Assembly: GCA_916610825.1 (NCBI GenBank)
Contig: OU744446.1
Span: 22,949,223 to 23,013,222 of the forward strand
Source: Haliclystus octoradiatus
Lineage: Eukaryota; Cnidaria; Staurozoa; Stauromedusae; Haliclystidae
Reading direction: 5' to 3'
DNA length: 64,000 nucleotides
Positions 1-64,000 of the stretch are shown here, in pieces (the stretch's first letter is position 1; every line of letters begins with the position of its first letter). The notes beneath the pieces are model-generated. The model saw nothing but the letters and a program-made list of their open reading frames with translations. It was not told where the DNA came from and did not search any database. Position numbers and translations under genes: made by a program.

Positions 1-781
1 ATATTATATAAATATAAATAATATTAAAGTAAAGAATAACAGTACAAAATGTGTATTCTTTGACTCTTTCGCCATATATTATTAATATAAATAATATTAT
101 AATGGCGATTGACTCAACTCAAAGAGTAAATATTTCTCAGTTAATAGTAACGTAACTTTGAACCTAACATGACATCCAGCAGATATAGGCCTACCTACAA
201 ACTCAAGGCAAACTCTACAATATCTACAGTCTGGGGATAAAGCTTGGGTGGAAGTGATACACGAATGAACTTAAGGACGTCCGTAAGTCTTATGCATCCA
301 GCAAGACAATATTCAAGAGGATAAACAAAACAATATGTATATCATCTTGTCTACATATTAATGTGATAATGTCGAAATCCGATCGTCGATGTTTATATGA
401 ACTTGCAGGCCTAGTCCCTAGTGACCTAGTCTACTCGTACTTGTTCGTATTCAAATGACCCTCTCAATAATTCTACGAACCTTGGCTTCTTTAGCAATAC
501 GGAGTTTCCTTTTTCTGCATATGACCAAGTATTCGCCTTGTGCCTTTCTTTTCCAGTATGAATTTGGTGATGCCGTGGCGGTCTCCATTTTAAATGTTCA
601 TGAGACTCGTTCAATAACAAAATAAACTTTCTGTTTGTGAATCTTTTCCCGCCACATGGTCGTATTCTACGCATGTGTATCCTGTGTAACCGCTGTAACG
701 GGCACTCATGGAGCTAAAATTCCAATCACGAAATACAGAACGATCTGAAAATAAATTCTCATCTGCTCGCATTTTGGGATA
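1..781. other. Gene-free AT-rich DNA
   Basis: I see no exon with recognisable homology and no RNA gene here. The first 120 bases are very AT-rich, with short ATATTATATAA/TTAATATAAATAA runs. A TAGGCCTA palindrome lies near 186. The only open frames are short and lack coding features. Confidence 0.6.
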
Positions 782-785
782 TTAA

Positions 786-1551
786 AGGGAGAATACTGAC
801 CGGGGAACGTTGCGCGCGGAACTTGAATTCTTCATACCAAATTCAAGTACTCGTTTTGAAACAGAGTCGGCCTCGCCTTAATTCTATTGTTTTGAACGAA
901 ATAATCAAAAGCACGAGACAGGAACAAATGTCGAAGCCGTGAACTCGTGACAATCATCAACGAATCAATGTTTTTGAACAACGATTTATTCCATGTATTT
1001 AACTCAGATTCGCATAGTTTTATTGAATTATCACATTAGTTTGCTTTTGGTATATTTATCCTTGGTTATATTTACTGAAGTTGCCTTGTTATTAGTTGGC
1101 AAGCTTTTATGGACCGATCGTTACATCAAAAACATGAAAAAGAACGATAGTCGATACGCAAGATGACCTAAGATGTCAAGAAACACAAGGATTTGGCTTT
1201 GTAACAAAAATAAAAATGTTAAACAAGGTTCTTGTTTAGTGTTACTTTCGTTCAACATATCAATCGAACTGATCGAACTAAAACCGCTTCTGCACATCAT
1301 ACTGTTGATCACATAGTAAACAATACATTAAAGTCCAGAACGTGATAAAATAAGTACGTAGTATTGCTCCCAAATTGTGATTTTAATTTGTTCATTTGAA
1401 ATGCTTTACCATAAAATCAACATACGGCCAGAATAATAAAACGAAGCTCACTCGGAACTCACACGCACGGCAGCTTTTCTCAAAGCTTTGTTTAAATTGA
1501 TGACGTATGAGTTGGTTGAGCGCGCAATGTTCCCCGGTCAGTATTCTCCCT
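786..1551. mobile_element. piggyBac-like MITE (766 bp) with TTAA target duplication
   Basis: The ends are inverted copies of about 32-36 bp starting AGGGAGAATACTGACCGGGG and continuing to a GCGCGC stretch (left 786-818, right about 1519-1551). They differ at only a few positions. The element is flanked by TTAA on both sides (782-785 and 1552-1555), the target duplication typical of piggyBac transposons. The interior has no transposase-like frame, so it is non-autonomous. The family assignment rests on the TTAA duplication alone. Confidence 0.8.
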
Positions 1552-1628
1552 TTAACCAACAAATCACATCTTGTCACTTTCAGGTGTTATGCAACGGGCA
1601 AAAATATTTATCATCCAGTTCTGGTTAT

Positions 1629-1672
1629 GTGATGCATAGGCATCACCATCGTGATGCATAGGCATCACCATC
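1629..1672. repeat. Two tandem copies of a 22-bp unit
   Basis: A 22-bp unit beginning GTGATGCATAGGCATCACC occurs twice head to tail with no mismatch (1629-1650 and 1651-1672). The unit is nearly self-complementary around GATGC..GCATC. No function is evident. Confidence 0.8.
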
Positions 1673-1887
1673 TGGTTTTTAACTTCACCTTGCCATCCCT
1701 CGCCCCTGATTACTATAACTAGATCCACAGTAAAACATATTACAGTATAATGATTCAACAGCCGTTCAATAAGTGATTATTTAGACGAGAATCAGATCAT
1801 ATTTTAAATCCTAACCTCTAACAGAGAACAGAATAAGTTTTGGCAATATACACAAAAACACAAGACATTTAAAGATTTCCCAATAGC

Positions 1888-1893
1888 TTTAAT
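1888..1893 (-). terminator. ATTAAA polyadenylation signal candidate for RPL11
   Basis: On the minus strand ATTAAA, a common variant of AATAAA, lies about 50 nt after the RPL11 stop codon. Short 3' UTRs are usual for ribosomal protein genes. The cleavage site was not located. Confidence 0.45.
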
Positions 1894-1942
1894 TGGTTTT
1901 TATCAAATTTACAAAGACAAGATTGACAAGCCTTTGGTTGAA

Positions 1943-4748
1943 TTATTTTCCAGGAAGAAGGATACCATCATACTAAAAAACAATAAAAATTAAAATCAGT
2001 AAATTAAATAGCCAGGAAAGGAAATACAGAGCACATACACTAATAAATTCAAGTTGGCTTTTGTTGGGGATCTTAGGTTAAATCGTCAATTCAAATAGAC
2101 TTTTGACACACACCAAAGAGAGAGCTCGGATAGATTGATGACACATTGAACCCACTCAATGTTTTCTACAAAACTCTGAGCAGCATGTTCTCACCATCAT
2201 AAAAATATTAGCATAAATGTGATTTTCCAGCCAGTGAAGTGAGTTTTTCTTGTACGACACAAATAAATATATTTCAATACCATTAGTTTGTTAATTGATT
2301 AGAAATCAGATATAAGTCATAATGAATGCAACATGAAATTGAAAGGAAATGATCAACACTTTCAGAGTAAAAATAGAAACTGCTGAAGGTGGCTTGGTTT
2401 TTCATAGGTAAACAGTGCTTTGGTCTGCTGCGTTCCCCATCACAATGCTCATGGTTGCTACGTTTCAAAGTATGAAAGGCAGCTTATTTCAGTATTAAGT
2501 CAGCACATACCTTCTGCTGAAACCATTTCATGCATTCCTCCTTGGTAACTTTGTGTTGACATCCAACCTTTGCCTTCCTTCTGCGTCGGTATGCAGTGCG
2601 GTAGCCACGGCGACTGAGAACGACGTAGAAGTCCATACCATAAATGCCAATGCTAGGGTCATATTTAATTCCTAAATCAATATGTTCTTGGATTCCAAAG
2701 CCAAAGTTTCCAGTAGCAGAAAAGTTTCCTTTTCGCAATTCGTATTCACGTACCTGGACAAAATGATTCAAAAGTCAATTAAAACAATACAATGTAATGG
2801 CAGATTCAATAAATTTTTTAGTTCAGATTAATTTGTGATCAAGCCAAGCTTTAGCCTGTGTTACAGACCGAGATTTATTCACGAAAGAATAGGGTCTGTG
2901 TGAATTGCTTGGAATCTCTGTCCGTGCCTCGTATCAGAATAAGATTGATGTCACATAATTATGCAAGATTAAGGTGATTCTCGCCGGGATTCTCACATTA
3001 CTTTGTTCACTTCAGTTGACATGATTGCAGTAAGTTCGATTTTAGGCTTCGTAGCCATGACAATTAATTGATCGAACAGAGGTGATGAATTTATTATCTA
3101 AGAACAATAGATTTACCATGCATCGATCAGAAACTTCCGCTCTACGATTTCTGAGAGACTGGACAGAGAACTGTGCAAATCACACAGACCCTATTCTTTC
3201 GTGAATGAATCGCGGTCTGTAACGCAGACTAGCCAAGCTTATGCTTCTTAATAAAGCTACACACGTGCTGCAGGTTTAATAGTAGTATGTGATATGAGAA
3301 TTCAAGAATGACTATTTTTGTGTACGACATAGATTGGTTTTAATGTTATATCATCTACAAATTATTTGATGCATAATTCCTAATAATTGAATGCAAGCAA
3401 ATCCTTCTAGAAAATTATATCATAAATCACCCCTGAAGATCAGTGTCCAGGTCCTACCAACAAGTGAGGATGTTTTAAAGTTGGGAATCCAGGTCAAGAT
3501 CATCTATGAGATGCACATTGTAATATCTCACCTTCAATCCTTTCTCGAGGATTTCTTCAGCTTTAGGTCCTCGGACGGTGCAATGGACAGCAATTTTTTC
3601 ATTTCTTCTGATACCAAAAGATCTGACAGTGTAGCGAGCTGGAGATGAAAAAATAGACAATAAAGTTAAAAAAGCCATATTTTAGCATTCCTCAAGTTTT
3701 GAATTACCGCACATGTAATACGTGAAAAGACAAAACATGCTGTATGACAAATATCAAATCTTCTCTAAATATCATGTAAGATCATCTAAGATCATCATCC
3801 TTGTAAGAATACAAGTTTCAAGATCAGTGACTATATATACAACAAACCTTTTGAGAAAACTGGAGTTTGCCCAGTAAGAGCTTCTAACACTTTGGCAGCA
3901 CGGACCAGTCTGTCACCACTCTCGCCAACACAGACGTTGATACATAACTTTTGGATTCTCACTTCACGCATTGGGTTGACTTTTTCAGGTTTTTCATCCT
4001 TAGTTGGCTATGGGAATTAATAGAAAAATAAACGGTGAAGCAGCAATAGAGGAAATATGAATCGATAACTAGAGACGTGATGGCAGGAATTAAAAAATTA
4101 CTTGAAATATATTTTATACGTGATTAAGAATAAAAACAATGGAGCAGCTAAATTCTGTGTCCATCTTTACAATGTAATTCATTTCATGTGCTAATCTAAT
4201 CATCTTAAAAACTAGAGCTGTCACTGTGGCATATGCCATGTATGGGATATAGTCACACAAATGCAGTAGGTTTGTGGTGATAAATTCAAATGAATGGTCA
4301 CGTTTATCAAGGGAGGCATTTTATACTATATCAGTTGGCCTAGGCTAGTCATTAGATGGACTAGGGACTTATCATCTTAGGTCACAACAAATCTTGAAAC
4401 ATTCAATGGTATAAACTTCAACACATTGATATAAATCAAGTTTTGACAAAATAAGGTAAAAAAAGCCCTAGTTATTCGTATTAACTATTAGGTAAAAAGT
4501 ATTTCTCTAAAGAAACTGCAGACAATCTCAGTCTCTCAGGTCAGACTTATCACTTATGTCCGATCCCATGACGAAGAAGTCGTTTTGGAATGATTTTACT
4601 GCGATAAAGGAAATAAAACTCCAGCATAGCAAGCATATTATAATCAGCTTGCATATTATGTGGAAAAATATAAACTTTGAAATCATGCAATGGACGAATA
4701 AGCCATTGCAACAGCTAGAAGGTTGACACGTGAAAAACTTACCGCCAT
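1943..4748 (-). CDS. RPL11: 60S ribosomal protein L11 (uL5)
   Basis: Protein of the large ribosomal subunit central protuberance, which contacts 5S rRNA; in vertebrates free RPL11 also binds MDM2. Five coding exons in transcript order: 4743-4748 (ATG GCG only), 3848-4007, 3532-3638, 2511-2753, 1943-1972. All borders are GT-AG and in phase, giving 181 residues (human has 178). The match to animal RPL11 is close throughout: [60 protein letters not shown] and the C-terminal YDGILLPGK. The main difference is a more basic stretch ([16 protein letters not shown]) near residue 150. Splitting after the second codon is a frequent arrangement in ribosomal protein genes. Intron 3 carries a 379-bp MITE. 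The gene is divergent from the coiled-coil gene at 6179. Confidence 0.97.
2852..3230. mobile_element. MITE with 10-bp target duplication (Mutator-like) in RPL11 intron 3
   Basis: Inverted ends of roughly 58 bp read (A)GYCTGYGTTACAGACC and continue to ACGAAAGAATAGGGTCTGTG (left 2852-2911, right 3173-3230). Weaker similarity runs further inwards. AGCCAAGCTT is repeated exactly on both sides (2842-2851 and 3231-3240). A duplication of 9-11 bp is characteristic of Mutator-like elements. There is no coding capacity in the 379 bp. The family assignment is inferred from duplication length. Confidence 0.75.
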
Positions 4749-4766
4749 CTTGGGAAAGAGACGGTC

Positions 4767-4786
4767 GGAAAAGAGGAAGAAAGGGA
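4767..4786 (-). promoter_or_regulatory. 5' TOP-like pyrimidine tract of RPL11
   Basis: On the minus strand, 20 uninterrupted pyrimidines end about 18 nt upstream of the RPL11 ATG; a second tract (CTCTTTCCC) lies directly before the start codon. Ribosomal protein mRNAs of animals typically begin with such a terminal oligopyrimidine tract, which confers growth-dependent translation. The transcription start is presumably a C inside this tract; this is inferred, not mapped. Confidence 0.6.
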
Positions 4787-4874
4787 TGCTGGGAGTTGCA
4801 AAATTGTGCTTTCTTCGAAACAGAGGTTATATAGATGATAAATGGGAAGAGGCTCCTTCATAACCTATATGTAG

Positions 4875-5171
<297 letters not shown>

Positions 5172-5912
5172 ATATGTAGCACTGTAGTAAAAGCTTTAAT
5201 CCGTTTCACGGTGCATTTGTGGAACTTTAATAACTAATCAAAAAATTTAAATTTGAAATAGATAAAGAGGTCAGGCTGCCTGACCAGGGGTTCAAATTAA
5301 TGGAGTATGAGAGTGGTGCCTATTCCTCATCTTTAGGAGCATGATAAAACTTAAAACGAAGAATAATAATCAGCTCTTTTTACATGATAATTTATACCTT
5401 ATTGCCTTCATTGATAATTTCAATAATTGATATTAAATACAGGAGAATATATATACGATCTATCGGGACTAGAATGTGGAGTTGTGTTCCAGCAAACAGA
5501 TAGTAGAGCTCTTCTAATATCAATTTTGTCGTTAGCCGTGTCCTTATTTTGCTGCCAGTTGGAAGGTAGCTCAGAACATCATGTAACGGCTGAGGGAATC
5601 TCTTTTCGGCTCGTATATGATGTCCAATAAATTGCATTCTTTTGTGTAATTAACTGTGGTGGTGGCTGATGGCGTAAGAGCAACATCATAGTAAAGTAGT
5701 AGATAATTAGAATTGATATATTATATACTTTATGGACGTTTTAAAGCGATTCTGAAAAATTTTGAAAGAATAAGGTCCATCATATTCATATCAATGCAAT
5801 CGCTGCCACGAGCCGTCAAAGTCCAAGAAATATCAGTGACCAACAACCGACCTGGGGTCGTCATAGCATAGGCGGCACATTAATCGTGCGCATTACTTCG
5901 GTAACGTATCAT

Positions 5913-5964
5913 CAAGATATTATAATAGAACCAATAGAATAAATGGTTCTATTATAATATCTTG
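5913..5964. repeat. Perfect 21-bp inverted repeat with 10-bp loop
   Basis: A 21-bp arm (5913-5933, beginning CAAGATATTATAATAG) and its exact complement (5944-5964) are separated by 10 bases. It could form a hairpin or cruciform. It lies 215 bp upstream of the coiled-coil gene start. It could be a remnant MITE end pair; no target duplication is obvious. Confidence 0.85.
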
Positions 5965-6178
5965 GTATCATATAGTCTTATAGCGTGTGTATGAGCCTTC
6001 ATAATCTTGTTACAGACGTTACAGAGTCCGTTGCGTTGCTATGATTTAGGCGGGAAAACTGAGCCATGCTTTCACTCATGACATTACTACGAAAATTAGA
6101 TACGAAAAATGTCAACTTGTTTTCAATAAACAAATGTAATTAATTTTCGGATAAGGTCATAATTATTTATGAAATACA

Positions 6179-10447
<4,269 letters not shown>

Positions 10448-10449
<2 letters not shown>

Positions 10450-10453
10450 TAAA
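10448..10453 (+). terminator. AATAAA overlapping the coiled-coil gene stop codon
   Basis: The stop codon and a canonical polyadenylation signal overlap in TAATAAA (TAA at 10447-10449, AATAAA at 10448-10453). If used, the 3' UTR would be only about 20 nt, which would keep the transcript clear of the convergent FNTB stop at 10591. Confidence 0.5.
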
Positions 10454-10590
10454 GAATTTCTAGTTTTCTCAATGTGTAGATCAAACCAAATGCTCTAGAA
10501 AGAAGCATGATACAAATGTTAAATGAGATTAAATGGTCACTTAAACAGCAAAATCAATCAATCAACTATTTTACCTTTGTAAAATGGTCA

Positions 10591-13500
10591 TCAAAATGAT
10601 GTTGGTTTGTTGGAAAAGTATTCAAGTGCATCGAATGCACTGTCAACACCTATGTTGTAGGTTGGATGTGTAAGTTTCTAATAAAAAAGAATGCAAACTC
10701 AAATTCGATGGAAACAACAAGCAATCAATTTTATTTGATTTGTAATGTGTTAAATTGGATTACAATTGGAATTAAAATTGTACAAATAATATTACCGGTA
10801 TCTAGTATTTGTTTATGCCTAGCTCAAATGCGTATTAGACTGGCCAAGAAGTCCATGAGAAAATGATCAAACGTTTCATATATGATTGAACAAATCCTAG
10901 CAAACAATTTTTCAGAATTTTTTCAACGTACCAGAGATTTTACTGTGACATTCAAAATGTTATATTATAATATTCCAAGTATTTCTGTTACATGAAAGTG
11001 ACTGGTTCAATTCCATGGATTATACAATTGTTGGATTTTGTGTTGAAATCAGCAAATTAATATGAACTGCTTCTGTTGATTGAATCAGTGGATATGCGGT
11101 AACAGATTCTATTATATATTAATTATTTTATTGATCAGACAAATTATGTAAATTATTTCAAATAAAGAAACAATTTCAAAAGTTGTTTGTGCAACGTGTG
11201 CTTCATTTGTAGCCTTCATTTCATTCATAATTCATGGTCTACAGTATTCAAATATCAAGGTAAATCCTCACTAGCATCATCAGTTCAGAAAATATTCAAT
11301 GAACATTCTAGCATCAACAGTTGTGTGAATAATTAATTTACGGATAATCAAGAAGGCACACATTATAATGAGTACCAACATTTCAACCTTAAAATTGGAG
11401 ATATTGATAAATTATTGTGATTTCATGTTTCAATTACTGCATTGACTTTAGTGACTTAGATCTCTATATTTCATAGCCATGCTTCTAAACTTACAAGTAA
11501 GTTATGCTTGCCACCAACAATATTTGTTTCTCTACACTCATCTCCAATAAATGTTTGTGCTACAGATAATCCACTTAGACAGTAACATGTATGGTAAAAA
11601 TCACGAGATCTGGAACACAAAATAACAAAATCTCATTAACAAGTGGAAGATCTAAAGCTAGGTCTCATATGTATGATTTAGTTTTTTATGTTGAGATCAT
11701 TGCAATTTCTACATACTTTCCAGGCTTGTCAACTAAGCCTCCTGCTGTAGATTGACAATTTAATAGTATATACTCTTGCAGTGCAGCTAAAAATAGAAAA
11801 GTAATTACGTATATAAATTGATTTGAATAAAGATCCTTAACTGGAAGCTACGACCATAGCAATTATCGTCCGCAAACAAGCACAATTGCCATTGATTGCC
11901 ATGTCAATGCTGTGAAAAGATGCAACACGTTTAATGGCTTCTGAATAAATTATGACAACCAAATATACAAATTAACTGTCATTGCATAGAGAAAGAGAAA
12001 CTGACTTTACCATACCAGCTAGGCTAATTACAGAAGAGTACAATTGAACAAATTCAGCACTTGGAAAAACAATTATTAACTCTTTATTATCAAGCGGCAA
12101 AGGGGTCAAAATGCGTCGATGCTGTGTGTGATGATTTGTCATTGTCACGCATTGTTACTAACATCTGCTTATTTTGCACATCAACTCATTATTCACACTC
12201 AACGCACCCCTTAAAAAATGGTAATCTCTCCTCTCTACGGAATTTAAATAAAAATACTACACAGTATATCGGAAAATATCAAGTACATTTAAGCAACGGG
12301 CTGGGGATACGCGTTTGAGAAAAACACATGTTGTGACGTAACACACAACTGAGTACAACACACTTTATGATGTAATACATTGCCGAGCAGAAGCAGATTG
12401 CCAGCAAGAACACGCGTCTGAGCAAAGTGCATTGCTGTGAATAATGAATTGATGTGCAGAATAAGCGGATGTTAGTGACAATATGTGACAAACCATGATA
12501 GAGTGCATCAACGCATTTTTGACCCCCACGCATCCATGCAAGCCTAAACACTCCGACACGTGCAATTGATTGCACGCCAAAATGCTTCAAAAAATATATA
12601 TATAGTTTTTTTTTTCGCAATTCAGTTTAGTGATGATTCTGATTCTGATTCTCATTTCAATTTCCTGTTTTTTGTTGTTGTTATTATTTATTATTCAGTG
12701 AACTTCAATCTATTATTATAATGATTCCAATTCAACTTGCTGGACAATTATTTAAACCAACAGACATGCTCCATTCATCGAGTTGGAATTTACAAGCAAA
12801 TGTGATGTTAAAAAGAATACATTTGTGTTGCCATGACAGCTGACAATCATGACTGACATGCCGTGACAACAAGTGTCTGATGGTGCGATATCACGCCTTG
12901 ATCATTTTTGGTGTGCGTTTTATAGCACATGTGTCATATCTATATTACAAACCATGTTACCATGCAATATTACCTTTGCCAAAACATATTTCTATTCTGG
13001 TACTGTTTTCTCAACATATATGTGTTAGTCTGGATACATGCACGAAATCTAGATTCTTATAATACTGGATATCAACAGTTTCTAAATCAGCATAGGGAAA
13101 TACATTGATAGGATTACCTTGGTCAAACATCCATGAATCTTTAGGTATGCTTTCGTCATCATACATTTGCAAAATACTATGAAGAATTGGAAATAGACCG
13201 CCTTGCCAGAAAGAATAACAGCCATCAACAAGCTTATTTGTGCGTCCCTGGAAGTAAAACAGCAAAATCACTAATCAGTGTGTTATGAATTAGTTATAAC
13301 CATCATAGACCAATCTCTGTGGGACTGTAATGAGCTGTGGAACATAACCATCTCTTCATCATTTTGGCAAATCATTTACATAAAATAACAGATGAAATCT
13401 AGCAGATGGAACTGTGCTCAAATTCAAGGTTGACAGAATGGTAAATTTTACCCTTATAATGCACATGACACTAAAAAAACTTAACAGAGATTCTGGTAGC

Positions 13501-16500
13501 TGAAGCTAGATGATGAAGAATGGTGAGAAGGATTTTTCAATTTGGACGCGTATAAGCGGTGATATTTAATGTTGAATATACCCTATTTTCGATCAGCCAC
13601 TTTTTCCAAACTCAGAATGATAGCCAACATGACAAGAGGGCTTATTATAGAAAAAAAGGCAATTCAAAACTTTAAAAAATAGAATCTTTTTTCACATGAA
13701 ATCGAAAGTTTCTAACACCCAAGTCAGCTATGCCCATACCTTTGAGACATCTTTTCTGCTTCAAACAAGTTCATTTAACCGAGAAACAGATGAGATACAA
13801 AGATATTTAGTAGTCTAAATAGCGTTTTCTGTACGAAAAGGCTCAAGCATCAAACAAACACTTGTCACAGATGGAGGTGATGTTTGTATACATAATACAG
13901 CGGTGCATAGCCTAGACAGCACTCCACGGAGGATGATTGACACATTTTTGACAGAAAAAAGTAAATCCAACAACTAAAAACCCTTGTATTTCATGTATTT
14001 CTTAAACAATTATAGTTATTTCAAGCAGAAAAGGTGTTCTAAAGGTGTGGGCATAGCTGACATAAAGGTTAGAAAATTATTTTCATTTCACACGAAAGAG
14101 ACACAACTTTTTGCAATTCTGATTTTTCCTTTTTCCTACAGTAAGCCCTCTTGCCACGACTGTCATTCCCTGAGTTTGGAAAACTGTGAATTATCGAAAA
14201 TAGCCTACTTACAGCATTAAATATTATCGCTTTAAGCGTCCACATTGAAAATCTTTTTCACCATTCTTCATCATTAATATTATCTTCAGCTACCCGAATA
14301 TGTGTTAAACTTTTTTGTGTCATTTGCACTTTAAAGTTTCATGTTTTATGTGATCAACAGACAGTATTAATTAAATAAGATTTATTAAATATTTTCTTAT
14401 GATTTCATTAAGCTTTAAACTTTATGTCACCGAAATAAATGTGTGTAGTCCTTGACTTTTGTTATATTGTTATATTCTTACTAAAATGACAAATAGAATT
14501 TTACCTGAAAGCCTCCTTCTAGTTTCATTTGACGATTTACAACCCATCTCTATCAATAAAAAAACACAATAACGGTTGGAATACTACAGACAATCAGATC
14601 AGAGAAGCATAACATGAATAAATCAATCTGATAGTTACATCACATGGATCAAACATGGGTAGTTATTAAGCACATCATATTTATGCCTAGTATCATAGCA
14701 TGTCCCTTGTGAAGTTCATGAGCAATGATGACAGTGAAATTCAGCGCTCAATAAAATGAGGACCGCAGATCAAAGGCACAGTTTGGAAACAATAGCACTA
14801 AATAAGCAAGTAGCCTAAACAACTTGCAGGCACTTTGAAAGGGGAGACTTTGGTCGCAGACACAAACATATTTTGTAGATTCCTGCCCAAAAGTTCATGA
14901 ACTGTTCATGATGTGTTTATGAACGTTTTAGTAATTTTACGTCCATGAGCTGTTCATGAAATGTTTGTGACAGTTCATGAACCTTTCATGAAAAGCTTAT
15001 GAACTGTTTATAAGGTGTAAACGAACAGTTCATTAAATACATTCATAAAACTTATGAACTGCTCATAAACAGTTCAGGCGGTTCATGGAAAGTTCATGAA
15101 CTTAGTGAGTTTTGTTGCAGAGGTCAATGTCCTTTTATGAATTCAGAGATTGGCTATGCAGAAACAGCTGCATGTTTAATTGTGTGTCTAATTAGTTTTC
15201 GAAGTCATCTCGGAACAACAAAGGGCTTTGGCCTTTGGGGTAAACAGTATGTACTATTTTATAAAACAGTAATAAAGTCGCTTCATTGAAAGTCATGTAT
15301 CATCACTTACCAGGAGCAACTTGATATTGGCACGATTTTCTTGTCCAAGAAGAGCTAATGCTGCAAAGCCACAGAATGTGTATCCACCATGAGCTTCAAG
15401 ACCTAAAGACACAATAATGCAGCTTGAAAACTATTGAAAGTTTTTTCTTTCTATCATGCAGTCAAGAGAAGATCATTGTGTCATATAGCTATGGATAAAT
15501 AATTTATGCACTTTTACATCAATTTGATCTCAAACATTTTCACAACTTTAATAAGTGGCAAAACTGCATCACAATTGAATAATATCTGCACTGGCTTTCT
15601 TGTAATTTAAATAAAGCACATAGGTAAACTGAGACTTTTTGATGCACCAATGGTAAACAACTATGTAGGCCTATTTGAATACAAAGGCTAAATTTGTGAG
15701 CACCAAAAATACAGTCCAACGTTCCTGAATCATGTTTATGGAAATTTTATGATTTTGCTCATGGAAAGGTCATGAAAAAGGGAAATGTATTTCACATAAT
15801 TATATCGTCGTCATCTTATTCTAGTTACTTTTATTTTCTGATACGATACAAAATTTTGAATACACAGCTGAATTTGGTTCAGATAAAATTGGAAAATCGG
15901 ATTATTTATAAACACCATGTGAAATGAGATATACCTGGAGCTCCACTAAATCCTCCCTCAAAAGTCTGGCAGCTGGAATAATAAAAATGTCATAAATTAC
16001 GTTACGGTTTATATGGCTCACATATGATAACATGATTGATATATTTTCCATTTCAAACATTATTTCTTTATGTTCAACACTACATTAGATATACACAGAC
16101 AGTAGCATGAAAAAATACATAAGAAGTTAATTAAGGCACCTAAAGGATTATGTCAATGTAGTTTTCATAAAGCTTCAAAAATAATCCAGTCCGAATGACT
16201 ATTCTGTGCCTAATTTGAAAATAGTGTTGCATTAATAACATCTTCTTTAAATTACTTGACCATGCAATATAATTCAATTGGTGTATTACATACGTTTTCA
16301 GCCATGCAGCCGTATTTTCAAACATTTCTTTTGTGTGAACATTTGTAAGTCTGGATGCTACAACTGCACAGTAAGCACCTCTGTAGAGAAAAATGTGATA
16401 ATTAATGTGTTCATCTATCCAATCCCTTTTCAATAGGGTAGTTCAAAAAAATCATATTGTAACTCATAAGCTATCAACCAATGCCTTCAAGTTGCCATCA

Positions 16501-19500
16501 AGTTGCAGCATTAGTGTAGTGGTTAGGGCATTGGACCTCGGCCCGCAGGGTCTTGGGTTGAATCCCTGGCAGAAGCACTATTGGTTGGCTGGCATCAGGA
16601 GAGGGCATCCGACCATAAAATGCACAAACGCTTCAAAAAATACTAATCATTTAACAAGCCAACCCGGTGAAAAAAAGCTTCAAGCTTACCCGGTTTGTGA
16701 ATAAATGACAAAAACAAAAATGATATACCGGTACCAATGATAGCCCTCAACGTTACCAGAAGCAAATAAAAAGATTGTTTTGAAAGTGCATTATGCAATT
16801 TGAGATATCAGTTACCATTATATGAACCAAACATTATGTGATTATCAAATAAAAATTGCATGAAAACCGCCTGGTATTCTTTTGAAGGCCTCACATTTCA
16901 AACACGTATACTTTTGTGGCCTTTTATGCAACTTTCGTGACATCATTTCTTTAAATAGAAACATAAAAATCACATGATTTTCAGAGGAGGTATGTCGATT
17001 TATGCAACTTGAAAGTGATTATTACACAATGTTTCAGGTGAATGTAAAGTTTATTGTGTTTAATACACAGTGTACAATAGAACAGATATCAATTTATTAA
17101 ATTAAACTTGATTTACCTGATATCAACTTCTCCATCTTCATGCATTGTAAATGCTCCATCTTTATTGTGTCGTGATAGCAGAAACCTTTGAAGCCCTTGC
17201 CTATACATTTTCAAACATTAAACAAATGTAACTGCTAACTGCAATGTTAGTCTGCTAGCTAGTTGTCTTTACAATGGGAAATTATAAAGAAATTATGTGC
17301 AACTCTTGGAGGAGCAATGTTTAAAAAATTTCCAGTGTAACTCATAAAACTAATTCTAAAGTTACATAGAACTGTACTATATGTAGGGCATCATATCCTA
17401 ATCACATACTGTAAACGTAGAGGGGATCTATCATATGATATCATGTAATCACTATGTACCTGTCAATAACCTCATATGCACCTTTGCAATGCCTACCAAG
17501 TATACATAAGGCATTTACAGAGGCATACGTTGGTGCCAGATGTGGAACTTGACCTGGTCCGCCTGGATAATAACAAAATAATAGCAAAACTAGATCTAAA
17601 CCAATTGGAAATTATTAATTAAAAAATGTTAATAATAACATATTGAAGGAAAAACAACAATAATTGCTTATGAACTGTTTATATGGAGTTTATGAACAGT
17701 TTATGAAAATTGGTCATTTAACGTTCATGATCTGTTTATGAAATGTTTATAAGGTGTTCATGAACTGTTCATGAGCAGTTCATAACAGTTCATGAACTCA
17801 ACTAATTTTTTCGCAGGGGCAAACCCACTATAAAGACCTATTGTCGAAGCAGTGATGTATTTGATAAACCTTCTGGACATTGGAAAATTAATTATTTGAG
17901 GTATAATGCAGCCGTCTGTTTGAGTACAAGTGAAAATTATGAACATTAAGTTCTTTACTCCATTCAACATTGAAAACTTGTTCAAATTATTCAAGGGCTT
18001 TAGCAAAGAATAGCTTTAAAGGTTTTAAAAACAAGGTTGCAAATAAGCAGGAATTCTATTTATCTGAATTTTATTAATTGCAGGCATATTACACCGTATA
18101 GTTTGTCTGGTCCAGGGAGCATGATATGATGATAGTCAAATCTTTTAGGGTCATTTTGAAATTTTTGTTTTTGAATATTTTCGATCTGAAAATGATGTAG
18201 AATTGTTTGGTATAAAGTACTAGGCCTACAGTAGTATGTTAATATTTTTATGTCAAAATAAAATATGTATTCTTTAAAAGTTACGTGTTGAGATTTTCTA
18301 CTGATTATTGTAGCTTGACATATTTCCTTGGATTCTACAGTGTGCTGACAGAGAAGAAACAAAAATGCTTTTTTATCAGATGTCGATAAACTTTCCAAAA
18401 TAGCAGAAGCAAGGAGAGTTTAAAATTGAAAAACCATACATTTTTGTACATGTACAATTTTTAATAAATTTTCTCCAAGGATTGACCTATATTAGTATAC
18501 TGAATAATTCTCCATCATTTTCAGACCAAAATTTCTAGGTCAAAAATTTTAAAGTGACAGTAAAAGATTTGACTACCATATCTCTATCTGGTGAGGACTA
18601 ATTGTGGTCTAACTAAGTTTGTTTAGGCAGAATAAAACCATGACAAAGACATGTGCAACAACATACCAGCAAATCCTCCATCCTTGTGTTGGCATTTCCC
18701 AAGGAATTCTGCAATCCTGCAACACATATTATTAGTTCTTTAAAGCTGCAATATAGTCAAACCGTTGAACTCCTTTGATAAAGGCTATCCTTTTTAAATG
18801 CCAAACATTGTTCAATATCCCTATTGACGTCTGACATCTTCCATTTTCCATACAAACTTTTATATTCCTATGTAAATGTTGCTAAATAAATATTTCGCTG
18901 AATATCCAATTTTTCATCTGCACCAGTAGAGATGGATACAAGTATTTTCAAAGCTGTTATTCTATGTAACAATCTAAAACTCTTGAACAGCTGAAGATAC
19001 GCAATAGTTAAGAGTTAAACCTTGTAACAAAGATAGGGTCTTAGTTTACTGATTAAAATAGACCAGCATGTGATAGATCTATCCCCTGCAACAAACAGTT
19101 CAGGGGTATAGACCTAGTTAAGACTACTGTAACACAATTTTGTCAGTTTTACTTGATTGCTGTTTCTTCTGGGATCGGTTCGTCCAGCAGTTCGAGAGAA
19201 TGAAGAATCCAATAACAGAGCCATGGTCGGCTTGCATCAAGGCACTATAAAGGAACACAGAATCAACACAAAATCATTTTAAGTCATTATTTACCAATCC
19301 TGTATACCTGTCCTCCCTTAAAGTGTATACACCAAATATTGTGAGATTGCTTCCTTTGAGCCATGATTACCTCATCAAAAAAATACATTCAAAGTTACGA
19401 TTTTGTGCCTCATTCTTTTTCAGCACTACATAGTAATCATTTTACTCTCAATAAGAGGGTTTACAAGGCAAAACTCTAAGCATCAAATCAGGCACCACCT

Positions 19501-22500
19501 TCATGAACACTTTAAAGACGGGCTGTATCGCTATACTTGGATCCCAAGTCCTAAAAAAATATAACCCAACATCTTGAGGTTAGCCTTGAAACGATCATTC
19601 CGAGAGCAGTTTGCTATTTGGTTAGTTTGTCTTTGTGTGATCTCCAGTGACTCTTCCTTATGATTAGTGGCATTCTTTGTGTAGCACCTGTGTTGGGCTT
19701 TAGAGGAAAGGCACATTTCTATAATACAATGTGATCTCATATACTATTATTCTAGTCCAGAAACCTGATGTTTTATAGAACCATGGTTAATATACCACCC
19801 CTGCAAAAGGTTAAGCATTTATATGTTTTTATGGAATTTTCATGAAATTTCGTTCAATTGTTGAAGCCTCATGAACAGTTCATGAATAGTTCACCAACAT
19901 TCCATGACAATTAAAAGCCTTAATTTATTCAGGATGATTGAATTCATTGCGTGTGAAGCACAGCAAGATTGTCAAGAGAAAAAACATATGTCTGTTTTAT
20001 AATTATAAATGTATGACAAAAAACGTCAATAAAAGTGCTCAACTGGTTAATTATGAATAATAATAATAATTTAATCCGTCCGCCTAATTATAAATCAACC
20101 GTCAGAGTGTCCTTACGCGAAACTCAGAGTAGCAGACTAAACTCGTGACCTTTTGTCAGTTTTATATCTATATAGAATGAGACAGAAATGAGTGATTGGA
20201 AATTTTGAATAAATAAAAAAGATAATTAATATGAGCAGATAGCTACTACTCGTTTGCCGTTAACTTACTTCATAAGAACATGATAAATGATGCAGACCTT
20301 TCTTTAAATACGATAAATGTTTCTCGCGATTCAATTGGATCCTATGAAATTAGAGAATGAGAATTGTATTTTCAATACTGAGTGTTTAGCTTGCAATCCA
20401 AGAGCCACAAGACAAAAATTGACATTAGCAACACCATTCCAATTGAAAAATTCCAATTTGTACACTGTACTGTGAAATGTCATACAGAATAGAGGTACAA
20501 AAGTCTATGTGTTTTCTTTTGAAATTTGTAGCATTCTTTATTTAGAAAAAACATTTTAAAACCAAGGGCTTTGCTTGACGTATTGATTGTGAAATGTTTG
20601 AATTTGATAAGTGGATCTATAGGCTACGAAATAAAAATAGGAATGGAGCCACAATGACTTGTTTGTATCCTAATGCGAACTGACATTTTACCCTTTACAA
20701 ATAACAAATTTACAAATTTAATTTACAAATAAAAGTTACCCTTTACAAAAAGCCACAGATTTACTCCATTCAGCAGTTCTTATTTCAAATGTCTGTGTTC
20801 AGTAATTCAAATTTCATAACAACTCTATTTTAAGACAATAAATAAAACATGTGATAAACTTTAAACACAATTTTCCCTGTGGCTTCTCGATGATTTAGCA
20901 TAGGATGTATATGTTGAGATTATTCTGGTATTCCAATCGATTGGCTACCTACATCCACAAGGGTGTTTTGCGAACAAAATAGATAGTTATACTAAATATT
21001 TAACGTTTATCCTATTTTAAATTTCTTTCAACTCTATTTGTATGTGTGCCTGTCCCGAATCAATAATGCTGTTGACAGCATCTAGCGTGATACTTTATAT
21101 CTTATTCGAAAGCCTGAATTTTGTAGACGGTTCTTAGAATTCACTGATGTTGATTTCACTTACATCGACTGGTTCTTAGTGGATTTCCTTTGCTGACAAT
21201 AGCTTATGTTGCGTATATTGATACCAAATGAAGTCTTCCCAGACAAACTATGCTGTGTTTTTATCCATAGTCATTCCATCACATCATTATAACAACGGCT
21301 GTTAGAATGTTGAGTAGAGCCGACAAGTTAAAAGCTGTAGGCCTATATTTCAATCATAATTATGTTTGAAAGATAATTTTAATGCAGCCATTAGCAAAAA
21401 CTTTTTATAAAATTTTGGAGTTCAAGCATTTTTACTCCTATGCTGTTGCTTCCATCATTTGTCATACTCGTTGTATTTGTCAAAAATTGAGATTTCAGGC
21501 AATCGGATTGACTGATCATAAATCTCGCTTTGATATACCGCAATTTGACGAGCGGTAAGCGAGACTTATTCCCTTCGTACAGCGTTGTGCAGGATTTTGC
21601 ACAACGGCATTCTGTTTGATCATATTGTTCTGACAAATTATCACGCATTTGATGTACGCGGAAAGACGGGGTCCAACATTACGTAAATTAAGATGCAACA
21701 TGCAAGCCAAAATAAATGATATAAATCTATATATGGAAACTATGGTTATTAAATCAAGTCAATTAACTGATGCTTGTCAAAACTTACAAACTTATTTCAA
21801 CATCATCATTCAAAATACAGATGGCGAAATTATCTGTAAATGTTTTTACCCTTCAGGATTGTTTAATATTGTATCATTGTGAATGCTTTGGGTTACCATC
21901 GAAAAATTCAGCAGTTCTACGTTGTGTACAAGAGCAAGGGAAAGATTTATTCAGAATATAGCAACCTTCCTTGTGTAATGTTTATGAAGTGCCAAAAGGC
22001 TCACTACTACTTCTTGTTCGGCGCGGTACTTGTTTATGAGATCGCGTTACTTGTTCGGAGATCCCGTTACTTCTTTCAGAATTCGCGCTACTTGTTTGGA
22101 GATCCCGTTACTTGTTTTTGAGATCGCCCTACATGTTCGGAAATCCCGTCACTTGTTTAGAGATCCCGTCACTTGTGAAATTTTAAGATAATTATAGCCG
22201 TGACAAGTGCGGTTGACCGTGATTTTTTTCAAAATCTGAATCTAGATCGCAGATCGTAAGGCTTTGGTAAAAATATAACACGGGGAATAATGTACCAAAA
22301 ATATTAATTTACAATAGCTTGTGTAATCATTTTTGTTTAATGGTTATAATTAAAGGTCATATTTGTACGTTTATTGCATATTTCAATAACGAATAATGTA
22401 TTATTATTTAGTATAATCTAATAATTTATAAATGACAGTCGACAATTTCTAAAACTACAATATTGTATTAAGATTCGATGGAATGAAAGTTTGAATGACT

Positions 22501-25500
22501 TTTGAATTTACTCAGTATCTGCATACAAGTCTTACAATTGTAAAACCTTGTCTTATAACTTTATAGTGAATATATACTCCGAAACGACACAACAACTTCA
22601 AGTAAACAAAATGATTGAAAGGAGAGTTTGTAGGCCTACAGGAAATGGAAAATATTCTAGATTGAGTGATTGTCATATACCAGTTAATTAATATAAGTCT
22701 CATAACGAGTACAAATATTTTAAGGACAACCTAGCTACAACAGTACACTGCACGTAGCTGATTCTTACTTCCCGCATATTACCCCCATATATAGTAAATT
22801 AAAATTAAAATTATTCATATCAGTGGCAAACGAAAAGAATAAATAATTCTACTCAATTTGGACATTTTGATCAATTGATTTTTTTTTCTATACAGCAACG
22901 CCATATGAAACTAATTTGGCTCTATACTAGTAGACATAATATTTCATCGCAATAAAATTAGTATATACTAGTACAGTAGCATATTACATTTAAATTATTG
23001 TTTGTGAGTATACGTATTCGATTCGATTATTGTCAGTCAGTCCTAATTAAATGTAAATGCAATCAGTGAAAACAGAAACAGCTAAACGTATCATGCTAAA
23101 TAATCGATAAACGCACGGACACGATGACGCGACGCGATCGCATACAAGTACCGCGCACAAGTAGTAGTGAGCCTTTTCGCCATACGTGCCAAAAGGCTCA
23201 CTGCTTCGGCACTTGTTTAACGAGATCGCGTTACTTGTCTGACGTTCCCGTCACTTATTTCGGAGATCGCGTTACTTGTCTGGAGTTCCCGTCACTTATT
23301 TTGGAGATCGCGTTACTATCATCAGAGAGTCATAGTTATAGTTTTTGTCAAATCATTTTATACTGTTATAATTGTAAATTCTACACATTGTATATTTTAT
23401 TAAATAGTGTAATAGTGAAAGTTCATGTTTATTATTAATACATTTAAACATACAAATCAAAATCATATTATATCTTAACAATTATTTTATGTGTATTCTT
23501 AATCAGTCCTGTGAAATAAAGTGATATAAAACTTATCAGGATAATTTGGAAATACACCCCAAATAAACATAGTGGAAACATAATGAAGTTTTGATTTTAT
23601 CTTTATGTTTGACTTATATTAATTAACTGGTATATGACAATCACTCAATCTAGAATATTTTCCATTTCCTGTAAAAACTCTCCTTTCAATCATTTTGTTT
23701 ACTTGAAGTTGTTGTGTCGTTTCGGAGTATTATTCACTAAAGTTATAAGACAAGTTGTTATAATTGTAAGACTTGTATGCAGATACTGAGTAAATTCGAA
23801 AGTCATTCAAACTTTCATTCCATCGAATCTAAATACAATATTGTAGTTTTAGAAATTGTCGACTGTCATTTATAAATTATTAGATTATACTAAATAATAA
23901 TACATTATTCGTTATTGAAATATGCAACAAACGTACAAACATGACCTTTAATGAATTATAACCATTAAACAAAAATGATTACACAAGCTATTGTAAATTA
24001 ATATTTTTGGTACATTATTCCCTGTGTTATATTTTTACCAAAGCCTTACGATCTGCGATCTAGATTCAGATTTTGAAAAAAATCACGGTCAACCGCACTT
24101 GTCACGGCTATAATTATCTTAAAATTTCACAAGTGACGGGATCTCTAAACAAGTGACGGGATGTCCGAACATGTAGGGCGATCTCAAAAACAAGTAACGG
24201 GATCTCCAAACAAGTAGCGCGAATTCTGAAAGAAGTAACGGGATCTCCGAACAAGTAACGCGATCTCATAAACAAGTACCGCGCCGAACAAGAAGTAGTA
24301 GTGAGCCTTTTGGCACTTCATAAATGTTTATCATTGCCACAATGAATCATATTTCAACCTGCATTTTGATCTCCAACGAGCGCTCAAAAAGTTGCAGCAA
24401 ACAGCAGCATTCGCTAAATTAATGACTCGCCAGAATCAGTAAGTTAGAATGATAAAATCAGTTTTTCAGTTTAATTAGCTCCAATACCCTGAAATATACA
24501 TAGCCTACTATAAGTGACTCAAGCCACTATTTCTGTCAAATAATTTGACAGCTTTTAAAATTTCAGGCTCTTATATATTTTACGATTCGTTCGCTGTTGA
24601 CTGTTGACACCCTGGAAAACTCAGATAAAACTATGTCATTGACGATATTTTGATGGCGGTTTCTTTGTTTTTTGAAACAATAGAATTGCCAAAGGACACA
24701 CAAGTCTCACTTACCGACATATCAAAATCGTCATGGTAAAAGTGAGACTTGGGCAAGTCAAGCAATCGGAAAGACAACCTGGCTATAATTTGCAATTGGG
24801 ATATTTCAGATTATGTGAACCGCAAATTTTAAATGTGTAATGCATGTAATCTGAAAATTACACTCTCTTCTCTCTTTTAAAAACAATTTGCAGCATTTGG
24901 AAAATCAACAGTTATGCTGCTTCTATTTAAGGTTGTATTATACTACACTCATTAATTAACTACATATTTTACATAATTCTATCATAACCCATCCTATTGA
25001 ATGTATTAGGATGGTCCTGACTCATGTTCACAACAACACAATGTACAAACCTTGCATCTAAGTCCATGTAACTTTGATACTGTAGATAATTGCTGAGAAC
25101 AGTCTGTTCCACCTTTTTCTGATGCAAAGAATACAAATGATACATTATTACCAATATATACACATTTTCAATACTTGATAAGCACATTTTCAAATTTAAT
25201 TAATACCAATTCAGCACATTCTGGACGTACTGAAAATCAACCTTTCCAGTACATACAGTTTCAATATGTATAGCTGCAAAAGTACTTAAAGCATAGGCAC
25301 TTTACAAATTCATAGTGTAGGTGTTCACACAGTTCAACGGGATTACGCTCTAGGGTCTGAGATAAAACCCATGGGCCTGGTAAACTGCATATAGCATAGC
25401 CTAGTAAAGTTAGCAAAGCAATATTTTTCTCAATACAGTCCTAATATTATGGATAATGTATGCCTAAGCTCTTTATAACTGACACAGTTGGAATGTCATG

Positions 25501-27843
25501 AATAAGAGTAAAGTTCTGGCAGAAAAAAGAAGCATACAGTATTAGAAAATGGTAAATGCAATATTGTCAAAAGACGTATTTTTTAAGAACTGTTTGGCAG
25601 GAGCGGATCCACGGCGAGCAACTTCATGAAGAATGTTTATTCTTTCAGGAATAAACTTAGCCTATAGAATGCAAGCTGTCGACTGAGAAATGCTTATTTC
25701 TTGCTCTAAACTGTTCATATTTTTGATCAGCATAATCTTTTATGTGGCACCATCCAAAGCTATTCTATAAAACTATAGTAAAAAGTTCCTAGTTGCTCTC
25801 TCGTAACATCTATCCGAATTTGCTCCTTATTTTTTCCTTTGTATACAAACATTTTCTATGGCGTTTTCGCCATTGGATTTGATTTATCAAAATGGAGCAC
25901 CATGTGTCCACGACAAAGGATCATCTGGGAATAAAAATCGCCAAGCAAGACTTAAACAAATTACTTGTAAAGAAATGAAGATACTAATATAAACTTTTCG
26001 TACAGGCTAGTACTGATAAATTATATTCATTTTTAAACCCTAGCGTGCATTTGTTTTCACGGATCACAACAAAGATATTATTAACTTCACAATAATTAAT
26101 GAGCCAATCCCAAATCTAGCAAAATTAGCCTTCACCACCCCCTAAAGTGGTGGCAGGAGGGGTTCATCTTTCCTGGGCAAGTGGTGGCAGGGGTACCATC
26201 GATTGCCCCACATCCTGCTTGTACAATCCTACATGGACAACTAGTGGCTATTTCCTCATCCCTAAAATAATAGGTTTACAAACGTGGGAGTATATATGTG
26301 ATTGTTATATGTGGGAATATATTTTCCACACACGACAAATAATACAGAGTGGACATTTGATGCTTAAGCATTTCTCGTAGACTGAGATGAACATTCAGAG
26401 GTGAACACCAGAGCCATCTATTTACAAGAGTTGGGACACTGATGCCATTTATGTTTTTTGGCCTGGACCCAAGCACGTTTTCAGCAGCAGTGCGCATGTG
26501 CAAGAGAATGTTGTGTTTTTTTCAGCCATTTTGGAACTCTGTGAAATGGTTTGCGATTGTTTAACAAGAGTAATTTAACCATTTATGAGTTGTCTTTCTC
26601 CATATTTATTTGCTGGACTCTCAAAATTAGAATACAAATTTGCTTCAATGTATAGGCCTACTATGTTATTGATCTCATCAGCATGTTGCTCAAGAGTAAA
26701 TCAGATCAATGCTATTGGAATTGCTAAATGGACAAGGAGTTTGTAGAGTATCTCTTACGCTCTTACGCTTATTCTTTGCAGTCAAAGACAACTTTTTCTA
26801 ATTCTTGTCCCCAGTTGGAATAGTAAACAATACTTTAATTTCGATTACTATTGTGCCTATTAACACAACAATAAATAATTTAATAGCCTATGTTTGTTTT
26901 CACTGATAAAAGTTGTATTTTTCCGCGCGCTTCGCTTAAAACAGGAAACCTGGCGCCAAAAGAACAAGAACCCTGGTGCCGAAAGTACGAAAATGGCGTC
27001 CAAAAAATCACGTGAATGGCATCTGTCCAATAGGAGACGATAGCGGCACATGAAAGCGTGTCCCAACTCTTGTAAATAGATGGCTCTGGTGAATACTACT
27101 CATTGAGCTGCACTTTTTGTTGAGAAGCAGCTAAGTAGAAGACTTTTTCTTGCATTCTCAACTGTTTCTGACATTGCTGCTTTTGACTGCATGAATGCTG
27201 AAGGCAATGTAAGAGAAAATTCGGGATACCGCAAGTCTGAGCTAAATTTGTGATTTTTGTAAAACAAATTAGGAGTAGGCTAATGATTTGATTGATTTCA
27301 ATAGACATTCTGGCTTCAATAAAAACTCTTCCAATTTCGAAGATATATTTTTAATTAGAAAATGAACAATGTCATGGTAATTCTGTATTAATGTCTATAG
27401 AATGGTCAATGGTCTATGAACTGAATGATTATATATATGTAGCAATATTTAAGTTTGTTACTACATCAAAATAGCTTAGTTCTATTTTATGCAGGTCTTG
27501 CAGGATACTAATAAAAAATATATAGACATGCAAGGATAGGCTACCTCAATCTATCTAATTTGATAAGCTTCCAAATAATATTAGTATTCGTGAACCTTTA
27601 TTTCTGTTTAGGCCTAGTGGCCCTAGTAAGGTTAGTGACACTGACAGTGTAGGCATATGGTTGTCGTCGTCAACAGATAACATAGAACAATGTTATTGTA
27701 CAAAGCAGCAACTGATTGCAACGTTTATGTAAACATCTCAATCAATAAATTACCTGTTCCTCTGTAGTTAATGTTTCCACTCCATCATCTTGTGTTTCCA
27801 AAGATTTGACATTTCCACCTCCAAGAAGTGCGTTGAGCGCCAT
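10591..27843 (-). CDS. FNTB: Protein farnesyltransferase subunit beta
   Basis: Catalytic beta subunit that pairs with FNTA and transfers farnesyl to CaaX cysteines such as those of Ras. Fifteen exons in transcript order: 27754-27843, 25051-25118, 20269-20341, 19153-19244, 18667-18716, 17460-17562, 17117-17200, 16294-16380, 15935-15972, 15311-15402, 14505-14549, 13118-13247, 11717-11786, 11495-11609, 10591-10677. All are GT-AG and in phase; the product is 407 residues (human 437, longer at the N terminus). Landmarks in order: QDDGVETLTTEEQ, SRPWLCYWILHSLELLDEPI (substrate-pocket tryptophans), GPGQVPHLAPTYASVNALC, DIRGAYCAVV, LEAHGGYTFCG, LVDGCYSFWQ (zinc-ligand Asp and Cys), DFYHTCYCLSGL (zinc-ligand His) and THPTYNIG near the end. 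The start at 27843 has a good context (AAAATGGCG); an in-frame ATG at 27933 could add 30 residues. Introns 1 and 2 are large (2.6 and 4.7 kb) and transposon-filled. Confidence 0.97.
12098..12530. repeat. Imperfect inverted repeat in FNTB intron 12
   Basis: Arms of about 95 bp (12101-12199 and 12437-12527) are complementary with scattered mismatches. They share phrases such as GGGGTCAAAATGCGT, TAACATCTGCTTATT and CACATCAACTCATTATTCAC. The two arms are about 240 bp apart. It is probably a decayed foldback MITE; its exact ends and target duplication were not resolved. Confidence 0.6.
13458..14330. mobile_element. Long-armed piggyBac-like MITE in FNTB intron 11
   Basis: Two diverged arms of about 300 bp face each other around a 270-bp centre. 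The outer ends read AATGCACATGACAC and, inverted, AGTGCAAATGACAC; further shared phrases are GGTAGCTGAAG and GTGGGCATAGCTGA/CAGCTATGCCCATACC. TTAA follows the right end (14331-14334), while the left has a mutated TTAT. The compact copy at 54530-54851 has the same ends with intact TTAA. No transposase frame is present. Confidence 0.7.
14885..15122. repeat. GTTCATGAAC-rich dispersed repeat, copy C
   Basis: A dense cluster in FNTB intron 10: AGTTCATGAACTGTTCATGA, CATGAGCTGTTCATGAAATG, GTTCATGAACCTTTCATGAA and related motifs at roughly 20-30-base spacing. It starts near CCTGCCCAAAAG and ends near TTTTGTTGCAGAGG, resembling degraded inverted ends CCCCTGCAAAA/TTTTGCAGGGG. Confidence 0.8.
15718..15785. 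repeat. GTTCATGAAC-related fragment, copy D
   Basis: A short degraded stretch in FNTB intron 9 with TCATGTTTATGGAAA, GCTCATGGAAAGGTCATGAA. It is assigned to the family by motif resemblance only. Confidence 0.4.
16498..16705 (+). mobile_element. tRNA-derived SINE in FNTB intron 7
   Basis: The head has an A box (TAGTGTAGTGG, 16512-16522) and a B box (GGGTTGAATCCC, 16555-16566) at tRNA-like spacing, so it could be transcribed by RNA polymerase III. The body continues with GAGGGCATCCGACCATAAAA and ends in a tail with AACAAGCCAACCCGG and A-rich runs, as in tRNA-headed SINEs of many aquatic animals. It is not a functional tRNA: the anticodon-arm region does not fold convincingly. The insertion is antisense to FNTB. 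Confidence 0.8.
17667..17820. repeat. GTTCATGAAC-rich dispersed repeat, copy E
   Basis: A cluster in FNTB intron 5: TTATGAACTGTTTATATGG, TTCATGAACTGTTCATGAGC, AGTTCATGAACTC, and the right end TTTTTTCGCAGGGG. It contains the family phrase TCATTTAACGTTCATGA shared with copy H. Confidence 0.8.
19798..19912. repeat. GTTCATGAAC-rich dispersed repeat, copy F
   Basis: Located in FNTB intron 3. The left end CCCCTGCAAAAGG is the inverted counterpart of the right ends of copies E and G. It is followed by TTTCATGAAATTTCG and CTCATGAACAGTTCATGAAT. The right end is not clear. Confidence 0.7.
21584..21606. repeat. Short perfect hairpin
   Basis: CGTTGTGCA and TGCACAACG face each other around a 6-base loop (GGATTT). 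It lies about 380 bp left of the foldback element, inside FNTB intron 2. No known function can be assigned. Confidence 0.6.
21983..24322. mobile_element. Foldback transposon (2.34 kb) with about 700-bp inverted arms
   Basis: The left arm (21983 to about 22705) and right arm (about 23612-24322) are inverted copies with few mismatches, starting TATGAAGTGCCAAAAGGCTC. AATGTT flanks both sides (21977-21982 and 24323-24328), a candidate 6-bp target duplication. The outer part of each arm (about 22030-22175 and its mirror) holds tandem units of about 20-21 bp of the form GAGATCCCGTTACTTGTTYG; the inner part is AT-rich unique sequence. Outer tandem units plus an inner domain recall Drosophila FB/Galileo elements and sea urchin TU elements. 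No transposase frame is present. It lies in FNTB intron 2. The spacer holds further element ends at 23150-23335. Confidence 0.88.
23150..23335. repeat. Head-to-head foldback element ends inside the spacer
   Basis: Within the spacer of the foldback element, GTAGTAGTGAGCCTTTT (an element right end) meets TGCCAAAAGGCTCACTGC (an element left end) across a few bases near 23182. The second end is followed by its own set of tandem units (GAGATCGCGTTACTTGTCTG alternating with GTTCCCGTCACTTATTT). These units differ from those in the outer arms, so they come from another copy or subfamily. Confidence 0.7.
24697..24748. repeat. Inverted repeat in FNTB intron 2
   Basis: ACAAGTCTCACTTACC (from 24700) and its near complement GGTAAAAGTGAGACTTG (to about 24751) face each other at about 20 bp distance. 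It may be a small MITE remnant. No further structure was recognised. Confidence 0.5.
26409..27088. mobile_element. hAT-type non-autonomous element (680 bp) in FNTB intron 1
   Basis: Inverted ends of 31 bp begin CAGAGCCATCTATTTACAAG and continue AGTTGGGACAC, identical on both sides. Flanking 8-bp sequences are GTGAACAC (26401-26408) and GTGAATAC (27089-27096), a target duplication with one difference. The ends match those of the shorter element at 4875-5171. The interior has no frame resembling a hAT transposase, so it needs a transposase from elsewhere. Confidence 0.85.
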
Positions 27844-28921
27844 TTTGAAACCTTTCACTTTTGTTATTTTGAATATGAGGCAACTTGTTGACTTTCTTCT
27901 TGGAAGAAATATGAAAATCTCAATCCTCAACACGATTTCTCAAAACATGGAACGGATCGAGAGTGGGCGTTTACAGGATCGCAACAAATTGAGCCAAATT
28001 GATTATGGTTTAGCGACGAATCAATAATTACCCACGATGGAAGCATTATCGCTTCCCTGGTTGAATGTTGAGACAATTCAAAGTAAAACTACAACTTCTT
28101 ACGCTTTTTCAGCATTTTCTGATTGCTATACGACCGAGTAAAAAAAATTGGACGGAAAATATGGGTGTGGCATGATAACAGATTATTTTGGAAGTAGGTA
28201 ACTATAGAGGACGTATAGCAGGACTATTAAACAGTTACCGCCGTTATCGAGTAATTGAAATCTTGCCGAGAGGTTGTTTTTAGAAAAAGCAATATTAGAA
28301 AATAACTCTTAAGATGAACACCATTCGTTGTTGTAATCCTGACTGACTACTGTGTAAAGAAAGGGGCTGAAACTGTGTGAGAGCATAGAAAATGGAAACA
28401 TTTGATTTGATATTTTGTCAGCGTTGTTGACAGGCAAATCAAAACGGACAAATCCATTAATTTGGAGTATTTACGCTATTAAAGATTATTATGTTCTATA
28501 TCCTCCTGTAGAACAGTTGTTTTATTGCTATTATTAATTAGTTTATAGTTTTCATTATTCAATTTACCCCGTCCATGTTGTGAAAAAGTGTTTTATACAT
28601 AGTGTTATCAGTTAACTTATCAGGTATTTCGCGAGTCAGATAAAACACAGCGAAAATGTTTGAATCACATTATTATAGCGATTTAAGAATAAATAGAACT
28701 CGTAAATACACCTTATATTTTTCCTAATACAAATACAAACTATTTTTGTCTAGAACATAATTGATAAAAACCAAAATGAAAACATCGAATCAAAAAATTA
28801 CAACAAAATACGTACACATAATATTAATGATATATACTCTGAGGGCCATTTTTAATGACAAAAAATATGCAACTGCTGCGATAATAATAAAAAACATCTC
28901 ATTTCTACAGAGGAATTCATT
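27844..28921. other. Intergenic region between beta-spectrin 3' end and FNTB start
   Basis: Both neighbours are on the minus strand, so this 1.08 kb holds the beta-spectrin 3' UTR and the FNTB promoter. An AATAAA occurs on the minus strand near 28525 and could end the spectrin mRNA. No further gene was recognised; in particular no CHURC1 counterpart was found, though human has CHURC1 here. Confidence 0.6.
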
Positions 28922-31213
28922 TTACTGCGCTGATTTTTTAAATAATCGGCTTCGTCTTTTTTCTTTCTTAGGGGAAATTTTAGGCGAGCCTTTCGGTGAT
29001 TCCGGTGTTTCGGTATCCGGTAAGTGGCTTCCATTCGTCATTGAACTAGCACGGATATGTTGTATCCATAGTGACATGTCATCCTGTAATCGAGTGAAAT
29101 TCATTTAATTAATTATCCAACGGCCAATTAGGCAAGTACTTTCAAATCATGATGACATTGTTAAATCATGGAGTCATACCCTATCTATTGGACTTTAAAT
29201 ATATCATTTCCTGCATAACTAAAGTTTGAAGATCTATTTTCGAGTTTGTAGGAAATCAGGTTGGAATTAAGCAGCGCGCAGACTGCGTCTGGTGTGTCGT
29301 CTGCCCCCGGCGTCTGCCTATTAGTATGTATTAACGAATAAACGAATGTTGGCGTGGCTATTAGTACACGCGGGAGTTATGAACATAAGCATTTCCTATA
29401 CTAATCAATCTATTCCTACTGTAGCAGTTTATTTTACTTACAATATCTTTAGCTTGAAATAAAAATTCTTCTCCGTTGTGTAACCTAAACAAATAGAGGT
29501 GAGAAAATCAATAATAATGCAATCCCATGATATAAATTACAAGAGTTCAATAATTATTACCTGACAGTTGTTGTAAAATATAAATAAAGTGTAAAGATTG
29601 TCTTACTTGAGCTTGAAGACGTTCTTCTTTTTATGATAACTTGATGCTACTTCGCATGCGCTGCCACTCAATGAATACGTCGACGAAGGAGCACCCTGTA
29701 GTGGAAATAGAACAAAAAGAAAATGTTAATCGATGAAAGGCTAACGATAGAACGAGTATGCAAAATAACGACTTAGTTTGACTCTGTTGTTGAATCCAGG
29801 TAAAGGTCTGGCGTACATAACAATATTAATTAACTGATACGACAGTGAATGATTTGATTAATGTATTTGAGATACATAACGAATTATTATATATAATAAA
29901 CAACTATAAAAGCCCTCTCCTTTACATCATAAAAGGAATCGAATCGTTTCAAATGATAATTAGAAGAAGCAAGAGTAATGGCAAATAAGATTCATCTGGG
30001 ATAATACTCACTGGATCGTTCGCCTCTTTGAAGAGCAAAAGTTCTTTATCATCGAGTACAACGAAAAACTGTTTCCATTGACTAAATATAAGAGATCAAA
30101 AATAATATTATTTAACCATGTAACGCAACAAGTTTAAACACCCTAGCATAGGTTGATGGACCATTAATTCTTAAGGGCCCGAATATTCTCTTGTTGACCC
30201 TGTGTGACTGCTTGGAGATCATTTTAAGCTCAAAATCATAGGATCGGTTGGAAATCATTCTCAGTCCAAGACTTACTGCGAAAAATATGACATTCAAACC
30301 AATGCATACACTGTACAATGGATACGATAACCCATGTTCCAAGCATTTTTTCTTAAAACAGTTTATATTTACGATGAAGGTTTATTACTAAAAATTGGCC
30401 AAAACGTGACGTCAAATATCTTGTTTTCTTTTATCCCCGATTTTTAATTCTAATGATCCCAATACGTTATATAACATTTTTTAATAATTATTTTAGACAA
30501 TCTTTTGATCCGTGTAGGAGTAGAAAAAACATTCCATAGAAACTAGGCAAAGTTAATAGGGCCGATCATGCTATATTGCTAATGGGTAGATACCACCATA
30601 ATTCTCTATAAAGTATATAGTTACACCAATGAATAACAAAGTGCAGCATGACACAAGAAAATACATGAACGTTTTAAAGCATTGGCGGCAAAAGGCAAAC
30701 ACGACCTGCTCGCAGATAAGATTAAAATTGGTTGCACGTGACGCCAAATATCCAATATTGCTGTATCAAAAAACAAAATGACCGTGATGCAGGCCGTGAT
30801 GAAACTTTATAATTATTATAATTTGGATCGACGTAATAACAATCGTGTTGAGATTTAAAAACTGTCGTACAGTATATATAAAGTGTACCCTTAATATAAT
30901 GTACATTAGAATTGGATATATTTTCAGTCCTTTCGTTGTTCAGTATGTTTTCGATATAATTATTTGCAAATAATCGCACCGAAGTTCTGCAGCCTCAGAC
31001 ATCTAGCTATCATGAAATACCGAATCGTTCAATTCAAAATAGTTTGCAGATAGATTGTGACGTCCACTGTTCTAATAAAAATGTAAAAGTTACGAAGCAA
31101 AATGTACAATTAATAGCAAAATAAGACAATTTGAACATACCGTTGCGATGATTTTTTGTGATTTGCATCCATAATTTGCTTGCGCTGTAGTAAACCATCG
31201 ATTTTGCGTTCAG
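28922..31213 (-). other. Beta-spectrin PH domain and C-terminal tail exons
   Basis: The last six exons encode a pleckstrin homology domain. It runs from [20 protein letters not shown] through [38 protein letters not shown] to the final helix with the conserved Trp ([10 protein letters not shown]). A 43-residue Ser/Pro/Lys-rich tail follows ([20 protein letters not shown], ending SAQ). The PH domain marks the long, non-erythroid type of beta-spectrin and binds PIP2. The loop after EANDP is shorter than in human beta-II. Confidence 0.93.
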
Positions 31214-34200
31214 CTGGTGAAAAAATTGAAATACAAAATTAAAAATGGTTGTTTTGAAAGCAAAAGAAACAGGAAAGAGAGACAAAGATATTCCAAAAGA
31301 ATACAAACAAACTAGCTGCAACACACAAAATACGGTGGAAACAAGGCAGAATTAATCAAGCTTTACAACTTTGTGACAAAAACATGTACATATATTCAAA
31401 TTTACAGCAACTATTATACGCTATATGAAATCAAATCATTTATGCGGAACTAACCTATTCATATGTAATACAAACAAAAACACTATGCATGGAAGCAAGG
31501 CAGAACTTCTTCAAACAGCTTGGATAATAATAAAATAGTGACAGGATTGCATCATGAACGTGTATGGTAAACAAATTAATATTCTTATTGCAAGTTCTCA
31601 TGACTTAATATGTAACTATGACAACATAATGATTTATTGAATCTCAACAAACCTGTTCGATTATCATCTTTCTTTGAATCTGCGGGCGATTGGGTGTTAT
31701 CATCACGCTGTAGAAGGAAAAACAACAGTAAAACTCAATAACAACAACAACAACAACAACAACAGTCTGTTCCATGCATAATGTGATACAAATAGATTAC
31801 TTGATGTCCCTATCATGATGTTGTCTTAAACGATACTATGATTAGAATAAGATAATTGGGAACGAGGCATTTCATGGATTTCATGGATATATTTGCACGT
31901 TTCTCAGGTTTACTTGTCAAAAAATATCAAATTGTAGATGAACATTAACTTTCTCTTCTGAGAACGTAAAGGCACATACTCGCACAAAGGAAGGATAGTT
32001 GCTAAAATTGCAACTCATCATACTACATATTAAGGCATACTAGGTGGTTAGACTATTTGGCTTCGCTGGAGGTCACATGGATATGGACAAATTGACTTGG
32101 CCTGCAAATGATGTAAGGCTGAAAATTGTCTGAAAGGCAACAATTTCTATGAACAACAACTTGCCGTGAAGCAGTGGGTTGAGTAACGTAAGGTAACGCG
32201 AGCGTAACAAGCCTAATTCAAGATGGTTCATATGATTGTGATGGATACACAATACAGTCATAATTAGTTGGGCCATGTCATTTATTTTAAAAGGTATCTG
32301 GGATCTTGAACACTGTAATGAGAGATCATGATAAAACGCCATAAAGAAATTAACATTCTACTCATGACAGATGCGAGGATCGAATGGTAACCACTAAAGC
32401 CATATTAACATCTTAGCATGCAATTTGTTATGTGATTATATTAGTGAATTCTATAGATTTAATAAAGACTAATAAATGTGTTTAGTTGCAGTATGTGAAA
32501 AGGCCGTCATTTAAATGAATATATTCAAATTAGATTATTCTGTAAGAGACACCGTCGTATATTTCGTGACAGGTGTATCCATAATTCCATAAAACCACCG
32601 TGAATTGAGGGATGCCTGATATATCGATATTTATGTTGTATTGATAAACGGTACCAATGTCAAGATGATATTTAATTGTCCAGATATTTACAATTAAAGC
32701 CGCCTGGTTTCTATTTAGAATCGGGAGGCACTGGCGGCAACCGCCGATGAAAATTGAACACAGAAACGAATCAAACGCATTCATCGCCAGTCCTCGTCCG
32801 AAAATCAAACATGTTTGATAAACTGCCACCGGCGCCTCTCGAATCTACATGAAAACCAGGCTCAAAAGTTACATTAGCAAGTTTACATTGACATTGCTAT
32901 TAAAGTGATACAAGTATCTAAACCGATTTACGAAAGGCTAATTTGCCTCCATAGAGGGCCAACAGCAATGTCACGTAATCAGCTTTCATACTGAATTTGG
33001 GGGTACTTCAATCGACAATAGTTAGCGCATATAACTAATATTACTTCAGGGGAGTTAAGAAGTCGCAGCTGGCTAGAAACTTAAAGCTAACGGGAATAAC
33101 AGTACTACTTAGTCTGCATATAGGCTGTCTCGTTCATAACTTACAGCAGGTGTATCCATAGCACTTGAATCATCATTTCGAGACATCATACTATCATCTG
33201 TTTCATGGACTGAGTTTTCATCAGCTAACCGATTTTCTAGTGCACGTTGTGCTTCTAATTGTTGTTCTCTCTCTTCTAATTCAATCCGCGCAAGTCGTTC
33301 ACGCTCTTCTTTTTCTTGTTGTGCTGCTTGAAGTTGTCGGGTACGTGCAGCACGTAATTCAAACTGGAACAGAAATATCCGAATTAGATTAGTAATGTGC
33401 TGTAAGCAACCGGCAGTGTGAAGGAATATAGCAAGCATTTTGGAATGTTGAACAGGTAGCCCTGCTCAATTTTGATTCTGTATTCGTACTAATAGTTTGT
33501 CGTTGACATCGATTCGATAATCACTATAATTCCCCAAAATCGACATATAAAATCAGTCGAAGTCACCTGACTAATGCTCAAACTTATGAAGCGGGCAAAT
33601 TCGAAGGCTCTCTTCATAATTCGGCGTGATTTATTCCATGTATGAAATACTTGGAAGTTGTCTGAAGCAATACAACGGCCTGGATACATTCTCAATTAGA
33701 ACATGATCGGATTGGCACATGCTTCTTCCTTGGGCACATGTACCATGCCTGCAAAACACCGTCATAGAATCAAACGTTGATAGAACGTACCGTTGTTAAT
33801 CGTTCGAGTGCTTTGAAACGTTCTTCTTGTGCGTTGAGTAGTTTCTCGAATCCAATGTGTTTCTCGATCATTTTAGCTACTTGATCAATAGATTGCTAAT
33901 AAAAACAAAAATAATATCATCGTATCAATACTACAGTCAAGTTAATACTGTACGTTAGAATGATACCATCATGGCCGTAACTACATACTTCTGACTAGGG
34001 GTATCGGGTATTCTCAATTTTGCCCGAAAAAAGGCGTGGGGTTACATATTTGGGAATTTCAGTACTGTAATACCTTGAAAATTGCATATCAGAAGTAATA
34101 ACACCATTAATACCTGAAATTTGACTCTTGGGGATATTGGGAGGGGGTCAAAAATAAGGCTTAAATGCGAAGATGTTATCCTTGATGAGCAAGAAATAAG

Positions 34201-37200
34201 TCAGTTGGCTTCTGAGAAGAAAAATAAGATCAAATATATAGATTCTGCAATTCTTCTATTTCTCAGATATAAAACTATCATGGGTCAGGTCACAACTCGG
34301 ACCATAACCAGCATGATTCCAACTAGAACATGTGACAAACCACGTCGTGCATTTGTTATCGGGGAAGGGCTTGTATTTGCCCCAACACCACATCTATTAG
34401 TTTGATATGTGCAGATGGACTTACTCCGCATTCTGGATTGCTGACTTGACCATCTTGTTGTATCATCCATTCGTCAGCAAGATGAGCATCACGGGCAAAT
34501 TGTAAAACCTCAAAATCTGAAAATCAAAACATTCCGACGATTGTATGACAGATATATCATATCGGTTGACATTTTCGTCATCTGTGCTTCTGTAAACTTC
34601 AGCAGTTTCATAAATCCTAAGTTGGGGATCCCTCATAATCTGATGAAAGCGTCAATCACAGTTTGAAAATGCAGCCTACATTTGAGGATAACAATGTCTA
34701 CAGAATCTTTAGGGTCGACCTGTAATCCGTAAAAATTCTAAATTTTTAGTCCAACAAATCCTATCTGATATCCTACAAATGTGATGATTCTGATTGGTTC
34801 CTATGTTATTAATTAACCTACCAAGTTGTAAGTCTTCCCAATGAGTTTCCCACAACGAGTCAAGTGATTGTTTGTCACTCAGCAGCTGATCCACTTTTTG
34901 TTTAATCTGGTTGAGGAAAAAAAGGTAAAATATGGTTATTTACAGTAGTTGAATACAGGAATTAGAAGATCAGAGCACAATAAAGTTTTGACATATCTCA
35001 TTCCTTTGACAGCTGAGTGGGATGGATTTCGCACAGAAACGCCCCAAAGCTCAACCACTCTACGGCGGAACAGACATCACGGAACGAGCACAGTACAAAA
35101 CACGGCAAAAATATTTTTGATTTGCCATGTGCTCCAACAATCACTTGAAATTTACTTTACTAGGAATATCTCAGTCGTTTGCACAATCACCTTCAATCTA
35201 GTAACTCTCACCTCATCCGATGCATAATGGTTAGCAGCTATCATTTTTTCTGCGCTTTCTGCAACGTTATTGAATTTCTCTTCTTTCGAATCAATCTCCT
35301 TCTTTCGATCTTGATGGTTCTTCATGAGCGATTCACAACCACTGATATCCCTAAAATTTAAAATAATAATTTCCATTGTACTGATGAAAATGTTTTGACA
35401 TTGAAACATGGACGTGAAACATAACTGTACAAACACAGCATACGTTGCAATATTATGTGTATAAGCAAATCATGAAATTGGAAATATTGACCACTACCAA
35501 CAGGTGACCTTAATATAGAGGTTAAACTCGACAACCTTGAGTTTGTCCGTACCTTGGTCGTTTATCCATTTCAATCTGACTTCTCATTTCAATGATCCAT
35601 AATTGTAAATCATTAATAAGCATGAGAAGTCTTTGGAATCCATCTGATTCACCCAATTTTGATGTTCTCAAACCAACGGAGCGTAGCAATGCGTTCCATG
35701 CATCAACTACTTCTGTTTCTTTATCAGTGATCTCTTCTGATTTGTCACCGGCATACTGTGGTGTTAATTCAGTTGAAAATTGTTGAATTGATTTCACTTG
35801 ATATTCAAGTGGTTGGAGGTCAGCTTCAAAGGCTTTGTGATGTCGTTTCAAAGCAAACACACTTTGATGGTCACGTCCTAGTTCTGTTGAGAGTTGCTTT
35901 TCTTTCTCCTATAAGTACAGAAAATGAAATGAGAATACAAAACTATGCAAGCACAAAAAAGATAAATCATTGAAGCCCAGTGTACTATAGAGAGTAGTGA
36001 TTATGTCACAAGATGTGTCCCAAACCGCATTGCAGGGCAAAAAATTTGTAATCACATTCATAACATGAGTCGGTTGATAATTTCTTGCACCAAAGGAAAA
36101 GAGAGACTCAAAGAGAATTCAAAATGAAGTATTTGTGTGATTCAATGCAAACATTTTACTGAGTAAAGTAGAACAACATTTCGCTTTCCTCTTGTACCAT
36201 GTTATGGATTGTTGTAGAGTATATTCTGACTTGTAAAAATAATAACAATAATTCCCTTTTTAACCATGCAGAAGGTGGACGATAATAGGTGACTGATTCT
36301 CTCTTGATTTTAGTAACGTAAAATTAAAACTCAAATATATTGTCAATAGACGTTCTCTTCTCTTCACATCATCAGCTTTTCTTTACTTACAAATGTGCTT
36401 TTGTAGAGGATAGTGGTGTTACACGTTGAAACTATTTTTTATTGTTATTGCACTCATCAATAAAAATCATTTCTATAGTACAATGCATTTCTTACTGAAA
36501 TAAATCAAATCATACCTGGATCATTCCAAGAAGGTCTTTAGCTTCCTGGAAAAACTTATGGTACTCATGAGCAGATTCCAGGACCTATAAATAATTGTAT
36601 AAAACAAATTTAATGCAAGGTCGTTTGAGAATCTATTAATTAAAAGTCTGTTGTGGACGGATCCTGAGACAGATGCTGATTGTATAGAGGCTACTATCAT
36701 AAGATATTTGACTGCGTATGCAACAATACATAATAAAAGCTACCAGTAACACTCGAAAAAGTGTTTAATTTACCTGTCGTCTTGTAACAATTGCTTCTAG
36801 AAGGTTCTCCCATGCTTCATTGAGTCCGTCTTTCCATTCAGAAATAGTAGCTGCATCTGTATGACCAGAATCAATCAATTGATTTGTCATCTGATTGACA
36901 GCAGCCACTCTATCTTTGCCTGTTGATGTTGTTTCAAGTGCCATGCGTTCAAAATTCTCTTGCAACATCTAAGATAATAAAAAAGATATCTTGTTACCAC
37001 GAACATTGACAACAGCTTTATTTAACTTTTATTTGATTTGATACGAGTGACCAAGATCTAAATAATCAATAAACATGCTGTACCTGTACATGGTCGAAAT
37101 CTTCACCGTTTTCTTGAGAACTGAAAATGACATCCATTTCAGCAATCCAAGCCTCAAGATCGTCAACCTAAACATTGAATTTAAAATTTGCTTCAAAAGT

Positions 37201-40200
37201 CCTCTATTGCAGACGAAATGGAGTCACGAATCAAATTACAGTAAAAAATAATGGATCCAAGGTACACTTTGTAAAGCAATATACAATGATTTTACCTCAC
37301 GGTTAACTTGAAACAATTTCAAATTTTCATCTAATTTTCCTTCTCTTTCTGAAGCAATGTTTTGCAAATGTGCATAGAGATCATCCAGTTTCTTCTGAGT
37401 GACAGCTATTTCCTCACTAAAAGATTAAACAGGTTAACACAGTCTATAACTACATCACAGATAAACTGAATAATTTTGCAATGTTTACAATAAAGCCTGA
37501 TTCATATATCTTGAAGTATAATAAGCTAAGAATCCAATTTGATTGCATTGTGTTTAACTATCAAATCATATACTGTACCTTTCTGGATGTTCTGCTTCAG
37601 TCAAGGTATTAGCTGTCTGCCTAAGCTCTTCGATCGTTGTTTTGTAATCAGTGACTGCTTCTTTGACACTTGTGTGTTTCTTGATTAAAGCATTGATGTT
37701 TGCTTCATCTTTACCTCTGTCGTCAGCCATCATGTAGAGTTCTTGTTCACTCATACCAGACTCAGCCTCGTTTGCATCAAAGTAATACTATAACAAAATG
37801 AGATTCAACAATATCACATAAATTGTTAATTCATTCATTTTGACCTCCCCGTGTCTGTTGTAAAGTGTCATGCAAGGAAGTAAACTCAAGTCAAAAAAAG
37901 AAGAAAAATCCTTAAAAAAGAGCTGAAACAATAACAATTACTATTGTTTTATGTGAAATCTCCTTTGGTTTCAAGTTGATAGAAGACAATAAATCAGGTT
38001 TTCCGTTTTCATGAGAAAAAAAAACATACTTGTTTAGCAGCATTGGCTTCTTCTAGTTTGAGTTTGAAACTCATTGATAGCGATTTGAGATTCTCCCATC
38101 TTTTTATTAATGAATCAGACAATTCTTCAACCTCGACAGCATTAGCGTCTTGTTCATCAACTAATTCTTTGCCTCTGTCTTGCAATGATTGAATGAGAGG
38201 CTCATGTCCATCAACTTCAGTACAAAGATTCTACAAATAAAAACTGCAATTATCAAACAATTGTGTTTGTGTCATTATACATTAATGAAAACCCTGAGAA
38301 AGAATGAGTTGATGAACGTGAAATTATTCACATGAATTTTTCATGGTCAGTTCATGAGTTGTTCTTAAAGTGTTCATGAAAATATGCACAGTTTAATGTT
38401 CATGGAGTTTGTGAACTGTTTTATGGAGTTTGTGAATAGTTCATAAACTGTGCATGAAATTTTCTACAGGGGTATCAAAGAGTGAAATTCAGGCTTCACC
38501 AAAAGGTTAATGGAGTGTTTGCAACAAAGTTTTCTTGGGATATAATTTCAATTAATTCATCGATAGGAGAAATACAGGGACTTCATATGATTTTTAGATT
38601 TTGAATTATTATTAATTAGTTTTCGTTGTCATATTTTTCAAAACCGTTATGGGTTTTTGTACTTTACATTTGATTGTTGTGACAAGTCACTTTTTTGGTT
38701 GGCAATTGGTTGTATGAAAATTAGGTAATTTTCCTCAAATATTTCTGTGTCTTTGTTAGATTAACAGAAATTTCAAAAGTTTTTTTTTAATGTTTAAGAT
38801 GTCTGTGTAACCTCATCGACCATTCAGATAAGCAGTAGATCTGATGCCGTGCTGGGGTATGAAGTCGGAAATATTAATGGAAGAACATGCAGAATTTGCA
38901 GTCCAAGATTTGCATACAGCTATACACACAGTATATGCATGGTTCAGGCATGAGAGTCAAGCTCAGTCCAAAGAGAGGAAAATCCTTTGAAAAACACTAG
39001 AACAAAAGAAAAATCAGTATTTTAAATGTAATCCTTTGTTTTAAAACCGATACAAAACAAGAAAACAGCTTTTTTGAGAAACTCTCTCATGCGTGATGAT
39101 TGATACAATATTAAATCATTATATTCTTAGAATTCAGAAGTTAAAATAATCAAGCACTTACCTGAAACTTTTTACGATGTCTTTGAACTTCATGAAGCGT
39201 TTTACCAAAATTTTGGGACTGTAAAATTGGCTCCTTCTCGGCAATCCAGAGCTTAAAGTAAACAAGAATGAAATGAAATGGTCATTCAAACAGGTTGTTT
39301 TCTGACTGATATCCATATGTAGTACCATTTATACATAAAGAGAATTTTATATCACAATTTAAGTTAATTAAGAAACTATATATAATATAATATAATACTA
39401 TAATAGTATTACATTTTCAATTGTATATATTTGTGATTGACAGTCACCTTGTAAGCACAAGTGCTTGTTTATTGAGGGACATGACAAATTTACAAACGAA
39501 CGAGTAGACAGACATATATGTTGTTTATGTTGGCAGTGACTAATAACATGTTCTATCTCCAATTGTGCCCAAGAAAGAAGCTGCCATTATAATTATGCAC
39601 AATTGAAATGATATCCTCTATCTCTCACATAATAATAACCAAACGAGAAAGTAGTAGAAAATAAAGGTTTTTGCAAGCTTACCATTTCATCTTCAACATC
39701 CCTTTTGAATTGATAAAATTTCAAAGAAGCCTGAAGCTCATTTCGTCTTTCAACAAGAGGCACTTCTAAAGATGCGAATCTATCAAAGCAATCAATCAAC
39801 AATGTTTCATAATGAATAGCAAAGATGCTGTAGGTTAGAGTGAAGGAATAGATATCGATAGATTCAAGCCTTCAAATGCATAAAAAAGCCTTTTCTAAAT
39901 AAATGCATTCTGGTTGATCATCAAGTAATTCAATTGCATTGCCTGATTGCTTTCTGATCTGAATTCTGGGTTGCTGAAATAAGTATAGTTACATTATTTA
40001 TGAGTGCAACAACTAAAACTGATGCAGGAACACTTAATTCTGTTTGAACGTTATTTTTTGTATCAAACAAGTAAGAAATGCATTCTGTAACACTGTAGCT
40101 TAGTTGGCTAAATCGGATCAATTATAAAAGTCTAGACTGTTTTTAACATGTGCATATATACATACCTTTCTTCAATAAGGGCCCTCTCTTCATCAAGTTT

Positions 40201-43200
40201 ACTCTGTTCTGCATCATCATCTGGTGAAGACATAAGATTAACCATTCGATCATGTTTCATTTCAACTTCTTTCTCCAAGACCTATTTAAAGCAAATAAAA
40301 AAAAAAGATTATTTTGGTTGCTTGAGTCAAATGATAAATCTGAGCTGACATTCCAGTAATTCCTACAGTGTCTTAACATACAGTACTTAACTATTTCACT
40401 CTGGTTAATATCACAAACCGTTCAAAATCTCTTTTTGCACCTGAACAGTGATAATATTAGCAAGGTTACACATTTGCTCTATAATTAAAAACAAAGGACT
40501 ACCTTGTGCTTATTATAATTCTCCCGGACAGTTGTAATATTTTTGCCAATTTCTTTCTCTTCCAAAGATCCAAGAAGCTCTTTCACGTAAGTGTCTAAAT
40601 TTGTGATTTCTGAATGAAAATCTTGCTGTCTGTTGGCCTCAGTAAGAGATGCATTCTTTGCAGATGAAACCTATACATAAAATATTAATACCGTATGAAA
40701 AAGCAATTAATGATTCCATGTTTTCAAACTGAACAGAGGATTACAACAAAATCCATTGATACAAACCAGCTTTTTCAGCAGGTAAATTTGACCTTCACAG
40801 ATATCCGTTGCTAATTAGAGCGTTGTTAGATATTAGGGGTGAGACGATAATGAAATTTACTGATGCTCGATGCTGATTAGTTAGTGCTCCTTTTACAACT
40901 ATGTCATAGAGGGAATACTGCGCTAAATTAATTGTTTTAAAGAGGTTCAAAAACCTTTACTAAAATGACCACTATAGACAGGTGGTTAATATAAGAATGT
41001 GACCACTAAACCAGGTTTGACAATGGAGACAAATCAATGTGTGGTTTTTAGTCATACAATGAGTAACTGTGCTTGGTTTATGTCAGCATGCATGAGGTTT
41101 TACCAGACAGATTGTTTGTCAGAGGAAGAAACCAAACACAGTAAAATTAATAATTCAATAGACACAAGATGTAACATGAAAGATGTCTTATATATAATTA
41201 TACATATATCACACAAAATATACCTTAATACAATAAAAGTATATCTCAGTACAGACATATTTAGGTATCCATTCATTATAAGTCGCAGTATCATAATTTT
41301 CCTTAATAGTTATTTAATCAACAGGGCATTTGACTACTCTGACTTGAACTTGGTAAGCAAGCCTCGATTTTGCTATCTACAGTACCTACCACATTGAGGT
41401 CATTCCATAATAGCTGCAATCTCTCCATTCTGATGTCAATGTCTTCTTTTGACTCAGGGCATAAACCTCGAAGAACATCAGCTTCCTGCAACAGGAAGGT
41501 GACAAAATATCAATTGCAAGAAAACTCCTGGTTAACAGTACGATTGGTCACTTATCGAAGATGGAAGAATAATTAGTTTGTGATATTGAAAAGTTTGATT
41601 TCAAGATAAAGAAATTCTGTAACGGAGTCTTTGTAGCATGGGTACAATGGCCTGGAACATTTAATAATTGAGATAGCGGTAGGCAGAATTTAATAATATA
41701 ATTATTAGCTTCCTTAACGGAATAAATATAGAATTTTGCAGCGTAAATCTACAAATGAATCATCAGTAGTATTGTTAATACAGTTTAACCCGCTTAAGTG
41801 CAAGTCAAAATTTCCAACGGTTTTCATTGCATTTATCCGAATTTGCAGTTATCCGAAATTGCTTACCATGGACTTGACCAGAAAATTGTTTAACGGGTTT
41901 CAAAGCCATGTTGCAGATAAGCGGGAATTTCACTTATCTGAATTGCAGATAAGCGGTTTACACTGTACAGATGTGAAAACGAGCAATAAATAATCAAGTT
42001 TCAAACACATAATTTGATACTTCCTTGAGAAATTTTAGAAATGATCTCTAACCATTTGCAAGTTAGATGTTTGTCTTGATGTAGTCTATCCTTGTAACGA
42101 CATTAATAGCAACCACAAATCAAATCTTCTTACCGTTCCTAATGTGTCTATTCTTTGTCTGTTTGCTTGCATTTCAGCTTCGAATGCTTGGTGCTTGGTA
42201 AGTTTACTACGGACATTTGTTAGATCTTTTGCTTGTTCTTCAGAGGCAGTTTGAAGTCTTTCCGTCAACCAATCAGACATCTACAAAATGTAATTCAGTG
42301 AGTCAAATTAGATTGTATAACTAACACATCATTTTAGTCAATGTTATCATAGGTTGTTCTTCTACTTTTTCAGATATGGATTGTTGAGAAATCTAATTTA
42401 TTATCAAAGGTGCAAGAAAATAATAAGTAATTATATTTCCAAAGATGTGGCTTCTCCCTGGCTTCCTTTCACAGTCAAGACCCCTGAGCTTTTCTAGAGA
42501 AAGTCGGTCTGTTTCTCCGCTCTTAAAAAGACTGCTTCAAAACATGGAAAATAAACGTAAAAATAGATTTTTTTGAGTTAAAGTTGCCTTTGTTTGCCAG
42601 GAATTAAAGCAACAAATAAAACGTTACTGTCTAAAATTAAAAGACTGAATATGCATGTGATTCATAAACGAATTGACGAGATTGACATTGACAGAAATTG
42701 ATACTTTTATTTTTCAACTGTGTCTGATTCACTGCAAACTTTGGAGGGTAGTCTAATTGAAACTAAATCAGATTCCATTATTTTCAATATGGGGATATAT
42801 GTCTCGACAGATGTCTCTTCTGCAGTTTGGATAGCTTTGGCCAGAATCACCTTTTTAACAGATAGTCGTTGTGAGTGCGAGACAATAAAATTTCCTGAAA
42901 ATTTCGTTGTGGACAACCCTATGGTAAAAAACTATTTGCGTGCTCATTTTAGTGGTTTTAATCGTCAGATATATACTGGATTTGTATTCACTACGTAATA
43001 TGTCATTTGGTAACTGGTAAAGTTTAATTTTAAAACAGTCTTTGAACCAATCTTTTGTGATCTTTGTAACTGAAAAATGATCGAAGGCACTATTTTACAA
43101 TGATTCACCCTAATATTCGGCCTTACAGGGTACTTATTAAACGTTTATGTATGCCTTCTTCATTTGTTTCCACGGTAAATTAAAAATACAGTATATTTAT

Positions 43201-46200
43201 ATTTTATTGTTGGTATACAGCAAAAAGCTGTGATTTTATAAGCTTGCAATTGACGGCATCGAATGTCCTGCTTTTTATCTTTGAAGACATATATTACTCA
43301 ATTTCTTTGAGTTTGTGAAAGTTGAGAGAAGTATTTGACATATAAATGCAAAGTGTGAAATGTTTTTATCATTTGTTTGTAAATATTGTTTCCTTGAATA
43401 TTTTTGATAAACATTTTCGCACTATTCACACTAAGTGTCGTCTTGAATGGTTTTTACTAATCTGAAATGCTAAGAACAGAGACGGCAAACAGAGAGGACC
43501 AAAGATTAGTCACATGAGCATTTTCGCCGACGTTGTGAAAATCTGAAACTCTCTAATATCAATTTTGAAGTGATCACTGTGTTAAGACGGTGGCTGCTGT
43601 ATAGGAGGTTACTGTTAGGTTGACAATGAGATAATGAATTATGTCATATTATTCTTACATCATCTGCATCTTGGTAAAATTGTTTCAACTTCAAATCATC
43701 ACGTAATTGAGCAAGTTTGGTATCTGCCCATTCAGAATTCTTTAGCTGCCTTGAATAATAGATAGAAATGTAGAAACAGTTACGGTACTTAGACCATTAC
43801 AAGTTAGTTTAAGATTCAATCACTGGTACAGTTAACTGGATATATGATTATTCAATAGAATGTGAACCAGGAAGAGAGCATCAGCATCAACATCATCATC
43901 ATCAACCTTCTTTCACAGCACTGATTATTAAAACAACCTAACATTAGGGCTAGCATATATATACAGTGGAGCTTGCCAAGTGATTCAGTATGAAGCCTAA
44001 ATTGAAAAATGAATATAGTGGTCAAATCCTCAGATACGGGAACACAAATGCCAAAAACATTATGAAAATAATGATTTTGATAATTTTTTTATTAATGTCA
44101 ATGAAATGCAAATATTGCTGTTTCTTTCAATCTCAGTCTTAATCATTATTAAACAGTTTCTGATAAGTTCAAATTCAAATAAAAGTGAAGGCTCTTGACT
44201 GGCAATTTGGAATTTCATTCATGCAGGTCCAAGTTTTACCTTTCATGGATTACTTTAGCTCGTTCTTGAATTTTATCCTTTGCAAAATGATCCTTCTTTG
44301 ACAATTGTTCAGATAAATCAACAACATGATTAATTTTCTCATTGTGAGCACTCATTTTCTTTGAGAAATCTTCATGTCTACGTATAATATTCTCAACAGA
44401 TTCAACTGTTGGCTAAAACACAATCAAAAATTAGACTTAAATATTTAAAAAAACCATTTAGGCAAGAATGAGGAGAGGTTCAGGTATATTGGATTTATGA
44501 TTAAGTTATTATGTACTGTATTAGCAAGGCAGTGAATAAATAGATACAATCCCTTACTGATGTCTCTTGTTTGGATAGAAACAGCTCTTGTTGTCCAAGT
44601 AAAGCCTCCGCATGTTTAGCATCACGCAAGAAGATTTGTAAGTTGAGACTCTGCTCAAGAATTTCTTTTCTTTTTTGCCAGAGAATACTTAATTCATTCC
44701 AACCTGAGATGACTTCAGCGAGTTGTTGTTGCAGCGATTGTTGCTGGAGGTCTGGATTTTCAGGGATGAATTTTGGAGCATCTTCAACTAATTTTGAGAA
44801 GTCAACTTCACGTTGGTCTATTGTATTCTGCAAGGGATGAATAGAAACAAGATCTTCATATCTATACTATAGGAATACCGTAAAACCTAGAGTTAATAAA
44901 AATGCTTTAGTTTCATTTTATATCATACTGTAAAGATGTAAAATAAGAAATCATTATTATTACAACCATGAAGAAATAGTTTGATGAATGCCAGTATAAT
45001 TACCAGAGCAGAGAAGTACAGAAATACAAAATAACTTGTAATCTTGATTTGCATTCAGGCTGACATTTAATTATTCATCAAACACAAACAATTCAACGGT
45101 GATTTGCATTTTGGATTGTCTTTGTTCGTATTCTCAATATGAAAAACCTTACAATTATCATCCAATTTGAGTGTATAATAAGGGGGTGTTTATATGAGGT
45201 GGGCCAGCCCGGCAAGGTGAGGCGACACCTTCGAGTGAGATCAACATCCACTATTGTTGTTTATTGTTTTACAGTTGTGCGTTTATATGGTTGTCGGGCT
45301 AGCCCACCCAGGTGGGATCTCACCTGATGAGCAGTGGGATCCCACCTGGATGAGACGGAAATTCTCCATATAAACATAGTTTGGCAGGCCAACCCGGGTC
45401 GTTGCTTCATCTGCGCACATCCTTCGATTAGGCAACGTTGAAGTTAAATAATTATTTGCAACAAATCTAACATTTTAGCTAAAAACAGTAGATTAAATTC
45501 ACATTTAATTTATTATTTGTTATTTTCGTTGGAAAATTTCAAAAATAAAAATGAAATTGATAAGAGGCTTGAAAATCGAGGTCACAACACACAAACAGGT
45601 GGGTGAAAAGTGACAACCACTTGGCTAAACAACATCAAATAAATCTACTACACTATTACTTGACAAGTACATAGTTGAAGCAAACACTAGCAAAACTATT
45701 GAATTATAAACTGCTCAAAAATAGATGGAAATTACCTTGAGTTCACAATGAAAATCTAGAAGTGCTTCTGCTTCTTGAAGATTCTGTGCAATGTCCTCTG
45801 ATGCACATGTAGCTTGTGTTGCTTGGAGCCTGAAAAAGTAATAACAAAATAACAAATATTAAATTTGGCTTTTAAGATGTAAATCAAAACTCATGAGAGG
45901 CAGAATGAGTAAGAAAGAAGTATTTTTCATTACTTTATAGCTAAACAAAAAATAATTTCAATAAACATACCAATCTAAGAATTCTGACAGATCAATAATA
46001 AAGCGATTCATTTCACCACTTTCTGCTAAAGCATCTTTGCGTTTCTCAACCTGAAATTATAAGAGTAAGAAATTGAATTTAAAGAGCAAAATAAAATTGT
46101 ATTACTCTGCAACATTAAATAATAATATTAATAATTATTATTATATCTATATAGCGTTATTTCTATGTATTACCCAGTAGCGCTTCACAATGCACAGTTT

Positions 46201-49200
46201 AATAAAAATTCTTAATTAAAATTGTGATGAAGTTCAAAATTATTTACATGGATTAAAAAACCAAAACATATGCCTTTCAGTATTTTGCCTAATATCCCTT
46301 CTTAGGTGGTTATGAATAATTGGATATCAGAGGTGGATTTAAACTGGATGGAGCATTCACCGTTCATATTTAGGCATTGAAAATCAAGGCATACTTGCCA
46401 TGAAACCTGTTGAAATTAGACTGCAGTGTTGCATTTGAGCTCAGTTAAGAGCATCCATTGATTGATCTGAGCAAAAAACACTTCTCTATAAATAAAAGAG
46501 TTTACTAGCGCCTTCTGTGTAGAGAAACACCGTTTTGCATTGGCTAAATACCATTATTTTACTTTTTACCTCATTTCCAAACAAAGACTGTCACACTGTG
46601 AGTGGGTTCAATTATTTTTATTAAAGCAAGCGGTACTTACAGTTGATGAAAGTTCACCCCAACAGCTTTGCAGGTCTTCACATTTAGTCTGGATACACTC
46701 TCCCTCCTGTCACACAAACAAAATAATATTAATAGATTCAATTGACATTGTACCGTACTACAAGCATTTATATAGTATATATTACCTCAGGATACTCCAC
46801 AGCTAGTTGGACAGCTTGACTATTGAGGTCTTGAAGCTATAGAATAACAATTCATTAATACATTTTGTGTGGGTTTTTTATCATGCCATAGTAACAACGA
46901 GTAACAACATAGTAAAACTCAGGTGACAGGTATGTACTATTTCAATTACCTTGTTAGGCATAGCAGCAATGTCTCTTTCGATACTGTTTAAACGTCTTTG
47001 TAGAGTGACAACACTTGACAGATCATTTGCAGATTCATCAACCGTTGATAATAAATTAGATTTTTCAACAATCCAGATCTGAAAAAGCAGAAGAACAACT
47101 TATGATACAGTGAAACCTGTATACATCATCCAGTTATGAAAAGTACATAAACTGACCGCTATATGCATGTGACCTTTATACACAGGGTTGATTCAATAGA
47201 GAAAAATACCATTTTAGATATGGATAGAGTGATCACTATACACAGGTGGCTGATGTATAGAGTTGACCGTTATAACAGGTTTGATTGTAACAGCAACTAA
47301 AGTAATACGTCAGTTATACCAGAGTCATATAATTGCAAACACACTTAATGTCAATAATAACATGATGGGAATGTATGTGTTCATAATACAAAATCAATGT
47401 TTGTTTTCATCCTATAGCATTTTAAAGAAAAAGGATAGTGACAAGAGAGCATACAGCACTGATGATTGCAATCTTTTCAAATTGTTCATAGGCAGGGAAC
47501 TTGAAAATGACTTATGGCGTCTATGTCTAAACATTATCCTTGAGCTAATAAACTAAATCCATCAGCTGATTACACAGGTTTCCATGACTGTACATTGCCT
47601 GTGTTTCTCAGCCTACATAAATACATAAGAAATGAAGGTATTAGTTACCTTAATGTCAGTGCTTTTCAAAATAAAATAATATGGCTAAGCTCACTTTTAG
47701 CTCACTTTTAGCAACGGGACAGAGAGAAATCCATATGCTATATACAATTATCAAAATGCAAATATTATACTATAGGAATTTGCACTCAATAAAATTAATT
47801 CATTGTTATAGAGTATAGATCATCGTTTATATACATATTGCATACAGAAGTATGAGGCATTTTGATTTTAAATTCATCACATTAAGTCCTATGAAAAACT
47901 CACCCTTGTTTCCGTGACAACACTGTAGAACTGTTGTAGCTTCAATGCACCATATAATTTAGCTTTTTTGCCATCTGAATCTTGTTTCAAAGCTTCACAA
48001 CTGATAAGAAAGGAATGAGAGTATATGGTTAATGATGAATTCAGATGGGAGTGATGACCAACAGAATCATACAATTCTTATCAATAAGGTACAGTGAAGA
48101 CTGCCGATCAAATTGAAGCATGTGTTTGTGATGCTAACAGTACGGTATGTAATGTTGACAAACCTTTTATTCAATGTTTGTACTACTTTAGCCATATCTT
48201 CATTACCACCATTTTCATTCGCTAATAATTCAGCTGCTAGCTTATTTACTTTCTCCAAGCGTGAGTCATTCACCTTCATTTCCTAATAAAGAAGAAGAAC
48301 ATTAAAATATCATAAAAAATACAAATTGTATTGATTCAAATGTAATATTGTGTAATCCCAACCCAGAGATTTACAAGTTACGCATTGGTGTAGACAAGTT
48401 ACATCAACTCATTGTATTAAAAGTTTTCATAATTTAGCTAATTGCTTGTACGTTGATTTATTTCAAATTTCTAATTTTACACTTCCATTACTATTACATT
48501 AGCTTAATCATCTTGATTTCAGTTTTAGATTAAAATACAATAATATTTGTAACCATGATCATCATTGAGTAAATTTAATACAGCACACGCCTTCGGTGTT
48601 ACGTAGCAGTGTTGAGTAAATTTAACTCTGGTTCACCTACTTGCTCAAAACCTTCAAAACGTTGTTCAACTTCTTGACATTGTTCTAAATCGTATGATGG
48701 ATCAACACGCAAGTACGTCTGTAATTGTGATTCCTGTTGTGGAAAATAGAAAAGATACATAAAATAAAATTATTAGATATTATCTAATAACAATTATGAA
48801 TGTGTAGTCTTTAACTCCGTTTATTATAAAATAAATTTAGATTTTTCAATCAAATACTACGCATGTTATTCTATCCCTTATTGTATAAAAAATGATTATC
48901 ACAAAATTTTGAAATTATCAAAGTTTTTTAGCGTAGAATATTATAAATGAATAATCATAATCAGTCGCTGGGCAAACAAGCTTCAAGAGTGCCACAAACA
49001 ATATAATCATTCTAATTATTCAAACTGTACGAAGCAGCTCAACTTGTCCAATTAGACCCTAATGATCTACTACACACTGCCAGTAAAACTGATGCTGAAG
49101 ATTATATAGGACAATCCAATTTCACAGGTTGTTATAAATAATGCTGGCATTATGAACAATGGGAATGGAATTATTTAAAGCTACACTCCATAATGCATTG

Positions 49201-52200
49201 CTTAATTTTATATTATAATAAAAGGGAATATGATAGCTTTAATATGACCGCCTACATCTAGGTATCCAAGGTGATTTAACTTACTCTCTCAGTCAACCAT
49301 GTTCTTATAATGGTTGTTTCGGAATATAATTGACATTTCGATAATCTTTCAATTAGCAGCATCTCCCTCTTCTTTGCTTTGGCTAATAAGTCATCATACT
49401 GCTGCTCAACTCTATTTAAATTAAATAAGCATGTTAATTCTGTAAAACCAAAAAGGGTAGACCATTAATTTTTCTAATACTGTACATAGACTTAAAGTTA
49501 TGTGGTCACTGATTCGATTATTGAAGAGATCATTAAAAATGAATCAACTTTTTGTGACTATGAATTCATAGCCTACACATCTGAGCCAATAAGCTCCCTC
49601 AGAGCCTCTTATATCTACTGTTCTCAGGAGGATAAAAAACGATTATTTTACTTGCAAACATATGCAGATTTATCCCTTGTTTACCCACGGAATCACATTG
49701 AGCAATACAGCAGAAAAAACTCCAAGGGAGCTTATTGTAGTTACACTGTAAAAGCGGATTTTTGTTGATCCTGATTTGGTTGAAAATGATGAAAATAGTA
49801 TTTGATGACCATCGAATCTGAGGCATTGGACCAGTCATTAGTACCTTGCTTTCTCACTTAGTACGTCAGGGTTTTCTTGATGCTCAGGTGTGAGTGAGTT
49901 CAACCGCTGTTGCTCAAGGCCAGTCAATAGCTCTGATGCTGAAGTTGCTTCATCCATAAAGACCTATAAACAGAATTGTAGCTTGAACATGGTTGTTTTT
50001 AAAGATGGGTAATATGGACATGTGTCTACATTCCCATTAGGGAGGTTTAGATTTAGTACAGGTACAGCTACGAGTACAGCTTTCTCGTTGCGCATCACTT
50101 CTGCGCATTGGGGAAAGCCCCTATGCTCTGAAAGCTGTACTGACCTGCTCGTTTCGGAACGCCTTTTGGCGCGTTACATGGAGTACATGTTTTGGTTTTG
50201 TTGTTTTGCTTTGTTTTGGTTTTGCTTTAGCTTTTTTGAATGAAATTTTAGTGTCGTTATAAAATTTATACCTAGAATCAAAATGAATCCTGAACAAATT
50301 GTCAGAAATTTTGTTTTTACCTGGAAAACAGAAACTGAGGTTTTATGTTATTGAATCTAAACGTCTTGTTTTGAAAGAACGAGTACAGGTATAACCCAGT
50401 CTTCTTGTTGACTAAACATGAACTTGAACCGGTACCGGCACTAAATCTAAACCTCCCTATTATCTGCCAAAGCACACAACTTGGTTGTAATATGCATATT
50501 GATAGATTCGCAAAAATATTTTTTTCTAGAAAAACTATCATCAAAGAGCACAATTTGTAGCCAATATGTTTGAGATTAAGAAATTATTGATCACAGTGTC
50601 AATTTCTATCAAATCTGCTCCATATAAACAAAATAAAAATCAATGTTGGTGGGTGAGGTGAGTTGCAATGTAACGTAAACTTATAAAGGTTGAAAAATAT
50701 TGTAAATTAGCCTTCATTGGTACATATAATTTACCTGGTGTTGTTTGATGAGTTCTTGTACTGAATCTTCATCTTGGCCAACATCATCAATAGAAATTGT
50801 TGCATCTAATTCATTCAGGTTGGCAGAGACCTCATGACAATCAGATAAATACTGCAACAGGTAAGAAATAATACGATAATACAATGAGGTTTAATTCTAA
50901 TTTATTGTGTAAGTTCTATGTTGTTCGATATCTCATGTTGGCAATTATTGGTAGGAGAAGATCGATATTTTTATTTACATTTTCACACAAACAAATGAAA
51001 GGATTGCCATGTAAGTTGATTTCAATACATCAATCATTATGGATCAAATAAATTATCTGAGCATTACCTGATGGATATTTAGAGCTTCTTCTAGACATTT
51101 TTGACGTTCCAAAGCAAGTCTTTCAATCTCAGCTAGTTTCTCATTCAAATCATCACTATGCTTCGTAATATTCTCTGTTGCATAAGGTAACTGTGTTTGT
51201 AGATTAGTTCCATTCTGTAATATATCATCAACAATTGCTTTCCTGGCCACTAATTCTTGTTGCAAACCCTGTTAATAAATATTTCAAAATCACGAACAAG
51301 AGCAAATGACAAGAATGATCAAATACAAGGGCATATAACTTTAATGATCATATAAAACTGTTGATATTTAGCTACTGTATTATCTCAAAGATCGCAAAGG
51401 ATCATCACGAGAAACGTTGCTGCAAAACTCAGAGTAACAGAGTAAGCTTGTGATCTTTGATCTACTATTTATATATAGGACTGTTTACATTTCGTACCTC
51501 GTGTTTTTTTAGCAACAACATTGTAGTATGAACATCCCGGCCATAATCAGAAGATGATAGAAAATATTCTTTCTCGCTAAGCCAGATGATCTCCTCATCA
51601 ACATCCCGGTAGAATGAATGTAACTGAAGGGATTCTTCTAAGCGCATTTTCCTTGATGCTACTAGATCGCATAAGCTTTTGTATGCTTCAGCTAGCTTTT
51701 GTTGATGCACTTTGACAAGGTCTAGGTCAGGTTTATACTCTAAGAAAGAAAACAAAACATACAATAACACAATACCTTGCTAAATACGTAAAACTGCAAT
51801 GCAAAGGTGAAAATTGAATGCAAAGGTGAAAATTGAAAAACAACAGACACAGGTATTGCACATTTAAAAATCATTACATGTTTCAAGACTTGTAAATAAA
51901 ATCTCTATCTTACAAGGGACTGGGATTAGTTGCCATGCATGCATGGCTCAGTGGTCATTAGATCCTAAATAATAAGGAATATTATTTGGTTAATGAGGTT
52001 TCATGCTAATTTGTCAAACATTGCTTTTCTTCTTTACAGTATCACTGACACAGTGGCCAACAAAAGGTTTCGACTTCCGGAATCTTAAACGATATTGTAC
52101 ATTTTCTTCTGAATTTGCTCTAGCCTTCCGGGAATTAGAATCCTAGGATCCCTACTTTTGTCGGTCCATGCACTGACATCATACATAACTCTGAGATTTT

Positions 52201-55200
52201 TCAAACTCACTATCTTCCTCTGGTTCCAATTCTAGGAATGAAGCAGCTCCAGTATTAGCATGTTCAACTCTTTCTGCCTGTGCAGCAACATCAGCTTCGA
52301 CAAGTGAATGCTTCTGTAGGAGATCTTCAACATCAAAGAAATGTTTACCATAATCATCTGATGTGAGAACAACCTGTTATGATTAAAGAAAACATATATA
52401 GTTATAAATGGTCACCTCTGTATATAGATTCATTCATTCAACTAAAATACATTCAAGTCATAAATGGCTTGAATTCAACACATCTTTAAGTGGCTTCAAG
52501 AATCATTTGTATCCACTATTATGCAAAGAAGCAAAAAATATGATGTCTACAGTCTTATTCAATTAACTTTTAATGATCACCCTCGTGAAAAGATTAGCTG
52601 ATTCACAAACTCTTCATAAACATTTTATAAACAGTTCATGAACGTTAAATTGTCCAACTTTCATGAACAGTTCATGGACGTTAGATTTCCCAATTTTCAT
52701 GAACAGTTCATGAAAACTAGGCCATTTAACGTTCATGAACTGTTTTCACAGATGCATAAACTACTCCCAGTAAAGTGAATCCTCAAAAATATTTACCTTT
52801 GTATCTTCAATCCAGTTGATGATATAAATCATTTCCTGGAAAACTTTATATAACTGGTGATGTTTTCTGAGACGTGAGCTACGATGTTTCAGAAGCTCAA
52901 GTAATTGTTCCCAAAGTTTTAGTACTTGGTCTTTCTTTTGGACAATGGCTGGTGTTGCGTGATAATTACCTGATTCAAGCTCTGTTGCAACAACTTCAAC
53001 TGCATTTATTCTTTCAACATAAGCCTATGTCAAATGGAAATATAAATTCATAATCAACCACAATATTCTATTTCTAAGATACCCGTTGGAGCTAATATTT
53101 GATCATGTGTGCATATTGTAGTTATTTCACATCTGAATGGGGCTACATACCAATTTAGACAAAATTAAAATCTAGCCATTTTTACTACGAGCAAGATCTA
53201 AATTCAGTTCTTGTTCCGTATGTTTTCTTTGTATTTGGGGCACTCTGTATTTGCCATGAAGCATATCCGTCTTGGGACTACCATGTATAGGAGCATCATG
53301 GGATGCGCGGCCAACCTCTTATCCGTGGAATAGGGTAAGTCTTGTGATCCAGATAGGGTGTTGAAATCAGGTTTGCACTTATTAGCTAGCTAGTAAGTCA
53401 TCACAAGCATTTAAGAAGTTATAGTTTTTGCTACGAGTTTTTAGCAATTGTTGTTACGATATCAATTTTAGTTTTAAATTGAGAACTATATTGCCCATTA
53501 TCTACACATTTTTCATATCGAATTTCCCACTCTCCCCACAATTTAATAGGTTTGTATAAACTGAGATTTTAGGATTCTTAGTTTAATGTGATTATATATT
53601 CTAATTAATTTTCCATTGATTATCAGTATGAAGGTGCTTGGTTGGAGATTGGAGACAGGGTGGCACGAAGTGGCTACCTGACAACTAGGAGATGAGTAAT
53701 TCCCACCAACCAAGAACCAATGCCAAAACCCCACCAATGGTGAGGATTTTAATTGAATAGTAATATAAATCATACCTTGATATCAGTCTCAATCGCTTCA
53801 TGTTTCTTAACAGATGCTTCAACTGCGTTAAGGTTGGTACCAAAATTATCTTGTGATAACAAACGCTGATTTTCTATTAACCATGTTTCTCGCAATGCAG
53901 CCTGTGAAATTCAAATGGGAGATATTGTGAAGACAGTTAGCAACACGGAATCATGAAGTGCAGTACACAATATAATGCATGTCACAAGACAACCATACTT
54001 AATTGTACATACCTTCCGGTGAAATCTTGAAGCCAATTGCTCTAATCGTTCTTGTCTGAAATTACACACATATTTCATACAAAAGTTATAATGTACCAGC
54101 AACAACATTGACATTAGCATTAAATCTGCCTTAAACAGTATTGATTAAAAAATTTCTTATAAAACATTTTAGAATGAAGGATAGTGAAAAGAAACTACAA
54201 GTAGTTGTTGGTGAAATATTTCAATATAATTCAATTTTCTGAATGATATTGAAACGTTTTCAACAACAACTACTTGTTATCGCTACCTTCATACCTTCAT
54301 TTAAAAATTAAATAAATATTATTACATAATTAACAATCTCATTTATATTCACCTGATAAGCTCTTCTCTGAGAGCAACTTCACGAGCATGTTCACTCTCC
54401 TCTAAAGTATCCCACGCCTTGAAAATGAATTTAAAATTAATTAGAGAATGAAATTTTCTTAATCATACAGTCAATCAGTTCGTATAAAATTACATGATTT
54501 AAATCTATTATTCCTAAATTTTATTTTAAAGTGCACATGACACCAAAATTTTTTTACGGAATCGAGTAGCCCATGCAAGATAAATAGGAATGGCAACAAT
54601 AATTTGTCGATTTGGATTCTTGTAAGCTGAGTTATTTAATGTTGAAAGTACCATAAATCAGCAAAAGACTTTGCTATTTTTCCATAGTGGGCTCTCTTGT
54701 CATTTCAACATGAGTTCCGACATTTGAAGGAGCACTATTTTTGAAATATGGTATTTTCAAGAGTCCAAATAGAGAAATTATCGTCGCCATTCCTATTTAC
54801 TTTGCATGGTCTACTTGATTCGGAAAAAATATTTTTAGTGTCATGTGCACTTTAATGGGTTTTGATAGAAAAAGATTCAAAAATCTGTGGATACTTCCAT
54901 TATTGTTAATTGTTAATATTTCTAACGATAGTAACTCTATAAATATAAGTTCTTGTAAACAATTTAGTCATCTTAATAATGATCATTAGTCAAGATTGAA
55001 AAGTTGATCAATCAAATATTACGTTGTTGTTTTCTGTCAAATGTATGTCTCAGAAGCTTATGTTTAATACATTTTATTATGCACTGGTATTCCAATCAGA
55101 AACTTCTCTATTCTGATTACACAAATCAAGATGGTGCAAGGTTATTTCCACTACAAAGTTTTAATGCCTTCTTTCAGAAACTGCTGATCATAACAAGTTA

Positions 55201-58200
55201 GTTTTATGATCTTGGACATACTGTACATATTGCCTCTTCAAAAACATGGAGCAGAAGAAAATATCAAGACTGAATTGATGAGCATGATGATGGTAATACT
55301 GTTAATGAGGCTGCAGCTCAATCGTAAAATGAATATCATTACAAAAAGATCAATAAAGATCAGTGAGACTTACCTTGTTTATATCAGATATCATTTTTCC
55401 TTCTGCAGGAACGTACATCTTTTGATGATTGAATCTTAATTTACTTGTCAGCTCAAACATCCTTACTTCCAAGTTACCTTTCTCAACAAACCTGCAATTC
55501 GTATGGTAACAATAATATCAACAATCACACAAATGATGAGTTAAATTTCAACAAAACATGGTCATAAAGTCCAGGGGAGATGTTACTTGAATTTTCAAAG
55601 CACATCAATAGAATGTTGATTCTGAAAGAAAAGATATCAACAAGTCTTGCAAGAGATTTTGAGTGCCTGTCTATCTACATCACAAAGCAGTGTACACCCT
55701 CTCAAATAAATAAAATCTATGTAAAAAGCGGATTTATCATTTCCAGTAAGGCTTGCTACAAAACAAGAATGATAAGTTGTGATAATTTAATCCAAAACAT
55801 ACTTTGGAGGTTTTTCTTGTGTTCTGTATTGATTGAATACAAGCATCTGTTGTTGTAACTCTCTCAGTGAATTACCAAATTCATGAGTTGAAAGACGAGA
55901 AATAGTTTCCAAGATCCATTCTAAAAGAGTAGTGCTAATTGCATCATATTCCTTGATCAAACGGTCGTTGTCTAATGCTTGGAGCACAACCTTGGAAATA
56001 AACACAAAAATAGGGATTTGATTATTAATTATAATTCATTTTTGCTTTCGTAGCAAAAATTCACTTAAGTTATTATAAATTAGAGAAATCCCATCATTCA
56101 AACTTTACTTCAATGATTAATGGTCAAATTAATTTGGGATTTGGCTGTAGCATCAACTATAATTCTAGTTTGATATACTTCAACCCAACAACATGGTGGG
56201 TTGAAAGGCTATCAGATATAAAATCAGGGCTGAGCGGAGTAGTGAAATTAGAAAACTATAATAGCTTTGACTGTCTGAGTGTCTCTAGTTTGCAATAGGT
56301 AGCCTATTAAACAGGCAGTAACTGCCATAAACCTGCATATGTACGTCTATTGTAATTATAATGCAACCGTGCAAAAGTTTATTCCATCCTTTGAAGAATT
56401 TTTGTATCTCCTGTCCAAGATTTGAAGAGGAAAGTTTCAATCAGAGAATAAAAGAAAACATTTCAACAGACATACTTCATTTGTGGATTATTCAAAAGAG
56501 TGGTCAATAATCTTAAATACAACAATAACAAAAGGTGTTTTAGTATGTTGTTTCATGCAAATTAGTTGGTGTGATTATTACCATAGTGGTTATGCATGAT
56601 TACAGTTTGAAAAATGAGTGCCTTGCTCCGTGTAATCCTCTCCACTCTGATAGGATTTTGAATCTGATTGTGCAATACTTAACCTGTAGCCTATAAACTC
56701 TTAACCGGTATTGTGTAATCTAGGCCTAGGTATTATATGTGAATGTAAACAATGACCTCACCTTCTGAATACGGCTACCACTGACTTCCACTTTCTTCAT
56801 TTTTGAGAAATAATGATAATAAGAAGCAATGTATGTCATGACTGATTTCTCATCAGGATAGTCAACATTAATATCTATCAACAAAATAATAAGGGGTTTA
56901 TTAAATCAAGAGAGTTGCACAAATGCTGATTTGCTAAAACAATGAATCGCTTTCATATCTGAACACCTGGGCTCCCCATGCATAGGGAAATTCAGTTCAG
57001 GATTGCTTTTATCGTTAATCCATATAATAATTGTAATGCATTGTAATAAGATGTGAAAATAATCCTATGAAAATCGATCTGCATTGGAATTTTTACTTGA
57101 TTACGGTAGCAACAGAAGAAAATGTTGGTAGCTTCTGACTACATCAATCAAATTGCTTCTTACTGAATCAATGTAATTCTAGAATGAATTTGGAAAGCAA
57201 TTGCCCGCCAGAACACTTTGTTAATCCGATCAATACAATTGTTGGCAAACATAATATACCTAATACCCATTAATAGAATCAAAATAGATTTGCGGTTGAA
57301 GTACAAAAGTATTGAGACACAAAGGATTAAATTGCCTTTAGGTGAAGGGGGTTACTTTTTGTGTTAGAAAACAGATTTTACCTTGATTTTTATTCTAATT
57401 TAATTTTATACAGTAAATCATTGGTAGGCCTAAATTTAAACCGTTCAACAGGGCGAGATGTGAGGAGTCTTTGATAAAAAGTGTTTGTGGCTGCCTCAGT
57501 CAAAATCGCACAGTGTTTGTATACTTTATTTTATTCCAAAATAACATTGATATTGAAAATCCACAGTATTATCCACGAGAGCACCAACAAAGAATATCTG
57601 ATTAATGGGGTGGTGAATATAAACTTAGATAATATGCTTTTAGCTGATAGCTGTCACAACAAAAATCGCACAGCGATTGCATATTTTCGAAAGATAGAAT
57701 CATATTCATAATATACAAAATCGAAATATGAAACCAAAACTCAAAAAAATGTCATGAATGTTCCTGCTTGCCAGCGCATCACTTTGCCCCCTCAAATTTT
57801 ATTGGGCCCTCACTGGAGTTGTAGGCCATTATGCAATGAGGCTAACCTAATTGAATAATAACGTGTTTGTAAAGATTGCAGTCGTCCAGAAGCTTATCAC
57901 TAACCTGGTGCATCTAACAGTGGGGCAATTCCAAGATCTCTTTCTGCACATTCAAATGCATAGTTCAAGTTTTTGATTGGCTCTTCTTTCTTTAACTTAT
58001 TATACTCAACCAAATCCGGTCTATAAGGAAAGGAATTGAATAAATATTTGTATTAATCAATTCAAATCAACATCTTGATTAGTTTTAATAGTTAAATTTC
58101 CATGCAGACCATTCGATTGTTACATTAAATATCACATATTACCATGTAAATACCTGCAATGGCAATTGCTTAACTACTCTTATATATCCTGAAAACCAAA

Positions 58201-61200
58201 ATGTTTTTACAATAACTTCAAAATCTATGGCTCCACTTGCTAACTTGATCACAGAAAATACACTAACAGTCATATATGCATAATTGCTTGTGCAATATTG
58301 CACTGTGTAAGCTAGCACAAAGACAGCCACAATATATCAGTTATCAGTAAGCAGTACGGTAATGGTTCACTAGCAATCATTCTTAATTTAGAGGTCATGT
58401 CCTCATTAAATGTGGTAGTGCAGTGTAAAATCTGCCACAATAATTTCATTTGATTATGTTATTTGTCTTGCCCTGATAGTAATTCACCTGTGTTTATGAA
58501 TGATGGCATTAAATGCAAGACCATCACGCCAACTAGTGGTGAAGTTTGTAACAGTAACATTGTACCTAACAAAGATTAAAAAGATGATCACAGGATTATG
58601 CAAATCCATGCAGCTCAATGTGGAGATGATAAAATTCAGACATCAGAGTCAAAGTAACTTGGAAACATATATCCAATAGGGGAGATGGGAAAGAAGGTGC
58701 CATATATGTCTGTTTTATTAACCCACTTATGACATGCAATGCTAGCTTAGTAGCAGGGATCCTTGATTGATTGAGTTCCTGTGAAAAAGTAGTAGAATTT
58801 GTTCCCGGATATAAACAAACATTTGTAGCTTCTGAAAAGGTAATGACAATTAACAGTTAGAAGAACAACTAGAGGAGTATATAAAAATTCTTGATTGCTT
58901 GCACAAATTAGTCATATCTAGGCTGTTTCAAGGCAAATGAATAATAGGCTGTGCCTACATCCTATGCTATCATAGAACATTTCCTATTAATAACAATGGA
59001 AGTAAAACTAAAATTAATAATAGGCTAGCCTACATATTAATTATAGTCATTTATTAGTACCCGAAGCAAGTAAAATTAAGCCAATCAAGAAATAACAAAC
59101 ACAAAATAAATAATTATAAATTCATAAATATTGCCACAGTTCATCGAAATCGAATTTCAAAATTTTTATGATATCATGGTCTAGTCTCACCTTAGCAAAG
59201 TGCCAAAATATATAAAAATATAAAAATAACGATGGTGTCACATGATGGCGATAGTGTTGAATAAAAAAGTGTCACATCCAATTAATTTTCCAATTGAGAA
59301 TTGATTCAAATGAACGATTGAGTGTCCATCTGTTCAGTTTAACATTTCATTGTAAATATCATAATAGGTCATATATCGATAACTGAGTTTTGCATGCCTG
59401 CTTACTTACCCAACAGTTTTAGATTGACACCAAAGTAACAGCGCATCTTTAGCAGATCGTTTTTCAGATGATTCCATTTCAATCATGATGTCTTGAATCT
59501 GAGAGAGAAGCAATCATCAGTCATGATATAGTAGCAAAACATATTATTATGCTGATAGTTGATAAATCAAAACTAATAATAACCAATTGCAGGATGAAGA
59601 ACAATTGAATTGACACACTAATTTAATTTTTTTCAAGTTAGTTCAATATGCAAAACACGCTCCTGTGGCTTAACAAAAAACTGAGATGACCAATCATCTT
59701 CAATCGAATCGAATTCCTTCCATTAACTCAATCAATTTCTTTCGTCACGAAGGACGGCGCCTTGGTTACGTGGGAAATTGCAATGCCATCCTGAACTGAA
59801 ATTCTGCCAGCGTTTCGCAGACCCTACCATGGTCCGACAAAATGTTTTACCTTCGCAAACCTCAACTTGTTAGATAAATGTTCAAAATTTTATTTTCAAA
59901 TGTTTCAAATTATTTAGTTACATATCCAGCATTTTGCCTTTTCCTTCTGAATTTTACTAGCCTTCAACAAACCAGGTTTCCAGGTTTTCATGACTTTGTC
60001 GGACCCTGAACCCTACGCTTGAAGAAGGAAAACAGTAGGTCTGCGCGCAGGCTAGGTTTCCCTTGGCAATCTTGTAAAAAGACATTTAAATGTAAAGGAA
60101 AGTGTTGGTACAACATAATTGCAAACTCTACCTCTAGATAAACTGAGAAGAAAGAAGTCAATATTGTTTACTGGATAGTAGATAATCTAATCAACAATTC
60201 CAAAACGCAACATCTATTTTTTGATCCAAGAAATGGAAGGTAAATAATTATAATACTTTTTGGACCGTATCTTGAACATTCTAAAGAAATACAATCAAAC
60301 GTTTAGGAAAACAACTCATCCAGAAAAAGTAAATGTAATTCAATACTTGAAAAAAAACTTTGAAACCTAAAACTTAAAGTATTGAGGACGATGGAACAAT
60401 AACACCGTAAATGCAAAGTGTTGACTGACTCATAACACTTGGAGGAATGTCAGCCATGGAGGAATTTAATGATTAACGAATAACGATAGGTAATTTTCTG
60501 TGCTAACATTACCTGGAAGCGCAAGATAATTGTCCAAATAAGACCGAGTGTGATCTTCTGGTTTCCATCAACAATATCTTGTGAACCAACATTTTCTAGA
60601 TGCACTTTTTGTTGCTTCAAAAACTTCAACGCATGTTCTACATTCTCTAACATGTGGATTCTCATTCTTCCTTTGCTAGGTTTAGGCTGAACCAAAAATA
60701 GAATGAGAAAAAATGGTTGAAATTAAAACTATATAAATCAGTTAGTATCTGCATTTATGCTTGCTTGGCAATATTTACAGTATCATATCCGCGTTTAGAC
60801 AACTTTTAACTATGAATATACACCAACCATTTTGAAAATGTCAAAATAATTTTCATACTGAAAAACAAAATATATGAAAGGGAAAATAATAGTTTTGTAA
60901 GAGTAGAAATAGCCATGGCAGGTATTCCTGAAATAACGGGTGTCCCAAAACACACACCTCAGAAGTTCAAGGACAAGGAAGGATGTTCTTTTTTATGGCA
61001 CTTGCTTTCAAAAATATGAACATTTTTAAACATGTCTCAAACACTAGACAGAATATTTTGGTTCTTGTTGTAATATTTAGGAAATATATTGCAAAAAATG
61101 AAAATACTATGAATGAAAAGCAATGAAATATCAGAATTTGTGCAAGTGAATAATGGGAATAAGTGTTACAGATAGGAATAGATCTTACCAGTTTCTCTCC

Positions 61201-61340
61201 AGATAGAATTTCAAGCAACAAAACTAATTTTCTACCATCTTTTAGATCGCCATAAAGATCATTACATCTTCCTTCAACTTTTCTCAAATGAGAATTGACC
61301 CATTTTGTAAATGTTTTCTTTTGCACAGCCTCACGTTCCC
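28922..61340 (-). CDS. SPTB: Beta-spectrin (non-erythroid type), 5' partial
   Basis: Membrane-skeleton protein that forms tetramers with alpha-spectrin and binds actin, ankyrin and phosphoinositides. There are 53 visible exons, all GT-AG and in phase. From the 5' side: 61189-61340, 60513-60686, 59410-59498, 58488-58565, 57905-58020, 56762-56874, 55803-55990, 55374-55491, 54353-54417, 54013-54055, 53776-53901, 52797-53024, 52211-52373, 51498-51739, 51068-51268, 50735-50851, 49845-49963, 49285-49411, 48641-48733, 48164-48282, 47904-48000, 46950-47078, 46786-46836, 46641-46706, 45971-46050, 45736-45829, 44558-44827, 44240-44412, 43659-43749, 42134-42280, 41390-41485, 40503-40670, 40166-40281, 39683-39779, 39162-39251, 38030-38230, 37579-37787, 37296-37416, 37084-37167, 36774-36968, 36516-36584, 35553-35908, 35212-35350, 34822-34906, 34425-34516, 33791-33895, 33145-33363, 31653-31707, 31141-31213, 30012-30081, 29607-29695, 29442-29484, 28922-29083. 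About 2,266 codons precede the stop. The first visible exon starts mid-codon at [18 protein letters not shown], so roughly 45-50 N-terminal residues are missing. Confidence 0.98.
31737..31764. repeat. (AAC)n microsatellite
   Basis: About nine CAA/AAC units in a beta-spectrin intron, directly 5' (in transcript sense) of the exon ending at 31707. Confidence 0.85.
34822..36584 (-). other. Beta-spectrin ankyrin-binding repeats (about 14-15)
   Basis: These exons cover the region that binds ankyrin in vertebrate beta-spectrins. It is among the best conserved parts: [60 protein letters not shown], and [12 protein letters not shown]. It is followed by the partial last repeat (DEWMIQQ to [11 protein letters not shown]), which pairs with alpha-spectrin in tetramer formation. 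Confidence 0.85.
38325..38472. repeat. GTTCATGAAC-rich dispersed repeat, copy G
   Basis: Located in a beta-spectrin intron (38231-39161). It includes TTTTTCATGGTCAGTTCATG, TAATGTTCATGGAGTTTGTG, TAGTTCATAAACTGTGCATG, and the right end TTTTCTACAGGGG, which matches the right ends of copies A and E. Confidence 0.75.
40957..41032. repeat. Right-end fragment of a pogo-like MITE
   Basis: ACCACTATAGACAGGTGGTT, then GTGACCACTAAACCAGGTTTGACAATG, resembles the right half of the element at 47108-47287. A related fragment lies at 43567-43622. Confidence 0.5.
41781..41965. mobile_element. pogo/Tigger-like MITE (185 bp) with TA duplication
   Basis: The ends are CAGTTTAACCCGCTTAAGTG and, inverted, CAGTGTAAACCGCTTATCTG. 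TA flanks both sides (41779-41780, 41966-41967). The CAGT..AACCxGCTTA terminus and TA target are typical of pogo/Tigger-type Tc1/mariner derivatives. Internal TTATCCGAA and TTATCTGAA motifs also resemble that group. There is no coding capacity. It lies in a beta-spectrin intron. Confidence 0.7.
42281..43658. other. Long beta-spectrin intron
   Basis: A 1.38-kb intron with no additional exon recognised. Its left part (in transcript sense the 5' part, 43567-43622) holds a fragment of the pogo-like repeat: AGTGATCACTGTGTTAAGAC, then GGTGGCTGCTGTATAGGAGG. Confidence 0.6.
45180..45400. repeat. GC-rich interspersed repeat with TTTATATG ends
   Basis: A patch much richer in G+C than its surroundings lies in a beta-spectrin intron. 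GTGTTTATATGAGG opens it and CCATATAAACATAG (inverted) closes it. Inside, AGGTGGGCCAGCCCGG faces its near complement TCGGGCTAGCCCACC, and GGTGGGATCTCACC/GTGGGATCCCACC are palindromic. It is probably a short MITE-like repeat; no target duplication was resolved. Confidence 0.55.
47108..47287. mobile_element. pogo-like MITE (180 bp) with TA duplication
   Basis: Ends CAGTGAAACCTGTATACATC and, inverted, CAATCAAACCTGTTATAACG are flanked by TA on both sides (47106-47107, 47288-47289). Internal phrases ATCACTATACACAGGTGGCT and TGACCTTTATACACAGG recur in the fragments at 40957 and 43567. It lies in a beta-spectrin intron. Confidence 0.65.
50039..50458. mobile_element. MITE-like element with about 30-bp inverted ends
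   Basis: Inverted ends begin AGGGAGGTTTAGATTTAGTR and continue with YRGGTAC (left from 50039, right to 50458). ATT lies on both sides (50036-50038 and 50459-50461), a possible 3-bp target duplication. The superfamily is uncertain; PIF/Harbinger usually duplicates TWA. It lies in a beta-spectrin intron and has no transposase frame. Confidence 0.65.
52585..52752. repeat. GTTCATGAAC-rich dispersed repeat, copy H
   Basis: This is the most regular copy: three successive units of about 40 bp, each ending TTCATGAACAGTTCATGRA. They are followed by GGCCATTTAACGTTCATGAA and CTGTTTTCACAG. It lies in a beta-spectrin intron (52374-52796). Confidence 0.82.
54530..54851. mobile_element. piggyBac-like MITE (322 bp) with TTAA duplication
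   Basis: Inverted ends start AGTGCACATGACACYAAAA and continue past TTACGGAATCGAGTA on the left. TTAA lies on both sides (54526-54529, 54852-54855). Arms of about 150 bp are largely complementary, sharing phrases like AATAGGAATGGC/GCCATTCCTATT. It is the same family as 13458-14330. It sits in a beta-spectrin intron close to the exon at 54353-54417. Confidence 0.82.
56762..61340 (-). other. Beta-spectrin actin-binding domain exons (CH1-CH2)
   Basis: Six exons encode the tandem calponin-homology domains. CH1 runs from [20 protein letters not shown] through [13 protein letters not shown] to [18 protein letters not shown] (exons 61189-61340 and 60513-60686). CH2 runs from [20 protein letters not shown] through [20 protein letters not shown] to [20 protein letters not shown] (exons 59410-59498 to 56762-56874). 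The domain binds F-actin and protein 4.1/adducin in known spectrins. The short N-terminal extension before EREAV is absent from the window. Confidence 0.95.
59815..60060. repeat. Loose inverted repeat in beta-spectrin intron 2
   Basis: CGCAGACCCTACCATGGTCC with GACAAAATG on the left faces TGTCGGACCCTGAACCCTAC and GTAGGTCTGCG on the right. The match is short and broken. It may be a degraded MITE of about 245 bp. Confidence 0.35.
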
Positions 61341-64000
61341 CTTTAATAAGAAACGAAATGTAATAACATTACCATCTGCATATATCATAGGCATTCTCCT
61401 CATCGTCAGATCTTCATTACAGTATTAGCAAATTAGGTCATAGTATTGTGAATGGAAATTTTGCCTGTGTTGCATGATTGTTCCTGCACTTCTTGGCACT
61501 GTGATGTAGTTTTATCAAGTTCAAATCAAATCTACTCTTTACATGAATATTTAAACTTGAACTTTTCTGTAAAACCCTTTTGTTATACTTTTTGAGTCAC
61601 GTTGTTTTGCATCCGCTTGAGGTTTGTGCCTCAGGTCACATAGTTGTCCAAGTGTTGCCCCATTCACAAATTGGTTGTTGCTATCCTAATTTCACACATT
61701 GGTTGTTGTTGTCCTCGGTGATGTTTTGGTGGGGGATCGCAGGGGAACACCGTTCTCCCACTACTTTCTCCGGGGGAACAGCATTCCCTCACTTTTTCCA
61801 TTTGAAGTGAAGTTTTATATGTTCTTGTTCAGAATAATATTATCATCAATATTATCAGTAATAGAAGTATTATTTTCGAGGCAAAAGTCAGTGGCAACAG
61901 TTTCTCAATTTTATTATTTATCTCAACAACGTTTTGGCTAATATCTCTATCTCCCAAGTGTCCATGTCATTTAATAAGATACTAATTTTTAGTAAATATA
62001 ACTTAACTAGTTAACTTTATTTTTTAACAAGGAAATCATTAAATGACGCAATACTGAATTGGTCTCTTGAAATACACTACAGATCTCTTAAAAGCATATA
62101 ATTTTGTTTTTAATTTTCGGGGAGATTTACCCTGGACCGAAGGGCCTTTGGCCCTTCAAGATAAATTTGCGAGCCATTCTCCCACTATTTATTTGCAGAA
62201 AACATCACTGGTTGTCCTCATTGTTTATATTCAATAGTGCAGAATAGTACAGAAAGTCTTCCAGAATAGTCCATTAGTGCTGCTATTATTATTTTCTGCT
62301 ATATACTCCAATCTCTGTTAAATTTTCATCCAGTTGAATTATTTTCTATACTGTATATGCAGAAGCCTAAGCGTGACGACATCAAATCTACCAAAGTGTA
62401 AAATTATTTTTCTGATCTGCTGTAAAAAAGGCACTTATTAAAGTGCATATCCCGGATATTGGGAGATTGCTTTTTTAGATAGATTTGTTTCTCTATTGGT
62501 AGGCTACATGTTTTTCTTGCGTTTTTGCTATGCACAACCATTACCTCTCCAAAAAGGCAGTCAAAGTGACCCTGGTGCAATCCAGAAATTTAACTGTATC
62601 TCAAAAACCAAGGATGATCTAATATCTATTGAATTTGATAGACAATTATGTTGCCTTTTTTAAAGTCTTACGCAGAATTCAGTTGAACAAGAGTATGCAG
62701 TCTAGAGTAAAGAAAATGACTTAAATCAATTCACTAATAACGCTACAAGGCTAGCCCTTCATTTTAAATTACAGCAACTACAAATAACCTCAACTTTAAA
62801 ATGCTACAATATAATATATTCCCCTTTGTTTTCTGTTAATAATAGTCTGGTCCATGAAGTTCATAAATTGCATGAACCTAGAAAAAAATGGTATAAAGCT
62901 GTATTTTATATCAATAAAATCCTTATATCTTCCAGAGTAACATATCCAAAATCCGCTCAAATCCGCCTTGGGGAAAATGCTGTAGAGCACTTTTAAAAAT
63001 TGCTATTTTTTAGTATCATCCGCCATTTCGATTGAATGTTTATATGTGAATTCTGAAACTTTTTTGCAATCCGAGAAGGTGTGTTTTTAAGGAAGTAACC
63101 GACAATTGAACTAAAAGTTATTGTTTTAATTAAACTGTTGTTTAAATAAGAAAGATTGCGTCAATCTTCCCGCGAAATAGTACAGAAATGATGTCTTGCA
63201 TAAATTTAATTTATACAACACGTGTACCTTGACTTGATCAAAAAAGTAGAAGAAGCGCTGTAATTAATGCAGCTCTGCCAATCTATATAAACAAATATTA
63301 CAACTATTAATTCTTTTATAACATCTATAAATTATTATATTTAATATTAATGTGATGCGTGATTATTCTACAACGACTACAACTATATTCACACTTTAAA
63401 CAAAACAATAAATACATTGTTGCTGATCGCTCAAATATGTACGTGGTAAGTAATTTATGTGCATAAATGAAAAATATTTATTTAATCTGTTAAGTAATAA
63501 AATATGTAATGATTAACGGATGAACTTCACAACTGAAAAATTTATAACGGCAATCCACAAATAGTATGTAAACTTAGTCAATTTTTCAATATTTCACACC
63601 CCCTCCCCCTATAAGCAGCTGTACACTTTTAGATTTCCCCCTTCCGTACTGACAATTTTGCTACACCCCCTGCATTTTTACAACATTTGTCTTTGTTGTT
63701 TCCAAAAGTATAAAAGTGTAAACGTTTTTAAAGAAAAACGAAATTTTCACTTTTAATAATGACTATTTGTAGTTTAACTTTCTGCAGCAAGAAAAATCGA
63801 TTTAGAACAATCAAGCTATGTATCTTGAGCTGAATACGGTTGTGTATAGTATTGCAGGGGCACAGGTTCCTTAATGATTCTCTTGGAGGGAAATTCCGGA
63901 CCATCATAACACATATAGCGACCTAAAACCTACAGTGTGACTACTATGGCAGTTTTGGTATAGGTGTTTTCAATTTTTTTCAAGTTCATAATTATGCTCT
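61341..64000. other. Beta-spectrin first-intron or upstream sequence, no exon recognised
   Basis: The exon ending at 61340 begins mid-codon at a good acceptor, so at least one coding exon lies upstream in the transcript. I searched this 2.66 kb on the minus strand for the usual FERSRIKALAD-type sequence and saw none, so the exon is probably beyond 64000. The region has a short hairpin at 62138-62158 (GAAGGGCC, TTT, GGCCCTTC) and a C/T-rich patch at 63596-63675. Nothing else was recognised. Confidence 0.6.

Follow-up and report, generated by a model that had tools for sequence, protein, structure and literature searches.

A foldback-type element in the genome of Haliclystus octoradiatus: a probable internally deleted transposon of the IS3EU/GingerRoot group

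IS3EU is a little-studied transposon group, and the IS3 route of transposition is of the copy-out/paste-in type. Sea urchin TU elements are composed of outer tandem units and an inner domain, an organization that recurs in the element described here. Complete IS3EU families always possess TA..TA ends and usually a 6-bp target-site duplication (TSD), and their transposase lacks HHCC and has its first catalytic aspartate 100-300 residues in (PMC10045372). For fungal IS3EU, 6-bp TSDs and TAYGG..CCRTA ends have been described (PMC12730594). Styx of Zymoseptoria, which is related to IS3EU by its transposase, is currently mobile in a live pedigree, generates 6-bp TSDs, and according to its authors likely moves in a non-replicative manner; mobilisation was also seen for a copy whose integrase is non-functional, and the IS3EU ancestor is thought to encode two proteins (PMC10853768). 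Long foldback-like terminal inverted repeats (TIRs) occur across different transposon superfamilies (PMC3688188). The TSD of Galileo is 7 bp (PMC3573991) and that of the Mutator-type foldback Tm1 mostly 9 bp (PMC3169594).

The window, i.e. the whole stretch of 64,000 nucleotides that was analysed (C1:22949223-23013222), lies within the 262-Mb genome of H. octoradiatus. It carries an element of 2,340 bp at 21983-24322, which is exactly the extent given in an earlier note on this DNA. We consider this element probably to be a non-autonomous, internally deleted DNA transposon of the IS3EU/GingerRoot type with TIRs of about 1.8 kb. For comparison, 27 loci were fetched, which together with the window represent the best-scoring 40 of 203 candidates, so that the sample leans to well-preserved ends. 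Both ends are present in 22 of the 27 loci, giving 23 two-ended copies when the window is included.

Organization of the window element and its terminal inverted repeats

The features of the element are listed below by their positions in the window.

21977..21982, + strand: left TSD AATGTT, read from the flank; the empty host repeat was found
21983..24322, no strand: entire element, 2,340 bp, TATGAAGTGCC...GGCACTTCATA
21983..22699, + strand: left arm, the outer part of the left TIR
22008..22176, + strand: outer subterminal array of units of about 20 bp, consensus GAGATCCCGTTACTTGTTCG, cores 19-21 bp apart
22700..23126, + strand: central part of the long left TIR
23127..23184, + strand: right-type internal end (R') that terminates in ...GAGCCTTTTCGCCATA; its inner limit is approximate
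23185..23186, no strand: CG separating the two internal ends
23187..23317, + strand: left-type internal end (L'), which has a 41-bp array of its own
23318..23604, + strand: inner part of the left TIR
23605..23610, no strand: deletion junction with the 6-bp filler ATGTTT, common to 15 of the 23 copies
23611..24322, - strand: right arm, the right TIR reduced to its outer 712 bp
24129..24284, - strand: subterminal array in the outer right arm
24323..24328, + strand: right TSD AATGTT

In the window copy, flush AATGTT/AATGTT brackets TATGAAG...CTTCATA. The inverted arms of about 715 bp (21983-22699 and 23611-24322) pair in segments of 371 nt (99%), 215 nt (97%), 59 nt (98%), and 63 nt (100%), with an overall identity of 0.986 across 708 aligned columns. 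Tandem units of 20/41 bp were detected independently in each outer arm and once in the spacer. Both the inverted arms of about 700 bp and the units of about 20 bp that the earlier note had recognized were thus confirmed. The unit cores of the left arm are located at element positions 27, 46, 67, 87, 108, 128, 149, 169, and 189 (zero-based, one mismatch allowed), and their spacing of 19-21 bp corresponds to about two helical turns. Long, internally repetitive TIRs make up most of the element, as is characteristic of the foldback structural class.

An inner unique domain, which had also been proposed, is not present: about 905 of the 911 bp of the spacer are the continuation of one TIR of about 1.8 kb, and the spacer also contains two degenerate element ends and another array. 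Mapped onto the long TIR, the window element consists of TIR 1-1633, six filler bases, and TIR 706-1. The same deletion junction, with a filler that is variable at one base, occurs in 15 of the 23 copies, which is most likely due to a single ancestral deletion and makes the window copy a member of an amplified internal-deletion subfamily. This gene-less subfamily was presumably mobilised in trans. Other copies are more complete: L022, L024, and L031 retain about 1.5 kb of TIR on each side (about 1.25 kb on the left in L031), L025, L044, and L045 retain more, and L034 and L042 retain genes or gene parts. In L042, the pairing of the arms extends to about 1.81 kb from the right end and includes a gap on the left side. 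For the stretch 22721-23200, which lies within the middle left TIR, 59 candidate places were obtained genome-wide, of which 40 were scored.

The high similarity of the arms had been ascribed either to a recent insertion or to homogenisation. Mutual conversion of the two arms of each copy appears unlikely. The identity between a copy's own arms is slightly higher than its median identity to other copies (0.986 vs 0.978 for the window), and the means across the 23 copies are 0.973 for own arms vs 0.966 for other copies; however, own-arm identity surpasses the top match to other copies, for both arms, in only two of the 23 copies, in a test that leans towards the other copies because the maximum is taken over up to 44 arms. 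As own arms are not ahead in 21 of the 23 copies, the arms are alike because the family is young and not through a special conversion, and the homogenisation considered in the earlier note is not supported.

Termini, target-site duplications, and coding content of related copies

The genome-wide search with the 23-base terminus (up to two mismatches) yielded 144 termini, 72 in forward and 72 in reverse orientation, and the reversed-pattern control none. Among the 100 termini that were listed out of the 144, 66 make up 33 neighbouring convergent pairs spanning 759-9,824 bp. The two-ended copies are spread over eight contigs with differing flanks; their left ends start with TA in 22 of 23 cases, their right ends all end with TA (23/23), and the left end of L031 is short by 10 bp. 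An identical, flush 6-bp TSD was found in 20 of the 23 copies, the exceptions being L026, L031, and L033, whereas none of the 506 comparisons of 6-mers across different copies gave a match, so that the duplication AATGTT is beyond chance. Five loci (L035, L038, L040, L046, and L047), in which the partner end is absent or cut, were excluded from this count, and no strong base preference was observed among the 20 TSDs. The search with the terminus, which the earlier note had recommended, therefore returned consistent ends in many copies, and its candidate duplication turned out to be one instance of a TSD with a length of 6 bp. Together with the repetitive outer arms, these properties uphold the description as a foldback-type transposon.

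Two longer copies share the ends of the window element. L034 (4,967 bp, TSD TGAGAC) contains an apparent first exon of 149 amino acids in a minus-strand open stretch (3092-3541). This stretch begins at a distance of about 2.03 kb from the right end, is read inwards from the TIR, and reaches PNALW, followed by GTAAGA as a possible splice donor (by eye). The exon shows 35% identity over 125 amino acids to a 520-amino-acid ORF of L051; this ORF has a PF24764 match (E 3.3e-74) in addition to weak matches to rve and HTH. The L034 exon stops at PNALW directly before the core HLDGHH of L051, in which the first catalytic aspartate is placed from the sequence; the catalytic residues of L051 were assigned by eye as D260, D319, and E354, with 34 residues between the last two. 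By eye, the 149-residue exon is devoid of HHCC. L042 (8,246 bp, TSD GGCTTT) contains the first 55 residues of the L034 exon at 84%, read inwards from the left TIR (ATG at 1,479), and a second gene of three open stretches read inwards from the right TIR, with an ATG at 1,903. A 233-amino-acid stretch of the second gene recurs in L046 (97%) and at C2:37336908 (92%). A Pfam search with the second gene of L042 and the ORFs of L046 3730-5766 gave no significant match.

A search with the L034 exon yielded eight matches from 13 scored candidates, i.e. L034, L042, and six at 33-37%; among these candidates, neither a complete transposase nor a full catalytic core was present in copies of the family, which carry exon 1 whole in L034 alone and partially in L042. 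A transposase of the P/Galileo or Mutator type, as expected by the earlier note for longer copies, did not emerge; instead, the exon aligns with an integrase-type protein (PF24764), and ten open stretches of L034, L042, and L046, in which the transposase is incomplete, gave no THAP, P-type, or MULE match. The family TIRs show no real similarity to the sequences beside other PF24764-type genes at six loci (L050-L055), the best match being 39 bp (E 8e-4) in L053. The loci L051 and L052 are 99.5% identical across the entire 3,363 bp, and their element ends lie farther out. A search of the PDB with L051 gave no matches at E 0.1.

The TA..TA termini and the 6-bp TSD of the IS3EU/GingerRoot group are both found in the window family. 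From its kinship to rve, the absence of HHCC, and the TA..TA/6-bp ends, we infer that PF24764 may represent the IS3EU core. As no complete transposase of the family emerged, the first exon, the ends, and the TSD form the basis of its placement in IS3EU. It is improbable, in our judgement, that the ends belong to another superfamily with 6-bp TSDs, such as Dada or Polinton, both of which have TSDs of this length, and that the L034 exon is a captured passenger. Sequence capture is possible in non-autonomous elements, and the exon is whole in one copy and partial in one more, but in both copies it is located just inside the TIR and reads inwards; moreover, the TA..TA termini agree with IS3EU, and Polinton ends are different (AG..CT).

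Less likely still is that the element belongs with P- or Mutator-group foldbacks such as Galileo or FB and is mobilised by a transposase of that kind. In outward architecture, i.e. long TIRs, tandem units, and an inner domain, the element and these foldbacks are alike, and the TIRs of Galileo contain several transposase binding sites (PMC3688188). However, 20 of the 23 copies have a TSD of 6 bp, as opposed to 7 bp in Galileo and about 9 bp in the Mutator foldbacks FB and Tm1 (mostly 9 bp in Tm1), and the coding relative is of the integrase type. The likeness to FB/Galileo and TU elements that had been pointed out before thus holds for the outward architecture, and the 6-bp TSD and the integrase-type exon speak against kinship to P/Galileo or Mutator.

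When the window flanks were joined with one AATGTT, 224 candidates were obtained, and the 40 that were scored all align across the junction (92-95%, place lengths of 347-358 bp vs a query of 354 bp), as judged by coordinates alone with the sequences of the places unread. Since the joined flanks recur without the element, the window element is inserted in another interspersed repeat, the empty form of which is common. A segmental or assembly palindrome, which would be compatible with the symmetry taken alone, is virtually inconceivable in view of the fixed ends, distinct TSDs, differing flanks on eight contigs, and at least 40 empty places, which show that the symmetry is no assembly artefact and, within the limits of one assembly, rule this reading out.

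Internal abutted ends and proposed mechanism

Each of the 23 two-ended copies harbours one or more pairs of degenerate internal ends, which lie tip to tip and 2 bp apart. The junction has the form CGCCATA-CG-TATCGCC in L025, L034, L044, and L045, and variants of CGCCATA-CG-TGCC occur in the window class, in L022, L024, and L031, and in the gene-bearing L042. The R' stretch of the window has a 57-bp match in L046, and in the fetched copies L' is 78-83% alike to the outer end. Two places (C7:12641152 and C7:529879) that looked like solo elements ending at R' turned out to carry small deletions, which extend from R' into the L' array; in these partly read copies (L057 and L058, 100 bases each), the L' tip is deleted. 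Two adjoining insertions predict 6 bp between the ends, in contrast to the 2 bp observed. The internal end pairs may derive from a dimer or joined-end intermediate or from a decayed double insertion. More specifically, they could be the fossil of joined ends (a circle junction or head-to-tail dimer) in a dimer-built family, with IS3EU at times using an IS3-like copy-out/paste-in route, a proposal that we regard as unlikely.

Among 42 arms (those of L034 and L042 being left out), nucleotide diversity is 0.0120 in the array (positions 1-190) vs 0.0219 in the inner part (201-712), with a site-permutation p of 0.008 that ignores linkage and relatedness. Some inner 40-bp blocks match the low diversity of the array.

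In the mechanism proposed for the IS3EU-type element, a complete, as yet unseen copy would make the IS3EU transposase, whose N-terminal helix-turn-helix may bind the 20-bp units, spaced roughly two helical turns apart; the low diversity of the array fits a needed recognition region. The transposase would cut at the TA ends, and the element would be joined to target DNA that is cut with a 6-bp stagger. The gene-less form would have arisen once, by faulty gap repair following excision, and would then have been amplified in trans. As a defective Styx copy was mobilised, trans-mobilisation is reasonable for window-type copies. The mirrored shape would result from long TIRs and the loss of the middle, and no separate foldback mechanism is required.

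Comparison with known systems

If the placement is true, IS3EU joins the superfamilies with long foldback-like TIRs, with a family that combines TIRs of about 1.8 kb, phased subterminal units, genes read inwards from the TIRs, and a deletion subfamily that can be traced. In the literature searched (Repbase, which lists many IS3EU families, was outside the search), no description of a foldback IS3EU was found. The following likenesses and differences emerge. The window family shares with Styx the 6-bp TSD and, presumably, the mobilisation of a defective copy and an IS3EU ancestor with two proteins, but the TIR of Styx is 36 bp, whereas that of the window family measures about 1.8 kb and contains tandem units and abutted internal ends. 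The TIRs of fungal TET+ IS3EU elements are given as >30 bp (PMC12730594), and their TAYGG ends differ from the outer TATGAAG of the window family, in which solely the internal R' fits (TATGG from the tip). Galileo has long, internally repetitive TIRs with multiple binding sites and several structural classes including two-TIR copies, but differs by its 7-bp TSD and THAP/P transposase. Tm1 and other Mutator-type foldbacks resemble the family in that their TIRs are composite and contain short tandem repeats, in their MITE-like groups, and in the lack of a TSD consensus; Tm1 differs in its mostly 9-bp TSD, units of 13-15 bp, and Mutator-related transposase. Overall, the relatives of the window element in the same genome point to IS3EU and not to the foldback families of fruit flies that it resembles.

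Sequence context in the window

The foldback-type element is inserted within another interspersed repeat, and its flanks at positions 21800-21982 and 24329-24499 of the window, when joined (354 bp), have 224 candidate places in the genome, 40 of which were scored and match at 92-95%. Elsewhere in the window, long TAA/AAT runs are located at 4927-5117 and 7760-7943, and two separate arrays of palindromic units resembling GTTCATGAAC at 17723-17798 and 52623-52714. Minus-strand exons of spectrin-repeat and calponin-homology type extend over 35525-61368 and probably belong to a beta-spectrin gene.

Clustered family copies and a PF24764-type element

At least four copies of the family are clustered within about 225 kb of contig C4 (C4:9303745-9528725). 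They form two pairs, the members of each being 11-12 kb apart, and this arrangement suggests either segmental duplication or local spread. Two loci on different contigs, L051 and L052, share 3.36-kb stretches that are 99.5% identical; each contains an open 520-aa frame, that of L051 matching PF24764, and they represent another PF24764-type element, perhaps a recently active one.

Mobile elements in the L046 copy

In L046, a copy of the family that carries the second gene, retroelement reading frames judged by eye to be Gag/protease-like are located to the right of this gene (12684-13999 of the joined L046+L056 sequence). A second transposon of 4.85 kb is nested in the same copy (L046 2505-7353); it has the terminal inverted repeat TAGTCCAGGAGCCCC, a 3-bp duplication (CTT) and ORFs containing the motif LHALTGCDSTSSFKGKGK, and we take it to be, perhaps, an Academ element.
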